Part shown: positions 1-64,000 of the stretch, one piece after another
Numbering within the stretch: position 1 is the first letter of the stretch
How the letters are laid out: each line of letters begins with the position of its first letter
From: Allomuricauda sp.
GTDB lineage: Bacteria; Bacteroidota; Bacteroidia; Flavobacteriales; Flavobacteriaceae
Reading direction: 5' to 3'
Length of the DNA stretch: 64,000 nucleotides
Assembly (NCBI RefSeq): GCF_002699205.1
Contig: NZ_PABT01000020.1
Span: 1 to 64,000 of the forward strand
The notes under the pieces: generated by a model
What the model was told of the DNA's origin: nothing
Database searches by the model: none
Seen by the model: the letters and a program-made list of their open reading frames with translations, nothing else
Translations under genes and position numbers: made by a program

Positions 1-369
1 ATTTTTCCATTTCGTGGACGGGGAACAATTCTGGTGCTCCAATATAAAATCACATGGATCCAATGGGTCGGTCCCATCTTCCTTTTCCTTTCCGTTGCTT
101 ACGCCGTCGCCGTCACAATCCTCATTTTTCCATTTCGTGGACGGGGAACAATTCTGGTGCTCCAATATAAAATCACATGGATCCAATGGGTCGGTCCCAT
201 CTTCCTTTTCCTTTGCATTACTAACTCCATCGCCGTCACAATCCGCTTTTTTCCATGCCTTGGATGGGGAACAATTCTGGTGCTCCAATATAAAATCACA
301 CGGGTCATCGGGATCCGTTCCATCAATATTTTCTTGTTCGCAAGTAACCCCATCCCCATCACAATCTTC
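1..369. repeat. Three tandem 123-bp units encoding 41-aa TSP3 repeats
   Basis: Units begin at about 1, 124 and 247, each exactly 123 bp, so the reading frame is kept. Units 1 and 2 are identical over roughly the first 90 bases and then diverge at scattered positions; unit 3 is clearly more divergent and encodes the N-terminal-most repeat. The array probably continues to the left of the window. Confidence 0.9.
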
Positions 370-597
370 ATTTCCATGAACTGTTGCCAATGGATTCCAT
401 AAAGCAGTTATTTCAAAATCAAAAATATGTGAATGGTTGGATTGCCCTTCTTTACCTTCCAAATTGTAAGAAGATGAAGATTCATATAAATCGGCAACAC
501 CAAAGGATGAAGTAAGCCCAGACATCAAAATCAGCACAACAAAGGTGGATTTTTGGACTAGTAGATTCTTTAGTCTCACAAAAGTAATTTTGTCCAT
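1..597 (-). CDS. Secreted thrombospondin type 3 repeat protein (5' part; continues beyond the left edge)
   Basis: The reverse strand reads open from an ATG at 597 to base 1, so 199 codons are visible and the C-terminus is outside the window. The N-terminus looks like a signal sequence: basic MDKITFVRLKN, then a hydrophobic stretch (FVVLILMSGL). After about 75 residues come Asp/Cys-rich units such as DCDGDGVSNGKEKEDGTDP, the calcium-binding thrombospondin type 3 pattern. The repeating unit is 41 residues, each with an additional CDFILEHQNCSPS segment holding two Cys. In flavobacteria such proteins are usually outer-membrane or T9SS-exported surface proteins, but the sorting domain that would prove this is not visible. 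The ORF track does not list it because the gene is cut by the window edge; the plus-strand ORFs here are shadows. Confidence 0.85.
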   Translation of the reverse strand, partial: MDKITFVRLKNLLVQKSTFVVLILMSGLTSSFGVADLYESSSSYNLEGKEGQSNHSHIFDFEITALWNPLATVHGNEDCDGDGVTCEQENIDGTDPDDPCDFILEHQNCSPSKAWKKADCDGDGVSNAKEKEDGTDPLDPCDFILEHQNCSPSTKWKNEDCDGDGVSNGKEKEDGTDPLDPCDFILEHQNCSPSTKWKN

Positions 598-994
598 AAA
601 TGATAAGTTTTGGTCAACTATCACCATGGCAAAAAGTGGTTCTCGTAATTGTAAGAAAATTGGGGTTTTCTTGTTTGTTTTAATGTCTCTGGTCAATATG
701 ACACACATTGACACAATTACGTCACATAGTTAACGTATTTGATTCTAACCTCCTATTTTTATCGATAAAAGGTGATTTCTGCATCATTATTTGCACCATC
801 CATCCGTTTTTATAAATGGATAATATAGTGTAGCATGGCCAGTGTATTTAAAACGGGGGGAAATTACTTTTCTTTTTGATTTTGGCTGGTTTATATTCCA
901 ATTTTTTATCCAATGATATTAACAATCCCTAAACCTTCTTAAAATGGGAGGCGAAACACATATAATTCCCCTATTTTTGCCGAAAATTTTGTTG
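598..994. other. 397-bp divergent intergenic region
   Basis: This spacer separates the minus-strand TSP3 gene from plus-strand prfC, so it must hold promoters for both. I found no good TTTG/TAnnTTTG pair on either strand, no tRNA, and no ORF that looks coding; the 545-733 plus-strand ORF has no recognisable features. A run of six G occurs near 856-861. Confidence 0.5.
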
Positions 995-2584
995 ATGGAA
1001 TTTGAAAAGGAAATAGCAAGACGACGGACTTTTGGTATTATCTCCCACCCCGATGCTGGAAAAACAACCTTGACCGAAAAATTATTGTTGTTCGGTGGGG
1101 CCATACAAGAGGCGGGGGCTGTAAAAAGTAACAAGATCAAAAAATCGGCCACGAGTGACTTTATGGAAATTGAACGTCAACGTGGTATTTCAGTAGCCAC
1201 TTCGGTATTGGCCTTTATTTATAAAGACAAAAAAATCAACATACTGGACACGCCCGGGCACAAGGATTTCGCCGAGGATACTTTTCGCACATTAACGGCT
1301 GTAGATAGTGTGATTGTTGTAATCGATGTTGCCAAAGGTGTTGAGGAACAGACAGAAAAACTGGTCGAAGTCTGTAGAATGAGGAATATTCCCATGATCG
1401 TTTTCATCAACAAATTGGACCGGGAAGGAAAAGATGCCTTTGACCTCTTGGACGAAGTGGAGCAAAAGTTGGGATTGTCCGTAACCCCATTGAGTTTTCC
1501 CATAGGCATGGGGTACGATTTCAAAGGTATTTACAATATCTACGAAAAAAACATCAACCTGTTTAGTGGCAACAGCAAAAAGAATATCGAAGAGACCATT
1601 GCTTTTGACGACCTGGACAACCCTGAGCTTGAAAAGATCATTGGTACCGATGCCGCCGAAGAACTCCGTGGAAATTTAGAACTTGTTGCGGGTGTTTACC
1701 CTGATTTTGATAAAGAAGCTTACTTGAAAGGGGAGCTACAACCCGTATTTTTTGGTTCCGCATTGAACAATTTTGGTGTTCGTGAACTACTGGATTGTTT
1801 TGTGAACATTGCTCCATCCCCAAGACCTAAAAAGGCCGAGGAGCGTTTGGTAAATGCCAATGAAAAAGATTTTTCCGGATTTGTATTTAAGATACATGCC
1901 AATATGGACCCAAAACATCGTGACCGTTTGGCATTCATCAAAATTGTATCTGGAACTTTTGAAAGAAACACACCTTACTTACATGTTAGACAAGGCAAAA
2001 AGCTAAAATTTTCAAGTCCCAATGCTTTTTTTGCCGAGAAAAAGGAAATTGTTGATATCTCCTATCCCGGAGACATTGTCGGCTTGCACGATACCGGAAA
2101 CTTTAAGATCGGGGATACATTGACCAGTGGTGAAGTATTACATTACAAGGGCATCCCCAGTTTTTCCCCTGAACATTTTAGGTACATCAATAATGCCGAC
2201 CCCATGAAGGCCAAACAATTGTACAAGGGCATCGACCAACTTATGGATGAAGGTGTGGCCCAGTTGTTCACTTTGGAAATGAACGGACGAAAAGTTATAG
2301 GTACGGTTGGGGCTTTGCAATATGAGGTGATACAGTATCGGTTAGAGCACGAATATGGTGCCAAGTGTACATACGAAAACTTTCCTGTCCACAAAGCCTG
2401 CTGGGTAGAGGCAGAGGATGAAAACAACGAAGAATTCAAGGAATTTAAGCGTGTAAAACAAAAGTTTTTGGCAACCGACAAGAGAGGGCAGTTGGTTTTT
2501 TTGGCGGACTCTCCCTTCTCTTTACAGATGACCCAGCAAAAATATCCTACGGTGAAACTGCATTATACTTCTGAGTTCGAGTGA
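995..2584 (+). CDS. prfC: Peptide chain release factor 3
   Basis: RF3 is a translational GTPase that recycles RF1/RF2 from the ribosome after peptide release. The protein shows the P-loop SHPDAGKTT (residues about 16-24), the G3 motif DTPGHKDF and the G4 motif NKLDRE, followed by the RF3-type C-terminal half. The ORF track starts at 944, but the family N-terminus begins MEFEKEIARRRTFGIISHPD, so the ATG at 995 is preferred and gives 529 residues, the usual RF3 length. It stands alone after a 397-bp spacer; the downstream membrane protein is 121 bp away. Confidence 0.96.
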   Translation: MEFEKEIARRRTFGIISHPDAGKTTLTEKLLLFGGAIQEAGAVKSNKIKKSATSDFMEIERQRGISVATSVLAFIYKDKKINILDTPGHKDFAEDTFRTLTAVDSVIVVIDVAKGVEEQTEKLVEVCRMRNIPMIVFINKLDREGKDAFDLLDEVEQKLGLSVTPLSFPIGMGYDFKGIYNIYEKNINLFSGNSKKNIEETIAFDDLDNPELEKIIGTDAAEELRGNLELVAGVYPDFDKEAYLKGELQPVFFGSALNNFGVRELLDCFVNIAPSPRPKKAEERLVNANEKDFSGFVFKIHANMDPKHRDRLAFIKIVSGTFERNTPYLHVRQGKKLKFSSPNAFFAEKKEIVDISYPGDIVGLHDTGNFKIGDTLTSGEVLHYKGIPSFSPEHFRYINNADPMKAKQLYKGIDQLMDEGVAQLFTLEMNGRKVIGTVGALQYEVIQYRLEHEYGAKCTYENFPVHKACWVEAEDENNEEFKEFKRVKQKFLATDKRGQLVFLADSPFSLQMTQQKYPTVKLHYTSEFE

Positions 2585-2705
2585 AACCAAGTGTTGGATT
2601 TGTTTTAAAACAACAATCGCACATAGTTGAAAATGAATTAATTACAAGTTTCATATATCTTTTTTTTGTACATTGGATAACATAACCAATTAAATTAAAG
2701 ATATT

Positions 2706-3137
2706 ATGACGACTCCAATAAAACCACCAACTTGGTTCTGGGTGGTAAGCGTTATTGCGCTTTTGTGGAATTTGGTCGGGGTATTTAACTATCTCAACCA
2801 AGCCTTTAACCAAGTGGCCATGTTGGAAAGCCTGAACCAAGCCCAACGCGAGGCTTTCGAGGGCATTCCGGCTTGGGCAACTGCAGCTTTCGCCATCGCC
2901 GTATTTTCCGGAACCATTGCGTGCATAGGTCTTTTGCTCCGTAAAAAATGGGCAAGACCGCTTTTTATGATCTCATTGGTTGCTGCCGTGGCACAATTTG
3001 TCCATTGGTTATTTATATCCAACGCCGTTGATGCATTTGGTTCTTCAACTTACATAATGCCCATCATCGTTATTGTCATCGGACTCTACCTGATTTCATT
3101 TTCCAAAAAAGGTATTCAAAAAAATTGGTTGAACTGA
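2706..3137 (+). CDS. Small integral membrane protein, function unknown
   Basis: The 143-residue protein has four hydrophobic stretches (about 9-30, 56-77, 85-105 and 113-132) separated by short polar loops, and a basic C-terminal tail (KKGIQKNWLN). I do not recognise a characterised family; similar short four-helix proteins occur in Bacteroidota without assigned function. A bidirectional terminator follows immediately, so it is probably the last gene of its transcript. Start choice is supported by MTTPIKPPTWFW leading straight into the first helix. Confidence 0.75.
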   Translation: MTTPIKPPTWFWVVSVIALLWNLVGVFNYLNQAFNQVAMLESLNQAQREAFEGIPAWATAAFAIAVFSGTIACIGLLLRKKWARPLFMISLVAAVAQFVHWLFISNAVDAFGSSTYIMPIIVIVIGLYLISFSKKGIQKNWLN

Positions 3138-3145
3138 CAACCAAT

Positions 3146-3176
3146 AAAAAAGCCCCGAATTATCGGGGCTTTTTTT
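3146..3176. terminator. Bidirectional intrinsic terminator
   Basis: The arms AGCCCCGA (3151-3158) and TCGGGGCT (3163-3170) pair perfectly around an ATTA loop and are flanked by A-run and T-run, so the hairpin can serve both the membrane-protein gene (plus) and the DUF3467 gene (minus), which converge here. The stop codon of the DUF3467 gene overlaps the T-run side. Confidence 0.9.
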
Positions 3177-3486
3177 ATGCTTCTCCAGTAGGTCCAAAAT
3201 TCAATGGAATTGCTGGCTGTTCATAATCTTTAATCGGTCCATGGGTCTTTTCAAACCTGCTTACATTGTCATTTAATGCTTTTAGCAGTTTTTTGGCATG
3301 CTGTGGGGTCAATATAATCCTACTCTTCACTTTTGCTTTTGGTGCCCCTGGCATCAAGCTAATAAAGTCCACCACAAATTCGGATACGGAATGGTTGATT
3401 ATCGCAAGATTGGAATAGGTTCCCTCTGCAGTTTTTTCATCCAACTCTATATTGATCTGTTTCTGTTTTTTCTTTTCTTCAGCCAT
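3175..3486 (-). CDS. DUF3467 family protein
   Basis: The 103-residue soluble protein reads like DUF3467: a basic Lys-rich N-terminus (MAEEKKKQKQINIELDE), a central segment with YSNLAIINHSVSEFVVDF and a PGAPKAKVKSRIILTPQHAKKLL core. The role is unknown; conserved Bacteroidota neighbours put it after rpoC. Here it starts 58 bp downstream of the rpoC stop with an intrinsic terminator in between, so it probably receives only read-through transcription from rpoBC plus whatever local promoter exists. Start is the only ATG giving the family N-terminus. Confidence 0.85.
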   Translation of the reverse strand: MAEEKKKQKQINIELDEKTAEGTYSNLAIINHSVSEFVVDFISLMPGAPKAKVKSRIILTPQHAKKLLKALNDNVSRFEKTHGPIKDYEQPAIPLNFGPTGEA

Positions 3487-3499
3487 ACTGTTTTAGATA

Positions 3500-3536
3500 T
3501 CTTAAAAGAAAAACCCCGGCCAAAGGGCCAGGGTTT
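3500..3536 (-). terminator. Terminator after rpoC
   Basis: On the minus strand AAACCCTGGCC pairs with GGCCGGGGTTT (11 bp with one G-T) around a 4-nt loop, followed by TTTTTCTTTT. It begins 9 bp after the rpoC stop and ends the tuf-rpo transcript or attenuates it before the DUF3467 gene. Confidence 0.85.
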
Positions 3537-3544
3537 GCTTTTAT

Positions 3545-6500
3545 TTAGAATTTAAATTCCTCTTTTCGGGCCATGATTTCATCATATTCCTCTTTGGAAC
3601 CAACGATTATACTGTCATAGTCCCTCATACCGGTACCGGCAGGAATCTTATGTCCTACAATTACATTCTCCTTCAATCCTTCCAAGGTATCAATTTTACC
3701 GCTTACCGCAGCTTCGTTCAATACTTTGGTGGTTTCTTGGAACGATGCAGCCGATATAAATGACTTGGTCTGCAGCGATGCTCTCGTGATACCTTGTAAG
3801 ATCGGCGTTGCGGTTGCAGCCACGGCATCTCTTGCGGTAACCAAGGTCTTATCCTCTCTTCTAAGGATCGAGTTTTCGTCCCTTAGCTCACGTAACGTTA
3901 TAATCTGCCCTGGTTTCAACCTTTCGGAATCACCGGCATCCTCGACAACTTTTTTACCGAAAATCTCATCGTTTTCATTGATAAAGTCATCTTTATGCAC
4001 CAATTGGTTTTCTAGGAAGATGGTGTCCCCTGGATCTTGGATCTTAACTTTACGCATCATCTGTCTTACAACAACCTCAAAGTGTTTGTCGTTGATCTTC
4101 ACACCTTGTAAACGATACACTTCCTGTACTTCGTTCACCAAGTATTGCTGAACGGCAGATGGACCTTTGATCGCCAAGATATCTTCTGGTGTAATGGAAC
4201 CATCGGACAAAGGCATACCTGCTCGTACGTAGTCATTCTCCTGTACCAATATTTGGTTGGACAATTTAACCAAGTACTTCTTGACATCGCCAGTCTTGGA
4301 CTCAATGATAATTTCACGGTTACCACGTTTGATCTTACCGAAGGATACCACACCGTCAATCTCGGATACAACAGCAGGGTTGGATGGGTTACGGGCTTCG
4401 AAAAGCTCGGTCACCCTTGGAAGACCACCGGTAATATCCCCTGCTTTAGCAGATTTACGTGGGATTTTCACCAAGATCTTACCTTCTTTCACCTTTTCAC
4501 CATCATCAATCATAAGGTGGGAACCAACAGGTAAGTTGTAAGAACGCAATGTTTCTCCTTTACCGTTTTTGATCAACAATGTTGGGATTAACTTCTTGTT
4601 CCTTGATTCAGAAATCACCTTCTCTTGGAAACCGGTCTGTTCATCGATTTCAACTTGGTAAGTGACCCCTTGTTCAATATTCTCGTAGGCAATCTGTCCA
4701 GAGAATTCAGAAACAATTACACCGTTATATGGATCCCATTCACAAATCACAGTACCCTTGGTTACCTTTTCACCATCCTTGATGAACAATTGGGAACCGT
4801 AGGGAATGTTGTTTGTACTTAATGTTATTCCTGTTTTTGGATCGACTATCTTAACTTCAGAAGTCCTGGAAATCACAATATTGGTTTTTCCACCTTCATT
4901 GTTTTCTCCTTCAACAACTCGCAAATCTTCAATTTCAGCTACACCGTCGAATTTAGCTTCCAACTTGTTATCCTCAGAAATGTTACCTGCAATACCACCC
5001 ACGTGGAAGGTACGCAAAGTAAGCTGTGTACCTGGTTCCCCAATGGATTGTGCAGCTACAACCCCTACGGCTTCACCTCGTTGTACCATTTTGTTGGTCG
5101 CAAGGTTTCTACCATAACATTTGGCACAAATTCCTTGTGGAGCCTCACAGGTCAATGGAGATCTTACCTCAATTTTCTCGATTGGGGCAGCTTCTACCCG
5201 TTTCACATCGGCTTCATTGATTTCCTGCCCTGCTTTTAGGATAAGTTCTTCGGTCAATGGGTTGTACACATCGTGCAAGGATACCCTACCCAAAATTCTT
5301 TCACCTAAGGTTTCAACAACTTCCTCGTTTTTCTTCAAGGCTTCAACTTCGATACCTCTCAAGGTTCCACAATCCTCACTGTTAACGATAACATCCTGTG
5401 AAACGTCCACCAAACGTCTGGTCAAGTAACCTGCATCCGCTGTTTTCAAGGCGGTATCTGCAAGTCCTTTACGTGCACCGTGAGTGGAAATAAAGTATTC
5501 CAAAATTGACAACCCTTCCTTAAAGTTGGAAAGAATAGGGTTTTCAATAATTTCACCACCACCTGCGGTAGATTTTTTAGGCTTGGCCATCAATCCACGC
5601 ATACCGGTCAACTGACGAATCTGTTCTTTGGAACCCCTTGCTCCAGAATCCAGCATCATATATACTGAGTTGAATCCTTGTTTGTCTTCGCGGATTCGCT
5701 TCATTGCCAATTCGGTCAACATTGCATTTGTGGATGTCCAAACATCAATAACCTGGTTATATCGCTCATTGTTGGTGATAAGTCCCATGTTATAGTTCAT
5801 CATAATACCATCGACCTGCTCATTTGCCTCGCCGATCATATCCTGCTTTTCTTCAGGGATGATAATATCACCCAAACTAAAGGATAGACCACCCTTAAAG
5901 GCAAAATCATATCCCATGGCCTTGATCTTATCCAAGAACTCCGCTGTTGTTGGCACATCGGTAACTGCAAGTATGTCCCCAATGATATTTCGTAGGGCTT
6001 TCTTGTTCAATACCTGGTTGATGAATCCAGCTTGTTCCGGAACAACCGTATTGAACAACACACGACCTACAGTTGTCTCAATAATTTGATAGACCAACTC
6101 GCCTTCTTCGTTAAAGTCTTTGGCTCTTACCTTAATGGCGGCATTAAGCGAAACTTTTTTCTCGTTAAAGGCTATTTCCACTTCCTCTGGAGAATAGAAG
6201 GTAAGTCCTTCACCCAAAACAGGCTCTTCCGGAGTAGATTTTTTCTCTTTGGTCATGTAGTATAGTCCCAATACCATATCCTGTGATGGTACGGTAATCG
6301 GGGAACCATTGGCCGGGTTAAGGATGTTCTGGGAAGCCAACATCAAGAGTTGTGCCTCCAAAATGGCCTCTGGCCCCAATGGCAGGTGAACTGCCATCTG
6401 ATCCCCATCAAAATCCGCATTAAATGCGGTACATGCCAATGGATGCAAACGAATCGCCTTTCCTTCAATAAGTTTTGGCTGGAACGCTTGTATACCCAAT

Positions 6501-7843
6501 CTGTGCAATGTGGGGGCACGGTTCAATAATACCGGATGTCCTTTTAGGACATTTTCAAGAATATCCCATACTACGGGTTCCTTCTTGTCTATAATCTTTT
6601 TGGCCGATTTAACCGTCTTTACGATACCTCTTTCAATCAACTTACGGATGATGAACGGCTTGTAGAGTTCGGCAGCCATATCTTTGGGAAGACCACATTC
6701 ATACAATTTCAATTCCGGTCCAACAACAATCACGGAACGGGCGGAGTAATCCACACGTTTACCCAATAGGTTTTGACGGAAACGACCTTGCTTACCTTTC
6801 AATGAATCGGAAAGGGACTTTAATGGTCTGTTGGATTCTGTTTTTACCGCAGATGCTTTTCTTGTGTTGTCGAAAAGGGAATCCACCGCCTCTTGAAGCA
6901 TACGTTTTTCGTTCCTCAAGATTACTTCTGGCGCTTTGATTTCCATCAAACGCTTCAAACGATTGTTACGGATAATAACCCTTCGGTACAAATCGTTCAA
7001 ATCGGAAGTAGCGAAACGACCACCATCCAATGGCACCAACGGACGCAATTCTGGTGGAATCACGGGAATCACCTTCATGATCATCCACTCAGGGTTGTTT
7101 TCCCTGTTGTTCTGTGATTCACGAAGTGCCTCTACAACCTGAAGGCGTTTAAGGGCTTCGGTCTTACGTTGTTTTGAGGTTTCTGTGTTCGCCTTGTGAC
7201 GTAGTTCGTATGATAATTGTTCCAAATCAATTCTGGACAATAAATCAATCAAACACTCGGCGCCCATTTTGGCGATGAACTTGTTTGGATCGGTGTCTTC
7301 CAAGTATTGGTTCTCGGTAGGAAGAGTCTCCAAAATGTTCAAATATTCCTCTTCGGTCAAGAAATCCATTTTTTTGATTTCCTCACCTTCAGGACCTTTG
7401 GCAATACCAGGTTGGATAACCACATACCTTTCATAGTAAATGATCATATCCAATTTTTTGGAAGGCAGTCCCAAAAGGTATCCTATTTTGTTTGGCAGTG
7501 AACGGAAGTACCAGATGTGCGCCACAGGAACCACGAGGTTAATGTGCCCTACACGGTCTCTACGTACTTTTTTCTCCGTCACTTCAACACCACAACGGTC
7601 ACAAACGATTCCACGGTAACGAATTCTCTTGTATTTACCACAGGCACATTCGTAATCCTTTACAGGACCAAAAATACGCTCGCAGAACAATCCATCACGC
7701 TCAGGTTTGTGCGTTCTATAGTTTATGGTTTCTGGCTTCAACACCTCGCCACGGGACTCGGCCAAGATAGACTCCGGAGAGGCCAATCCAATGGAAATTT
7801 TGTTGAACCTTTTTTGTGCGTTATTATCTTTTATTCTAGCCAT
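3545..7843 (-). CDS. rpoC: DNA-directed RNA polymerase subunit beta'
   Basis: This is the beta' subunit of RNA polymerase, 1432 residues, the length normal for Bacteroidota. The N-terminal zinc site is complete with Cys at 66, 68, 81 and 84 (ECACGKY...CDRCGV). The absolutely conserved catalytic loop [12 protein letters not shown], whose three Asp hold the active-site magnesium, is present, as is the second Cys cluster (CGTLRG...[13 protein letters not shown]). It lies 38 bp downstream of rpoB in the same transcript and is followed by a terminator. Confidence 0.99.
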
Positions 7844-7881
7844 AACAATATGGTGATGATATAATTAATGTATATAGTATT

Positions 7882-10800
7882 CTATTCTTCCAATCTGATA
7901 TCCAAGCCCAAACCTTTAAGTTCGTGCATCAATACGTTGAAAGATTCTGGCAACCCAGGTTCTGGCATGGTCTCACCTTTTACAATGGTCTCATAGGTCT
8001 TGGCCCTTCCGATAACATCATCCGATTTCACGGTCAATATTTCCCTTAGGGTCGATGATGCGCCGTAGGCTTCCAATGCCCAAACTTCCATCTCTCCAAA
8101 ACGCTGACCACCAAACTGTGCCTTACCACCCAATGGTTGCTGGGTAATCAATGAGTATGGTCCTATAGATCTTGCGTGCATCTTATCATCTACCATGTGG
8201 CCTAGTTTCAGCATATAGATGACCCCAACGGTTGCACGTTGGTCGAAACGCTGACCTGTTCCCCCGTCATAAAGGTAGGTATGTCCAAATCTTGGAACAC
8301 CTGCTTTATCGGTAATTTCATTAATCTGATCCAATGAGGCGCCATCGAAAATTGGTGTCGCATATTTTTGACCCAATTTTTGTCCTGCCCAACCCAATAC
8401 GGTTTCGTAGATCTGACCAATGTTCATCCTTGATGGTACACCCAATGGGTTCAATACAATATCCACAGGGGTTCCGTCCTCCAAGAACGGCATATCCTCT
8501 TGACGAACGATACGGGCAACAATACCTTTGTTACCGTGGCGACCTGCCATTTTATCACCTACTTTAAGCTTACGCTTTTTAGCGATATAGACTTTGGCCA
8601 ACTTCATGATACCTGCAGGAAGCTCATCCCCCACGGAGATGGTGAACTTGTCCCTTCTCAGGTTACCTTGAATATCGTTCAATTTGATTTTGTAGTTGTG
8701 CAACAAATCCGCAACCAATGCATTGGTTTTCTCGTCCGTTGTCCAGCTTCCTCCAACCAAGTGGGCAAAATCATCAACGGCGTTCAACATTTTGATGGTG
8801 TATTTCTTTCCTTTTGGAAGTACTTCTTCCCCCAAATCGTTGATTACACCTTGTGATGTTTTTCCACCGATCAAACTGAACAATTTCTCGATCAATTGGT
8901 CTTTCAGTTGTTGGAACTTCACTTCGTAGTCCATCTCCAATCTGGCGATGGCCTCTTTATCTTCGGAACGTTTTCTCTTGTCCTTAATGGAACGTGAGAA
9001 CAATTTCTTATCGATCACTACACCTCTCAAGGATGGAGATGCTTTTAATGAAGCATCCTTAACATCACCTGCTTTATCACCAAAGATAGCTCGCAACAGT
9101 TTCTCTTCAGGAGTTGGGTCGGATTCACCTTTTGGAGTGATTTTACCTATCAATATATCTCCTGGCTTAACTTCTGCACCTATACGGATCATACCGTATT
9201 CATCCAAGTCTTTGGTCGCTTCTTCGGACACGTTGGGGATATCATTGGTCAATTCCTCAGCACCCAATTTGGTATCCCTAACTTCCAGCGAATACTCATC
9301 GACGTGGATAGAGGTAAAGATATCCTCACGAACTACTTTCTCGGAAATCACGATCGCATCCTCAAAGTTGTATCCTTTCCAAGGCATAAAGGCGACCTTC
9401 ATGTTTCTACCCAAAGCCAATTCACCTTTCTCGGTCGCGTAACCTTCACAAAGCACCTGACCTTTTTTCACCTTGTCCCCTTTTCTTACGATCGGTTTCA
9501 AGTTGATACTGGTCCCTTGGTTTGTTTTTCTGAACTTCACCAGTTGGTAGGTCTTTGAGTCATCGTCAAAGCTTACCAAGCGCTCTTCTTCGGTTCTATT
9601 ATATTTTATTGTGATCTTCTGTGCATCCACATATTCCACGACACCATCTCCTTCAGCATTGATCAACACCCTGGAGTCCGTGGCCACCTGTCTTTCCAAA
9701 CCTGTACCTACAATTGGGGATTCTGGTCTCAACAATGGCACTGCTTGGCGCATCATGTTGGACCCCATCAAGGCACGGTTCGCATCATCGTGTTCCAAAA
9801 ACGGAATCAAAGATGCAGATATGGAGGCTATTTGGTTAGGTGCAACATCTGTATACTTAATTTCTCCTGGATCAACAACCGGAAAATCGCCTTCTTCCCG
9901 GGCAATCACTTTTTCGGCTTCGATGGTACCATCTTCTGCCAATGGAATGTTGGCTTGTGCAATCTTCATTCCCTCTTCTTCTTCCGCACTTAAATAGATG
10001 TGGTTCTTAGTATCCACTTTTCCATTTTCAACCTTACGGTAAGGGGTTTCCAAGAAGCCCATATTGTTCACCTTGGCAAATACGGACAATGAGGAAATCA
10101 AACCAATGTTCGGTCCTTCAGGTGTCTCGATCGGACACAATCTTCCGTAATGTGTATAGTGAACGTCACGCACCTCAAAACCGGCTCTTTCACGGGAAAG
10201 ACCACCTGGTCCCAGTGCGGACAATCTTCTTTTGTGTGTAATCTCTGCCAACGGGTTGGTCTGATCCATAAACTGGGACAACTGGTTGGTTCCAAAGAAG
10301 GAGTTGATCACGGACGACAATGTCTTCGCATTGATCAAATCTATTGGAGTAAACACCTCGTTGTCTCGAACGTTCATACGCTCACGGATGGTACGTGCCA
10401 TACGTGCCAAACCTACACCAAACTGTGAGGATAATTGCTCACCTACTGTTCTTACACGACGGTTGGACAAGTGATCAATATCATCAATCTCTGCTTTTGA
10501 GTTGATCAACTCGATCAAATACTTGATGATGGTGATGATATCTTCTTTGGTCAAGACTTGCTTGTCCATTCCAATGTCCAATCCCAATTTCTTGTTCATT
10601 CTGTATCGACCTACTTCACCTAAGTTGTAACGTTGGTCGGAGAAGAACAATTTATCGATAATACCACGAGCTGTTTCCTCATCGGGCGGCTCGGCATTAC
10701 GCAATTGTCGATATATGTGTTCTACCGCTTCTTTTTCAGAATTGGTAGGGTCTTTTTGCAAGGTATTGTGGATAATGGCATAGTCCGATTGTGCATTGTT

Positions 10801-11691
10801 CTCTTTGTGAAGGAGAATGGTCTTCACATCGGCATTGATGATTTCATCGATATGCTCTTTTTCCAAAACGGTGTCACGATCAAGTACAATTTCGTTTCGT
10901 TCGATAGATACCACTTCTCCGGTATCTTCATCCACGAAATCCTCATGCCAAGTATTCAACACCCTAGCAGCCAATTTACGGCCCAATACTTTTTTAAGTC
11001 CGGATTTGGAAACTTTTACTTCTTCTGATAGGTCGAAGATTTCCAAAATATCCTTGTCCCTTTCAAAACCAATGGCTCGGAACAAAGTGGTTACCGGTAA
11101 TTTTTTCTTCCTATCAATGTAGGCATACATCACCGAGTTGATATCGGTGGCGAATTCAATCCAAGATCCTTTAAAAGGAATTACCCTGGCTGAATATAAT
11201 TTTGTTCCATTTGCGTGGAAAGATTGTCCAAAGAAAACCCCTGGAGACCTGTGCAACTGGGAAACCACAACTCTTTCAGCACCGTTGATCACGAAAGTAC
11301 CACTAGGTGTCATGTATGGGATGGTTCCCAAATATACGTCCTGTACGATGGTTTCAAAATCTTCGTGTTCCGGATCGGTACAGTATAATTTTAAACGTGC
11401 CTTTAATGGTACGCTATAGGTAAGTCCACGCTCAATACATTCTTGGATGGAATATCTTGGTGGATCTATGAAGTAATCCAAAAACTCAAGTACAAACTGG
11501 TTTCTGGTGTCTGTGATTGGAAAATTCTCCATGAAGGTGTTGTAGAGACCTTCGTTTCCTCTTTCGTCAGATTTAGTTTCAAGCTGGAAAAAGTCTTGGA
11601 ACGATTTTATCTGAATGTCCAAGAAATCCGGGTATTCCGGTATGTTCTTAGCGGATGCGAAATTAACTCTTTCAATAGTGTTTGTGAACAT
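7882..11691 (-). CDS. rpoB: DNA-directed RNA polymerase subunit beta
   Basis: This is the beta subunit of RNA polymerase, 1269 residues. The rifampicin pocket is intact: [18 protein letters not shown] followed by [16 protein letters not shown] keeps the Asp, His, Arg and Ser equivalents of E. coli 516, 526, 529 and 531, so nothing visible suggests target-based resistance. [10 protein letters not shown] near the C-terminus is the conserved catalytic-centre segment. The gene is separated from rplL by a 128-bp spacer with a long hairpin, and from rpoC by 38 bp. Confidence 0.99.
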
Positions 11692-11764
11692 CTATGGACA
11701 AATTTTGATCGTGAATACTAAGTGGGTTCGTGCACGGCTTTATACACTCCTTATATAAATAGGC

Positions 11765-11795
11765 TAAGGTCTAACCAAAAAATGGAAAGACCTTA
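11765..11795 (-). promoter_or_regulatory. Hairpin in the rplL-rpoB spacer (candidate RNA processing or regulatory site)
   Basis: The arms TAAGGTCT (11765-11772) and AGACCTTA (11788-11795) pair perfectly; inside, after a symmetric 2x2 internal loop, CCA pairs with TGG around five A. There is no following T-run on the minus strand, so it is not an ordinary terminator. E. coli has an attenuator and RNase III site at the same place between rplL and rpoB; the equivalence here is inferred. Confidence 0.6.
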
Positions 11796-11819
11796 ACCAA
11801 GTTCTTATGGGAAAAGCGA

Positions 11820-12203
11820 TTATTTAAGCTCAACTTCTGCTCCTGCTTCTTCCAATGATTTTTTGATGCCTTCTGCCTCATCTTTGGCAACACCTTCCTT
11901 AACAGCTTTTGGTGCGCTGTCAACGATTTCTTTAGCGTCTTTTAGTCCAAGACCGGTCAATTCCTTAACCAATTTCACGACTGCCAATTTAGAAGCACCA
12001 GCAGCTTTAAGGATTACATCAAATTCTGATTTTTCCTCAGCAGCTTCACCTTCACCTCCACCGGCGGCGGCACCACCAGCAACGGCCACTGCAGCAGCAG
12101 CTGGCTCAATACCGTATTCTTCTTTCAATATGTCGGCCAACTCATTTACCTCTTTTACTGTAAGGTTTACCAACTGTTCTGCAAAATCTTTTAAATCTGC
12201 CAT
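11820..12203 (-). CDS. rplL: 50S ribosomal protein L7/L12
   Basis: L7/L12 forms the ribosomal stalk that recruits translational GTPases. The 127-residue protein has the N-terminal dimerisation helices, an Ala/Gly-rich flexible hinge (about residues 35-52, [16 protein letters not shown]) and the C-terminal domain with [17 protein letters not shown] and [14 protein letters not shown]. It follows rplJ by about 55 bp and is the last ribosomal gene before rpoB. Confidence 0.98.
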
Positions 12204-12258
12204 TTTTCTATCGTTTAATAAAAATTTTTAAAAATATACTTAGTTTATTGTGCGCGAA

Positions 12259-12777
12259 TTATTCTTTTTCAGATAAAGTTTTAAGGATACCTGCCAGTTT
12301 ACCACCTCCAGACTTAAGTCCAGAAATAACATTTTTGGCCGGTGATTGCAACAATCCGATGATATCCCCGATGACCTCCTCTTTGGACTTGATATTAACA
12401 AGTGCGTCAAGGTTTTCATCCCCGATGTAAACCGCCTCTTCTATAAAGGCACCTTTCAATACGGGCTTTTCTGATTTTTTCCTAAAGTTCTTGATAAGTT
12501 TCGCAGGTGCATTCCCTGTTTCGGACAACATCAAAGATGTATTTCCCTTCAACACTTCGGAAAGTTCCCCAAATTCCTTATCAGAAGCTTCCATTGCTTT
12601 TGCAAGCAAGGTGTTCTTTACGACCGCTAGTTTAATGTTCGCTTTAAAACACGCTCTTCTTAAATTAGAGGTATCCACAGCATTCAATCCTGATATATCA
12701 GCCAAATAAATATTTGGGTTCTCAGCCAACTGTGCAGTCAAGTCTTCTATTACTGTTGCTTTTTCTTCTCTTGTCAT
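12259..12777 (-). CDS. rplJ: 50S ribosomal protein L10
   Basis: L10 anchors the L7/L12 dimers to 23S rRNA. The 172-residue protein begins MTREEKATVIEDLTAQLAE and shows the usual L10 features, including ADISGLNAVDTSNLRR and VVKNTLLAKAM. Only 22 bp separate it from rplA, so there is no room for the long L10 leader used for autoregulation in enterobacteria. Confidence 0.98.
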   Translation of the reverse strand: MTREEKATVIEDLTAQLAENPNIYLADISGLNAVDTSNLRRACFKANIKLAVVKNTLLAKAMEASDKEFGELSEVLKGNTSLMLSETGNAPAKLIKNFRKKSEKPVLKGAFIEEAVYIGDENLDALVNIKSKEEVIGDIIGLLQSPAKNVISGLKSGGGKLAGILKTLSEKE

Positions 12778-12799
12778 AGTTATAAAATTGAACTACCAG

Positions 12800-13492
12800 T
12801 TATTGAACTGCTTTTGGATCTAATTGAATACTAGGACTCATTGTACTGGATAAGTAAATACTTTTCATGTACACCCCTTTTGCTGCAGAAGGCTTCATTT
12901 TCACCAAGGTGTCTATCAACTCCCTAGCATTTCCCGCAATCTTATCTGCTGAAAAAGAAGCTTTGCCGATTGCAGCGTGTACAATTCCCGTTTTATCCAC
13001 TTTAAAGTCGATCTTACCGGCCTTAACATCGGACACTGCTTTCGCTACATCCATGGTCACCGTTCCGGTTTTTGGATTGGGCATTAAACCTCTAGGTCCC
13101 AAAATTCTACCTAATGGCCCCAGTTTACCCATGACGCTTGGCATGGTGACGATTACATCAACATCGGTCCAACCGCCTTTAATTTTCTCCAAATATTCGT
13201 CCAACCCTACAAAGTCAGCTCCCGCTTCTTTAGCTTCTGCTTCCTTGTCCGGTGTCACCAATGCCAAAACCTTTACGTCTTTACCTGTTCCGTGAGGAAG
13301 TGTAACAACGCCACGCACCATTTGATTGGCTTTTCTTGGATCTACGCCCAAACGAACCGCCAAATCAATGGAAGCATCAAATTTCACATTGGTTATTTCT
13401 TTTACTAAAGCTGATGCCTCTTCCAAAGAATAGAGTTTGTTCTTATCTATTTTGGACTGGGCTTCTTTTTGCTTTTTAGTCAATTTTGCCAT
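12800..13492 (-). CDS. rplA: 50S ribosomal protein L1
   Basis: L1 builds the mobile L1 stalk at the ribosomal E site and can repress its own mRNA in other bacteria. The 230-residue protein carries [19 protein letters not shown], the diagnostic L1 signature, and a basic N-terminus. It lies 22 bp after rplK and 22 bp before rplJ. Confidence 0.98.
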
Positions 13493-13514
13493 TTAATTAC
13501 TGCTTTTTAAGATT

Positions 13515-13952
13515 TTAAAAAGGTCTTGGTCCGGCTATTTTCAGTCCCATAGATCTTGCAGTACCCGCAACCATACTCATTGCAGACTCCACGGTAAAAG
13601 CATTAAGATCCACCATTTTGTCTTCGGCGATTGCTTTTACTTGATCCCAGGTCACTGAACCGTTTTTAACCCTGTTAGGTTCGCCAGATCCTTTTTTAAT
13701 CTTAGCTGCTTCCATCAATTGAACTGCCGCGGGTGGTGTTTTTACAACAAAATCGAAAGATTTATCCTTGTAAACGGTGATAACAACAGGCAGTACTTTG
13801 CCTTGTTTGTCCTGTGTACGCGCATTAAATTGCTTACAGAACTCCATGATGTTAACACCAGCAGCACCTAAGGCGGGTCCAACCGGTGGCGATGGATTCG
13901 CAGCACCTCCCCTAACTTGTAATTTAACTACCTTATCTACTTCTTTTGCCAT
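13515..13952 (-). CDS. rplK: 50S ribosomal protein L11
   Basis: L11 binds the GTPase-associated centre of 23S rRNA. The 145-residue protein begins [20 protein letters not shown], has the proline-rich [20 protein letters not shown] hinge and ends in [10 protein letters not shown], all typical of L11. It is separated from nusG by a 150-bp spacer, the largest gap in the nusG-rplL stretch, which contains heptad-phased repeats. Confidence 0.98.
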
Positions 13953-14030
13953 TGTTTCTAATTAAATTTAAAGTGTGTCAATTGGAAGCAACACAGCTTT
14001 ATATATATGTAACAGCTCTTTTTAAAGACT

Positions 14031-14065
14031 TTAGTTTTCAGACATGAGATTTAAGAAATGAAATG
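14031..14065. repeat. Heptad-phased TNAGNNN units in the nusG-rplK spacer
   Basis: Four successive 7-mers read TTAGTTT, TCAGACA, TGAGATT, TAAGAAA in exact phase, followed by a degenerate TGAAATG. The piece GAGATTTAAGA differs by one base from CAGATTTAAGA in the trpB-trpA spacer. No clear opposite-polarity half is seen here. Confidence 0.5.
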
Positions 14066-14102
14066 AACAACTTCAAATGCAATCCCTTCTACCTCACTTC
14101 CA

Positions 14103-14654
14103 TTATACTTTTTCAACTTGCATATAACTGAGTTCCAATGGTGTTTTTCTTCCGAAAATCTTAACCATAACCTCCAGCTTACGCTTTTCTTCATTGATTT
14201 TTTCAACAGTTCCGTTAAAACCATTGAAAGGTCCATCAATCACCTTGACCGTTTCTCCCAGTACAAATGGAATGGCCACATTGTCCGTATTGACAGCCAG
14301 CTCATCCACTTTACCGAGCATACGGTTTACTTCGGACTTTCGCAAAGGAATTGGATCTCCTCCTTTTACTTCTCCCAAAAATCCAATTACATTGGTAATG
14401 GAACGAATGATGTGTACCATTTCACCACCAAGATTGGCTTTGATCATGATATATCCTGGAAAGTAAACACGTTCTTTGTTTATTTTCTTCCCATTTCTAA
14501 TCTGAACAACTTTTTCGGTAGGTACCAGAACCTCTTCAAGATAGTCGCCAAATCCTGCGCGCTCTACCTCGCTCTCTATATAGCCCTTGATCTTATTCTC
14601 TTGACCACTGACTGCCCTAACCACATACCATTTTTTCTCCAGAACCTCAGACAT
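14103..14654 (-). CDS. nusG: Transcription termination/antitermination protein NusG
   Basis: NusG binds the RNA polymerase clamp and couples transcription to translation or Rho. The 183-residue protein has the NGN domain (KKWYVVRAVSGQENKIKGYI at the N-terminus) and a C-terminal KOW domain (VKVIDGPFNGFNGTVEKI). It lies 12 bp after secE, the universal secE-nusG pairing. Confidence 0.98.
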   Translation of the reverse strand: MSEVLEKKWYVVRAVSGQENKIKGYIESEVERAGFGDYLEEVLVPTEKVVQIRNGKKINKERVYFPGYIMIKANLGGEMVHIIRSITNVIGFLGEVKGGDPIPLRKSEVNRMLGKVDELAVNTDNVAIPFVLGETVKVIDGPFNGFNGTVEKINEEKRKLEVMVKIFGRKTPLELSYMQVEKV

Positions 14655-14666
14655 ATCAACCGATCT

Positions 14667-14855
14667 TTATCCTATTAATTTTTCAAAATACAATCTGATC
14701 AAGTTACTGAACAAGGAATCCACTCCCCACGTTGCCAAAGCAAATAAAATGGAGAAAACCGCTACAATAACCATTAGATTGGAAGCTTTGCTTCTTTCCA
14801 ACCAAGTAACATTGTTTTTAAGTTCTTCTAATGATTCCTTTATATAAGTGACCAT
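14667..14855 (-). CDS. secE: Preprotein translocase subunit SecE
   Basis: SecE is the small clamp subunit of the SecYEG channel. The track ORF starts at 14906, but its first 17 codons run into the tRNA-Trp gene; the ATG at 14855 gives MVTYIKESLEELKNNVTWL, the normal SecE beginning, and 62 residues. A cytoplasmic amphipathic helix (ELKNNVTWLER) is followed by one transmembrane helix (about 29-46), the single-span bacterial form. It is followed after 12 bp by nusG. Confidence 0.95.
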   Translation of the reverse strand: MVTYIKESLEELKNNVTWLERSKASNLMVIVAVFSILFALATWGVDSLFSNLIRLYFEKLIG

Positions 14856-14876
14856 GATTTTTATGTATTTTGCTTG

Positions 14877-14949
14877 CACGGGAGGAGAGACTCGAACTCC
14901 CGACACCTGGTTTTGGAGACCAGTGCTCTACCAACTGAGCTACACCCGT
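14877..14949 (-). tRNA. tRNA-Trp (CCA)
   Basis: The 73-nt cloverleaf has D-arm GCTC/GAGC, anticodon loop CTCCAAA with CCA at 34-36 and T-loop TTCGAGT. The 3' CCA is not encoded. The acceptor stem has an apparent U6-U67 mismatch (ACGGGTG against CTCCCGT). It sits between tuf and secE, the usual place for tRNA-Trp in this operon. Confidence 0.96.
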
Positions 14950-15018
14950 TTATAATTACACTGAAAGGTATCCCGAGAAAATCGGGACACCCTTAAGTGC
15001 AACTTTATTCTAAAATGA

Positions 15019-16206
15019 TTAATCCAAAATCTCAGTAACCTGACCAGCACCTACGGTTCTACCACCCTCACGGATAGCGAAACGCAAACCTACGTTACAA
15101 GCTACAGGCTGAATAAGATCAACAGTAATTGTCAAGTTATCACCAGGCATTACCATTTCAACTCCGTCAGGCAAGTTAATGTTACCTGTTACATCCGTTG
15201 TTCTCAAGTAGAACTGTGGACGGTAGTTGTTGTGGAATGGTGTATGACGACCACCTTCTTCTTTTTTAAGGATATAAACCTCTGCCTTAAATTTGGCGTG
15301 AGGAGTTACAGAACCAGGCTTACAGATAACCATACCTCTTTTAATGTCCGATTTCTCGATACCTCTCAAAAGAAGACCTACGTTATCACCAGCTTCACCT
15401 CTATCCAAAATCTTACGGAACATTTCAACTCCGGTAATGGTAGAAGTCAATTTCTCAGCACCCATACCGATAATATCCACAGGATCACCAGTATTGGCAA
15501 CTCCAGTTTCGATACGACCAGTAGCAACGGTTCCACGACCTGTAATTGTGAAAACATCTTCAATTGGCATTAGGAAATCTTTGTCAACTTCACGCTCAGG
15601 CTCCTCGATCCACTCATCAACAGCTTTCATCAATTCCATAACACTGTCAACCCATTTTTGCTCACCGTTCAAAGCACCAAGTGCAGAACCGGCAATAACA
15701 GGACCATTGTCACCATCATATTCGTAGAAAGAAAGCAATTCCCTTACCTCCATTTCAACAAGCTCCAAAAGCTCCTCATCATCCACCATGTCAACTTTGT
15801 TCAAGAAAACAACGATACGTGGAATTCCAACCTGACGTCCCAATAGGATGTGCTCACGAGTCTGTGGCATTGGACCATCTGTAGCAGCTACAACCAAGAT
15901 AGCTCCGTCCATCTGAGCAGCACCGGTAACCATATTCTTCACGTAATCCGCGTGACCAGGACAGTCAACGTGAGCGTAGTGACGTTTTTCTGTTTGGTAC
16001 TCAACGTGTGAAGTGTTGATTGTAATACCTCTTTCTTTTTCTTCAGGAGCATTGTCAATAGAATCAAAGCTTCTTGTTTCAGACAAACCTGCGTTGGCCA
16101 ATACACTGGTAATAGCAGCGGTCAATGTAGTTTTACCGTGATCCACGTGTCCAATGGTACCAATATTTAAGTGCGGTTTGGAACGATCAAAAGTTTCCTT
16201 TGCCAT
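15019..16206 (-). CDS. tuf: Elongation factor Tu
   Basis: EF-Tu delivers aminoacyl-tRNA to the ribosome. The 395-residue protein has the P-loop GHVDHGKTT (residues 19-27), [11 protein letters not shown] and NKVDMVDD, and the C-terminal domains end in [11 protein letters not shown]. The gene lies between tRNA-Thr(GGT) and tRNA-Trp on the minus strand and is probably cotranscribed from the promoter at 16799-16828. It has no SD; an A-rich leader precedes the ATG. Confidence 0.99.
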
Positions 16207-16253
16207 TTTAAATAATTTTAATCTTAGTTTATATTAGTGTACAAATCGTTTTG

Positions 16254-16325
16254 AGCCAATGACGGGATTTGAACCCGTGACCTCTTCCTTACCAAGGAAA
16301 CGCTCTACCCCTGAGCTACACCGGC
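16254..16325 (-). tRNA. tRNA-Thr (GGT)
   Basis: The 72-nt cloverleaf has acceptor arms GCCGGTG and CATTGGC (two G-T pairs), anticodon loop TTGGTAA with GGT, and T-loop TTCAAAT. The 3' CCA is not encoded. It is the last of four tRNAs before tuf. Confidence 0.95.
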
Positions 16326-16329
16326 CTAT

Positions 16330-16414
16330 GGGTTATCAGGTTTAGAGTTTAAAGTTACAAGTCTAGCTCGTCAAAACTTCAACCTTCTTCTTGAAATCAA
16401 TATTTCAAGTTTAG
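16330..16414. repeat. Heptad-phased spacer between tRNA-Gly and tRNA-Thr
   Basis: On the plus strand GGTTATC, AGGTTTA, GAGTTTA, AAGTTAC and AAGTCTA follow each other in exact 7-nt phase (16331-16365); after a central AGCT the phase continues with opposite polarity (AAAACTT, CAACCTT). Near the right end TTGAAAT/ATTTCAA (16391-16408) forms a 7-bp stem with a 4-nt loop. The design resembles the trp-operon spacers. Confidence 0.55.
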
Positions 16415-16487
16415 AGCGGGAGACCGGGTTCGAACCGGCGACATTCAGCTTGGAAGGCTGACGCTCTACCAACTGAGCTACTCCCGC
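16415..16487 (-). tRNA. tRNA-Gly (TCC)
   Basis: The 73-nt cloverleaf has acceptor arms GCGGGAG and CTCCCGC, anticodon loop CTTCCAA with TCC, and T-loop TTCGAAC. The CCA end is not encoded. Confidence 0.96.
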
Positions 16488-16568
16488 ATTTTTTTTCTGG
16501 ATTTTCATCCAAAAGATTCCATTATTTCAATAAACCTTCTTCCCAGTTGTTCCGCCGAACAACTTTTG

Positions 16569-16651
16569 TGGGGGGAGCAGGATTCGAACCTGCGAAGGTA
16601 AAAACCAACAGATTTACAGTCTGTCCTCGTTGGCCGCTTGAGTATCCCCCC
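16569..16651 (-). tRNA. tRNA-Tyr (GTA)
   Basis: The 83-nt molecule with a long variable arm (class II) has acceptor arms GGGGGGA and TCCCCCC, anticodon GTA within CTGTAAA, and T-loop TTCGAAT. The size and the variable arm agree with bacterial tRNA-Tyr. Confidence 0.96.
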
Positions 16652-16674
16652 GCCTTAATTTTCAGTAACTTACG

Positions 16675-16748
16675 AGCCGATAGAGGGACTCGAACCCACG
16701 ACCTGCTGATTACAAATCAGCTGCTCTAGCCAGCTGAGCTATATCGGC
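16675..16748 (-). tRNA. tRNA-Thr (TGT)
   Basis: The 74-nt cloverleaf has acceptor arms GCCGATA and TATCGGC, anticodon loop TTTGTAA with TGT, and T-loop TTCGAGT. It is the first gene of the tRNA-tuf operon. Confidence 0.96.
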
Positions 16749-16770
16749 ATTTCACCGCTTTTTATTCACT

Positions 16771-16797
16771 AAAAAAGCCCGCTATTTCTAACGGACT
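16771..16797 (-). terminator. Intrinsic terminator after hpf, overlapping the tRNA operon start
   Basis: On the minus strand AGTCCGTTA pairs with TAGCGGGCT (9 bp with two G-T) around GAAA, followed by six T. It lies about 50 nt past the hpf stop. Its left arm starts 2 nt after the -7 box of the tRNA promoter. Confidence 0.75.
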
Positions 16798-16798
16798 G

Positions 16799-16828
16799 CA
16801 AATGTATATATTTATTTTTTTAATCAAA
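16799..16828 (-). promoter_or_regulatory. Promoter of the tRNA-tuf-secE-nusG operon
   Basis: On the minus strand TTTG (16825-16828) and TACATTTG (16799-16806) are separated by 18 nt, an excellent match to the Bacteroidota TTTG/TAnnTTTG consensus. The predicted start lies around 16793-16795, about 45 nt before the first tRNA. Confidence 0.75.
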
Positions 16829-16849
16829 ACAAATTTTGAAAAATTTTCA

Positions 16850-17152
16850 TCAAGCTTTCGCTCTAAGTTTTTCCTTCTTTTTGACCAACTGCCTTTCCAA
16901 GGAACTGCAGGCCGAATCCACGGCCTCCTCAAATGTTTTACATTGTTTTTTTACCATAATTTTATCCCCAGGAACAAAAACCATGATTTCCACTATCTTA
17001 TTTTCTTTTGCACTCGTGTTCTCCACTTTTAAATATACATCGGATTCAATGACCCTGTCATAGAACAATTCCATCTTGTCCATTCGTTTTTGGACAAAGT
17101 CGATGAGTTTTCCATCAGCGGTAAAATTTACCGATTGTGCGTTTACTTTCAT
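16850..17152 (-). CDS. hpf: Ribosome hibernation-promoting factor (HPF/RaiA, short form)
   Basis: HPF binds the decoding region of idle 30S subunits and stabilises inactive ribosomes. The 100-residue protein has the family pattern: an N-terminal strand (MKVNAQSVNFTADGKLIDFV), KRMDKMELFYDRVIESDVYL, and a basic C-terminus (RQLVKKKEKLRAKA). It is the short form without the dimerising C-terminal domain. A 54-bp gap with a 6-bp hairpin (ACTGTC/GACAGT) separates it from the recombinase gene upstream on the same strand. Confidence 0.93.
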   Translation of the reverse strand: MKVNAQSVNFTADGKLIDFVQKRMDKMELFYDRVIESDVYLKVENTSAKENKIVEIMVFVPGDKIMVKKQCKTFEEAVDSACSSLERQLVKKKEKLRAKA

Positions 17153-17206
17153 AAGACGTAGTTTTTAGTACTGTCTGCGACAGTGAAGTTAAACAATACA
17201 AGAATG

Positions 17207-18097
17207 TTATTTCTTGTTTCTGGGATGGGCCTTTTGATGCACTTTCTTCAGTTCAGCGATACTGTTGTGCGTGTACACTTGAGTGGAAGCCAAACTGGAA
17301 TGACCCAATAATTCCTTTACGGAATTTAAATCTGCCCCCCGGTTAAGCAAGTGTGTTGCAAAGGTATGTCTGAGTATGTGCGGACTCTTTTTTACCTTGG
17401 GAGACACCAAACTAAAATACCTATTTATAGTTCGATAAACAAGCGTTTCGTAAATTTTAAGACCTTCTTTTGTTAAAAATAGATAAGGTAAATCCAATCC
17501 GTTCTCCAGTTCCGAACGCCTGTTCATATAGTTTCTGATTTGCTCTATGGTCGAGGGCAACAGGGGCAGGATGCGTTCTTTGTTCCTTTTACCGAGCACT
17601 TTTAGAACTTGACCTGTAAGATCGACATCCTCAATTTTTAGATTGACCAATTCAGCCCTTCGCATTCCCGTGGCGTACAATAGTTCAATGATCAGTTTAT
17701 CCCGTACACCTTCAAAATCATCATTAAAAGGAATTTCGGACAAGATGGTTTCCATCTCGGATTCAGAAAATGGAACCTCAACCTTTTTGCGGGTCTTGAG
17801 TGCCCTGTGTTTCAACAAGGGTGACACCTTTATGTCTCCGATTTTCAATAAAAATTTATAATACGCCTGTAAAGAAGATATCTTCCTATTGATGGTCCTG
17901 TTGGAAATTCCTTGATCGGACAGGGCAACGATCCAATTTCGTATCAGTGGATAAGACACCTCCACAATGTTATGCGCCCCATGGCTTTCCTTGCAGAAGT
18001 CGGTAAAAGCCGCTATATCCCTCTCATACGCCTTTATGGTATGCTCGGAGTAGTTTTTTTCCAGCCTTAAATAAGATATAAAAGCAGATACGGACAT
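17207..18097 (-). CDS. Tyrosine recombinase XerC/XerD type
   Basis: The 296-residue protein is a Xer-type site-specific recombinase, probably for chromosome dimer resolution. It has the N-terminal SAM-like core-binding domain (FISYLRLEKNYSEHTIKAYE) and the catalytic set: Arg in TGMRRAEL, Lys in the VLGKRNKE hairpin, HILRHTFATHLL, GHSSLASTQVYTH with the Tyr nucleophile. XerC and XerD cannot be told apart by eye; the setting next to hpf and rpsU and the absence of any mobile-element genes argue for the housekeeping enzyme. Confidence 0.92.
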   Translation of the reverse strand: MSVSAFISYLRLEKNYSEHTIKAYERDIAAFTDFCKESHGAHNIVEVSYPLIRNWIVALSDQGISNRTINRKISSLQAYYKFLLKIGDIKVSPLLKHRALKTRKKVEVPFSESEMETILSEIPFNDDFEGVRDKLIIELLYATGMRRAELVNLKIEDVDLTGQVLKVLGKRNKERILPLLPSTIEQIRNYMNRRSELENGLDLPYLFLTKEGLKIYETLVYRTINRYFSLVSPKVKKSPHILRHTFATHLLNRGADLNSVKELLGHSSLASTQVYTHNSIAELKKVHQKAHPRNKK

Positions 18098-18140
18098 ATA
18101 TCAAAGGTAGTTATTACTATCGGGCTATGGGCAAAACGAA

Positions 18141-18170
18141 AAATCCCGTTCCAATATTGGAACGGGATTG
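18141..18170 (-). terminator. Terminator after rpsU
   Basis: Bases 18142-18169 are a perfect 28-nt palindrome (AATCCCGTTCCAAT and its complement) followed on the minus strand by TTTCGTTTT. It ends the rpsU transcript before the recombinase gene. Confidence 0.88.
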
Positions 18171-18195
18171 ATATATTTTTATAAGAGCGATAGCC

Positions 18196-18390
18196 TTATA
18201 CTTCCTCTCGGTCTCTTAAACCTTGAATGTATTGCGCTTTTTGAATTTGCGCTCTACGCTGCACAGAAGGCTTGGTAAACTGCTGTCTTGTTCTTAACTG
18301 ACGCATGGTACCTGTTCTATCGAACTTACGTTTGAAACGCTTTAAAGCTCTATCGATGTTTTCTCCTTCTTTTACTGGTATGATCAACAT
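18196..18390 (-). CDS. rpsU: 30S ribosomal protein S21
   Basis: bS21 sits next to the 3' end of 16S rRNA; in Flavobacterium it takes part in covering the anti-Shine-Dalgarno sequence. The 64-residue protein begins MLIIPVKEGENIDRALKRFKRKFDRTG and is basic throughout, as expected. It is a single-gene unit with its own -7 box, a perfect SD and a strong terminator. Confidence 0.97.
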   Translation of the reverse strand: MLIIPVKEGENIDRALKRFKRKFDRTGTMRQLRTRQQFTKPSVQRRAQIQKAQYIQGLRDREEV

Positions 18391-18398
18391 AGGCTACA

Positions 18399-18407
18399 AC
18401 CTCCTTT
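18399..18407 (-). promoter_or_regulatory. Perfect Shine-Dalgarno sequence of rpsU
   Basis: The minus strand reads AAAGGAGGT, 8 nt before the rpsU ATG, complementary to the 16S rRNA tail. The other starts I examined in the window (for example tuf, rplL, secE) have A-rich leaders without an SD. Published work on Flavobacterium links the rpsU SD to autoregulation by bS21-lacking ribosomes. Confidence 0.9.
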
Positions 18408-18425
18408 CTTTAAAATTTTGGTGTG

Positions 18426-18433
18426 CAAATATA
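18426..18433 (-). promoter_or_regulatory. -7 box of rpsU promoter
   Basis: TATATTTG on the minus strand matches TAnnTTTG and lies 36 nt upstream of the start codon; no convincing TTTG -33 element is visible at the right distance. Confidence 0.55.
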
Positions 18434-18482
18434 CAAATGATATTCAATGAGTAAAGAAATATTTTATTTTTTTGATAATTAA

Positions 18483-19652
18483 CTATATCATAGGTTTCTT
18501 ATACTCTTTTTTATCCACGATGATCTTCGCCAAAATTTCCTTCAAGATTTCTGAGGTACCCCCTCCAATCGGTCCCAATCTACTGTCCCGGCTCAATCTT
18601 GCCATGGGATAATCTTCCATATAGCCATAGCCACCCAAAAACTGAAGGCAATTATAGATGACTTCATCTGCCATTTTTGTGGATTTAAGTTTAGAGATCG
18701 TCGCTTCCTTAACCACATAAGCACCCTTATCCATTTGCGCTACGGTCGCATAATTAAATTGTTTGCACAACAACATATCCGAATAAAGGTCCACCAGCCT
18801 ATGCCGCAAAGCTTGAAATTGGTCAATACTTTTGCCAAAGGCCTTTCGTTCCGACATATATTGCAATGCATAATCCAGAGCGTACTCCGCCCTTGCATGG
18901 GCATTTACCCCCATTACCAAACGTTCAAGGGAAAATGCCTCCATTATGTATCCAAAACCAGCATTTTCTTCACCCAATAAATTGGAAGCAGGAACTTCAA
19001 CATTATCAAAGGCCAATTCTGCAGTATCGGAGGCACGCCAGCCCAATTTGTCCAACTTATTGGAGGAAACACCCTTGGCATTCCTGTCCATTATGAACAT
19101 ACTGATTCCTTTATAACCCGCATCAACATCCGTCTTTGCCGCCAATATGATATAGTCCCCATAAACCCCATTGGTGATAAATGTTTTGGAACCGTTCACA
19201 ATATATACGTCACCTTTCTTTTCCGCCGTGGTCCGCATTGCGGCAACATCACTGCCACCAAAGGGTTCGGAAACCCCTAAACTTCCAATTTTGCTACCAA
19301 GAACACTAGGCTCTAAATAAGCCCGTTTCTGTTCATCATTGGCCAACCTATTTAAATAAGTCATGGCCAAGTATTGATGTGCCCACATGGCAGCGGCAAA
19401 ACCTCCGGAATTGATCTTTTGCAATTCTTCCAGAAAAATAACGGTATAAAAAAGATCCAAATCCAATCCAGAATAAGCCTCTGGGGTCATTAGTCCAAAA
19501 TACCCCATCTTACCGAACTTGTTCCAAATATCCCTGTCAATCTTACCTGAAGCCTCCCATTTTTCAATGTTGGGAACAACTTCTTTTTGCAAAAAATCCT
19601 TTAAACTCTCACGAAATAAATTATGCTCTTCCGTGAAGTACATATCAGTCAT
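18483..19652 (-). CDS. Acyl-CoA dehydrogenase
   Basis: The FAD enzyme catalyses alpha,beta-dehydrogenation of acyl-CoA in beta-oxidation or amino-acid degradation. The 389-residue protein has the family order: N-terminal helical domain, middle strand domain with GVSEPFGGSDVAAMRT and the C-terminal FAD helices (RKAFGKSIDQFQALRH, FLGGYGYMEDYPMARLSRD). The segment that carries the catalytic Glu in medium-chain enzymes reads GGGTSEI here, without Glu; a Glu in ARAEYALDYAL is positioned like the base of long-chain/isovaleryl-type enzymes. It lies 10 bp downstream of the HhH gene. Confidence 0.93.
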   Translation of the reverse strand: MTDMYFTEEHNLFRESLKDFLQKEVVPNIEKWEASGKIDRDIWNKFGKMGYFGLMTPEAYSGLDLDLFYTVIFLEELQKINSGGFAAAMWAHQYLAMTYLNRLANDEQKRAYLEPSVLGSKIGSLGVSEPFGGSDVAAMRTTAEKKGDVYIVNGSKTFITNGVYGDYIILAAKTDVDAGYKGISMFIMDRNAKGVSSNKLDKLGWRASDTAELAFDNVEVPASNLLGEENAGFGYIMEAFSLERLVMGVNAHARAEYALDYALQYMSERKAFGKSIDQFQALRHRLVDLYSDMLLCKQFNYATVAQMDKGAYVVKEATISKLKSTKMADEVIYNCLQFLGGYGYMEDYPMARLSRDSRLGPIGGGTSEILKEILAKIIVDKKEYKKPMI

Positions 19653-19662
19653 ACCACCTATT

Positions 19663-20517
19663 TTATAAGGACAAATATAAGGCTATTCTATCTAGTTTTT
19701 CCGTAGGAAATCCGTCCACATGAATCAAATCTTGAATTGATTCGAACGAACCATTCCCCTCCCTGTACCCAACAATATTATAAGCCAGAGACTTACTGAT
19801 GTACACTAGTTGGGACAGCTCATCAACACCTGCCTTGTTGATATTGATCTTTTTCACTGATGGAACATCTGAAACCTGAAACTTGAGCAATACCTTTTTC
19901 GCCACTTCAGGTTTTAATCCGTACACATCGTACAACTGTTCGTCCACCAAGAAACCTCCCAACCTGTCCCTAAATTTTATTATCCGATTGGACAAGGTTT
20001 TTCCTATCCCATAGATCTCCATCAAATCATCCGCAGTAGCAACATTCAAATCCCTGACCTCTATTTCCTTTTTAAAATTGGGTACCTTCTTTTTGGAATT
20101 GTTATTTCTTCCCACCCAGTCGGGAAACTTAAAGTAAGGCGAAAGATTGTGCAACAATGAATCCGATATTTGGGTGACGCTTTGGAACTCTCGGGCAGAG
20201 TTTACAAACTTTCCCCGATTCCGAAAAGCAAACAACCTATCCAACTCAACGGTGGACAGACCCAAAGTGTAGCCTTTGTAATCGGTGATATAGTTAGGAT
20301 TAAAAGGATATATTTTGTTCGATGTTTTGGGCGGAAGGTTTTTAATACTATCTATCCTACTTTGTGCTATGGTGTTCAATACTAGGTTCGGTTCCCTTTC
20401 AACAGGATTGGCTTTCACATAATAATACCCGCCCTGCAAACAAACCATCAACAACAATAAAAAGAAAATCCCACTTCGTTCTTGTTTGTTGAACCTGAAG
20501 TGGGATTTAAAATTCAT
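19663..20517 (-). CDS. Membrane-anchored helix-hairpin-helix (ComEA-like) protein
   Basis: The 284-residue protein has one N-terminal transmembrane segment (about 16-35, IFFLLLLMVCLQGGYYYV) and then repeated helix-hairpin-helix motifs, including LNVATADDLMEIYGIGKTLS and ININKAGVDELSQLVYIS. HhH domains bind DNA non-specifically; ComEA uses one to take up DNA, but Bacteroidota members are longer and their role is not established. It lies 14 bp downstream of the symporter gene. Confidence 0.85.
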   Translation of the reverse strand: MNFKSHFRFNKQERSGIFFLLLLMVCLQGGYYYVKANPVEREPNLVLNTIAQSRIDSIKNLPPKTSNKIYPFNPNYITDYKGYTLGLSTVELDRLFAFRNRGKFVNSAREFQSVTQISDSLLHNLSPYFKFPDWVGRNNNSKKKVPNFKKEIEVRDLNVATADDLMEIYGIGKTLSNRIIKFRDRLGGFLVDEQLYDVYGLKPEVAKKVLLKFQVSDVPSVKKININKAGVDELSQLVYISKSLAYNIVGYREGNGSFESIQDLIHVDGFPTEKLDRIALYLSL

Positions 20518-20531
20518 CTTGGATACGACTA

Positions 20532-22154
20532 TTACATTTTATCCGCCATATCTTCGGCGCCATCTTCCAATGCAACTTCCTTTTTATTGATGGCGTCCAT
20601 GTATTTATTCAATTCTTTTCGAACTACCGGAGTCAATAAGACAACACCAATTATATTGGGAACGACCATGGCAAAAATCATGGCATCCGAGAAATCAATT
20701 ACGGAACCAAGACTGATGGAAGCTCCGACAACCACAAAGATCAAGAACAATACTTTATAGGCCAGATCACTTTTTTTGCTTTTACCGAAAAGAAACATCC
20801 AACCTTGCATTCCATAGTAAGACCAAGAAATCATAGTGGAGAAGGCAAACAATATTACGGCGATGGTCAATACCACCGAGAAGTGGGGAATAACCGTATC
20901 AAAAGCGGTTGCCGTAATCTCCACACCTTCGGTGATCTCAGTACCGTACTGCAAGAAACCAGCGTCGTAATTGGTAATAATGATGACCAAGGCGGTCATG
21001 GTACATATGACAACGGTGTCCACAAAAGGCTCCAAAAGGGCCACAATACCTTCACTGGCAGGATACTTGGTACGTACTGCAGAGTGAGCGATTGCCGCGG
21101 ACCCTACACCTGCCTCGTTGGAGAAAGCTCCCCTACGGACACCTTGTATCATTACACCTATAAGCCCTCCCGCTATTCCGAGGCCTGAAAAAGCACCTTC
21201 AAATATCAATCCGAACGCATCGTCAATGGAAGAAAAATTGGCTCCCAAGATTATCAATGCGGCCAACACATAGATACCTGCCATAAAGGGTACAACCTTT
21301 TCGGTAACGGAAGCAATTCTTTTAATACCTCCAATGATTACGACAGCTACCAATATGGCCATCACGATACCAAAGTACAATCCGGCATTGGCATTTTCAA
21401 AACCGAACAATTCCACAAACTGGGCAGCTGCCTGGTTGGCTTGGAACATGTTTCCCCCACCAAAAGAACCACCGATCACAAAAATGGCAAACAGTACGGC
21501 AAGTACTTTTCCCAATCCTTTGGCGTTTTTCTCCTTAAGACCTTTGGTAAGATAGTACATGGGACCACCGTACACGGTTCCGTCCTCACCAACATCCCTA
21601 TATTTAACACCCAAGGTACATTCCGCAAATTTTGAGGCCATACCTAGAATACCTGCCAAAATCATCCAAAAAGTGGCTCCAGGTCCGCCAATGGACAATG
21701 CAACGGCCACCCCTGCAATATTACCCAAACCAACTGTGGCAGAAAGCGCCGCCGTAAGTGCCTGAAAGTGTGACACCTCACCATGGGCCGATTCGTCCCT
21801 AATGGTATCGGGCAAATCATGTTCTTCCGGAATATCACCATATAAATGATCTACTCCATGTTTTTCAATATCCTCGTACTTTCCTTGAACAACTTTTATC
21901 GCAGTCCAGAAACCAGTGATATTGATGAGCTTAAAATAAATGGTAAAGTACAGTGCACCACCTATCAAGACTATTAAAACCCAAGGAATCTGAAATTTTT
22001 CCGAAAATGGAATCTCGTAGAATACGGCATCCACGAACCAACTGGTATATTTGGAAAATACCGCATCAATTTTTTCCGATGTACTCTCCTCCTGAGCAAA
22101 AGAAAGTGCTGGTAACATTAAACTTAAAAAGGAAAGAAGTCTATACTTCATCAT
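20532..22154 (-). CDS. Sodium:alanine symporter family protein (AgcS)
   Basis: The 540-residue integral membrane protein has about ten to eleven transmembrane helices after an N-terminal signal-like helix (LLSFLSLMLPALSF), a polar insert with DIPEEHDLPDTIRDESAHGE, and the AgcS core TVGLGNIAGVAVALSIGGPGATFWM and GVRRGAFSNEAGVGSAAIAHS (quoted in part). The family imports alanine or glycine with Na+. The extra N-terminal segment with a signal-like sequence is common in marine Bacteroidota members. Confidence 0.93.
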   Translation of the reverse strand: MMKYRLLSFLSLMLPALSFAQEESTSEKIDAVFSKYTSWFVDAVFYEIPFSEKFQIPWVLIVLIGGALYFTIYFKLINITGFWTAIKVVQGKYEDIEKHGVDHLYGDIPEEHDLPDTIRDESAHGEVSHFQALTAALSATVGLGNIAGVAVALSIGGPGATFWMILAGILGMASKFAECTLGVKYRDVGEDGTVYGGPMYYLTKGLKEKNAKGLGKVLAVLFAIFVIGGSFGGGNMFQANQAAAQFVELFGFENANAGLYFGIVMAILVAVVIIGGIKRIASVTEKVVPFMAGIYVLAALIILGANFSSIDDAFGLIFEGAFSGLGIAGGLIGVMIQGVRRGAFSNEAGVGSAAIAHSAVRTKYPASEGIVALLEPFVDTVVICTMTALVIIITNYDAGFLQYGTEITEGVEITATAFDTVIPHFSVVLTIAVILFAFSTMISWSYYGMQGWMFLFGKSKKSDLAYKVLFLIFVVVGASISLGSVIDFSDAMIFAMVVPNIIGVVLLTPVVRKELNKYMDAINKKEVALEDGAEDMADKM

Positions 22155-22235
22155 AATGTATTGGTTATGTTAGTTTGTTGTAAAGCCCCCAATATCATAA
22201 AAAAAATGTTCGCAAAAAAATTATCGGGTGTTAAA

Positions 22236-23243
22236 CTAGCCTATCCTAAACATTTGGTTAAGCTTCTTGATCTGCTCCGGTCTGCCCAAAACTATCACCT
22301 TGCTCTTTGGCTGTAACGTCATATCAGCTTCCGGATTTATGGTATATTTTCCATCCGGATCAATATAGCCTATTATCGTACAACCCGTTTTTTTTCTCAA
22401 ATCCAGATCACGTAGGGAATGGCAATCCATCTGATTTGTAAAATCCTCTATCTCAACTTCTTCAAGATTCGTGGTATGCTCTCCTTCGATGGACAGTTGA
22501 TCTAAAAAGGTGATCAAATCTGGCATTACAACCAATGATGCCATGTGATCCCCGCCTATTTTATCCGGCATAATAACTTTATTGGCTCCCGCAAATTCCA
22601 ACTTTTTCACAGAAGTGATCTGCGATGCCCTACTGATAATAAATAGATTCTTGTTGAGCTGTCTTGCTGAAAGTACAATAAAAAGATTGGCCGCATCATC
22701 AGGGACTGCCGTAATCAAATATTGGGCACGATCGATACCAGCTTGCATCAATACCTCATCCTCATTGGCATCTCCCTCCACAAATAAAATATCATCCTCA
22801 TGTCTATCAATAATTTCCCTATCCCTTTCAATAACAACAAAGGGCTTCTTGTAGGCAATCAATTTCTCTGCTGCCTGCATACCATTTCTACCAAAACCAC
22901 AGACCACAACATGGTCGGAAAGATTATCTATTTGTCTTTTCACTTTTTTCTTCTTTAGTAGTTCCAGCGAATTTCTACCCAAAATATATTCGGATACCAC
23001 CGAAATGGCAAAACCAAATATAAATACACTGAGGACGATTAAAAATACGGTAAAAATCTTTGCATCGGCATCCAGGGGCCTTACTTCCGAAAAACCCACG
23101 GTGGTCACCGTAATAATTGTCATATAAATGGCCTCGACCCATGTAAAATCTGATAGCAATTTATAGCCGACCACCCCAAACAATAGTACCACAACCATAA
23201 GGGAAATGGCCAATACTATTTTGGAGCGTATCAATCTAATCAT
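22236..23243 (-). CDS. Two-TM potassium channel with RCK (TrkA-N) domain
   Basis: The 335-residue protein has TM1 (about 8-28), a pore helix and filter (TVTTVGFSEV), TM2 (about 62-86) and a Rossmann RCK domain beginning HVVVCGFGRNGMQAAEKL, followed by a TrkA-C-like end (VIVLGRPEQIKKL). This is the Kch/MthK architecture. The filter reads TVGFS where canonical channels have TVG(Y/F)G. The gene lies 3 bp after the PspC gene and is probably cotranscribed. Confidence 0.9.
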   Translation of the reverse strand: MIRLIRSKIVLAISLMVVVLLFGVVGYKLLSDFTWVEAIYMTIITVTTVGFSEVRPLDADAKIFTVFLIVLSVFIFGFAISVVSEYILGRNSLELLKKKKVKRQIDNLSDHVVVCGFGRNGMQAAEKLIAYKKPFVVIERDREIIDRHEDDILFVEGDANEDEVLMQAGIDRAQYLITAVPDDAANLFIVLSARQLNKNLFIISRASQITSVKKLEFAGANKVIMPDKIGGDHMASLVVMPDLITFLDQLSIEGEHTTNLEEVEIEDFTNQMDCHSLRDLDLRKKTGCTIIGYIDPDGKYTINPEADMTLQPKSKVIVLGRPEQIKKLNQMFRIG

Positions 23244-23245
23244 GA

Positions 23246-23473
23246 TCAGAGGTCAAATACTGTGGTTCTTTTTGTGTAAATCAAGTCTTTAATCCGAAGC
23301 CAGAATGCCATAAAAAGATAGAGGGCAAAACCAAAACCTAAAGTGACAAAAGTTAGGTAAATAAAACTTGTGCGCACCACACGGGCACGAATACCAAGCC
23401 TTTCGGCGATTCGCCCACAGACTTCAAAGCCTCTTTTTTGGAAATAATAAAGGGTATTATAAAATAAAGACAT
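23246..23473 (-). CDS. PspC domain protein
   Basis: The 75-residue protein has an N-terminal PspC-like part (YFQKRGFEVCGRIAERLGI) and one strong transmembrane helix (TYLTFVTLGFGFALYLFMAFWL region). PspC proteins sense envelope stress in enterobacteria; small ones like this have no proven role in Bacteroidota. It is tightly packed between the DUF2851 and K+ channel genes (8 and 2 bp). Confidence 0.85.
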   Translation of the reverse strand: MSLFYNTLYYFQKRGFEVCGRIAERLGIRARVVRTSFIYLTFVTLGFGFALYLFMAFWLRIKDLIYTKRTTVFDL

Positions 23474-23481
23474 GGTTAAAA

Positions 23482-24762
23482 TTATGTATTTCTATTCAAT
23501 AAATGCGAACCTATTGCACATTGCATGCATTTATTTTTGGAACAGTAATTATTGTAAAGCTCCAACAATGCCTGACTTTCCATGGCGTTTTGCGTTTTTG
23601 AACCTATTTTTTCAAAGTTTTTTATGATGGAATTATCCTCTTTGTCCAATTGTGAAACCAATCCGATCAATTCTTCGTCCCAATCCTTGCCAACATATTT
23701 TGAATAGCAAAATTTAAGCGGCAAGATGGTATTGATGATGATAAGATCTATAAATTTTTTGGACAGTATCTTTGTCCGTTTTTTGGAGACCTTACCAAAA
23801 GTATAGCTGTTTTCCCAGTACGGTCCCGCAGCAACCGAAAAAGCCCGGTACATATCTTCCAAACTGTTCAATGCCATCAAATTTGAAAAAATATTGTGTC
23901 CATCAACATATAGCTTTACCAGCTGCGAAACCCTAATAGTGGGAAAATTTAATGGTCTCAATCCATAAAATGCCGGTTTTGATTCATTTTCGGCCAACTC
24001 AAATTTATGGACCAGATATTCATACTCTTTTTTGAGTTTTAAATAATACTCATCCGTACAATCTTGTACTTTTAAAAGTCCAAAATGACCGAAAAGCAAT
24101 GCTTCCAACTGGTGAGGTTCGTTGCTTGTTTTTCTTACCAGGGAAAAATCCAACTGTTTCGCCCGATCCAAAAAGTATGGGCCATTTACCTTTGATCCAA
24201 AATTTTTGGCCAAAAGCACAAAAAGTACTGCTTCCCAATCGTTTTTGGATGTTTCCAACAACTCCAGGATCAATTTTGATTTATGCTCCAACCGTTCAAT
24301 GTATAAACGATGGAGCCAATTTTCGACCAAAAAGGAATCGACCTCCTTTAAATCTTTTTCACAGTTGATAAAACTCGTATTGGAAGTTTCCATCAACCGA
24401 TGATATCCATTCATAAGATCATTGGAAACATATTGTTTGACTTCCAAGGTCGGGATCTGGGAACCATCTTTCCTAAAAACGGCAATGTCATCCTCCCATA
24501 CCACGTGGAGAATGACATTGTCATAATTTTTATCTGTTTCGTGATGATGGACGTACCAATCAGAGGACTTTATGTGCATCTCCACATTACCGGCCCACAA
24601 TTGACCATCTATTTCAATTTTTGCATTGAAAAAGTCGGGGCCTTCCAATCTATTTTGGATTCCGGGCGCTTTAATACTGATAGTGTCTCCATTACCGGTG
24701 CACAGCAGTTTTGTTGGAAGTTTGTTTTGCTTCCAAATAAAATAAAGTAGGTCTTCTCGCAT
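23482..24762 (-). CDS. DUF2851 family protein
   Basis: The 426-residue soluble protein begins MREDLLYFIWKQNKLPTKLL and carries the DUF2851 pattern (GPDFFNAKIEIDGQLWAGNVEMH, quoted in part as NRLEGPDFFNAKIEI) and a Cys cluster near the C-terminus (NYCSKNKCMQCAIG). The function is not known; members are conserved in Bacteroidota. It opens a compact DUF2851-PspC-K+ channel unit. The His/Asp-rich first third suggests a nuclease- or metal-like fold, but that is a guess. Confidence 0.85.
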   Translation of the reverse strand: MREDLLYFIWKQNKLPTKLLCTGNGDTISIKAPGIQNRLEGPDFFNAKIEIDGQLWAGNVEMHIKSSDWYVHHHETDKNYDNVILHVVWEDDIAVFRKDGSQIPTLEVKQYVSNDLMNGYHRLMETSNTSFINCEKDLKEVDSFLVENWLHRLYIERLEHKSKLILELLETSKNDWEAVLFVLLAKNFGSKVNGPYFLDRAKQLDFSLVRKTSNEPHQLEALLFGHFGLLKVQDCTDEYYLKLKKEYEYLVHKFELAENESKPAFYGLRPLNFPTIRVSQLVKLYVDGHNIFSNLMALNSLEDMYRAFSVAAGPYWENSYTFGKVSKKRTKILSKKFIDLIIINTILPLKFCYSKYVGKDWDEELIGLVSQLDKEDNSIIKNFEKIGSKTQNAMESQALLELYNNYCSKNKCMQCAIGSHLLNRNT

Positions 24763-24783
24763 TGATTTGGGATAAATGAAAAG

Positions 24784-25095
24784 CTACTCTTCTATTTCGC
24801 CTTCCCAGTCCATAAAGCCTCCTATTAAGTTATATGCATTTTGAACCCCTATACTATTCAATATGGCACAGGCCTGTCCACTTCGGTTCCCCGATCTGCA
24901 GTAAACATAGAAGTTTTTGGATTTATCCAGTTTTTCCAGTTCGTCCAAAAATTCTTGGCCCATATAAATATCTATATTGATGGCTCCCGGGATATATCCC
25001 TCTTCCACTTCTTCTGGGGTCCGCACATCCAAAATAACGGCGTTGTCATCCTTTTTTAGTTGTTCCGCCCACTCTTCTTGTGATAAATCTGACAT
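24784..25095 (-). CDS. Rhodanese-like domain protein
   Basis: A single 103-residue rhodanese domain: AVILDVRTPEEVEEGYIPGA and the active-site loop YCRSGNRSG with the catalytic Cys. It could be a sulfurtransferase or a persulfide carrier; the substrate cannot be read from sequence. It lies downstream of a terminator that separates it from the thioredoxin pair. Confidence 0.93.
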   Translation of the reverse strand: MSDLSQEEWAEQLKKDDNAVILDVRTPEEVEEGYIPGAINIDIYMGQEFLDELEKLDKSKNFYVYCRSGNRSGQACAILNSIGVQNAYNLIGGFMDWEGEIEE

Positions 25096-25116
25096 TTTTC
25101 TCTATTTAAATTGATA

Positions 25117-25150
25117 CAAAAATAAAAATCCGAAGCATTACTCCGGATTT
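25117..25150 (-). terminator. Terminator after the thioredoxin-fold pair
   Basis: On the minus strand AAATCCGGAG pairs with CTTCGGATTT (10 bp, one G-T) around a 5-nt loop, followed by TTTATTTTT. It lies 25 bp after the stop of the gene at 25176. Confidence 0.85.
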
Positions 25151-25175
25151 CCAGTCATTTATTTTAGGTGCTGCT

Positions 25176-25811
25176 TTATCTTATACCGCATCCTATCGCT
25201 TTTGTCGTTTCTGGATTGATTTCTTTACCTGCCAACATGGCATCCACAGCATTTTCAACATATTTTTCATCTACCTGCGAAGCGTCTTGGTAATTATCAT
25301 CAATGGCCCCAATATATTTCACCACATTTCCTTTTGCTGTTTTTTGCAACAAGAAAACATGTGGGGTACGGGTAGCTCCATATTGTGGATATATTTTTTG
25401 TCCCTCATCAAACAAGTAAGGGAAAGTAAACCCTTTTTCTTTGGCCCTTTCTTTCATTTTGGCAAAACTATCTCCAGGCTTGGCACTGGGATTGTTCGGC
25501 ATTATGGCCACAACGGGCACACCTTGTGGTTTGTACTTGGCATCCAAAGCAATTATCCTATCTTCATAAGCTTGGGCATAGGGACAGGTATTACAGGTAA
25601 AAATGACCAAAAAGCCCTTGGCATTATCAAAATCTGATAAGGAAACCATGGTACCATCTACGTTTTTTAAAGAAAAATCTGTGGCTACGTCACCAATTCC
25701 ATAACCTTCTTCAATATCATTGTGCTCATCCGCTGCCTTGACCCCCATGGCAAAGGATGCCACAAAAAGTAACATTAGAGCGGTTCCGATAAAAATCTTT
25801 GTTTTTTTCAT
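25176..25811 (-). CDS. Exported redoxin (thioredoxin family) protein
   Basis: The 211-residue protein has a cleavable-looking signal peptide (KIFIGTALMLLFVASFAMGVKA) and an AhpC/TSA-thioredoxin fold (DVATDFSLKNVDGTMVSLSD). The redox site reads FTCNTCPYAQAYEDR, giving a CxxC. The gene overlaps the TlpA-like gene upstream by 4 nt, so the two are translationally coupled and probably act together on periplasmic thiols. Confidence 0.9.
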   Translation of the reverse strand: MKKTKIFIGTALMLLFVASFAMGVKAADEHNDIEEGYGIGDVATDFSLKNVDGTMVSLSDFDNAKGFLVIFTCNTCPYAQAYEDRIIALDAKYKPQGVPVVAIMPNNPSAKPGDSFAKMKERAKEKGFTFPYLFDEGQKIYPQYGATRTPHVFLLQKTAKGNVVKYIGAIDDNYQDASQVDEKYVENAVDAMLAGKEINPETTKAIGCGIR

Positions 25812-26374
25812 AGTGAGTTATTTTTTATGAATTTGTCCAATTCTTCAGTTAGTTCATCATACGTAAAGCTCCTTTCATAAAAAGATCGTTTGTCCTTATT
25901 ATATACTAAGGTAGCCGGAATACCTCCGCCCCACTCTTCGGATACCTTCGGTATCCAATCGTTTTGTTTGGGGTCGTCCAATATAACAACGGTGGACTGG
26001 ATTCCCTTTTTCTCCACATAGGGTTCCAATCGGGTCTTCCACATATTGGGCATATCCAGATTCACCAAGATCACCTCCACATTGTTGTCCTTTTGCTCAG
26101 CATACACTTTTTCAAAATAGGGCATCTCCTCAATGCATGGCTGGCACCAAGTCGCCCAAAAGTTTATGATATAAGTTTTGCCGTCTTCCTTGTGCAACAT
26201 GGGCTCCAACCCATCAAAATCATAGACCGGGAACTTCACATCGGAATTTTCATCGGTTTCAAGGGCAACCTCTTCTTTTTCAGTGGTTTCCAAAACCTCC
26301 CCGTCTTTCTTCGCCTTTCCGGTACAACTAACAAAAAGGATAGTCAGGAGCCCCAAAACAAATAACTTATTCAT
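25808..26374 (-). CDS. TlpA-like thioredoxin lipoprotein
   Basis: The N-terminus MNKLFVLGLLTILFVSCTG is a lipoprotein signal with the lipobox ending in Cys. The thioredoxin site is NFWATWCQPCIEEMP (CxxC). TlpA/ResA proteins reduce periplasmic disulfides, for example in cytochrome c maturation. The track ORF begins at 26392; the ATG at 26374 gives the standard lipoprotein start and is preferred, while the ATG at 26383 is also possible. The neighbouring marR operon is divergent. Confidence 0.9.
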   Translation of the reverse strand: MNKLFVLGLLTILFVSCTGKAKKDGEVLETTEKEEVALETDENSDVKFPVYDFDGLEPMLHKEDGKTYIINFWATWCQPCIEEMPYFEKVYAEQKDNNVEVILVNLDMPNMWKTRLEPYVEKKGIQSTVVILDDPKQNDWIPKVSEEWGGGIPATLVYNKDKRSFYERSFTYDELTEELDKFIKNNSL

Positions 26375-26453
26375 TGTCTGCATTTTACACACATCTAAAA
26401 TACATATTGAAACTCATTTTTTTATCATTTAACAAAAATTTATCGGTTGGAGG

Positions 26454-26486
26454 TTTGGTCTAAAATCAAAATCCATCATACATTTG
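26454..26486 (+). promoter_or_regulatory. Promoter of the marR-nitroreductase-yceI operon
   Basis: TTTG (26454-26457) and TACATTTG (26479-26486) are separated by 21 nt, matching the Bacteroidota promoter form. The start would lie near 26490, about 19 nt before the marR ATG. Confidence 0.7.
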
Positions 26487-26495
26487 TATATACAA
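26484..26495. promoter_or_regulatory. Candidate MarR operator
   Basis: TTGTATATACAA is a perfect 12-bp palindrome overlapping the end of the -7 box and the predicted start point. MarR proteins bind short palindromes of this kind and usually repress their own gene. Confidence 0.55.
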
Positions 26496-26508
26496 TTATT
26501 GTTGATAC

Positions 26509-26955
26509 ATGAATGTTGAAGAAACTATAAGATCCTCTAAGAAAATCCCATTGGGGCAAAGAACCTTGATCCATATGCAGCTGGTCCAGAATAAAATCGA
26601 CGATATTACGGCCAATGCCCTAAAACCATTTGAAGTTTCCATGCAACAATTCAATGTTCTACGAATTTTAAGGGGACAAAAGGGGAATCCGGCCAATCTC
26701 TCCACCATCAACGAAAGAATGGTGACCAAAATGAGCAATACGACCCGATTGGTGGACAAACTTATAAAGAAAGGGTTTGTAAACCGTTGTGTATGCCCAT
26801 CGAACAGGCGCAAGGTGGAAATAGTTATCACTGACTCAGGACTTGAGGCCCTATCCCAAATGGACAAGGCACTGGGCAAAGCACACGACATCATTTTAAA
26901 AAACTTCGACAAAAAAGACTTGGAACAATTAAATCAGTTACTAGACAAATTTTAA
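26509..26955 (+). CDS. MarR family transcriptional regulator
   Basis: The 148-residue protein has the MarR winged helix: an N-terminal dimerisation helix, the recognition region NLSTINERMVTKMSNTTRLVDKL, a wing with NRCVCPSNRRKVEI and a long C-terminal helix. Cys in the wing (CVCP) could make it thiol-sensitive. It is followed after 8 bp by a nitroreductase gene, and a palindrome in its own promoter suggests autorepression. Confidence 0.93.
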   Translation: MNVEETIRSSKKIPLGQRTLIHMQLVQNKIDDITANALKPFEVSMQQFNVLRILRGQKGNPANLSTINERMVTKMSNTTRLVDKLIKKGFVNRCVCPSNRRKVEIVITDSGLEALSQMDKALGKAHDIILKNFDKKDLEQLNQLLDKF

Positions 26956-26963
26956 AATCAAAA

Positions 26964-27596
26964 ATGAATACAGTTTTAGAACATAGAACCTGGCGCTATG
27001 CTACCAAAAAATTCGATGCCACCAAAAAAGTGTCGGACAAAGATTTGGAAACCCTTTTGGAAGCTACACGATTAAGTGCCTCTTCCTACGGATTACAGCC
27101 CTATCATATTTTTGTGATATCGGATCAAGAAACCAAGGAAAAACTAAAACCTGTTTCTTGGGGACAATCCCAAATAACCGATGCCTCACATATCATCGTA
27201 TTTGCCAATGCCGCCGATTTTGGCGAAGAATTGGTCGACGATTTCGTGGAAAACGTTAGCAATACAAGAAATATTCCCTTGGATGGACTAAAAGGATACT
27301 CCGATTTTTTGAAATCAAAACTTATGGGCCTCCCAAAAGACACCAAGAGCAACTGGACGGCAAGACAGGCCTATATAGCTTTTGGAAACTTGATGCAAGC
27401 AGCGGCCGAACTAAAAATAGACACTTGCCCCATTGAAGGGTTTGAATCCGATAAGTACAATGAGATACTCGGACTATCGGACAAAAACTTGAGCGCTGTT
27501 GTTGTTTTGGCCGTCGGTTACCGTTCCGAAGAGGACGAAACCCAGCATTTGCCCAAAGTAAGAAAATCAAAAGAAGAATTATTTACCCTTATATAA
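26964..27596 (+). CDS. NAD(P)H-dependent oxidoreductase, nitroreductase family
   Basis: The 210-residue FMN enzyme begins MNTVLEHRTWRYATKKFDATK, with the FMN-binding SRYATKxFD-type motif, and has SSYGLQPYHIF and later AFGNLMQAAAELKIDTCPIEG (quoted in part). It belongs to the NfsB-like nitroreductases that reduce quinones or nitro compounds. Cotranscription with a MarR regulator fits an inducible detoxification role. Confidence 0.92.
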   Translation: MNTVLEHRTWRYATKKFDATKKVSDKDLETLLEATRLSASSYGLQPYHIFVISDQETKEKLKPVSWGQSQITDASHIIVFANAADFGEELVDDFVENVSNTRNIPLDGLKGYSDFLKSKLMGLPKDTKSNWTARQAYIAFGNLMQAAAELKIDTCPIEGFESDKYNEILGLSDKNLSAVVVLAVGYRSEEDETQHLPKVRKSKEELFTLI

Positions 27597-27638
27597 ATTT
27601 TAAATCTCAACATTAAGAAAACAGAAATCAACACGATT

Positions 27639-28211
27639 ATGAAAAAGACAATTCTCAGTTTAGCATTGGTGGCCCTTGTTGGAGCTACCGCGGTTGCAAA
27701 CCCGATCGTAAAAGAAACGAAAAAAGTAAAGACCTCAGAGAGCACTATCACCTGGAAAGGTTACAAAGTTGGAGGGTCACACACAGGTACCATTGAACTA
27801 AAATCCGGGACATTGGAATTTGATGGCGAAAAATTGATAGGGGGCGAGTTTGTTGTGGATATGACAACCATAACCGTTACCGATCTTGAGGGAGACTATA
27901 AAAACAAACTTGAGGGACACCTTAAATCCGATGATTTTTTTGGATCTGCATCCCACCCAACGGCCAAATTGGTTTTCACTAAAGTAAAATCAACCGGGAA
28001 AAACGCTTACGAAGTAACAGGCGACCTGACCATTAAGGGCATCACAAAACCCGTGACTTTCGATTTGTCCGTCTATGGTGATAAAGCAACGGCCTCGTTA
28101 AAAATTGACAGAACTGAATACGACGTAAAATATGGGTCGGGAATTATTGGCACGGCCAAGGATAAATTGATCTATGATGAATTTGATTTGGTAGTTGATC
28201 TACAGATGTAG
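27639..28211 (+). CDS. YceI family periplasmic protein
   Basis: YceI proteins are periplasmic lipocalin-like beta-barrels that bind isoprenoid lipids. The 190-residue protein has a signal peptide (KKTILSLALVALVGATAVA) and the YceI pattern ITWKGYKVGGSHTGTIELKS, FGSASHPTAKLVFTK and FDLVVDLQM at the end. It is the last gene of the marR operon, 42 bp after the nitroreductase, and a terminator follows. Confidence 0.95.
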   Translation: MKKTILSLALVALVGATAVANPIVKETKKVKTSESTITWKGYKVGGSHTGTIELKSGTLEFDGEKLIGGEFVVDMTTITVTDLEGDYKNKLEGHLKSDDFFGSASHPTAKLVFTKVKSTGKNAYEVTGDLTIKGITKPVTFDLSVYGDKATASLKIDRTEYDVKYGSGIIGTAKDKLIYDEFDLVVDLQM

Positions 28212-28232
28212 TCAACTCCGGTTTAGTGTGTG

Positions 28233-28268
28233 AAAATCCCGCTCGAAAAAAATTTGGGCGGGATTTTT
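28233..28268 (+). terminator. Terminator after yceI
   Basis: AAAATCCCGC (28233-28242) pairs perfectly with GCGGGATTTT (28258-28267); the right arm runs into a T-run. Confidence 0.88.
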
Positions 28269-28287
28269 AATTTTAAACAAAACATTG

Positions 28288-28318
28288 TTGTCCTGTTAAA
28301 AATTCCTCCCTATATTTG
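28288..28318 (+). promoter_or_regulatory. Promoter of the trp operon
   Basis: TTG (28288-28290) and TATATTTG (28311-28318) are separated by 20 nt. The -7 box ends only 5 nt before the ATG of the leader peptide, so the predicted transcript starts on or next to that ATG. Confidence 0.65.
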
Positions 28319-28323
28319 AACCA

Positions 28324-28380
28324 ATGATTAACAGAAGAGTAAATATCTGGTGGTGGAATAACTTACGTCAAACGTCGTGA
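28324..28380 (+). CDS. trpL: trp operon leader peptide (18 aa, WWW)
   Basis: The ORF reads MINRRVNIWWWNNLRQTS with a TGA stop. Three successive TGG codons are at 28348-28356; Trp is normally the rarest amino acid. It lies directly upstream of a terminator hairpin and the trpE start, the arrangement of ribosome-mediated attenuation. The ORF is too short for the track. Confidence 0.88.
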   Translation: MINRRVNIWWWNNLRQTS

Positions 28381-28403
28381 GCTAGTCCCCATTATAACCA
28401 TAT

Positions 28404-28434
28404 AAAAGGCTTGTCATCACGACAGGCCTTTTTT
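28404..28434 (+). promoter_or_regulatory. trp attenuator (intrinsic terminator)
   Basis: AAAAGGCTTGTC (28404-28415) pairs with GACAGGCCTTTT (28421-28432) with one G-T, loop ATCAC, followed by the end of a T-run. An alternative pairing is possible between GTCGTGA (28374-28380, last codons of trpL) and TCACGAC (28417-28423), which would open the terminator; TTACG (28363-28367) can in turn pair with CGTGA (28376-28380). Confidence 0.85.
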
Positions 28435-28453
28435 AATTTATATAAGTACCAAA

Positions 28454-29851
28454 ATGAGTTACACGCTAGATACGCATTACAAAAAAATCCTTGCGGACAC
28501 CATTACCCCCGTGAGTGTTTACCTCAAAATCCGGGACAAGTTCCCAAACAGTATTCTTTTGGAAAGTAGCGACTACCATGCAAACGACAACAGTTTTTCA
28601 TACATCTGCTGCAATCCGATAGCCTCTATCAAGGTAGAGAACGAAACCATTGAGCAACAGTTTCCCGATGGGACCAAGGAAGTAATCGATATTACTCCCG
28701 ATATCGATGTAACCGAAGTGATACACAACTTCAGCAAACAATTTAAAACCACACAGAACGGTTTCAAATTTATATATAGCGGACTTTTTGGCTATATGGC
28801 CTACGATGCCGTTCGCTATTTTGAAGATGTGAAGGTTTCCAAGAAAGATGATTCCGTAAACATTCCGGACATTTATTATGCCGTTTACCAGAACATTATC
28901 GCCATCAACCATTTTAAAAATGAAGCCTATCTGTTCGCACATTGCTATAATTCCGAAAGCAACGTGGATGAGATAGAGCAGCTTTTTAATGTACGTACAT
29001 TTTCTTCCTATAACTTTACTAAAGAAGGACAACCAGAATCCAACCTTAAGGACGAAGATTATAAAGAACAAGTAGAATTGGCCAAAAAGCATTGTCAACG
29101 AGGGGACGTGTTCCAGTTGGTGCTCTCCAGAAGGTTCAAACAAAAATTCAAGGGAGATGAATTCAATGTATATCGTGCACTGCGTTCCATCAACCCCTCC
29201 CCTTACCTCTTCTATTTTGATTACGGCAACTTTAAAATATTTGGCAGCTCCCCCGAAGCACAGCTGATCGTGAAAGATGGGAAAGCGGAAATCCATCCCA
29301 TAGCTGGAACGTACAAACGTACTGGAAACGATGAAAAAGATGCCGAATTGGCCAAAAAATTGGCACAGGACAAAAAAGAGAACAGCGAACACGTGATGCT
29401 GGTGGACTTGGCACGAAACGACCTAAGTAGAAACGGAAACACGGTAAATGTGGACACGTATAGGGAAGTGCAATACTTTTCACACGTTATCCACTTGGTA
29501 TCCAAAGTAACTGGGCAAAAGAAAGAAGATAGTACCACCATGAAAGTGGTCGCCGATACGTTCCCGGCCGGAACTCTGAGCGGAGCACCCAAGCACATGG
29601 CCATGCAACTGATAGAAAAGTATGAAAAAACAAGTAGATCGTTCTACGGAGGGGCAATTGGATTTATGGATTTTGAAGGCAACTTCAACCATGCCATTAT
29701 GATCCGGACTTTCTTGAGCAAGGACCATGAACTATTTTACCAAGCTGGTGCTGGCCTAGTTGCCGCCTCCGACCCAAACGACGAACTCCAAGAAACATAC
29801 AACAAATTGGGCGCACTCAACAAAGCGCTGGAAATTGCCGAAACAATCTAA
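28454..29851 (+). CDS. trpE: Anthranilate synthase component I
   Basis: TrpE converts chorismate to anthranilate with ammonia from TrpG. The 465-residue protein has the LLES motif near the N-terminus (SILLESSD) that binds inhibitory tryptophan, GSSPEAQL, and the chorismate-binding signature PAGTLSGAPKHMAMQL. Retention of LLES suggests normal feedback inhibition. It begins 19 bp after the attenuator and ends 2 bp before trpG. Confidence 0.97.
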   Translation: MSYTLDTHYKKILADTITPVSVYLKIRDKFPNSILLESSDYHANDNSFSYICCNPIASIKVENETIEQQFPDGTKEVIDITPDIDVTEVIHNFSKQFKTTQNGFKFIYSGLFGYMAYDAVRYFEDVKVSKKDDSVNIPDIYYAVYQNIIAINHFKNEAYLFAHCYNSESNVDEIEQLFNVRTFSSYNFTKEGQPESNLKDEDYKEQVELAKKHCQRGDVFQLVLSRRFKQKFKGDEFNVYRALRSINPSPYLFYFDYGNFKIFGSSPEAQLIVKDGKAEIHPIAGTYKRTGNDEKDAELAKKLAQDKKENSEHVMLVDLARNDLSRNGNTVNVDTYREVQYFSHVIHLVSKVTGQKKEDSTTMKVVADTFPAGTLSGAPKHMAMQLIEKYEKTSRSFYGGAIGFMDFEGNFNHAIMIRTFLSKDHELFYQAGAGLVAASDPNDELQETYNKLGALNKALEIAETI

Positions 29852-29853
29852 CC

Positions 29854-30423
29854 ATGGGAAAGAAGATTTTAATGATAAACAACTATGATAGTTTCACCTA
29901 TAACTTGGTTCACTATCTGGAAGATTTGGATTGCGAGGTAACCGTCAAACGGAACGACCAACTTACCTTGGACGACGTTGAACCCTTTGAATATATCGTT
30001 TTGTCCCCCGGGCCAGGAATCCCTGATGAGGCTGGACTTCTAAAAGACATTATCAAAACCTACGCTCCTACCAAACGAATTTTTGGGGTTTGTTTGGGAT
30101 TGCAGGCCATAGGTGAAGTTTTTGGGGGCACTTTGATCAATCTCGACCAAGTATATCACGGGGTGGACACTACAATTACCGTTACCAAAGATGACCCAAT
30201 TTATAAGGACATGCCTACAAAGCTTCAAGTAGGGCGATACCATTCATGGGTAGTGGATGAGGATTTACCCGATACATTGGAAACCACCGCAGTGGATGAA
30301 AACGGACAAGTCATGTCCCTCAGACATAAAGAATATGACGTGACCGCCGTACAGTTTCACCCAGAATCCGTGCTGACGCCCGAGGGTAAACAAATGTTGA
30401 AAAATTGGCTTAATAGAAAATAG
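29854..30423 (+). CDS. trpG: Anthranilate synthase component II (glutamine amidotransferase)
   Basis: The class I glutamine amidotransferase supplies ammonia to TrpE. The 189-residue protein has the nucleophile Cys in GVCLGLQAIGE and the His/Glu pair in QFHPESVLTPEG. Separate trpE and trpG (no fusion) and a 2-bp gap suggest coupled translation. Confidence 0.97.
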   Translation: MGKKILMINNYDSFTYNLVHYLEDLDCEVTVKRNDQLTLDDVEPFEYIVLSPGPGIPDEAGLLKDIIKTYAPTKRIFGVCLGLQAIGEVFGGTLINLDQVYHGVDTTITVTKDDPIYKDMPTKLQVGRYHSWVVDEDLPDTLETTAVDENGQVMSLRHKEYDVTAVQFHPESVLTPEGKQMLKNWLNRK

Positions 30424-30487
30424 AACAGACATATGAGAATTGAGAATTCTCTATAACCTAACATCTAATCTCTCACATCTAAGAAAA
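30424..30487. repeat. Heptad-phased inverted spacer between trpG and trpD
   Basis: After the trpG stop the whole spacer can be cut into 7-mers: AACAGAC ATATGAG, then AATTGAG AATTCTC, then TATAACC TAACATC TAATCTC TCACATC. The polarity flips at the palindrome GAGAATTCTC (30442-30451). The word TCTCACATCT is shared with the trpB-trpA spacer. Confidence 0.65.
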
Positions 30488-31483
30488 ATGAAAGAGACAT
30501 TAAATAAATTGATCAATCACGAAATCCTCCCTAAGGAAGAAGCCAAACAAATTTTGGTGAATATCGCCAAGGGAGATTATAACACTTCACAAATCGCTGC
30601 ATTTTTAACAGTTTACATGATGCGAAGTGTAACCATTGAAGAACTGGAAGGCTTTAGGGATGCCCTATTGGAACTATGTTTGGCCATTGATCTTGCCGAA
30701 TATAATCCTATTGACCTCTGCGGAACCGGAGGGGACGGAAAGGACACTTTCAATATCTCCACACTGGCCTCATTTGTAACTGCCGGGGCCGGAATCCATG
30801 TGACCAAACATGGAAATTATGGCGTTTCCTCCAAATGTGGCAGTAGCAATGTGATGGAGTTCTTGGGCATCAAATTTAGTAACGATGCCGATTTCCTAAA
30901 GAAAACCATTGAAGAAGCGGGAATCTGTGTGTTGCACGCCCCACTCTTTCACCCTGCTATGAAAAACGTGGCCCCCATTCGAAGGGAACTGGCCGTAAAA
31001 ACTTTTTTCAATATGTTGGGACCTATGGTAAATCCAGCATTTCCAAAAAATCAAATGGTAGGGGTGTTCAATCTGGAATTGGCTAGAATGTATGGGTATC
31101 TTTATCAAAATACAGACAAAAATTTCACCATATTAAATGCTTTGGACGGGTATGATGAAATTTCGTTGACCGGAGATACAAAAACCATTTCCAACAATAC
31201 CGAAGCTATGTTGACACCAAAGGATTTTGGAGTGGAAAAAGTTTCCCAACAAGAAATAGTAGGTGGTGAAGATGTGGCCGAATCCGCCCAAATATTCATG
31301 AGTATTTTGCAAGGAAAAGGTACCGAAGCGCAGAACAATGTAGTTTGTGCCAATGCAGGGGTCGCCATTGCCACAGTACAAGGCATCACACCCAAAGAAG
31401 GCTTTGAAAAGGCAAAAGAATCTTTATTTAGTGGCAAAGGTTTGCAAGCGTTACGAAAATTACAGGATTTGAGCAGAAACTAG
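30488..31483 (+). CDS. trpD: Anthranilate phosphoribosyltransferase
   Basis: TrpD joins anthranilate to PRPP. The protein has the PRPP motif CGTGGDGKDTFNIST and the anthranilate/PRPP loop KHGNYGVSSKCGSSNV. The track ORF starts at 30440 inside the repeat spacer; the ATG at 30488 gives MKETLNKLINHEILPKEEAK, the family N-terminus, and 331 residues, so it is preferred. Confidence 0.96.
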   Translation: MKETLNKLINHEILPKEEAKQILVNIAKGDYNTSQIAAFLTVYMMRSVTIEELEGFRDALLELCLAIDLAEYNPIDLCGTGGDGKDTFNISTLASFVTAGAGIHVTKHGNYGVSSKCGSSNVMEFLGIKFSNDADFLKKTIEEAGICVLHAPLFHPAMKNVAPIRRELAVKTFFNMLGPMVNPAFPKNQMVGVFNLELARMYGYLYQNTDKNFTILNALDGYDEISLTGDTKTISNNTEAMLTPKDFGVEKVSQQEIVGGEDVAESAQIFMSILQGKGTEAQNNVVCANAGVAIATVQGITPKEGFEKAKESLFSGKGLQALRKLQDLSRN

Positions 31484-31534
31484 TGTCTCCCCTGGTACAG
31501 AAAGATTCTTCACCATGTTCAGAATAACAAGAAA
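31484..31534. repeat. Degenerate REP-like remnant between trpD and trpC
   Basis: The 51-bp spacer contains AGATTCTTCACCATGTTCAG followed by AATAACA, which resembles one arm of the dispersed flavobacterial palindromes ending CAGCATGACG/CAGAATGACA seen in trpF and before valS. Too degenerate to fold well. Confidence 0.4.
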
Positions 31535-32320
31535 ATGAATATACTAGACAAAATAGTCGCCGATAAACGCAAAGAGGTCGATTTAAAAAAATCACTGATT
31601 ACCCTTCCCCAATTGGAATCCTCGGTAATGATGGAACGCACCTCGGTTTCTTTGGCAGAAATGCTGCGAAAGAGCAACTCGGGGGTCATTGCAGAGCATA
31701 AACGTCGTTCTCCTTCAAAATCGGTTATTAACCAAAATCTGAGTGTACAGGATGTTGCCAAAGGTTACGCCGATGCTGGTGCCTGTGGCATATCGGTGCT
31801 TACGGATGGCAAATTTTTCGGTGGCTCCTTGGATGATCTGGTCCTAGCACGAGCAGCTACGAATATTCCCATTTTGCGAAAAGAATTCATCATAGATGAA
31901 TATCAAATCGTGGAAGCCAAAGCCTATGGCGCCGATGTAATTTTGTTGATTGCCGCCATTTTATCCAACAAAGAAATCAAAAGCCTGTCCGAATTGGCCA
32001 AAGGACTGGGATTGGATGTGCTGCTCGAAGTACACAACGAGGAGGAACTTGAAAAATCCCTAATGCCCAGTTTGGATATGTTGGGAGTGAACAACCGTAA
32101 CCTAAAAACATTTGATGTTGATTTGAACACCAGCAAATCCCTTTCCGTGAAAATACCCGATGATTTTGTGAAAGTTTCCGAGAGCGGCATAAGTTCTGTG
32201 GAAGCTATAAGAGATTTGAAAGAATACGGCTATCAAGGTTTTTTGATCGGGGAAAATTTTATGAAAACGGACAATCCGGGAGTAAGTGCTTCCGGATTCA
32301 TTAAAAAATTAGAAGCGTGA
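31535..32320 (+). CDS. trpC: Indole-3-glycerol phosphate synthase
   Basis: TrpC closes the indole ring from CdRP. The 261-residue TIM barrel has EHKRRSPSKSVIN (phosphate/lysine loop), LRKEFIIDEYQIVEAKAYGAD, LLEVHNEEEL with the catalytic Glu, GVNNRNLKTF and SESGIS. The stop overlaps the GTG start of trpF by 3 nt, so the two are translationally coupled. Confidence 0.97.
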   Translation: MNILDKIVADKRKEVDLKKSLITLPQLESSVMMERTSVSLAEMLRKSNSGVIAEHKRRSPSKSVINQNLSVQDVAKGYADAGACGISVLTDGKFFGGSLDDLVLARAATNIPILRKEFIIDEYQIVEAKAYGADVILLIAAILSNKEIKSLSELAKGLGLDVLLEVHNEEELEKSLMPSLDMLGVNNRNLKTFDVDLNTSKSLSVKIPDDFVKVSESGISSVEAIRDLKEYGYQGFLIGENFMKTDNPGVSASGFIKKLEA

Positions 32321-32979
32321 AACTAAAGGTCTGCGGCATGAACCATAATCCCACCGAGGTTGCTCAATTACAACCCGATTATTTGGGCTTTATATTCTGG
32401 GAACCGTCCTCTAGATATTTTTCTGGAGCAATGCCGGAATTACCCAACTCCATTAAAAAAGTGGGGGTTTTTGTGGATGCACCTTTGGATGAAGTATTGG
32501 CGAAAGTCGATTATTATCAATTAGATGCCGTACAACTCCATGGAAATGAAAGTGCTGAGTATTGTAAATCATTGCGTCACCCCGAACTGGTTTCGGGGTC
32601 GCACACGAGTGAGATGCTGAATCAGGTTCAGCATGACGAATTAGACATCATCAAAGTATTTTCCATCAAAGATGATTTTGATTTTGATGTTTTAAAAGAT
32701 TATGAAGAAGTCTGTGATTATTTTCTGTTCGACACCAAAGGAAAACTTCCCGGTGGCAATGGCTATACGTTTGATTGGTCCGTTTTGGAAAAATATCCCT
32801 CCGACAAACCCTACTTTTTAAGTGGAGGAATCGGTCTGGACTCAAAAGAAGAATTAAAGACGTTTATTGAAAGTCCTACATCAAAACATTGCCATGCAAT
32901 CGACGTGAACAGTAAATTTGAAATTGAACCTGGACTAAAAAATATTGAACATTTAAAAACATTGAAAGCGTTGCTCTAA
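32317..32979 (+). CDS. trpF: Phosphoribosylanthranilate isomerase with an in-frame repeat insertion
   Basis: TrpF isomerises phosphoribosylanthranilate. The GTG start at 32317 gives (M)[20 protein letters not shown], the family N-terminus with the catalytic Cys; later come VQLHGNES and the C-terminal phosphate loop region SGGIGLD. At 220 residues it is longer than usual because about 22 residues ([20 protein letters not shown] and flanks) are encoded by a palindromic element between [15 protein letters not shown] and LDIIKVFS. The insertion falls in a loop and keeps the frame, so the enzyme is probably active. Confidence 0.93.
32575..32638. repeat. REP-like palindromic element inside trpF
   Basis: The 64-bp element has an outer stem CGTCA/TGACG and two inner hairpins: ACCCCGAA/TTCGGGGT with a 5-nt loop and ATGCTGAA/TTCAGCAT with loop TCAGG. 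It can fold into a three-way junction. The same CTGAAC...AGGATGACG-type core occurs at 60144-60169. Confidence 0.8.
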
Positions 32980-33007
32980 GCAGCCCAAAATATTAAATCG
33001 AAAACCA

Positions 33008-34192
33008 ATGAAGAGCTATCATGCAGATGAACGGGGGTATTATGGTGAGTTTGGAGGGGCTTTTATTCCCGAAATGCTCTACCCCAATTGTGAAGAGCTA
33101 CGGCAGAACTATCTACGTATTATGCAGGAACCATCCTTTAAGGATGAGTTTCATCAATTGCTGAAGGATTATGTGGGAAGGCCAACTCCCCTTTATTTTG
33201 CCAAACGCCTATCCGAAAAATACAATACCAAAATTTATCTCAAAAGAGAAGACCTGTGCCATACCGGTGCCCATAAAGTGAACAACACCATCGGGCAAAT
33301 TCTGATGGCCAAAAAGTTGGGCAAAAATCGAATTATCGCAGAAACAGGAGCGGGTCAACATGGAGTGGCCACCGCTACCGTTTGCGCCCTTATGGGGATT
33401 GAGTGCGTGGTTTATATGGGAGAAATAGATATTGCCCGCCAAGCACCAAACGTTGCCCGGATGAAAATGTTGGGTGCAGAGGTGAGACCGGCCACATCTG
33501 GCAGTAAAACCTTGAAAGATGCCACCAACGAAGCTATCCGTGATTGGATCAACAATCCTGTGGACACGCATTACATTATCGGTTCCGTGGTTGGTCCACA
33601 TCCCTACCCGGATATGGTCGCTAGGTTCCAATCGGTGATTTCCGAGGAAATCAAAAACCAGCTTCAAGAAAAAGAAGGACGGGAAAATCCAGATTATGTG
33701 GTGGCCTGTGTTGGAGGAGGAAGTAATGCCGCCGGTGCTTTCTATCATTATTTGGATACTCCGGAAGTGGGGATTATTGCCGTGGAAGCGGCCGGAAAAG
33801 GTATTCATTCCGGTGAAAGTGCAGCTACCTCCGCTTTGGGAAAAATAGGCATTATCCATGGAAGCAAAACATTGTTGATGCAGACCCAAGATGGTCAGAT
33901 TACGGAGCCCTACTCTATTTCGGCAGGTTTGGATTATCCCGGCGTTGGCCCCATGCATGCACATTTGTACGCATCGGGCAGAGGCGAATTTATTTCCATT
34001 ACGGATGATGACGCCATGAATGCAGGTATGGAACTCTGTAAACTAGAAGGAATCATTCCTGCCATTGAATCCTCCCATGCCTTGGCCATTTTTGAGGACA
34101 GGAAATTCAATCCAGATGATGTGGTAGTGATCAACCTATCCGGACGTGGCGACAAGGATTTACAGAACTATATTGATTATTTTAAATTATAG
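33008..34192 (+). CDS. trpB: Tryptophan synthase beta chain
   Basis: TrpB condenses indole with serine using PLP. The 394-residue protein has [13 protein letters not shown] with the PLP Lys, [19 protein letters not shown], the phosphate loop [10 protein letters not shown] and the closing SGRGDKD. Its start is 28 bp after trpF. Confidence 0.98.
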
Positions 34193-34257
34193 ATGTCAGC
34201 TATCAGATTTAAGACCCCAGTCTCTATTCTCATGTCTCACATCTCAAATCTTGTTTT
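34193..34257. repeat. Heptad-phased inverted spacer between trpB and trpA
   Basis: The spacer divides into consecutive 7-mers from the stop codon: ATGTCAG CTATCAG, ATTTAAG ACCCCAG, then TCTCTAT TCTCATG and TCTCACA TCTCAAA. The first four end in AG, the next four begin TCTC, so the polarity inverts halfway. The total of 65 bp is nearly the same as the trpG-trpD spacer (64 bp). Confidence 0.7.
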
Positions 34258-35019
34258 ATGAACAGAATCAAACAAAAACTACAGGAGGATAAAAAAATCC
34301 TTTCCATATACTTTACAGCCGGATATCCCCATTTGGATGACACAATAAAAATTATCCAGGATCTGGAAAAAAACGGTGTGGACCTTATAGAAATTGGCTT
34401 GCCATTCAGCGATCCATTGGCCGATGGCCCCACCATTCAGGCGAGTTCCACCGCAGCCCTAAAAAACGGGATGAACACGGCCTTGCTTTTTGAGCAATTA
34501 AAAGATATTCGAAAAACAGTTTCCATTCCATTGATTTTGATGGGATATTTTAACCCCGTGCTCCAATATGGCGTGGAGGAATTTTGTGCCAAATGTGAAG
34601 AAATAGGTATTGATGGCATCATTCTCCCGGATTTGCCCTTGGATGTTTATCAAGAAGAGTACGAAGTTATTTTCAAAAAACATGGGCTGATCAACGTCTT
34701 TTTGATCACTCCACAAACCAGTGATGAACGTATCAAAGATATTGACAGTGCTTCCGATGGATTTATCTACATGGTGAGTTCAGCAAGTACTACTGGGGCA
34801 AAACAAGGTTTTGGCAAGGAACAATCAGACTATTTTGACCGCATTGCCGATATGAACCTGAACAACCCACAAATAGTTGGTTTCGGCATTAGCAATGCAG
34901 AAACTTTTGGCCAAGCGACCCAAAAAGCCAAAGGTGCCATCATCGGTTCCGCCTTCATCAAACATTTAACAGAAAATGGAGTCAATGGTATTGGTGACTT
35001 TGTGAAGCAAATTCGTTAA
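34258..35019 (+). CDS. trpA: Tryptophan synthase alpha chain
   Basis: TrpA releases indole from indole-3-glycerol phosphate and feeds it to TrpB. The 253-residue barrel has the catalytic Glu in DLIEIGLPFSDPLADGPTIQ, the catalytic Asp in GIILPDLPLDV and the phosphate loops VSSAST and GFGISN. It closes the trp operon; no terminator is evident before the M20 gene 34 bp downstream. Confidence 0.97.
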   Translation: MNRIKQKLQEDKKILSIYFTAGYPHLDDTIKIIQDLEKNGVDLIEIGLPFSDPLADGPTIQASSTAALKNGMNTALLFEQLKDIRKTVSIPLILMGYFNPVLQYGVEEFCAKCEEIGIDGIILPDLPLDVYQEEYEVIFKKHGLINVFLITPQTSDERIKDIDSASDGFIYMVSSASTTGAKQGFGKEQSDYFDRIADMNLNNPQIVGFGISNAETFGQATQKAKGAIIGSAFIKHLTENGVNGIGDFVKQIR

Positions 35020-35053
35020 ATTTCAACTTTTAAAATCAATACTGATTTGTCCC

Positions 35054-36550
35054 ATGAAAAAAATACCATCCTTAGTTTCCCTATTTCTGACTTTTTCTCT
35101 TTTTGCACAAGATGATGTGGCCGTTAAATCACAAGTGGCCGACGCCATTAACGAGATTCGGGAGTTTATTGCCATTCCCAACGATGCATTGGATGCCGCG
35201 GACATTGACCGTAACATCATGTGGTTAAAACGTAAATTTGGTGACAGAGGCTTCAACACTGCCGTTTTGGAAACAGAAGGTCTTCCCTTATTTTTTGCCG
35301 CTACCCCTGTCAGTAGTGAAAAACCTACGGTGCTTATTTATATGCATTTTGATGGACAATCCGTGGATCCATCCAAATGGGACCAACCCAACCCCTACCA
35401 AGTGGTTTTGAAAGCCCCCAAAGATGGTGGTTTTGAAACCGTTTCCTTTGATGAATTGGATGATGACATCAATTATGATTGGCGTTTGTTCGGTCGATCC
35501 ACTTCGGATGATAAATCCCCCATTGTGATGCTTTTGAACACTATGGATCTATTAAAGAAAGATGGTAAAGAAATTCCGTTCAACGTTAAGGTCATTTTGG
35601 ACAGTGAAGAAGAAAAAAGCAGCAAACCACTACCTGCGGCGGTCAAACAGTATCGTGAACTATTGGAAGCAGATTTTTTAATGATCGTTGATGGCCCTGT
35701 TCACGCTTCAGAAAATCCAACGGTGGTCTATGGGTGTCGGGGAATCACCACACTGACCCTTACCACTTACGGCCCCATCAAACCTCAACACAGTGGACAT
35801 TATGGCAATTATGCGCCAAACCCCGGATTTCAATTGGCACAACTATTGGCCACTATGAAAGATGCAGAGGGCAGAGTGACCATTCCTGGCTATTACGATG
35901 GCATAACCATTGACAAAAACATCGATTCCATTTTAAAAAGTGTTCCTGATAGTGATGAGGACATTGCGGAGAAACTGCAATTTAAAACAGCTGAAAAGGT
36001 AGGTGGTTATTATCAAGAAGCTTTACAATACCCATCCTTGAATATTCGTGGATTGAGTTCAGGTTGGGTGGGTGACAAGGCACGGACCATTGTTCCGGAG
36101 AGTGCCACTGCCGAACTCGACCTCAGATTGGTAGTTGAAAGTGATGGAACCCGCCTTAAAAATCTGGTAAAAGATCATATCAGCAAGCAGGGATACAAAG
36201 TATTGGACCACGTACCTTCCAAAGAAGAGCGTATGCAGTTTGATAAAATTGTTACTGTTAAGGAAGGCAGTGTCACCGATGCTTTCCGTACCGAATTGGA
36301 CAATCCTTATGGCGAGTTTATTGTGAACACTTTGAGCAAGAGTTTTGGTAAAGAGGTCATTCAGATACGCACCATGGGGGGCACCGTACCAATTTCACCC
36401 TTTATCAACGAGTTGAAGATTCCCGCATTTATTGTGCCCGTGGTAAACCCGGACAACAACCAGCACAGTCCCAATGAAAATATCAAAATTGGTCAGTTGG
36501 CCTATGGCATCAAAGCCTTTTATGGGATTCTTTCTTCGGAAATGAATTAA
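35054..36550 (+). CDS. Exported M20 family metallopeptidase
   Basis: The 498-residue protein begins with a signal peptide (KKIPSLVSLFLTFSLFAQ). It carries the M20 zinc pattern: YMHFDGQSVD (His-x-Asp), GRSTSDDKSP (bridging Asp), DSEEEKSS (catalytic Glu pair) and a dimerisation domain with AELDLRLV. It probably cleaves dipeptides or N-acyl amino acids in the periplasm. It is 34 bp after trpA and may be partly cotranscribed, but nothing links it to tryptophan synthesis. Its end overlaps the convergent glycosylase gene by 4 nt. Confidence 0.92.
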   Translation: MKKIPSLVSLFLTFSLFAQDDVAVKSQVADAINEIREFIAIPNDALDAADIDRNIMWLKRKFGDRGFNTAVLETEGLPLFFAATPVSSEKPTVLIYMHFDGQSVDPSKWDQPNPYQVVLKAPKDGGFETVSFDELDDDINYDWRLFGRSTSDDKSPIVMLLNTMDLLKKDGKEIPFNVKVILDSEEEKSSKPLPAAVKQYRELLEADFLMIVDGPVHASENPTVVYGCRGITTLTLTTYGPIKPQHSGHYGNYAPNPGFQLAQLLATMKDAEGRVTIPGYYDGITIDKNIDSILKSVPDSDEDIAEKLQFKTAEKVGGYYQEALQYPSLNIRGLSSGWVGDKARTIVPESATAELDLRLVVESDGTRLKNLVKDHISKQGYKVLDHVPSKEERMQFDKIVTVKEGSVTDAFRTELDNPYGEFIVNTLSKSFGKEVIQIRTMGGTVPISPFINELKIPAFIVPVVNPDNNQHSPNENIKIGQLAYGIKAFYGILSSEMN

Positions 36551-37236
36551 AAAAACTCCCGATACTGCATTACCCTGAAATCAAGTGTATTGAATTCAGG
36601 GTTTTTACTTTTTAAATCTTTGTAGGCTTGCAAACTGCCCACGGCGCGGTTGGCAGCTCCCGAAGGGGCGATCAATGATACGGTTCTAACGATTCTAGAC
36701 TTCTCGATTCCGTCCGAAGTGACAGGCAATTTCAACTGATGGATTCTTGGCACTTCATTGGAAACCACTTCGAGTTTTAGGCCATGCTCTTTCAACTGCC
36801 TACGAAAAAAGTATTCTGGACCATTCTTACTATTGCCACCAGTGAACAAAAGTGTTTCAATATTGGGATATTTTTTCAGATAACCCACCAAATCCCGAAG
36901 AACCACATTTTGCATCCCTAAATCCGAGGCATCGATTTTTTCGCGCTCGGCACTTTGGACAATATCGCAGACCCCGATTTTCTTTTCAATCAAAAATCGC
37001 TTTCGTTGTTCCACTGCTTCGCTAGTGGTTTCGTATTTCAATCCTAAATCAAAGATTTGGTCCAAAATCGGCCAAAGCATACCATTGCAACTACCATAGC
37101 AGAAATCTACATCTTGCGGCTTTAGCTTTCCAGTGGTAAACCTAGGAGGTGGCAAAGTACCCACAATCAGCTTAGTGGCCCGGGACAACAAGAAAGGCTC
37201 GTACGGATGTATGTGCTTAAACAGTCTTGCCCCCAA
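36547..37236 (-). CDS. Uracil/hypoxanthine-DNA glycosylase superfamily protein (HDG-like)
   Basis: The 229-residue protein has the pattern of the UDG-family-6 (hypoxanthine-DNA glycosylase) group: IVGTLPPPRF, then YGSCNGMLWPIL (compare YGHPRNxFWPLL), VCDIVQSAEREKIDASDLGM, LLFTGGNSKNG, and APSGAANRA near the C-terminus in the place of the SPAN/HPSP loop. It probably removes deaminated bases from DNA, but substitutions in the first and last motifs make the substrate uncertain. It lies 11 bp downstream of ppc on the same strand. Confidence 0.7.
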   Translation of the reverse strand: MGARLFKHIHPYEPFLLSRATKLIVGTLPPPRFTTGKLKPQDVDFCYGSCNGMLWPILDQIFDLGLKYETTSEAVEQRKRFLIEKKIGVCDIVQSAEREKIDASDLGMQNVVLRDLVGYLKKYPNIETLLFTGGNSKNGPEYFFRRQLKEHGLKLEVVSNEVPRIHQLKLPVTSDGIEKSRIVRTVSLIAPSGAANRAVGSLQAYKDLKSKNPEFNTLDFRVMQYREFF

Positions 37237-37247
37237 ACCTTTTTTTC

Positions 37248-39794
37248 TTACGCTGAGTTTCTACTCGCATTAATGTTTCCATACAAGGAGCGCGTCACGA
37301 TTTTTTCGTACAGTTCCTTGTATTCGGAATTTTGGGTAATGTGGTACAGGGCGTTTTGTTGGATCACCAATAATGGCAATACAATCTTTTCCCTGATTTT
37401 CACCGACTCCCTGGAAACGGCTTCGTCCTCCATCAATATTTTAAGACCGGAAATCTGCAACAACATTTTTTTGGACAATTGGAATTCATCGTGCAAAATG
37501 CTCCAGAAATCTCCAAATTCCGGGTCTTCCTTCATGTAACTGGTCAAATCAAAATTGGTTTTGGCCAAGGACATCATACTGTTCAGCATCAACGCTTTAA
37601 AGAACGGGACTTCTTTGTAGAGCTTTTTCACCTCGTTGAACCTTCCTTCATCCTTTAATTGCTTAATGGCGGAACCCAGTCCAAAATACCCTGGAACGTT
37701 CTGCTTTAACTGACTCCATGACCCAACAAAGGAAATGGCACGAAGGTCGGACAATGTCAACTTTTTTTTGTCGCCCCGCTTTCCGGGCCTACTACCAATA
37801 TTTGCTTTGGTATAGTATTTTAAAGTACTCCTGTTCTCGAGGTATGGGATAAACTTCTCGTGCCGTTTTAACGCATCGTATTTTTCAAAACTGAGTTCAG
37901 AGAGCTCCTCTATCAGTTTGCGTTGTGCGGCCGAAATGGTATGCTCCTTTCCAAATAAATTATTGCTGAGCCCCGCAGTGAGCAACTGCTCGGAATTATG
38001 GATAAACTGTTCCTTGGTTCCGTAGGTACTGGTAATGGTCTGCCCCTGAATAGTGAGCTGTATCTCATGGTTGGCCACATCCTTGGTTTGCGCGGCATAG
38101 AATTTATGGGTTTTCCCACCACCACGTGCTGGCGGTCCTCCCCTACCATCAAAGAAAATTGCACTAATACCATTTTTTTTGCAGACTTTGCTCAAGGTCT
38201 CCTTGGTTTTGAGAATGGACCAATTGGCCTTTAAATAACCACCGTCTTTGGTGCCATCGGAGAAACCGAGCATTATGGTCTGGATGTCCCTTCTTCGCTC
38301 CAAGTGCTCTCTATATTGTGGAATATCGAACAAGGTCTGCATAACTTCTGCAGAGGCATCCATGCCGTCCATGGTTTCAAAAAGTGGAATGATATCAAAA
38401 GTGATTTCCTTTTCGTCCCAACCACACCATCTGAACAATCCAAACACGAACAAGACGGAGAAAATATCCTCCGAATTGCTGATGATGTAACGATTGCAAC
38501 CATCTTCTCCATTGGTAGCTTGAATTGCTTTTAGGTTTTGAATATTGGCGATAGTGTCCTTTACTATATCATCATCAAAGTCCTTCGGAGTTAATTTGAA
38601 ATCTTCCTTGAGCAACAATTTCACCAAGTCTTTTTCCTTAAGTTCCTCTATACTTTCCTTGATGGCCCCCTGCTTTTTCAGCACGGTTTCCACCACCAAT
38701 TTGTGCTTGCTGTGATCTTGACGGATGTCCAAAGTGGCAAAATGCGTTTTGAAGATATGTACCTTATCGATAAACCGATCCAATTCTTCCAAGTAGAGCC
38801 CGTAGTAATCGGCTACCAATCTTTCCCGTACGGCACTCAAGTGGGCAATGATCTCATCATAGGAAACAAGTGTCTTGGAATCGAACATCGCTTGATACAA
38901 TTTATTGCTGAGCTTATTGAGGTCTTCCTCCATTCCTTTAAAAGTCAACTTTTTGCGAAGGTTCTTCAATTCGTTGTAATAACATTTCATCAAGGTCAAC
39001 CTCAATTCATCCGCCACTTGTTTGGTGATGTCAGCTGTTACAAATGGGTTTCCATCCCTATCGCCACCGGGCCAAAATCCAAGTTTTATAAGATTGTAAT
39101 TCTCAAACTTGTCGTCCCTGATATTGCTTTTAACGTATTGGTACAACTCACCAACAGCATCATAATAAGTATTTCTGAGGATGTAAATGATATTTTTTGC
39201 TTCATCCAAAGGGGTCGGTTTTTTGGCATTGACCAAAGAAGTCAATCCCAATTGCTGAAGGGTTACATCTATATCGTGGATTCTATCTTCATCAATAAGT
39301 GACCGTAGTTCCGCAATGATATCCAAAACAGCCGGAGTGTAAAACTGTGTAGGGTGGGCGGTCAACACAATACGCGCACTGAAGGTGGAAAGCTTTTTGG
39401 AGACCTTGTCCCAATTCTTGGTACGGTTTACCAATTCAAAATAATCCTTGATGGTCAACGAACTACTGTATTCCTGTAGTTTTGGAAAGGCCGAATCCTC
39501 CACACTATCGTACAGTACAACCTGACGTTCCACGTATTGCACGATTCTGAACATAAAGTCCAATCGTTCCCGTTCGTCCTGAATATCCACAAAGTTGGTA
39601 AAGAACACCTCCAAAATCTCTTGGGGTTCCTTGCCTGCCTTGAGCCCTTTCTCACACTGTTCCAGCAATAGCGGGATAAGAATCCCCACGTTTTCCACAT
39701 TATTGTAGGGCAAACTGAGAAAAAGACTGTTATAGATATTAAACTTATTGGTTACCGATTTTTTAAACTCTTCCAACCGTTTGGTCTGCTGCAT
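37248..39794 (-). CDS. ppc: Phosphoenolpyruvate carboxylase
   Basis: PEPC makes oxaloacetate from PEP and bicarbonate, refilling the TCA cycle. The 848-residue protein has the catalytic motifs VLTAHPTQ, GFWPGGDRDGNPFV, LGFSDGTKDGGYLKANW and FDGRGGPPARGGG, with the essential His and Arg residues intact. It is preceded by a 171-bp spacer with no clear promoter and followed closely by the glycosylase gene. Confidence 0.97.
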   Translation of the reverse strand: MQQTKRLEEFKKSVTNKFNIYNSLFLSLPYNNVENVGILIPLLLEQCEKGLKAGKEPQEILEVFFTNFVDIQDERERLDFMFRIVQYVERQVVLYDSVEDSAFPKLQEYSSSLTIKDYFELVNRTKNWDKVSKKLSTFSARIVLTAHPTQFYTPAVLDIIAELRSLIDEDRIHDIDVTLQQLGLTSLVNAKKPTPLDEAKNIIYILRNTYYDAVGELYQYVKSNIRDDKFENYNLIKLGFWPGGDRDGNPFVTADITKQVADELRLTLMKCYYNELKNLRKKLTFKGMEEDLNKLSNKLYQAMFDSKTLVSYDEIIAHLSAVRERLVADYYGLYLEELDRFIDKVHIFKTHFATLDIRQDHSKHKLVVETVLKKQGAIKESIEELKEKDLVKLLLKEDFKLTPKDFDDDIVKDTIANIQNLKAIQATNGEDGCNRYIISNSEDIFSVLFVFGLFRWCGWDEKEITFDIIPLFETMDGMDASAEVMQTLFDIPQYREHLERRRDIQTIMLGFSDGTKDGGYLKANWSILKTKETLSKVCKKNGISAIFFDGRGGPPARGGGKTHKFYAAQTKDVANHEIQLTIQGQTITSTYGTKEQFIHNSEQLLTAGLSNNLFGKEHTISAAQRKLIEELSELSFEKYDALKRHEKFIPYLENRSTLKYYTKANIGSRPGKRGDKKKLTLSDLRAISFVGSWSQLKQNVPGYFGLGSAIKQLKDEGRFNEVKKLYKEVPFFKALMLNSMMSLAKTNFDLTSYMKEDPEFGDFWSILHDEFQLSKKMLLQISGLKILMEDEAVSRESVKIREKIVLPLLVIQQNALYHITQNSEYKELYEKIVTRSLYGNINASRNSA

Positions 39795-39965
39795 GGATTT
39801 CTTTTATGTTAGTGAAAAAAATAGTCAAACACTCAAAGGTCGTGAATAAAGTGTAACCTCTGGGTTAATTTTAAGCGTATCACAATTTAAGGCATGGGCT
39901 CTTTAATCGTAACAACATGCTTTATAGATATAACTTAAAGATTACTTTGGATTTTACCAAAGTTT

Positions 39966-40727
39966 TTATCGGATGAACACAGGTTCATTTTTCTTTACTG
40001 TGTGTTCCTCACTGTACAGATATCCGTCGTAGTCAAAATTCTTGATGTCGTCCAATGTTTCGGCGCCCGTATCCAAAATATAGCGGACCATCGATCCACG
40101 TGCTTTTTTGGCGTAAAAACTGATTATCTTCAACTTATCGTTTTTCCAATCCTTAAATATTGGGGCGACCACAGGCACCTTTAGATTTTTATCATCCACA
40201 GCGTTGAAGTATTCGTTACTGGCCAGGTTTACAAACAATTCGTCATCTTCCAGTTCGTTGTTCAAGGATTCCGTGATTTGGTCCTTCCAAAACTCGTAAA
40301 GGTTCTTTTTACGGCCCACTTTTAATTGCGTACCCATTTCCAATCGATACGGTTGAATCAGGTCCAAAGGTCTCAACACCCCGTAAAGACCGGATAGGAT
40401 CCTTAATGTATCCTGCAATCGGTCCAACTTGTCTTCTGGTATCGTATAGGCGTCCAAACCTTGGTACACGTCCCCATTAAAGGCATATACGGCCGGCCGG
40501 GCATTGTCAGCTGTAAACGGAAGTTCAAAGTTTTGATTGCGCTCCCAGTTCAAATTGGCCAATTTATCGGAAATTGACATCAGTTCGGATAGTGCCTTGG
40601 GCTTCTTTTTTTTCAATACGGAGTTTAACTTTTCCGCTTGTTCCAAAAATTGGGGCTGGCTATATTTTGATGTGGGCAAAGCCGTTTCAAAATCGAGTGA
40701 CTTGGCCGGAGAGATCACAATTTTCAT
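39966..40727 (-). CDS. yaaA: Peroxide stress protein YaaA (DUF328)
   Basis: YaaA lowers free iron and limits oxidative damage in E. coli; the fold binds DNA. The ORF track begins at 40862, but the family N-terminus [13 protein letters not shown] starts at 40727, giving 253 residues. [18 protein letters not shown] and the C-terminal FYAKKARG are YaaA signatures. Confidence 0.93.
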
Positions 40728-40816
40728 ATGGTTCTGTTTTTTAGTAAAAATAATGATGATTTTACTTATTTGGAAAAGTACGCCAATGGTGTTTTCGATT
40801 TTAAGATCGAAGAAAA

Positions 40817-41848
40817 CTATGATTCGTGATGTTTGGCATAACCATGCCATTTTTCGATACAATTCGCCATATCTTCGGGCAGATCGGAATCAAAACGCAT
40901 AAACTCACCGGTCACAGGATGTTCGAAGCCCAGCGTTTTGGCATGCAACGCTTGTCTGGGCAATATTTTAAAGGCATTTTCCACAAACTGTTTATACTTG
41001 GTGAACGTGGTCCCCTTTAGAATTTTATCGCCACCATAGCGTTCATCGTTGAACAAGGTATGGCCAATATATTTCATGTGGACCCGAATTTGGTGTGTCC
41101 TTCCTGTTTCCAACCTACAGGAAATAAGGGTAACATACCCAAAACGCTCCAATACTTTGTAATGGGTAACGGCTTCTTTGCCTTCGTCCCCTTCCGGGAA
41201 AACCATCATTTGCAGACGGTTTTTGGGATTCCTTGCAATATGCCCTTCCACGGTTCCCTCGTCTTCGTCCACATTGCCCCAAACCAAGGCCACATACTCC
41301 CGTTCGCTACTCTTATCAAAAAACTGTTGGGCCAAATGTGTCATGGCCGACTCTGTCTTGGCAATTACCAACAATCCAGATGTATCCTTATCGATACGGT
41401 GCACCAGTCCGGGTCTGTTGGAACTATTGTTGGGCAAGTTCTCAAAATGGTAGACCAATGCATTGATCAATGTCCCCGAGTAATTTCCATGTCCGGGGTG
41501 AACGACCATGCCGGCCGGTTTGTTTACCACCAAAAGCGCATCGTCCTCATAAACAATATCCAAGGGAATATTTTCCGGTGTCAACAAAAACTCGTAAGGT
41601 GGATGCTCGAACATTACCTTCACCTCATCCCCGGCCTTTACCTTGTAATTTTGTTTTACAATGGAACCGTTCACCCAAATATGGCCCTTTTTGGCCGCTT
41701 GTTGAATCTTGTTTCGGGTTGCGTTCTCAATAAAATTCATCAAGAACTTATCCACCCGCAACGGCTCCTGTCCTTTGGAGGCAACAAAGCCATGGTGCTC
41801 ATACAGATCATCCTGTGGCAATTCATCTTGATTGTCAGAAGTATTCAT
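40817..41848 (-). CDS. RluA/RluD family pseudouridine synthase
   Basis: The 343-residue protein has an N-terminal S4 RNA-binding domain ([20 protein letters not shown]) and the pseudouridine synthase motif [19 protein letters not shown] with the catalytic Asp. The length and S4 domain are typical of RluD, which modifies 23S rRNA, but RluA-family members are not separable by eye. It lies 2 bp downstream of the PASTA gene, an arrangement common in Bacteroidota. Confidence 0.92.
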
Positions 41849-41850
41849 AT

Positions 41851-42438
41851 CTATTGGGAATCTGCCTTTACCCTAGCACTTCCGGGAATGGTACCGTTTC
41901 CGCAAATCAGCTCCACTTTGGAGGTTTTGGGCAACCGATCTCCTGGTTTTATATATTTCCCTTTGAATTTTATATTGTAGACCATGTCCTTGCCCAACTC
42001 ATCAATGTAGGTCACGCGCTCCACATCCAAACCAACAGCCCTCAGCATGGATGTTGCATTACGCTGGGTAACCTGGATAATATCCGGCACACTGACTTTT
42101 TTGTACCCGGAAGGATTGACCGTAAAATATATTTTACGGTTGGCCTTTACCTTATTGCCCGCAGGTGGATTTTGCTCCAAAATGGAAAATCTCGGGTAAT
42201 CGGGGTTATAGTTGGAAGAGTCCAATACTTGATATCTAAGTCCGGCTTCCTCGACCGCCTTTCTCATCTCCATTACCGACATTTTGGAGAAATCCGGAAC
42301 TTCTACGAATTCACCGTGATTGGTCGTGCTCTTGAGCCATTGCAAGGCAACGAATACCAAAACTATGATAGCCACAGCAGCCAATCCCAGTTGAATCAAA
42401 AAGGTCTTGCTTTTTAAAAAGTTGAAAAAATTCTTCAT
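41851..42438 (-). CDS. PASTA domain protein with one transmembrane helix
   Basis: The 195-residue protein has an N-terminal TM (about 12-32, FLIQLGLAAVAIIVLVFVAL) and then repeated PASTA domains outside the membrane (VEVPDFSKMSVMEMRKAVEE, VSVPDIIQVTQRNATSML). PASTA domains bind muropeptides or beta-lactams in kinases and PBPs, but no kinase domain is present here. The ATG at 42438 is preferred to the in-frame GTG at 42447; a TATATTTG box at 42458-42465 (minus) fits a short leader. It is divergent from ddl. Confidence 0.88.
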   Translation of the reverse strand: MKNFFNFLKSKTFLIQLGLAAVAIIVLVFVALQWLKSTTNHGEFVEVPDFSKMSVMEMRKAVEEAGLRYQVLDSSNYNPDYPRFSILEQNPPAGNKVKANRKIYFTVNPSGYKKVSVPDIIQVTQRNATSMLRAVGLDVERVTYIDELGKDMVYNIKFKGKYIKPGDRLPKTSKVELICGNGTIPGSARVKADSQ

Positions 42439-42517
42439 GTATCTCACCTTTACGGAGCAAATATAGGAAAGCCAACCCTTTTTTCTTTATTTTGCCTCTG
42501 CGTTATTTTACAAGTCA

Positions 42518-43492
42518 ATGAAAAAGAACATTGCCATTATTATGGGCGGCTATTCCAGCGAGCACCATATTTCCATCAAAAGTGGAAATGTGGTTTATAA
42601 ATATCTGGATGCAGAGAAATACAATGCGTATAGAATTGTGATCACCAAAGAGAAGTGGTTTTATCTAGATGATGAAAATCAAGAACTTCCCTTGGACAAA
42701 TCGGATTTCAGTATCACCATTGATGGAAGGACAATCCATTTTGATTGTGTTTTCAATGCCATTCATGGAACACCTGGGGAAGATGGTTTAATGCAAGCCT
42801 ACTTTGAACTATTGGGTATTCCACAAACTTCTTGCGACCATTACGAAGCCGCACTTACCTTTAACAAACGGGACCTATTGAGTGCGTTAAAACCCTATGG
42901 GGTCCCCTGCGCCAAGTCCTATTTTTTGAACAAAGGACAATCGGTTGATGAAAATGCGATTGTGGACAAAGTAGGACTACCTTGCTTTGTTAAGGCCAAT
43001 AGGGCCGGTAGTAGCTACGGAGTGGCCAAAGTGCACAAAAAAGAGGATCTGAATGCCGCTATAGCCAATGCTTTCAAGGAAGACAGTCAAATCATCATTG
43101 AATCTTTTTTGGATGGTACAGAAGTTTCGGTGGGGGTCATCACCCATAATAAAGAAGTAACCGTATTGCCGGTCACCGAAATCATATCTGAAAACGATTT
43201 CTTTGATTTTGAGGCCAAATACATGGGAAAATCCCAAGAGATAACACCGGCCCGGATTTCCAAAACACAGGAATCCAAAGTAAAAGAAATGGCAAAGTAC
43301 ATTTATAAAGTTCTGGGTCTGAAAGGATACACAAGAAGTGAGTTTATTTTTATTGGCGATGAACCCCATCTTCTGGAGATAAACACCACCCCCGGCCTTA
43401 CGGAAGAAAGCCTTTTGCCACAACAGGCCAATAAAGCAGGAATTTCACTTGGGGAACTTTTTGACTCCGCCATTGTTGAAGCTTTACGATAG
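42518..43492 (+). CDS. ddl: D-alanine--D-alanine ligase
   Basis: Ddl makes the D-Ala-D-Ala dipeptide for peptidoglycan. The 324-residue ATP-grasp protein has IIMGGYSSEHHISIKSG at the N-terminus, the ATP loop KANRAGSSYGVAKVHK, and the closing LLEINTTPGLTEESLLPQQ. It lies next to the PASTA protein and coaD, a common neighbourhood in Bacteroidota. Confidence 0.95.
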   Translation: MKKNIAIIMGGYSSEHHISIKSGNVVYKYLDAEKYNAYRIVITKEKWFYLDDENQELPLDKSDFSITIDGRTIHFDCVFNAIHGTPGEDGLMQAYFELLGIPQTSCDHYEAALTFNKRDLLSALKPYGVPCAKSYFLNKGQSVDENAIVDKVGLPCFVKANRAGSSYGVAKVHKKEDLNAAIANAFKEDSQIIIESFLDGTEVSVGVITHNKEVTVLPVTEIISENDFFDFEAKYMGKSQEITPARISKTQESKVKEMAKYIYKVLGLKGYTRSEFIFIGDEPHLLEINTTPGLTEESLLPQQANKAGISLGELFDSAIVEALR

Positions 43493-43525
43493 AAACCGTA
43501 TTTTTAAAAAACTTTATTCCACAAC

Positions 43526-43984
43526 ATGAGACGTGCATTGTTCCCCGGATCCTTTGATCCACTTACTTTAGGCCATTATGATATTATTCAAAGAGGCGTG
43601 ACCCTGTTCGATGAACTTGTTATCGCCATTGGGATCAATGCGGACAAACAGTATATGTTTTCTTTGGAGGATCGTATCAACTTCATCAAAGAAGCTTTTA
43701 TAGATGAACCCAAGATTAAAGTAACCACCTATACGGGAATGACGGTGGACTTTTGCAAAAAAATCGAGGCCAATTTTATTTTAAGGGGATTGCGCAATCC
43801 TGCCGACTTTGAGTTTGAAAAAGCGATTGCACATACCAATCGTAAACTTTCCGAGATAGAAACCGTTTTTCTATTGACCTCATCGGGCAAGTCCTATATA
43901 AGTTCTTCGATTGTGCGGGACGTTATCAGGAATGGTGGGGACTACACCGGATTGGTTCCAGATACCGTTGTGGTAAAGAAATAA
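43526..43984 (+). CDS. coaD: Phosphopantetheine adenylyltransferase
   Basis: CoaD makes dephospho-CoA. The 152-residue protein has the nucleotidyltransferase motif PGSFDPLTLGHYDII, the pantetheine-binding TGMTVDFCKK and RGLRNPADFEFE, and the SSSIVRDVIRNGGD end. It follows ddl by 33 bp. Confidence 0.97.
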   Translation: MRRALFPGSFDPLTLGHYDIIQRGVTLFDELVIAIGINADKQYMFSLEDRINFIKEAFIDEPKIKVTTYTGMTVDFCKKIEANFILRGLRNPADFEFEKAIAHTNRKLSEIETVFLLTSSGKSYISSSIVRDVIRNGGDYTGLVPDTVVVKK

Positions 43985-44191
43985 AAACTGTAAAACTGTC
44001 GGTTTTCCAACTGGAGAACTTGAGTCCAATTGTTTTATTTCATATATTTTGGAACAGATAACCAAACCTAATTAAATGGATACCACATTTATTAGATCTT
44101 TCACAACAATATATCGCATTAAATTTCACAATAATCGTACCTTAGTAAGAAATTTCTTAGTGACATAACGTTTTTAAACATTCCCCCAGTT
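43985..44191. promoter_or_regulatory. 207-bp leader of the histidine kinase gene with a 14-bp palindrome
   Basis: TAAGAAATTTCTTA (44146-44159) is a perfect palindrome 32 bp upstream of the kinase start and could be an operator. No good TTTG/TAnnTTTG promoter pair was found, and no ORF or RNA gene. Confidence 0.45.
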
Positions 44192-46021
44192 TTGAAAGCA
44201 GTTGAGAGAATCGACCAATCCTATTTATTAAAACAGTTGCCAAAAGCAACAGCACTTATATGCAACAAAGGAACCCTGCTCGACGCATCCTATTCTTGGT
44301 TGGATATTTTTGGTCTACCCCCACAAAATGAAAACACCGATATCAAAGTAGCTGCCTTTTTCCCAGAAATTTCGGACCTAAATCAAAGAATCGAAGAGCA
44401 CAAGTCATTTTTTATACAGCATAAAATAGAAAGCTCCAAGGGAGAAATCCGCCATTTAAAAAGTTATTTTGCACCGTGGTTCGACAAAAAGGAAAATGTG
44501 ATCGGGACAATAATCCAGACCGACGACATTACTTCGGAAGTTAAAAAAGAAGAAGAGATAAAATGGCTCAACAACATCATAGAAACCAAAGTCGAAGTAT
44601 CCAAGACAGGATGGTGGGAATATAATGTTGAAACGGAAGAACTTACATGGTGCAAGGAAACAAAACGAATTCACCAAGTACCAGATTGCTTTGAGCCCAC
44701 CACCATAGAAGCCATCAACTTTTACAAGGCAGGATATTGCCAAAACAAGGTTTCCATGCTTTTCCACAAGGCCATTGTCAACCATAAACCCTACGATGCC
44801 AAGGTCATGTTGGTGACATTTACTGGTGAGGAGCGATGGGTTCGAATCACAGGGGAACCCATCATCGAAAATGGAAAAGCCGTTAAAGTCTACGGAACCA
44901 TCAAGGACATTCATGATCAGTTCGTGGCAGAAACCAAGGTGAAAGAGAACCAACTGCTGCTTTCAACATTGATGGATGGCCTACCATTGAACCTGTTTGT
45001 AAAAGACTTGGAGTCCAGAAACGTTATGGTCAACAAAAGTGTCTGCAATTACTTCAACAAGAGTGTTGATGAAATTATCGGCAAAAATGACTTTGAACTT
45101 TATGACAAGGAGATGGCACAGGTCTTTAGGGAAGAAGATCTACAGGTAATGAAACACCTCACCCCAATGTTGGGCAAAGAGACCGTGAGTAAGCTCCATG
45201 GAAAATCGACCTATTTCCTGACATCAAAAATCCCATATTTCGATTTGGATGGAAAGGTATGTGGCCTCATCGGGATGAGCTTGGACATTACCGCCCTAAA
45301 AAGGAAGGAAGAGCAATTGCGGAACTTGATCAGTGTAACATCCAGACAAAACCAAAAGCTTATCAGTTTTGCACATATTGTCTCACATAATTTAAGGTCA
45401 CATTCTGCCAATTTTTCCATGCTTCTCGAATTTTTAAAGTCAGAAAAGGACATGGAAGAACGCAAACGTATCATCCAAATGCTTACCCGGGCATCGAACA
45501 ACCTTTTGGAAACCATGGAAAACCTAAACCAAGTGGTGGACATCAATACCAAGGATTCGGAGACCAAAAAAAACCTCAACCTAAAGAATAGTATAACAAA
45601 GGTATTACATAACCTTACTGCCCTTTTGGAGAAAAATGATTCCAAGATCCTAAACAACGTTGCAGAGGACATCGAGGTCAATTGTGTGCCGGCTTATATG
45701 GACAGCATTATTCTAAATCTTATTTCCAATGCGATAAAATATAAAAGTCCAAATAGACCCCCCTTGATCACAATAAATGCCATTAAATCCAAGAAAAGGA
45801 CCATGTTGAGCATTTCGGACAATGGAATGGGAATCGACTTGAACAAATACGGTGACAAAATTTTCGGGATGTACAAAACATTCCACAACAGAAAAGATGC
45901 CAAAGGCTTTGGTCTTTACTTGATAAAGAACCAAATTGAAGCCATGGGCGGAAGTATAACAGTGCAGAGTGAAGTTGACAAAGGCACTACATTTAATGTG
46001 TATTTTAATGAAGAAAGTTAG
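44192..46021 (+). CDS. PAS-domain sensor histidine kinase (soluble)
   Basis: The 609-residue protein has no transmembrane segment. It has several PAS-like regions (about 20-120, 125-245, 250-370) and then a kinase core: FAHIVSHNLRSHSANFSMLL with the phospho-accepting His, NLISNAIKYKSP (N box), SISDNGMGIDLNKYG (G1) and AKGFGLYLIKNQIEAMGGSI (G2). The start is TTG at 44192; no ATG lies upstream in frame before a stop, so the N-terminus is tentative. Its end overlaps the response regulator by 14 nt, so they form a pair. The signal is unknown. Confidence 0.88.
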   Translation: MKAVERIDQSYLLKQLPKATALICNKGTLLDASYSWLDIFGLPPQNENTDIKVAAFFPEISDLNQRIEEHKSFFIQHKIESSKGEIRHLKSYFAPWFDKKENVIGTIIQTDDITSEVKKEEEIKWLNNIIETKVEVSKTGWWEYNVETEELTWCKETKRIHQVPDCFEPTTIEAINFYKAGYCQNKVSMLFHKAIVNHKPYDAKVMLVTFTGEERWVRITGEPIIENGKAVKVYGTIKDIHDQFVAETKVKENQLLLSTLMDGLPLNLFVKDLESRNVMVNKSVCNYFNKSVDEIIGKNDFELYDKEMAQVFREEDLQVMKHLTPMLGKETVSKLHGKSTYFLTSKIPYFDLDGKVCGLIGMSLDITALKRKEEQLRNLISVTSRQNQKLISFAHIVSHNLRSHSANFSMLLEFLKSEKDMEERKRIIQMLTRASNNLLETMENLNQVVDINTKDSETKKNLNLKNSITKVLHNLTALLEKNDSKILNNVAEDIEVNCVPAYMDSIILNLISNAIKYKSPNRPPLITINAIKSKKRTMLSISDNGMGIDLNKYGDKIFGMYKTFHNRKDAKGFGLYLIKNQIEAMGGSITVQSEVDKGTTFNVYFNEES

Positions 46022-46421
46022 TTGTATTTTTATTGTGGATGATGACCCCATTTCTGTATTTGGCATCAAAAAAATGTTGAAGTCCGTAGCTATCTGTAAC
46101 GATATACAGATTTTCCAGAATGGACATGAGGCTTACGAGGCCATGAAAGATAGACAGGCTAAAGGCAAAGTTATCCCGGAGGTTATATTTTTGGATATAA
46201 ACATGCCCATTATGGATGGCTGGGACTTTCTGGATAAATTCATTTCCATGGACATAAAAAGACATATTGTCATAAACCTGATCACTTCCTCCATAGATCC
46301 TTTGGATTATGAAAAATGGAGAAATTTTAAAGATAAGTGCCCACATCTACTGAACTTTAAGAACAAGCCCATTTTTAAAATTGAGGCCAATGATCTTGGT
46401 TGCATGGATATAGCCTCTTAA
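46008..46421 (+). CDS. CheY-like response regulator (receiver only)
   Basis: The 137-residue protein starts at the ATG at 46008 (MKKVSCIFIVDDDPISVFGI), inside the end of the kinase gene. It has the acidic cluster DDD, the phospho-acceptor Asp in IFLDINMPIMDGWDFL, the Ser/Thr in LITSSIDPLD and a Lys-Pro-type loop (NKPIF). No DNA-binding output domain is present, so it should act by protein contact or as a phosphorelay intermediate. Confidence 0.9.
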   Translation: MKKVSCIFIVDDDPISVFGIKKMLKSVAICNDIQIFQNGHEAYEAMKDRQAKGKVIPEVIFLDINMPIMDGWDFLDKFISMDIKRHIVINLITSSIDPLDYEKWRNFKDKCPHLLNFKNKPIFKIEANDLGCMDIAS

Positions 46422-46491
46422 ATTATAATATTCCGTATTTTTGGTACTGTCAGGCACATGTTTTTGTGTAAACTAAAGTTCCAGAGATATT

Positions 46492-48264
46492 TTGAAGTAC
46501 ATTGTTTTTTTTACGGCCATAATTCTTTTCTTGTCCTGTGAGTCCGAAACACAGGACGAAAAGCCCTCGTATCCTATACAATATGAACTATCGGACGGGA
46601 AGGAAACAGCAACCTATCAGCAAACCATTGATTATTACATAACCCTCGCCCGTGAGTTCCCTGAAATAAACATGCATACCATAGGCGAGACCGATAGTGG
46701 TTATCCATTGCACACGGTGACATTCAATCCTGATGGAGATTTCAACTATGAAAATATCCGTAAGGAAAAATCCATCATTCTTATAAACAATGGCATCCAC
46801 CCAGGTGAAAGCGATGGTATAGATGCCACCATGATGCTTTATAGGGACTTGGCCACTGGCAAAGTGGATATGCCCAAAAACACCGTGTTGGTCACCATCC
46901 CCATTTACAACATAGGAGGTGCGCTCAATAGAAATTCCACTACGCGCACCAATCAAAATGGCCCTTTGGAATATGGTTTTAGGGGAAATGCACGTAATTA
47001 CGACCTGAATAGGGACTTCATCAAAATGGACACCCAAAACGCCAAGACCTTCGCCCAAATTTTTCACATGGTGAAGCCTGATGTCTTTGTGGACAACCAT
47101 GTGAGCAATGGGGCAGATTACCAATATACCTTGACCCACCTCTTTACCCAGCACAATAAATTGGGAGGTAAATTGGGAGCGTACCTGCACGATACCCTAA
47201 TGCCCAGCCTTGAAAATTCCTTGGCCGAAAAGGAATGGGACATTACCCCGTATGTCAATGTATTCAATGTACCTCCAGAGATGGGTTTCAGCCAATTTAT
47301 GGACCATCCGAGGTATTCCACCGGCTACACAACACTTTGGAGCACTTTGGGCCTCATGGTGGAAACCCACATGCTAAAACCATACAAACAACGTGTGGAG
47401 GGAACCTATGACCTTATGAAGAGCCTCATTGAGGTGGTTGAGGTGGAACATGAAAACATTAAATCCCTTCGAAAAGAAACCTTGGAAAAAAACCTAGATC
47501 TGTCCGAGTATTACTTTAACTGGCAAGTGGACACCACCCAAAGCTCCACACTCAACTTTAAGGGCTACGAAGCAGAAAAAATCACAAGCGAGGTAACCGG
47601 GCTCCCAAGACTTAAATATAACCGGGACAAGCCGTTCACCAAGGAAGTAGTTTATCAAGATTATTTTTATCCCGCAGATACCGTGGAAGTCCCCGATGCC
47701 TACATCGTAAAAAAAAGCTGGAAAAAAGTAATTGAACGATTGGACGCCAATAAAATCCAATATTCACCCATAAAAAAAGATACCGTCATATCCGTAGAAG
47801 TGTACAAAATAGTGGATTACGACACTCGGAACACCCCTTACGAAGGTCATTACCCCCACTATAACACCAAAGTGGAGAAAAGCATGAAAGAAGTTCATTT
47901 TACCGAAGGCGATCTATTGGTTCCAACCCGTCAAACGGGCATTAGGTACCTCATGGAAACATTGGAGCCCCAAGGCACCGATTCATTCTTCAATTGGAAC
48001 TTTTTTGATACCGTACTGCAGCGAAAAGAGGGCTTCTCCCCTTATGTCTTTGAAGATATTGCACTAGAAATGTTGCAAAAAGACACTGTGTTGTTGCGGG
48101 AATTTGAGGCAAAAAAAGAAGCTGATCTCAATTTTGCCAATAATTGGTACGCACAATTAAATTGGATTTTTGAGCGCTCCGAGCATTTTGAAGAAGCCTA
48201 CCTTACCTACCCCATATACAGGATAGCAAAAAATAGTGATGCTTCTGGGTTGCTTTCTAATTAA
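46492..48264 (+). CDS. M14 family zinc carboxypeptidase lipoprotein
   Basis: The 590-residue protein begins with a lipoprotein signal (KYIVFFTAIILFLSCES) from a TTG start. The M14 zinc motif is NGIHPGESDG (HxxE) with a later His in VDNHVSNGADYQ, and DLNRDFIKMD gives the substrate Arg region. The long C-terminal domain is typical of Bacteroidota surface or periplasmic M14 enzymes. A -7 box TATTTTTG (46436-46443) lies 48 bp upstream. The last 8 bp overlap the convergent Nudix gene. Confidence 0.9.
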   Translation: MKYIVFFTAIILFLSCESETQDEKPSYPIQYELSDGKETATYQQTIDYYITLAREFPEINMHTIGETDSGYPLHTVTFNPDGDFNYENIRKEKSIILINNGIHPGESDGIDATMMLYRDLATGKVDMPKNTVLVTIPIYNIGGALNRNSTTRTNQNGPLEYGFRGNARNYDLNRDFIKMDTQNAKTFAQIFHMVKPDVFVDNHVSNGADYQYTLTHLFTQHNKLGGKLGAYLHDTLMPSLENSLAEKEWDITPYVNVFNVPPEMGFSQFMDHPRYSTGYTTLWSTLGLMVETHMLKPYKQRVEGTYDLMKSLIEVVEVEHENIKSLRKETLEKNLDLSEYYFNWQVDTTQSSTLNFKGYEAEKITSEVTGLPRLKYNRDKPFTKEVVYQDYFYPADTVEVPDAYIVKKSWKKVIERLDANKIQYSPIKKDTVISVEVYKIVDYDTRNTPYEGHYPHYNTKVEKSMKEVHFTEGDLLVPTRQTGIRYLMETLEPQGTDSFFNWNFFDTVLQRKEGFSPYVFEDIALEMLQKDTVLLREFEAKKEADLNFANNWYAQLNWIFERSEHFEEAYLTYPIYRIAKNSDASGLLSN

Positions 48265-48856
48265 ATGGCCAATCCTCGAACAAAATCTTAATGTTATGGT
48301 AAGAGTTCTTTAAAGCCTTTTTGGTCTTTTTGGGGCCTTTCCATTTCACCTTTTTAATTCCTTCCGCCTTTTCGGCCACCAATTTCCCTTTATAATCGGT
48401 TGACATAACAAACCAATGGGTTTGCTTCAATCGATATTCCCCGTTTCTTTTGAATACATGAAAAGTAGTATGAAGAAATCGTTCAATTTTAAGGTTTTTC
48501 ACCCCGGTCTCCTCCTCCACTTCACGAATCGCGGCATTCTCAATGGACTCCCCTTTGTCCACTTTTCCCTTGGGCAAGTCCCATTTTCCATTTCTAAAAA
48601 TAAAGAGAACCTTACCCTTTTCATTTATCACAAATCCCCCACCAGCAACCACTACTGGAATCTTGTGCATAAAAAGTTTTAGAATTTCCTGTTCATCAGG
48701 ATGGTACAAGTATGCTTTTTTCAACTTCTTTTTGGACAAAAGCCGAATAGCCTCAACAATAGAATCACCATCCAAGGAAAACAAACTACCATTGGAATCT
48801 TCGGGTCTCTTATTTGTTAAAATCAGTGGAGACTCATTAACAAAAACTTCATACAT
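48257..48856 (-). CDS. Nudix hydrolase
   Basis: The 199-residue protein carries a complete Nudix box GKVDKGESIENAAIREVEEE followed by TGV (GX5EX7REUXEEXGU), preceded by about 80 residues with YHPDEQEILKLF. It hydrolyses a nucleoside diphosphate derivative; the substrate cannot be read. Its start codon lies only 7 bp from the divergent pyrE start, and a TACATTTG box for pyrE overlaps it. Confidence 0.9.
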   Translation of the reverse strand: MYEVFVNESPLILTNKRPEDSNGSLFSLDGDSIVEAIRLLSKKKLKKAYLYHPDEQEILKLFMHKIPVVVAGGGFVINEKGKVLFIFRNGKWDLPKGKVDKGESIENAAIREVEEETGVKNLKIERFLHTTFHVFKRNGEYRLKQTHWFVMSTDYKGKLVAEKAEGIKKVKWKGPKKTKKALKNSYHNIKILFEDWPFN

Positions 48857-48859
48857 TTG
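48852..48859 (+). promoter_or_regulatory. -7 box of pyrE, overlapping the nudix start codon
   Basis: TACATTTG ends 4 nt before the pyrE ATG, so the transcript would be leaderless or nearly so. The CAT inside the box is the start codon of the nudix gene on the other strand. No TTTG at the right distance is seen. Confidence 0.5.
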
Positions 48860-48863
48860 CGCA

Positions 48864-49502
48864 ATGGTTTTAGATAAGGGAATCGCAAAAAAAACAGCCG
48901 AGCTGTTATTACAAATTAATGCAATTAAGTTGGAACCTGAAAATCCTTTTACGTGGGCCTCAGGTTGGAAATCTCCAATTTATTGCGACAATAGGATTAT
49001 GCTTTCCTACCCAATGATCAGAAATTTTGTGCGGGAGGAAATCGCAAAACAGGTGGAGAAGCTCTACGGAAAGCCCGACGTGATCGCCGGAGTTGCAACA
49101 GGGGCCATTGGAATTGGCATTTTGGTCGCCGAGGCACTGGGGCTCCCTTTCGTATATGTAAGACCAAAACCGAAAGAACACGGTAGGCAAAACCAGATTG
49201 AAGGCTATTTTGAAGCCGGGCAAAGCGTAGTGGTCATCGAAGACCTGATCAGTACTGGAAAGAGCAGCCTAAATGCCGTACAGGCCCTAAAGGAACAACA
49301 AGCGGACATTAAGGGGATGATCGCCATTTTTACCTACGGCTTTCCCGTCTCCATAGAAAATTTTGAAAAAGAAGGCGTTGAACTGCACACCCTGTCCGAT
49401 TACGAAAACCTTATTGAACAGGCCTCGGACACCAACTACATAAAAGAATCCCAATTACAGACATTATTAGAGTGGAGATCTAATCCACAAGAATGGAAAT
49501 AA
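48864..49502 (+). CDS. pyrE: Orotate phosphoribosyltransferase
   Basis: PyrE makes OMP in pyrimidine synthesis. The protein has VAGVATGAIGIGILVAEAL, the loop YVRPKPKEHGRQNQIEG and the PRPP motif VVVIEDLISTGKSSLNA. The track ORF begins at 48543 on the shadow of the Nudix gene; the ATG at 48864 (MVLDKGIAKKTAELL) gives 212 residues, the family length. Confidence 0.96.
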   Translation: MVLDKGIAKKTAELLLQINAIKLEPENPFTWASGWKSPIYCDNRIMLSYPMIRNFVREEIAKQVEKLYGKPDVIAGVATGAIGIGILVAEALGLPFVYVRPKPKEHGRQNQIEGYFEAGQSVVVIEDLISTGKSSLNAVQALKEQQADIKGMIAIFTYGFPVSIENFEKEGVELHTLSDYENLIEQASDTNYIKESQLQTLLEWRSNPQEWK

Positions 49503-49511
49503 AATAGTACA

Positions 49512-49910
49512 ATGCACATTGAATCCTCTAAAAAGAAAGTAGCTAAAAGCGACAAAGAAGTTTTTGATTTCTTGACCGACATCAAAAACTTTGAAACATT
49601 AATGCCCGACAATATCGACAAATTTGAAGTGTTGGACGAAAACACCTTCAAGTTCGCTCTAAAGGGCATGCCCGAAATTGTACTCAGACTCAAGGAACAG
49701 GTTCCCCACGACAAAGTGATTCTGGGAGCGGCAAGCGACAAACTACCTTTTACATTAACCGCGGATATTACCTCATTGGGAGAAAATGAGAGTGAGGTGG
49801 GATTGAGTTTTGAAGGAGAGTTCAACGCCATGATGGCCATGATGATCAAAGCACCGATAACCAATTTTATCGGAACGCTATCCAATAATTTGGACAAAAT
49901 AGGTCAATAA
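49512..49910 (+). CDS. SRPBCC family (START-like) protein
   Basis: The 132-residue protein has the N-terminal strand and helix of the SRPBCC/polyketide-cyclase fold (KKKVAKSDKEVFDFLTDIKN) and a C-terminal long helix (APITNFIGTLSNNLDKIGQ). The family binds hydrophobic ligands; the ligand is unknown. It lies 9 bp after pyrE and overlaps the convergent birA gene by 7 nt. Confidence 0.85.
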   Translation: MHIESSKKKVAKSDKEVFDFLTDIKNFETLMPDNIDKFEVLDENTFKFALKGMPEIVLRLKEQVPHDKVILGAASDKLPFTLTADITSLGENESEVGLSFEGEFNAMMAMMIKAPITNFIGTLSNNLDKIGQ

Positions 49911-50647
49911 AGCAAGGTAACCTCCTTTAAGTCAAACTCCTTAAATATGCTATCTTCCAATTCGAGCACCAATTTGCCCGATGGTGATACCCTACGGATA
50001 TACCCCATGAACATTTCACCTTTAGGATCGGTAAAAGTGGATGGTTTATCTTTTCTAAAAAGCATTTTTTCGTAGGCAGGCAAAAGTTGGGCGACCGTTT
50101 TTGTTTCAATATCCTCCAAATGAAGTACGATGCGCTCCAAAATCCTTTGGAGGATCTCATCCAGATCAAAATGCCGTCCCGTTATCCCTTTTAGGGAAGA
50201 TACCCTTTCCAATCCAGCAAAGTCGGTTTGGTTCACATTTAGGCCAATACCGATAATAGAATGATCCACCAAAGCGCCTTTTAAGACATTTTCAATTAAA
50301 ATACCACAAATTTTAATGGAACCTGACATAATGTCGTTGGGCCATTTTACCTTGATATTGGGTACAGAAAGTTCACTTAAAGCATCACAGATCGCCAAGG
50401 ATATTGCAATGTTCAAAACAAATTGGTGCCGAACACCCATCGAATCAAATCTTTTCAACACACTGAACGTAAGGTTTTTACCACCCTCTGACTGCCAAAC
50501 AGTCCCCATCTGCCCCCTTCCTTTTAGCTGATTTTCGGCAACAACAACGGTGTAATCCAATGGATTTTCCGAGCGCAACAAATCCCTTAAATACAAATTT
50601 GTGGAGTCCGTGGCATCAAGTTTGAGTATTTGAAAATGTTTTCCCAA
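49904..50647 (-). CDS. birA: Biotin--[acetyl-CoA-carboxylase] ligase
   Basis: BirA attaches biotin to biotin carboxyl carrier proteins. The 247-residue protein has the class II catalytic motif LKGRGQMGTVWQSEGGKNL and KVKWPNDIMSG with the conserved Lys. No N-terminal helix-turn-helix is present, so it is the ligase-only form. It is divergent from rsfS. Confidence 0.95.
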   Translation of the reverse strand: MGKHFQILKLDATDSTNLYLRDLLRSENPLDYTVVVAENQLKGRGQMGTVWQSEGGKNLTFSVLKRFDSMGVRHQFVLNIAISLAICDALSELSVPNIKVKWPNDIMSGSIKICGILIENVLKGALVDHSIIGIGLNVNQTDFAGLERVSSLKGITGRHFDLDEILQRILERIVLHLEDIETKTVAQLLPAYEKMLFRKDKPSTFTDPKGEMFMGYIRRVSPSGKLVLELEDSIFKEFDLKEVTLLY

Positions 50648-50702
50648 TAGAGCAAGCCTTTATGATTTGTTAAAAACTAGGGCTAAGAAAACAAAAAAAA
50701 CA

Positions 50703-50710
50703 TAACTTTG
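50703..50710 (+). promoter_or_regulatory. -7-like box upstream of rsfS
   Basis: TAACTTTG matches TAnnTTTG and lies 20 nt before the rsfS ATG, but the nearest upstream TTTG (50666-50669) is 33 nt away, too far. It is a likely single-element promoter for the rsfS-ftsH operon. Confidence 0.4.
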
Positions 50711-50730
50711 TAAAAAACTAAAATTTTTGA

Positions 50731-51108
50731 ATGCAGAAAACAAAAGCTAGCGCAGATGAATTGATTGCCTTGATATTAGAAGGAATAGAAGACGTTAAAG
50801 GAGTTGATATCAATCTACTCGACCTTAGGGGAATCGAAAATACAGTTTGCGACTACTTTATCATCTGCAACGGTACTTCCAACACACATGTAAACGCAAT
50901 TGTCTCCTCCATCCAAAAAAAGGTCAGCAAGACCCTACACGACAAGCCATGGCATGTCGAAGGTTCTGAAAATGCCGAATGGGTGCTGATGGATTATGTT
51001 AATGTCGTAGTCCATGTATTTCAAAAACACATTAGGGAATTCTATGACATTGAAGGACTTTGGGGAGACGCCAAGGTTACTATGGTAGAAAGCAGTTACA
51101 ATTCTTAA
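50731..51108 (+). CDS. rsfS: Ribosomal silencing factor RsfS
   Basis: RsfS binds L14 and blocks subunit joining when nutrients fall. The 125-residue protein has VCDYFIICNGTSNTHVNAI and GSENAEWVLMDYVNVVVHVF, the RsfS signature. It opens an operon of six genes and precedes ftsH by 6 bp, an unusual but common Bacteroidota pair. Confidence 0.93.
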   Translation: MQKTKASADELIALILEGIEDVKGVDINLLDLRGIENTVCDYFIICNGTSNTHVNAIVSSIQKKVSKTLHDKPWHVEGSENAEWVLMDYVNVVVHVFQKHIREFYDIEGLWGDAKVTMVESSYNS

Positions 51109-51114
51109 GAAAAA

Positions 51115-53064
51115 ATGGCAAAAGAAAACAATCCAAATAATACCCCGAAAAAACCACGCTTTAGCTCGTGGTGGATATATGGTGTGGTAATCGCCTTGAT
51201 CATTGGCTTCCAGTTTTTTGGTGGAAGCAGTTTTTCAAGTACGGAAAAAACCACAACATCAGAATTACAGGAATTTTTGCGCAACGGCGATATTTCCAAA
51301 ATTGTTATCATTACAAACACACGTCAAGCCAAGGTATTCCTCACCGAGGAAGCTTTGAAAAAAGACGTACACAAAGGTGTAGCCGAAAAACCGCTATTGC
51401 CTTCCTCTGGGTTGGTTCCCCAATATATCCTTGATTATGGTGACCTACAGATTTTCCAAAATGAAATCACCGAGATCAAAAAAGAGAACAATCTGGATAC
51501 CATTGTGGAGTTTGACACGGAGTCCAACGTAATCGGCGAAATATTTTTGACGTTACTTCCTTTTGCGCTCATCATTGGTATATGGATATACCTTATGCGC
51601 AGGATGTCGGGCGGTGCCGGAGGCGGTGCAGGTGGTCAAATTTTCAACATCGGAAAATCCAAGGCCAAACTGTTCGACGAAAAAACGGACACACGTACAT
51701 CCTTTAAAGATGTTGCTGGTCTTGAAGGGGCAAAAGAAGAAGTACAAGAAATCGTTGAGTTCCTAAAAAACCCTGACAAATACACATCCTTAGGTGGTAA
51801 AATACCCAAAGGTGCCCTATTGGTAGGTCCTCCAGGAACAGGAAAGACCCTATTGGCAAAAGCGGTCGCAGGAGAAGCCAAAGTCCCGTTTTTCTCATTA
51901 TCGGGTTCCGATTTTGTGGAAATGTTCGTGGGTGTAGGTGCATCAAGGGTCCGTGATTTGTTCAAACAAGCAAAGGATAAATCCCCTGCCATTATTTTTA
52001 TCGATGAAATCGATGCCATTGGACGTGCGAGGGGCAAAAACAACTTTACAGGTTCCAATGATGAAAGGGAAAACACCCTGAATCAATTGTTGACCGAAAT
52101 GGACGGTTTTGGTACCAATACCAATGTAATAGTACTTGCGGCCACCAACCGTGCCGATGTCTTGGACAAAGCATTGATGCGTGCAGGACGTTTTGACCGC
52201 CAGATCTATGTGGACCTTCCCGATCTGAACGAAAGGAAAGAAATCTTTGAAGTACACCTTAGACCCATAAAAACAGCGGAAACCTTGGATTTGGACTTTT
52301 TGGCCAAGCAGACCCCAGGTTTCTCGGGAGCAGACATTGCAAATGTTTGTAACGAAGCGGCCCTAATCGCTGCCCGTAAAGAGAAAAAAGCGGTGACCAA
52401 ACAAGATTTCTTGGATGCTGTGGATAGAATCGTTGGTGGTCTGGAAAAGAAAAACAAGATCATCACCCCTGATGAAAAGAAGACCATTGCGTTCCACGAA
52501 GCAGGACACGCTACGGTAAGCTGGATGCTGGAACATGCCGCCCCTTTGGTAAAAGTTACGATTGTTCCCCGTGGACAATCCCTGGGAGCCGCTTGGTATC
52601 TTCCGGAAGAACGCTTGATCGTCCGTCCAGAGCAAATGTTGGACGAAATGTGTGCGACCATGGGTGGTAGAGCTGCCGAGAAAGTGATATTCGATAAGAT
52701 ATCCACAGGTGCGTTGAGCGATTTGGAGAAAGTAACCAAACAGGCCCGTGCCATGGTAACTATATACGGCCTCAATGATGAACTAGGGAACATTACCTAT
52801 TACGATTCATCCGGCCAAAACGAATATGGGTTCACTAAACCCTACAGTGAACAAACGGCCCAAAAAATCGATCAGGAGATATCCAAAATGATAGAAGAGC
52901 AATACCAGCGAGCCATTAAGCTTTTAGAAGCCAACAAGGACAAACTTACCGAACTGGCCGAAAGACTTTTGGATAAAGAGGTTATCTTTAAAGACGATTT
53001 GGAAAAGATTTTTGGCCGACGGCCGTTTGAAAAAGAAGAGGAAGAACTTGAACCTACCAAATAA
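51115..53064 (+). CDS. ftsH: ATP-dependent zinc metalloprotease FtsH
   Basis: FtsH is a membrane AAA+ protease that degrades misfolded membrane proteins. The 649-residue protein has a first TM (about 22-39), a periplasmic domain, a second TM (about 142-162), Walker [17 protein letters not shown], Walker [16 protein letters not shown], the SRH region [17 protein letters not shown] and the zinc site [11 protein letters not shown]. It is followed after 68 bp by a LUD-domain gene. Confidence 0.98.
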
Positions 53065-53132
53065 AAATTATTTGGATAAAAGTTCCATCAAAAGAATTTC
53101 ATTGATCCAGTAGAAAAGAACAAGTGCCATAA

Positions 53133-53741
53133 ATGGGAGTTTTTAAAAAACTTTTCGGGGGAGGAAAAAAGGTTCCAAAAGAAACTACGGAAACCCGTGG
53201 TGACCACATGCCCGATCTAAAAATTCCCGTTGATGAGAAGTTCACCATCTACTTCAAAAAAAACGGGGGGAAATTTATTTATTGCGAAGACTTTGCCGAA
53301 GTTTCGGAAGCACTGAAAAACATTATTTCCGAAAACGATTGGCAAAACCATCTTTTCTATTCGTTGGATCCAAGACTTGAAACCCGTTTTGCTTCGGAAA
53401 ATATAGATTTTACCAATAACCGCAACGAAAGTGATATTTTCTTCACTACATGTGAACACTTAGTGGCCCATAATGGTTCCATTTTGGTCTGTTCCAATCA
53501 GATCAAAGAAAAAAAATTGGACGAACTACCCTCCAATCTGGTGGTTTTTGCCACTACGAGCCAATTAGTGGACTCCATCAGTGAAGCCTTGAAAATTATC
53601 AAAGAACGATATCAGAAAAACATTCCGAACAATATTACCACACTAAAGCACTTTCAACCCACTGCCGAAAACAAGGATGATTTTCTTTCCTACGGAAGTG
53701 CCTCAAAAAATGTATATCTTTTACTCCTAGAAGATTTCTAA
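53133..53741 (+). CDS. LUD domain (LutC/YkgG-like) protein
   Basis: The 202-residue protein has a basic Gly-rich N-terminus and a LUD domain (FFTTCEHLVAHNGSILVCSN, with VVFATTSQLVDSISEAL). LUD proteins take part in lactate utilisation, but here there are no lutAB neighbours; the gene stands between ftsH and cdsA. The function in this setting is not known. Confidence 0.85.
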   Translation: MGVFKKLFGGGKKVPKETTETRGDHMPDLKIPVDEKFTIYFKKNGGKFIYCEDFAEVSEALKNIISENDWQNHLFYSLDPRLETRFASENIDFTNNRNESDIFFTTCEHLVAHNGSILVCSNQIKEKKLDELPSNLVVFATTSQLVDSISEALKIIKERYQKNIPNNITTLKHFQPTAENKDDFLSYGSASKNVYLLLLEDF

Positions 53742-53745
53742 ATAC

Positions 53746-54549
53746 ATGAGAGAAATTTTAAGACGCTCCATAACAGGGGTAATTTATGTGGTACTTCTGC
53801 TGAGTGCAGTTTTTTTGAGTTCGGACGCTTTCGACTTTCTTTTCATGGCATTTGGCCTGGCATGCCTATACGAATTCAAGCAAATTGTAAAACTCAAAGG
53901 ATACTATGTGTTTGTGGCCTATTTGGCCCTGTGGTGGATTTTCATTTATTTGACCAATGATGCCACAGCAATAAATTTGTTGATGATATGTACCATAACG
54001 GTGAATTTGGCATTGCTGTTTTTCCTTTTTTCAAAAAAAACAAGGCACTTTACCAACTTCCAAAAATCCATCATTGCCCTTTTCTATATTGGGGGTGGGT
54101 GCATTTTTTTGACCATGATCCCTTATAACCAAGATAGTTTTGCAAAATTTTTGATCATGGGAATCTTTATTTTGATATGGGTAAACGACACTTTTGCCTA
54201 TTTGGTGGGAAGAACTTTGGGGCGAACAAAACTTTTTCCTTCAGTTTCACCAAAAAAAACCATTGAAGGTTCTGTCGGAGGTCTTATTTTTGCATTGTTG
54301 GCCGCATATTTTTTATCGTGGCAGGAAACAAGGCTTTCCTTGACAGAATGGATGTTAATGGCCTGTTTAATTGTGGTCGCAGGAAGTTTGGGCGATCTAT
54401 TGGAATCTAAATTCAAACGAATGGCCGGAGTTAAGGATAGCGGGGCTATTCTACCCGGACATGGCGGAATTTGGGACCGATTGGATAGCTTGGTATTTGC
54501 TGCACCTTTTGCGTATTTGATTTTAAATATATTCTCCTATGTTTCATAA
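53746..54549 (+). CDS. cdsA: Phosphatidate cytidylyltransferase
   Basis: CdsA makes CDP-diacylglycerol for phospholipid synthesis. The 267-residue protein has six to eight membrane helices and the signature GVKDSGAILPGHGGIWDRLDS. It lies 4 bp after the LUD gene and overlaps psd by 11 nt. Confidence 0.96.
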   Translation: MREILRRSITGVIYVVLLLSAVFLSSDAFDFLFMAFGLACLYEFKQIVKLKGYYVFVAYLALWWIFIYLTNDATAINLLMICTITVNLALLFFLFSKKTRHFTNFQKSIIALFYIGGGCIFLTMIPYNQDSFAKFLIMGIFILIWVNDTFAYLVGRTLGRTKLFPSVSPKKTIEGSVGGLIFALLAAYFLSWQETRLSLTEWMLMACLIVVAGSLGDLLESKFKRMAGVKDSGAILPGHGGIWDRLDSLVFAAPFAYLILNIFSYVS

Positions 54550-55204
54550 AGAGGGGCAAAAAATTATAATAACCACTTTTTTTATTGTGGTTGCAATAGT
54601 TCTGGCCGCACAATATTATATTGATGTGGAATGGGTACGGTATGCGGTACAGATCGGTGCACTTCTGGTATTGATAGCCATCCTACAGTTTTTTAGAAAC
54701 CCAAAGAGATTGGTAACTCCCAATTTCAATGAAATATTGGCACCTGCGGACGGAAAAATAGTGGTCATCGAGGAAGTTGAGGAAACGGAGTATTTTAAGG
54801 CCAAAAGAAAGCAGGTATCCATATTTATGTCCCCCACCAATGTGCATGTGACCCGATATCCCGCTAGTGGCACCGTAACCTATTCCAAATATCATCCCGG
54901 GAAATATTTGGTGGCCTGGCATCCAAAATCCAGTACGGAAAATGAACGCACCACTATAATTCTCCACACACCGAAATTTGGTGAAATTGGATACCGGCAA
55001 ATAGCTGGTGCAATGGCACGAAGAATTGTAAATTATGCGGAAGAGGGTGAACAAGTGACCCAAGGGGAAGATGCAGGTTTTATTAAATTTGGTTCTCGGG
55101 TGGATCTATTGTTGCCCCTTGACTGTGACATTACCGTTGAATTGAATCAAAAAGTAGTAGGTGCACGTACCTGCATTGCTTCTGTAAGACCTTTGGATGA
55201 TTAG
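54539..55204 (+). CDS. psd: Phosphatidylserine decarboxylase (short type)
   Basis: Psd makes phosphatidylethanolamine. The 221-residue protein has one to two N-terminal TMs, the domain NEILAPADGKIVVIEEVEE, NVHVTRYPASGTVTYSKYHPG and the cleavage region GFIKFGSRVDLLLPLD, where the Ser becomes the pyruvoyl group. This is the shorter archaeal/Bacteroidota-type enzyme. It overlaps the ACBP gene by 8 nt. Confidence 0.95.
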   Translation: MFHKEGQKIIITTFFIVVAIVLAAQYYIDVEWVRYAVQIGALLVLIAILQFFRNPKRLVTPNFNEILAPADGKIVVIEEVEETEYFKAKRKQVSIFMSPTNVHVTRYPASGTVTYSKYHPGKYLVAWHPKSSTENERTTIILHTPKFGEIGYRQIAGAMARRIVNYAEEGEQVTQGEDAGFIKFGSRVDLLLPLDCDITVELNQKVVGARTCIASVRPLDD

Positions 55205-55460
55205 TGACGATCTACATAAAAGATTTAACGACGCCGTTAACTTTGTTAACGACTACACAGACCCGTTACCGGCCGATTTGTTGCTGAAATTGTATGCATA
55301 TTTTAAAATAGCCAATAAGAATTTCGACAATCCAGGGAGCAGAACACCACTTATCAATGCATTTAAGGCAAATGCCCTCTTCCAGGCTAAACAAATAAGT
55401 GTCGAGGAAGCTATGGAAAAATACATTGCACTGGTGGAGAAAGAAATAAAAACACTCTAG
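55197..55460 (+). CDS. Acyl-CoA binding protein (ACBP)
   Basis: ACBP carries long-chain acyl-CoA esters. The 87-residue protein fits the four-helix family: NDYTDPLPADLLLKLYAYFKIANKNF, FKANALFQAKQISVEEAMEKY. It is less common in bacteria than in eukaryotes. The overlap with psd and its position at the end of the phospholipid operon fit a role in acyl-CoA or lipid supply. Confidence 0.93.
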   Translation: MISDDLHKRFNDAVNFVNDYTDPLPADLLLKLYAYFKIANKNFDNPGSRTPLINAFKANALFQAKQISVEEAMEKYIALVEKEIKTL

Positions 55461-56725
55461 GACGCCAAATCAGGTGTCGCGAAAGACTTTTCAAAATAGG
55501 TAAAGTAAATCCCACCAAAAATGGTGATCAAAAAATATAGGGCCACGATAAAACTTCCCATTGAAAGGTAACTATCCATTCCAAACCAGTCATTCGTAAA
55601 ATAAATTAGGGTCAATCCCCCTATTCCACGAACCACTTCAATCCAAACTGCATACTTTTTACCATCCATTAAAGTGGTGTACCCGTATATTCCGATAAAA
55701 ATAAAAGCTCCGAACAACAACAAGCCATCAAAGCCGATTTCTGAGTAATTCGAGAACATAAACAGCATCAAAAAAGTGGTCACACTCAACTGAAAGAGCG
55801 AATAAGCTTTAAGTGAAGTAGAAGCTTCGGGCTGATACTTCCTGAAATTATACACATTCTCAATGATGGTGACGGGATATTTCTCGACCACGTCTTTTGG
55901 CCGCCAACCTGTGGGCATGAACCATATCCGTACCTTGTCCCAATAATTTTTGGTTCTCCATGCATCTTGCACCAATCGCCATAAATGTTGAAAATTGATG
56001 ATGATGGGATTCCACGTGTTTGCAGGTTTAAGCACACCGTATTGTGGCGGAACCTCATCCAATTCCTCCTGAAACGTGCCGAACATTCTGTCCCAAACGC
56101 AAAAAATCTGTCCAAGGTTCTTATCAATATACTCAGGATTAATGGCATGGTGGACCCGATGCTGCGAAGGGGTTACGATCACATATTCCAAAATCCCCAT
56201 TTTACCGATATGTTGGGTATGGTACCAAAATTGGGCAAATAGATGTATCGGCGCCAATATGGCTATAACTTTATTTGGCACCCCTAAAAGCGCTGCAGGA
56301 ATCAATAAAAGTGCATAATACCCCAATAAATTCGATATAGGTTGACGCAGTGCACAGGCCAAGTTGAATTCTTCGCTACTGTGGTGGATCACATGCTGAT
56401 TCCAGAAAAAATTAATCCGATGACTCAATCGGTGGTTCCAATAGCCGGCAAAATCCAAAGCAATAAACGCCACTACCCAAACAAGCCAAGTTGCCTTGAT
56501 CTCAACCAACGCCAAATGATCCAACAAAAATGGATAACTGACCAAAATAAGTACAAGTCCCAGAGAATCCTTCACCACGTTGGTCAACCCAGAGCTTAAA
56601 CTGCTCACGGTATCCATTAAATTGTGCTTTTGGTCTTTTACAAAATGCCCGTAAAGTATTTCTATGAGCACCAGACCAATAAAAAAAGGTGTGGCATATA
56701 ACAACGCCGTTGCATACGATTCCAT
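55457..56725 (-). CDS. Sterol desaturase/fatty acid hydroxylase family membrane protein
   Basis: The 422-residue protein has about nine TM helices and the His clusters of the family: WNHRLSHRINFFWNQH, HHSSEEFNLACALR, SQHRVHHAINPEYIDKN. The His ligate a di-iron site that hydroxylates or desaturates a lipid. The C-terminal extension beyond the catalytic domain adds several helices (LSVTTFLMLFMFSNY, LYFLITIFGGIYF), as in bacterial alkylglycerol monooxygenase-like proteins. Convergent with ACBP; overlap 4 nt. Confidence 0.9.
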   Translation of the reverse strand: MESYATALLYATPFFIGLVLIEILYGHFVKDQKHNLMDTVSSLSSGLTNVVKDSLGLVLILVSYPFLLDHLALVEIKATWLVWVVAFIALDFAGYWNHRLSHRINFFWNQHVIHHSSEEFNLACALRQPISNLLGYYALLLIPAALLGVPNKVIAILAPIHLFAQFWYHTQHIGKMGILEYVIVTPSQHRVHHAINPEYIDKNLGQIFCVWDRMFGTFQEELDEVPPQYGVLKPANTWNPIIINFQHLWRLVQDAWRTKNYWDKVRIWFMPTGWRPKDVVEKYPVTIIENVYNFRKYQPEASTSLKAYSLFQLSVTTFLMLFMFSNYSEIGFDGLLLFGAFIFIGIYGYTTLMDGKKYAVWIEVVRGIGGLTLIYFTNDWFGMDSYLSMGSFIVALYFLITIFGGIYFTYFEKSFATPDLAS

Positions 56726-56777
56726 TCCAATAATTTAAATTTTGTTCGATGCAAGAATGAGATTATGTGCCCTTAAG

Positions 56778-57617
56778 TTACTCTAAATTTTTAAATAACT
56801 GAATATCGTTGGCATCTGTTAAATCTGGAATATGTTCCGAACGGGGAATACAAAGTACACTTTTGAGATGTTCGCTTACCAAAATAGCCACCGCTTTGGG
56901 CAGTTCCTTTTCATCGCGTTCGGGGTCGATCGGGCAATTTTTCAAATAAGGATATATTGCCTCCCCCGAAAAACTAAAAATGTTCATGCTAACCCGGAGC
57001 TCACCGGATTCATCCCTATACTTGGGAACATCCCTTAAATCGGGTTTTTCAATTATTTCCCGTAAAAAGCCTTCAGAAGAAATATTCATAACAGCAAACT
57101 TTGCTATGCGCTCCTCTGTATACTCAAATCCCGAGCTTCCGTAACTGATCAACGCATGGGGAGCGGTTCGTTCCCTTCGCAGATCTTTTAAAGCACCAAC
57201 AGAATAGAGGTTGTCCCCGTTACAGACCGTGAATGTCGTCTGCTTCAATTCAGGATATTGATCTAAACATTGTTGCAGTGCATCCGCCGTACCCAATGGT
57301 TTTGATCTCCCCGCAGGGACATTTTGAACAGCCAGAAACACTTCAAGTCCAGAAGGAAGTCCCCCGTCCTTCAATTTTTGAAATGCTTGGTTTTCGGCAC
57401 TGGTAATCAAATAAAGCCGGGTATAGCCCGCTTCTACCGCATTCTGGACCAAATAGTACAGAAACGGTTTGCCGTACTTTCCAACGGGAATCAAACTTTT
57501 ATGGGGGATATTGTCCATGATGCCCTTATGGCCATCCTTGACTTTTAAACTTCTTTTCATTCGCGAAGACGCTCCGCCCACCATAATGATCAAACTCGTA
57601 TTCTCCATTGCGATCAA
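56778..57617 (-). CDS. Sugar nucleotidyltransferase-like protein
   Basis: The 279-residue protein has the NTP-transferase start IIMVGGASSRMKRS and PHKSLIPVG with the uridine/guanine loop, LGTADALQQ and VCNGDNLYSVGAL. Between the nucleotide loop and the catalytic Lys segment there is an extra stretch (LKVKDGHKGIMDNI). It would make an NDP-sugar from a sugar-1-phosphate. It overlaps the GHMP kinase stop by 4 nt, so the two are coupled, and that pairing suggests a sugar activation pathway. Confidence 0.82.
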   Translation of the reverse strand: MIAMENTSLIIMVGGASSRMKRSLKVKDGHKGIMDNIPHKSLIPVGKYGKPFLYYLVQNAVEAGYTRLYLITSAENQAFQKLKDGGLPSGLEVFLAVQNVPAGRSKPLGTADALQQCLDQYPELKQTTFTVCNGDNLYSVGALKDLRRERTAPHALISYGSSGFEYTEERIAKFAVMNISSEGFLREIIEKPDLRDVPKYRDESGELRVSMNIFSFSGEAIYPYLKNCPIDPERDEKELPKAVAILVSEHLKSVLCIPRSEHIPDLTDANDIQLFKNLE

Positions 57618-58666
57618 CTTGTTAATTCAACGGCATAAACCGCCTTTGCCCCCTTGTTCAAAAAGGCTTTTCTCACCTCATTTTCGGTAGCATCACCTAC
57701 CATGGCCACCATACAACCACCACCTCCGGAACCAATGATTTTAGTTCCAATAGCACCGGCACCCCTGGCTGCGTCCATCATCTCTATCATTTCATCCGGG
57801 GTATTTTTGATGAATTTTTGAAGAATGGTCTGATGTTGGTTCATTAAATCACCTAATTTGTGAAGATTCGGGGCTACCTTTAAAAGTTCATCCTTTGCTT
57901 CCAAGGTGATGTGATAATTATAAATGGTGGAATACCAATATCCTTGAAACTGTACCGGAACAAGACCCACATATTTTTCATAATCCTCCAATCGCACTTG
58001 CTCCAATACCAACTCGGGATGTTTTGCCTTGACGGCATCCACAGCTTTATTTGCATACACCCGGGCATTTTTCAAAACCTCCAAAGTTTTTTTGGGTACC
58101 CCCGACTCGGCCACCAAAAGTTTTCCCAACTTGGCGTTCAGACGACTACTTTCTCCGTTTTTGGTATCAATATAAATGAGCCCTTTTTGTGCGATGGTAT
58201 ATTGATCCATCAATCCACCGGGCTGATCAAAGAACAAAACTTCGGCCTCATACGCCCATCGGCCTATCTGATAATCCGAGATGGTTTCGGACCTGCCTTG
58301 CGTGGCCACCAAAAAACGAATCCAGGCTACCACCAAGGCTGAAGAACTTGACAATCCGGCATTGACGGGGATATTTCCAGAAATTTCTACATCATAACCT
58401 TGATCAAGTTGGAATCCCTGTTTCTTTACAACGGCCATAGCGGACCGAAAATAATCATCAGGTTGAACTTGCTCTAAGCCATCATCCAATGAGATGGACA
58501 ATTCTTGTTGTAGGTCCAAAAGTCGCAGAACATATTTCTTATCTGAATTTTGGGTCGCTTTTAAGTTAATGTACCGATCAATGGTTCCTGCAATGACCGG
58601 AAGTCCCAAATAGTCTTGGTGATCACCATAAAAACAGATTCGGGCCGGAACTTTTATCTCAATCAT
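57614..58666 (-). CDS. GHMP family sugar kinase
   Basis: The 350-residue protein has the GHMP pattern: an N-terminal substrate region RICFYGDHQDYLGLPVIAG (galactokinase-like but shorter than galactokinase), the ATP loop PVNAGLSSSSALVVAW, and IGSGGGGCMVAMVGD. It phosphorylates a sugar or sugar acid at C1; which one is open. It is 13 bp downstream of the GH109-like gene and overlaps the nucleotidyltransferase by 4 nt. Confidence 0.85.
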   Translation of the reverse strand: MIEIKVPARICFYGDHQDYLGLPVIAGTIDRYINLKATQNSDKKYVLRLLDLQQELSISLDDGLEQVQPDDYFRSAMAVVKKQGFQLDQGYDVEISGNIPVNAGLSSSSALVVAWIRFLVATQGRSETISDYQIGRWAYEAEVLFFDQPGGLMDQYTIAQKGLIYIDTKNGESSRLNAKLGKLLVAESGVPKKTLEVLKNARVYANKAVDAVKAKHPELVLEQVRLEDYEKYVGLVPVQFQGYWYSTIYNYHITLEAKDELLKVAPNLHKLGDLMNQHQTILQKFIKNTPDEMIEMMDAARGAGAIGTKIIGSGGGGCMVAMVGDATENEVRKAFLNKGAKAVYAVELTS

Positions 58667-58679
58667 TGGCGTAGTCTAC

Positions 58680-60068
58680 TTAGCTTATAATTTGCAATGG
58701 GGCTGTTTCTTTCCAATTGCCCCTGGTAAAATCCGGGAAAGGTTGCGGTGATCCCCCACTGGCTACCGAACGCTCACTTAATGGAGAGACAGCACTCCAT
58801 AGGCATCCTTCGTACACATTTTGGTCCAAGGGCAGCCCTTTTTGCAGGCATTCGACAATGCGGTACACCATAATCCCATCCATACCCCCATGTCCACTAC
58901 CTTTGGCCGCTTCATTCAATCTCTTGTACAATGGGTGATCATATTTTTCATAAAGTTTTTCGAGTTGTTCTCCTTGCACCCAGGAATGATGATCTTTGGT
59001 GATTCCTTCCACGCCCCCTTCCAGGGCAACACGTGTCGGAAAACCAGCCAAAACCCCTTTGGTTCCTTGTACCAGGTTCAACCGGGAATAAGGTCTAGGA
59101 CTGGTTTCATCCCATTGAACCATAATGGTCTTCCCAAAAACTGTTTTTATAATGGATGTATTTAGATCTCCCCCTTTAAAATCGAGTTGGTTCCATTTAT
59201 GGTCTGCTGGGTAATTTTTTTCTGCGTAAAGGTCACGCCCTCTTGCCGGAGTGGAGAAAGAGACCAAGCTGCCAAAGGTATCCTCCTGTCTGGCCAAACT
59301 CATGTATTGGGCAACAGGACCCAGGCCATGTGTCGGGTACAGGTTTCCGTTTCGATTGGCATAATGATGGGTTCTCCACGATCCCGTACCTCGCTCCTGT
59401 TCTTCCATTTGCCATCGCAATTCGTGAATATAGGCTGCTTCGCCGTGCAAGATCTCACCAATCATGCCTTCCCGACACATATTAAGGAACATCAACTCAT
59501 CCCTGCTATAGTTCACGTTTTCCAACATCATGCAGTGTTTTTGGGTGCGTTCGCTCGTATCCACAATATCCCACATATCTTGAATAGTGGTAGCGATGGG
59601 CACCTCTACGAAAGCATGGGCTCCGTGTTCCATGGCACCAATGGCCATCGGGGCATGATTTGCCCAGTTGGTGGCTATAAAAACCACATCGGGGCGGACT
59701 TCGTTGAGCATGGTCCTCCACTTTTCCTCATCACCCCAGTATTGAGCGATATTTTTGTGCCTGTTCGGGCCACTGGCTTCTTGCACCCATCGGGTCTTTT
59801 CCTTTACCAAATCCTCATAAAGGTCACATATAGCGACCACTTCGGTTCCTTCCAAAGCGGCAAAAAATTTGGCATGTGTTCCTCCCCTGGCCCCTACTCC
59901 TATGAATGCCGCTCGGACCCGGTCTAATTTAGGCGCTGCAAATCCGCCCATATAAATTGAAGAAAGTGGTCTTTCCGAATTGGCTTTTAAATAGCTTGGG
60001 GCAATGGTGACCGCTGCTGCGGTCAATGAAGTTTTTTGGATAAAACTTCTTCTGTTGAGGTTTTTCAT
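58680..60068 (-). CDS. Gfo/Idh/MocA family protein, GH109-like (Tat-exported)
   Basis: The 462-residue protein begins with a twin-arginine signal (NRRSFIQKTSLTAAAVTIAPS). It then has the Rossmann start RAAFIGVGARGGTHAKFFAA and the GH109 pattern: MMLENVNYSRDELMFLNMCR, WRTHHYANRNGNLYPTHGLG, YDHPLYKRL, SGHGGMDGIM and SVASGGSPQPFPDF. GH109 enzymes are NAD-dependent alpha-N-acetylgalactosaminidases. The periplasmic location with NAD already bound fits Tat export. It heads a unit with a kinase and a nucleotidyltransferase. Confidence 0.85.
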   Translation of the reverse strand: MKNLNRRSFIQKTSLTAAAVTIAPSYLKANSERPLSSIYMGGFAAPKLDRVRAAFIGVGARGGTHAKFFAALEGTEVVAICDLYEDLVKEKTRWVQEASGPNRHKNIAQYWGDEEKWRTMLNEVRPDVVFIATNWANHAPMAIGAMEHGAHAFVEVPIATTIQDMWDIVDTSERTQKHCMMLENVNYSRDELMFLNMCREGMIGEILHGEAAYIHELRWQMEEQERGTGSWRTHHYANRNGNLYPTHGLGPVAQYMSLARQEDTFGSLVSFSTPARGRDLYAEKNYPADHKWNQLDFKGGDLNTSIIKTVFGKTIMVQWDETSPRPYSRLNLVQGTKGVLAGFPTRVALEGGVEGITKDHHSWVQGEQLEKLYEKYDHPLYKRLNEAAKGSGHGGMDGIMVYRIVECLQKGLPLDQNVYEGCLWSAVSPLSERSVASGGSPQPFPDFTRGNWKETAPLQIIS

Positions 60069-60105
60069 AGGTGATTAAAGCATTGGTTTATCTGTTCCAA
60101 AGTAT

Positions 60106-60194
60106 AAAAAAAAGGAAAGGGGCTGTCCTAAAAGCTTGTTTTTGTCAACCTGAACCTGTTTAGGATGACGTTATACACTACTTTTTAGACAGCC
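60106..60194 (-). terminator. Composite hairpin after valS with a REP-like core
   Basis: On the minus strand GGCTGTCTAAAAAG pairs with CTTTTAGGACAGCC (13 of 14 positions), with a run of T after it (complement of 60106-60113). The loop contains GTCATCCTAAA/TTCAGGTTGAC (60144-60169), related to the palindrome in trpF. It probably ends the valS transcript before the GH109-like gene. Confidence 0.75.
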
Positions 60195-60228
60195 TCTCTC
60201 AATCTATCTGATGTATATAATACTTATA

Positions 60229-62853
60229 CTATTTCAAACTTGCCAAGCTTTTTTCCAAGGTCTCTATTTTCGCCTCGGCATCGGCAGCTTTTTTACGTTC
60301 CATGGCCACAACTTGCTCCGGGGCATTGTTCACAAAACGTTCATTGCCCAGTTTCTTTTCCACAGATTTCAAAAAACCTTTGGTATAGTTGAGTTCTTCC
60401 GTGATCTTGGCAATTTCTGCCTCCACATCTATGGCCCCACTGATTGGAATAAAATATTCGTTGCTCTTCACCCTAAAAGTGAGGGCTCTATCCAAACTGG
60501 AATCAACAACCTCCATTTTTGAGAGGTTTCCCAATTTTAATATGATGGCATCCATTTGTTTACCAATACCTTCGGTATTCAATACAAAAAGTTCCAAGGC
60601 ATCTTTTTGGGGTATGTTTTTCTCCTTTCTAATGGTCCGTATCCCGGATATCACCTCAGAAGCAAATTCAAAATCAGCTATCAATACGGAATCCACTTCT
60701 TTTACTTCCGGCCATCGGGACACTATTAACGCATCCTCTGGGGAGCGTTCGGCGATATGTTGCCAAACTTCTTCCGTAAGGAAGGGCATAAACGGGTGAA
60801 GCAGTTTTAGGTTTTCTTCAAAAAGACCCAGTACTTCATTATATGTGGTTTTGTCAATTGGTTTCTGATACTCAGGTTTTACAATTTCCAACAACCATGA
60901 ACAGAAATCGTCCCACACCAATTTATAGGTAGCCATTAGAGCATCGGAAATTCGGTATTTGGAAAAATGATCTTCAATTTCCACCAAAGTTTGGTTGAAT
61001 TTCGCCCTGTACCACTCAATTCCTTTTTGTGCGGCCTCTGGCTGTGGAATATCGGCCACCTCCCATCCTTTCACCAATCGGAATGCGTTCCATATTTTAT
61101 TGGCAAAATTGGCTCCTTGTTGGCAAAGGGCTTCATCGAACAATAGATCGTTTCCTGCAGCAGAGCTCAACAAAAGTCCCACACGGACACCGTCGGCTCC
61201 AAAATTTTCTATCAATTTTAGGGCATCGGGCGAATTACCGAGAGATTTGGACATTTTTCTACGTTGCTTATCACGGACCAATCCCGTCAAGTACACATTT
61301 TCAAACGGTCTTTTTCCTCTAAATTCATACCCTGCCATGATCATACGGGCTACCCAAAAGAACAAAATATCGGGTCCTGTGACCAAATCACTGGTAGGGT
61401 AGTAATAATTCACCTCTTCATTGTCCGGTTCCAATATACCCCCGAAAACACTGATGGGCCATAACCAAGATGAAAACCAGGTATCCAACACATCGGGGTC
61501 TTGACGTAGATCGGAGGCTTGGATATTCGGATTTTTGGCTTTTGCCAGTTTCAATGCTTCTTCCAGAGATTCTGCAACTACATAATCCTCTTTGCCATCT
61601 CCATAATAATAGGCCGGGATTTGTTGTCCCCACCACAATTGTCGGGAAATGTTCCAATCCCTGATGTTTTCCATCCAATGGCGATAGGTATTCTCAAACT
61701 TGGAAGGATATAGTTTTACATCCTTTGTTTTCAAAACGCCTTCAATAGCAGGTTTTGCCAAGTTTTCCATTTTCAGGAACCATTGATCTGAGAGTCTTGG
61801 TTCAATAACTGCTTTTGTTCGTTCGGAGGTGCCCACTTTGTTGATATGCTGTTCTGTTTTCACCAAATAGCCCTTCTCCTCCAATTCCTTCGCGATTTCT
61901 TCACGGACCACGAACCGATCTTTTCCTTCATAGTGGAGACCAAAAGAATTAAGGGTCGCATCTTCATTAAAAATATCAATCACTTCGAGATTGTGCTTAT
62001 CCCCAAGGTTTTTATCGTTCTCATCGTGGGCCGGGGTCACTTTGAGACATCCTGTACCAAATTCAACGTCCACATATTCATCCTCTATAATAGGAATTAC
62101 CCTTCCACAAATAGGTACAATGGCCTTCTTGCCCCTTAAATGGTGGTATCTTTCATCGTTTGGATTGATACAAATGGCGGTATCCCCCAAGATAGTCTCT
62201 GGTCGTGTTGTGGCGATGGTCACTTTTTCATCCGATCCTTCAATGGGATAGGACAAATAATACAATTTACCCTGACGCTCCTCATAGATTACCTCTTCAT
62301 CGGAAAGTGTGGTTTTGGCTTCAGGGTCCCAATTCACCATTCGGTACCCTCTATAAATCAAACCTTTATTGTACAGATCCACAAAAACTTTGATTACCGA
62401 GGCTGACATATCGTCATCCATGGTGAACTTGGTACGTTCCCAGTCGCAGGAACAGCCCAGTTTTTTTAACTGCTGCAAAATGACCCCTCCATACTCGTTG
62501 GTCCAATCCCATGCATGTTTCAGGAATTCCTCGCGGGACAACTTTGACTTGTCGATACCGTCAGCCTTCAGCTTGGCTACAACTTTGGCCTCAGTGGCAA
62601 TGGAGGCGTGATCCATTCCTGGTACCCAACAGGCATTTTTTCCCAAAAGCCTTGCCCTTCGGATAAGAACATCTTGAATGGTATTGTTGAGCATATGCCC
62701 CATATGAAGTACCCCGGTGACATTGGGTGGGGGTATTACTATGGTATATGGCTCCCTTTCATCTGGTTTAGAGCTAAAAAAATCATGCTCGGACCAGTAG
62801 GCATACCAGTGTTCTTCAACCCTTTTTGGGTCATATTTTGATGGAATCTCCAT
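60229..62853 (-). CDS. valS: Valine--tRNA ligase
   Basis: ValRS charges tRNA-Val. The 874-residue class I enzyme has [18 protein letters not shown] with the HMGH form of the HIGH motif, an editing domain ([13 protein letters not shown]), [13 protein letters not shown] and a C-terminal coiled coil ([20 protein letters not shown]). A 147-bp spacer upstream separates it from the divergent DUF1573 gene. Confidence 0.98.
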
Positions 62854-62995
62854 TTTTCGGTACAGTTTTTGTTTAATTGGACTGTGATTGGCTTTTTTGA
62901 AGGAACTAAATGTTAATTTTTCACTATTCTTCGCATGAGAACCAATCTTGAAATACGAAACAAAAATAAGTAACGTTATTCTATAACAAAAGAAT

Positions 62996-63027
62996 TTTGG
63001 ATGCAGGTATCAAAACATCTACATTTG
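62996..63027 (+). promoter_or_regulatory. Promoter of the DUF1573 gene
   Basis: TTTG (62996-62999) and TACATTTG (63020-63027) are separated by 20 nt, matching the Bacteroidota consensus. The start would lie at 63031-63035, after the track ORF's first ATG (63001), so the ATG at 63049 is the real start. Confidence 0.75.
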
Positions 63028-63048
63028 AAATTCACCCAAAAACCAAAA

Positions 63049-63435
63049 ATGATGAAAAAAACTGTACTCATGTTGTTTGTAGGGCTTTTATCCTTAGGGG
63101 TATATGCTCAGGAAACTGCTAAAATCGAATTTAAGAGCGAGACCATTGATTACGGAGAAATTGATAAAGGTAGTGATGGTGTCCGTGTCTTTGAATTTAC
63201 CAATACCGGTAATGCGCCCTTGGTGATCAGCAACGTTAGATCGACCTGCGGATGTACTATTCCCAAAAAGCCCGAAGAGCCCATTATGCCAGGCAAGACG
63301 GGTAAAATAGAAGTAAAGTACGACACGAACAGGGTCGGCCCGATACGCAAGGCCATTACGGTCACCTCCAACGCGGATACGCCCACCAAAGTTTTAAAAA
63401 TCAAGGGGACCGTAAAGAATCCAGGAGCTAAATAA
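63049..63435 (+). CDS. Exported DUF1573 protein
   Basis: The protein starts at 63049 (MMKKTVLMLFVGLLSLGVYAQ), a signal peptide that ends at Ala-Gln. The domain has the DUF1573 pattern YGEIDKGSDGVRVFEFTN, STCGCTIPKKPEEP with a Cys pair, and VKYDTNRVGPIRKAITV, an Ig-like fold of about 100 residues. The function is not known. The track start at 63001 lies upstream of the predicted promoter's start point. Confidence 0.9.
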   Translation: MMKKTVLMLFVGLLSLGVYAQETAKIEFKSETIDYGEIDKGSDGVRVFEFTNTGNAPLVISNVRSTCGCTIPKKPEEPIMPGKTGKIEVKYDTNRVGPIRKAITVTSNADTPTKVLKIKGTVKNPGAK

Positions 63436-63459
63436 TAAGAAGAAGAAAATTATACTTTT

Positions 63460-63494
63460 AGGTCCCAACATCCACTTGGATTTTGGGACCTTTG
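63460..63494. terminator. Bidirectional terminator between DUF1573 and the PDZ protein
   Basis: AGGTCCCAA (63460-63468) pairs perfectly with TTGGGACCT (63483-63491) with an inner TCCA/TGGA stem, and T-rich runs follow on both sides. The two flanking genes converge here. Confidence 0.85.
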
Positions 63495-63497
63495 TTT

Positions 63498-64000
63498 TTA
63501 ATCGTCATCAAAGACCTTTTTGAGAACAAAAGAGAACAACAGATCTTGATCATACCTTTCGATAAGCAATTTGATGCGCTTTCCTTCTTTATCGTTGATC
63601 ATTTTAAGGATTTCCTGTAGCTTATATTGGTGAACCCTTTTTCCGTTAACGGCCAAAATAACATCTCCCTCGCGCAAACCTGCTTCTGCCGCGGGACTTC
63701 CTGCACGAATAGCGGAAACCACTATTTCGGGCACCAAGCTTATCTTTGTTCTGTTCTCCATTAAAATTTTGACATTCCCGAATGAATTTTCCCCCTCCCC
63801 TTTGATAATTCCATTGACATCCGCAATACTTTCGGCAATGTAGCGAAGTCCGTTATGCTGTAGATCTATACCTGCCAGGTTATATTGAAAGGGTTCTTTG
63901 AAATTTCCGTTCTTTTTTAATGTAACCAGTCCCCTACCATAATCAAAGACCATATTGAATCGTTTGAGTACCTCTCCTCCCAAACTGCCGTTCCGATCTC
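63498..64000 (-). CDS. PDZ domain, retropepsin-like aspartic protease (C-terminal part; 5' end beyond the window)
   Basis: The frame stays open to the right edge; the track start at 63983 is an internal TTG. The visible part ends an aspartyl-protease-like domain (LGGEVLKRFNMVFDYGRG) and then a PDZ domain (RAGSPAAEAGLREGDVILAVNG). This pairing is the Bacteroidota retropepsin-like/PDZ family, probably exported. The catalytic Asp and any signal peptide are outside the window. Confidence 0.85.
   Translation of the reverse strand, partial: DRNGSLGGEVLKRFNMVFDYGRGLVTLKKNGNFKEPFQYNLAGIDLQHNGLRYIAESIADVNGIIKGEGENSFGNVKILMENRTKISLVPEIVVSAIRAGSPAAEAGLREGDVILAVNGKRVHQYKLQEILKMINDKEGKRIKLLIERYDQDLLFSFVLKKVFDDD

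Follow-up and report, generated by a model that had tools for sequence, protein, structure and literature searches.

In flavobacteria, palindromic repeats appear to have landed again and again in one loop of phosphoribosylanthranilate isomerase (TrpF). The copy that occupies this loop in the 64,000-nucleotide stretch of DNA analysed here (the window) comes from a Muricauda/Flagellimonas-type host, and the relatives compared with it belong to Muricauda, Flagellimonas and Allomuricauda. The element itself is an ordinary member of the known CGTC class of REPs; the new part is the trpF hotspot, at which palindromes are interchangeable. A literature search, covering papers outside subscription, found none that describes this site.

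The host trpF gene (32317..32979, forward strand) begins with GTG and encodes 220 residues, insert included, an assignment drawn from the open reading frame list, Pfam PF00697 and structural matches. It reads as one unbroken frame, with a Pfam PRAI E value of 6.5e-31. At 32575..32638 it contains the 64-bp element that had been proposed, in which an outer CGTCA/TGACG stem encloses two outward-facing, CGTC-tagged REP hairpins, each a perfect 8-bp stem with a 5-nt loop; we call this arrangement type A. On the forward strand its order is a CGTC tag (32575-32578), the left hairpin ACCCCGAA-CTGGT-TTCGGGGT (32579..32599), the spacer CGCACACGAGTGAG (32600..32613), the right hairpin ATGCTGAA-TCAGG-TTCAGCAT (32614..32634) and a GACG tag (32635-32638). 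Folding and comparison with a relative's copy identify the spacer as the remnant of a third small hairpin, which is perfect in intergenic copies. The insert had been expected to add about 22 residues in frame. The frame is intact, but the net gain over insert-free relatives is 16-18 residues (34 versus 16-18 codons between the HG.E and KVF motifs), which is less than the element length, so that the original junctions are blurred. No target-site duplication was found.

Folding and covariation both characterize the element as a palindrome. As single-stranded DNA it reaches -18.1 kcal/mol, compared with -7.9 +/- 2.0 kcal/mol for shuffled sequences (z -5.05), and as RNA it also forms a stable fold (-27.3 kcal/mol, z -3.68). 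Among 17 distinct 64-nt trpF copies, 92% of stem cells are paired, and stem cells changed on both sides number 44 against 15.2 in shuffles, with all slid controls far lower. Because the stem pairs covary, residues of the encoded peptide are linked as well, namely P..G, A..A and S..E in RH[PAS]ELVS[GAE]S. This covariation marks the trpF copies as palindromes and is no proof that trpF selects for the hairpin, since arriving copies carry ready-made pairs.

Type A is a repeat family of the whole host genome (4.47 Mb in 53 contigs). A relaxed type A pattern gave 53 matches there and its reversed control none, and the census built from pattern searches and fetched loci arrives at about 58 half-elements, most of them in opposed heterodimers, spread over about 28 places. 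The nearest full-length relative of the trpF element in this genome (G000:C11:8979-9054) is 76% identical, and the trpF copy is the only one of the host copies inside a long open reading frame. The sequence at 60144..60169 (GTCAACCTGAACCTGTTTAGGATGAC), to which the core of the element had been matched, does belong to the same family in the sequence search, but it is a single intergenic hairpin and not a 64-bp unit. Several relatives carry compact 64-bp copies outside long reading frames, with the spacing of the trpF element. A copy in one relative, outside any long reading frame (G034:C1:1012083), forms a perfect three-hairpin cloverleaf with this spacing, so that the trpF copy can be regarded as a slightly worn member of that type. 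The host also has type A pairs arrayed in tandem at G000:C10:5487-6063 and G000:C52:207086-207490, where they repeat about every 165 and 189 bp, respectively.

The original prediction anticipated a clean gap of about 22 residues in related TrpF proteins. This was not borne out: most of them carry either this palindrome or an unrelated one at the same codons. The site lies between a helix ending in YC..L and the strand IIKVFS and holds differing palindromes across TrpF from 71 genomes of the genus, with palindrome sequence in 58 of the 71 genes and short or unclassified loops in the others. When insert types are assigned by mismatch-limited patterns, type A accounts for 22 of the 71 genes and type B, a TGTC-tagged palindrome unrelated to A (CTGTCATTTCGAGCGCAGTCGAGAA ... 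TCTCGACTGCGCTCGACCTGACA), for 21; the left half of B stands alone in 12, and a left-A/right-B hybrid (L040), an A-then-B tandem (L101) and a decayed A (L085) were seen once each. This comparison uses one genome per species, some of them draft or metagenome-assembled. Type B, too, is a genome-wide repeat, present in 69 of 73 genomes. The observation that had been held to speak against an insertion, namely unrelated DNA in this segment of related TrpFs, was thus made only in half, as such DNA is often there but is that of another palindromic repeat family.

In a genus-wide peptide search of one reading frame, trpF accounted for almost every full-length type A copy that lies in frame within a long gene; the exceptions pointed to leuS. 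The trpF inserts of three species (L047, L069 and L071) also contain an extra small palindrome, of the CCTGCCGGCAGG or CCGGACAGGCAGG type, nested in frame within A or B. Beyond the genus, Flavivirga, Aestuariibaculum, Kordia, Mariniflexile, Yeosuana, Algibacter and others carry palindromes at the same spot in trpF, comprising A, B and two more (RHFEERNDEVIAS; CHSALDAES), and many trpF genes outside the genus have loops of 16-20 codons there.

The distribution of these inserts points to a complex history. Type A lies forward in the trpF of L031-L035 and L041 and reversed in that of L036, L037, L039, L042, L045, L046, L049, L079 and L083, the margins being small for L039, L079 and L083. On a 122-species tree of trpC, insert-free trpF and trpB, the insert label changes at least 46 times, as counted by a quick tree method in which decay states are labels of their own. 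The tree, the two orientations and the unrelated families contradict a single vertical insertion. Close pairs of species hold unrelated elements, as in L037 and L063 (A versus B, with 95% protein identity outside the insert), L034 and L077, L043 and L087, and L036 and L044. The boundaries in such unlike pairs are sharp, with flanks at about 0.91 DNA identity right up to the insert on both sides, and same-type pairs are alike in this respect. This undiminished identity led us to reject a long foreign tract brought in together with the insert, but leaves room for very short tracts.

Similarity of the inserts is weakly linked to that of their flanks (Mantel r 0.39 for A and 0.37 for B), and the nearest neighbour by insert mostly differs from the nearest neighbour by flank. 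The host and L032 have 1 mismatch in 81 positions of the insert against 15.3% in the flank (P 2e-5), and in L068 and L088, too, the inserts resemble each other much more closely than the flanks do. Left flank codons and the spacer are common to B alleles of distant lineages, which means that some of the pattern reflects the exchange of old alleles rather than new insertion; L040 resembles a recombinant of A and B, its right flank being like that of the B allele of L076. These sequence comparisons seem to call for two processes: first, repeated founding events, given the two orientations and several families, and then the propagation of existing alleles across very short tracts.

The location of the insert in the protein may offer a reason for its tolerance. 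AlphaFold gives a confident PRAI barrel for the host TrpF (mean pLDDT 89), whose best structural matches are PRAI enzymes, and residues 94-105, between helix 80-87 and strand 110-117, score below 50. The insert is therefore predicted to sit in a disordered loop that links helix 3 of the barrel to strand 4; the Thermotoga PRAI lacks residues at this position. Loops that lead into the strands of a TIM barrel face away from the active site, and the place of the insert should accordingly be permissive. Two columns, C6 and D139, do not vary among 49 relatives. Amino-acid identity within type A inserts averages 0.57, compared with 0.74 for the rest of the protein.

CGTC REPs have been reported in Bacteroidetes, some of them inside open reading frames and with no dedicated transposase (Di Nocera et al. 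2013, PMC3733652). That study also described different REPs at about the same recB site in two Xanthomonas species and equated CGTC elements of R. conorii with RPE-4 and RPE-6 (PMC3733652). The palindromes found here share with this class the CGTC/TGTC tag, the 8-bp stem and 5-nt loop, the opposed heterodimers, the scattered distribution, the lack of a linked transposase and the occurrence of some copies within reading frames. Members of the class have an unpaired CGTC, TGTC or CCTC at one end, as do both ends of the trpF element, and stems of 8-9 bp that start with A-T pairs and close a 4-5 nt loop. Both trpF hairpins start with A-T, followed by C-G in the left and T-A in the right one. The family likewise exists as multi-copy opposed dimers, all but the trpF copy outside long reading frames, and has no association with a tyrosine transposase. 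The tails, at CGC/CTC, depart from the short, unpaired and mostly CCA tail of the class, in which CCA is usual and not required. In contrast to what is described for these REPs, the trpF codons hold unrelated families, in both orientations, across the genus and other genera of the family.

The proposed parallel with Rickettsia, a REP-like palindrome lying in frame in a biosynthetic enzyme, is upheld by a family that is genome-wide and a loop that is predicted to be disordered. Rickettsia palindromic elements (RPE) are in-frame palindromes that add a peptide within conserved metabolic genes, and the trpF reading frame similarly continues intact through the element; in sequence, the two would be linked only through the CGTC class of PMC3733652. 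A difference from RPEs is that the host genome yielded a single in-frame copy of type A. REPINs with RAYT (PMC3116915) also consist of two opposed REP units as one unit in many copies, but such systems combine a GTAG tag with a genomic RAYT gene, whereas the trpF element is tagged CGTC. The host genome has no match to Y1_Tnp, which is present in 14 of 73 relatives, and none of ten Y1_Tnp loci inspected in relatives has A or B elements; RAYT was rejected as mobiliser on these two grounds, and the search brought up no other mobilising enzyme for type A. The RAYT-like Y1_Tnp genes of relatives (L126-L130) are flanked by other short palindromes, of the GCGGGAGCGGGGG type.

Taken together, the loop is probably a tolerated part of TrpF that REP-type elements have invaded repeatedly, with turnover by re-insertion, short-tract recombination and decay and with the frame kept by selection. 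The CGTC-tagged REP pair would be a mobile element, short, palindromic and non-autonomous, whose point of entry into trpF is permissive. This point would be the loop that joins helix alpha-3 to strand beta-4, on the side of the barrel facing away from the active site. Frame-keeping insertions would be tolerated there, which may have made the loop a recurrent landing site. As the genus and family evolved, it would have held unrelated REP-type palindromes as well as type A in either orientation. These may have been swapped by short-tract recombination or re-insertion, recombined with one another and worn down by in-frame deletion, while selection on TrpF kept the reading frame. We infer that the insert is neutral. 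How much is owed to fresh insertion and how much to allele exchange is likewise a reading of the patterns above, which come from one genome per species and in which no insertion was caught in the act.

A different history, with some if limited likelihood, would have few and ancient insertions, leaving long-lived A and B alleles that now undergo only very-short-tract interspecies recombination, or old polymorphism with decay, and no ongoing insertion. The flank codons and spacer common to distant B alleles, the inserts more alike than their flanks (host and L032; L068 and L088) and the recombinant-like L040 all agree with it, but it has to accommodate type A in both orientations, the further families and nested palindromes at the site, and a foreign tract that must be very short, given that identity beside the insert is not lowered in unlike pairs. 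It is very improbable that the hairpins persist because they act as a signal in RNA or DNA, for instance a pause, stability or polarity element within the trp operon. The stable RNA fold and the retained compensatory pairs would suit such a role, but incoming copies are already paired, and half elements, remnants and insert-free trpF genes are common. A functional role for the insert as a protein module is barely credible: although most species of the genus retain an insert, its peptide is wholly different between sister species, is less conserved in type A than the rest of the protein and falls in a loop predicted to be disordered.

Recurrent invasion of a tolerated loop would give more than 50 natural variants of a single enzyme that differ in a loop written by mobile palindromes. 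With such a series, two questions can be put to the test: by what means CGTC REPs move when no transposase is known for them, and in what way selfish repeats turn into tolerated protein sequence. The same-site swaps between sister species point to recent activity and identify species for comparison.

Leucyl-tRNA synthetase genes (leuS) of the genus present a second hotspot, with A or B at two sites in the editing-domain region in many species (L252-L299) and reading frames of about 936 to 1200 aa. Site 1 follows NWIGRS.GAS.TFNV and site 2 precedes LELNTMPG, and both hold A and B sequences in other species. The host leuS (L282, G000:C16:35400-38900, open reading frame 195-3422) has an in-frame insert of about 140 residues at site 1. 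This insert is a DUF559 (Vsr/REase-like) domain, residues 319-422, flanked on either side by hairpin sequences, and it occupies the codon at which REP palindromes are found in relatives. DUF559 also lies in frame in RecG (L327, L331) and B12-dependent methionine synthase MetH (L306, L318) of relatives, again with inverted hairpin ends (GCCCCCCCACCCCCAAAGGGGGAGC ... GCTCCCCCTTTGGGGGCAGGGGGGC in MetH). The free-standing DUF559 genes inspected (L320, L324, L326, L329 and L330) lie between copies of two-hairpin palindromes, e.g. CTCCTTTCCC..GGGAAAGGTGTCCCGAAGGGAC, and resemble REPtrons except that they are without RAYT. A literature search outside subscription papers found none that links DUF559 to palindromes.

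On the basis of the shared leuS location and the hairpin ends, one may ask whether a site-directed nuclease, and not chance with tolerance, drives the repeated occupation of fixed trpF and leuS codons. The DUF559 cassettes would then be an autonomous form of such palindromes, with homing-like cutting and repair placing and swapping REPs. We consider this unlikely; if true, it would supply the mobiliser that is absent from RAYT-less REPs. In one relative, a DUF559 gene (G008:C23:43019-43339) lies in the trp operon region, about 75 bp downstream of trpF.
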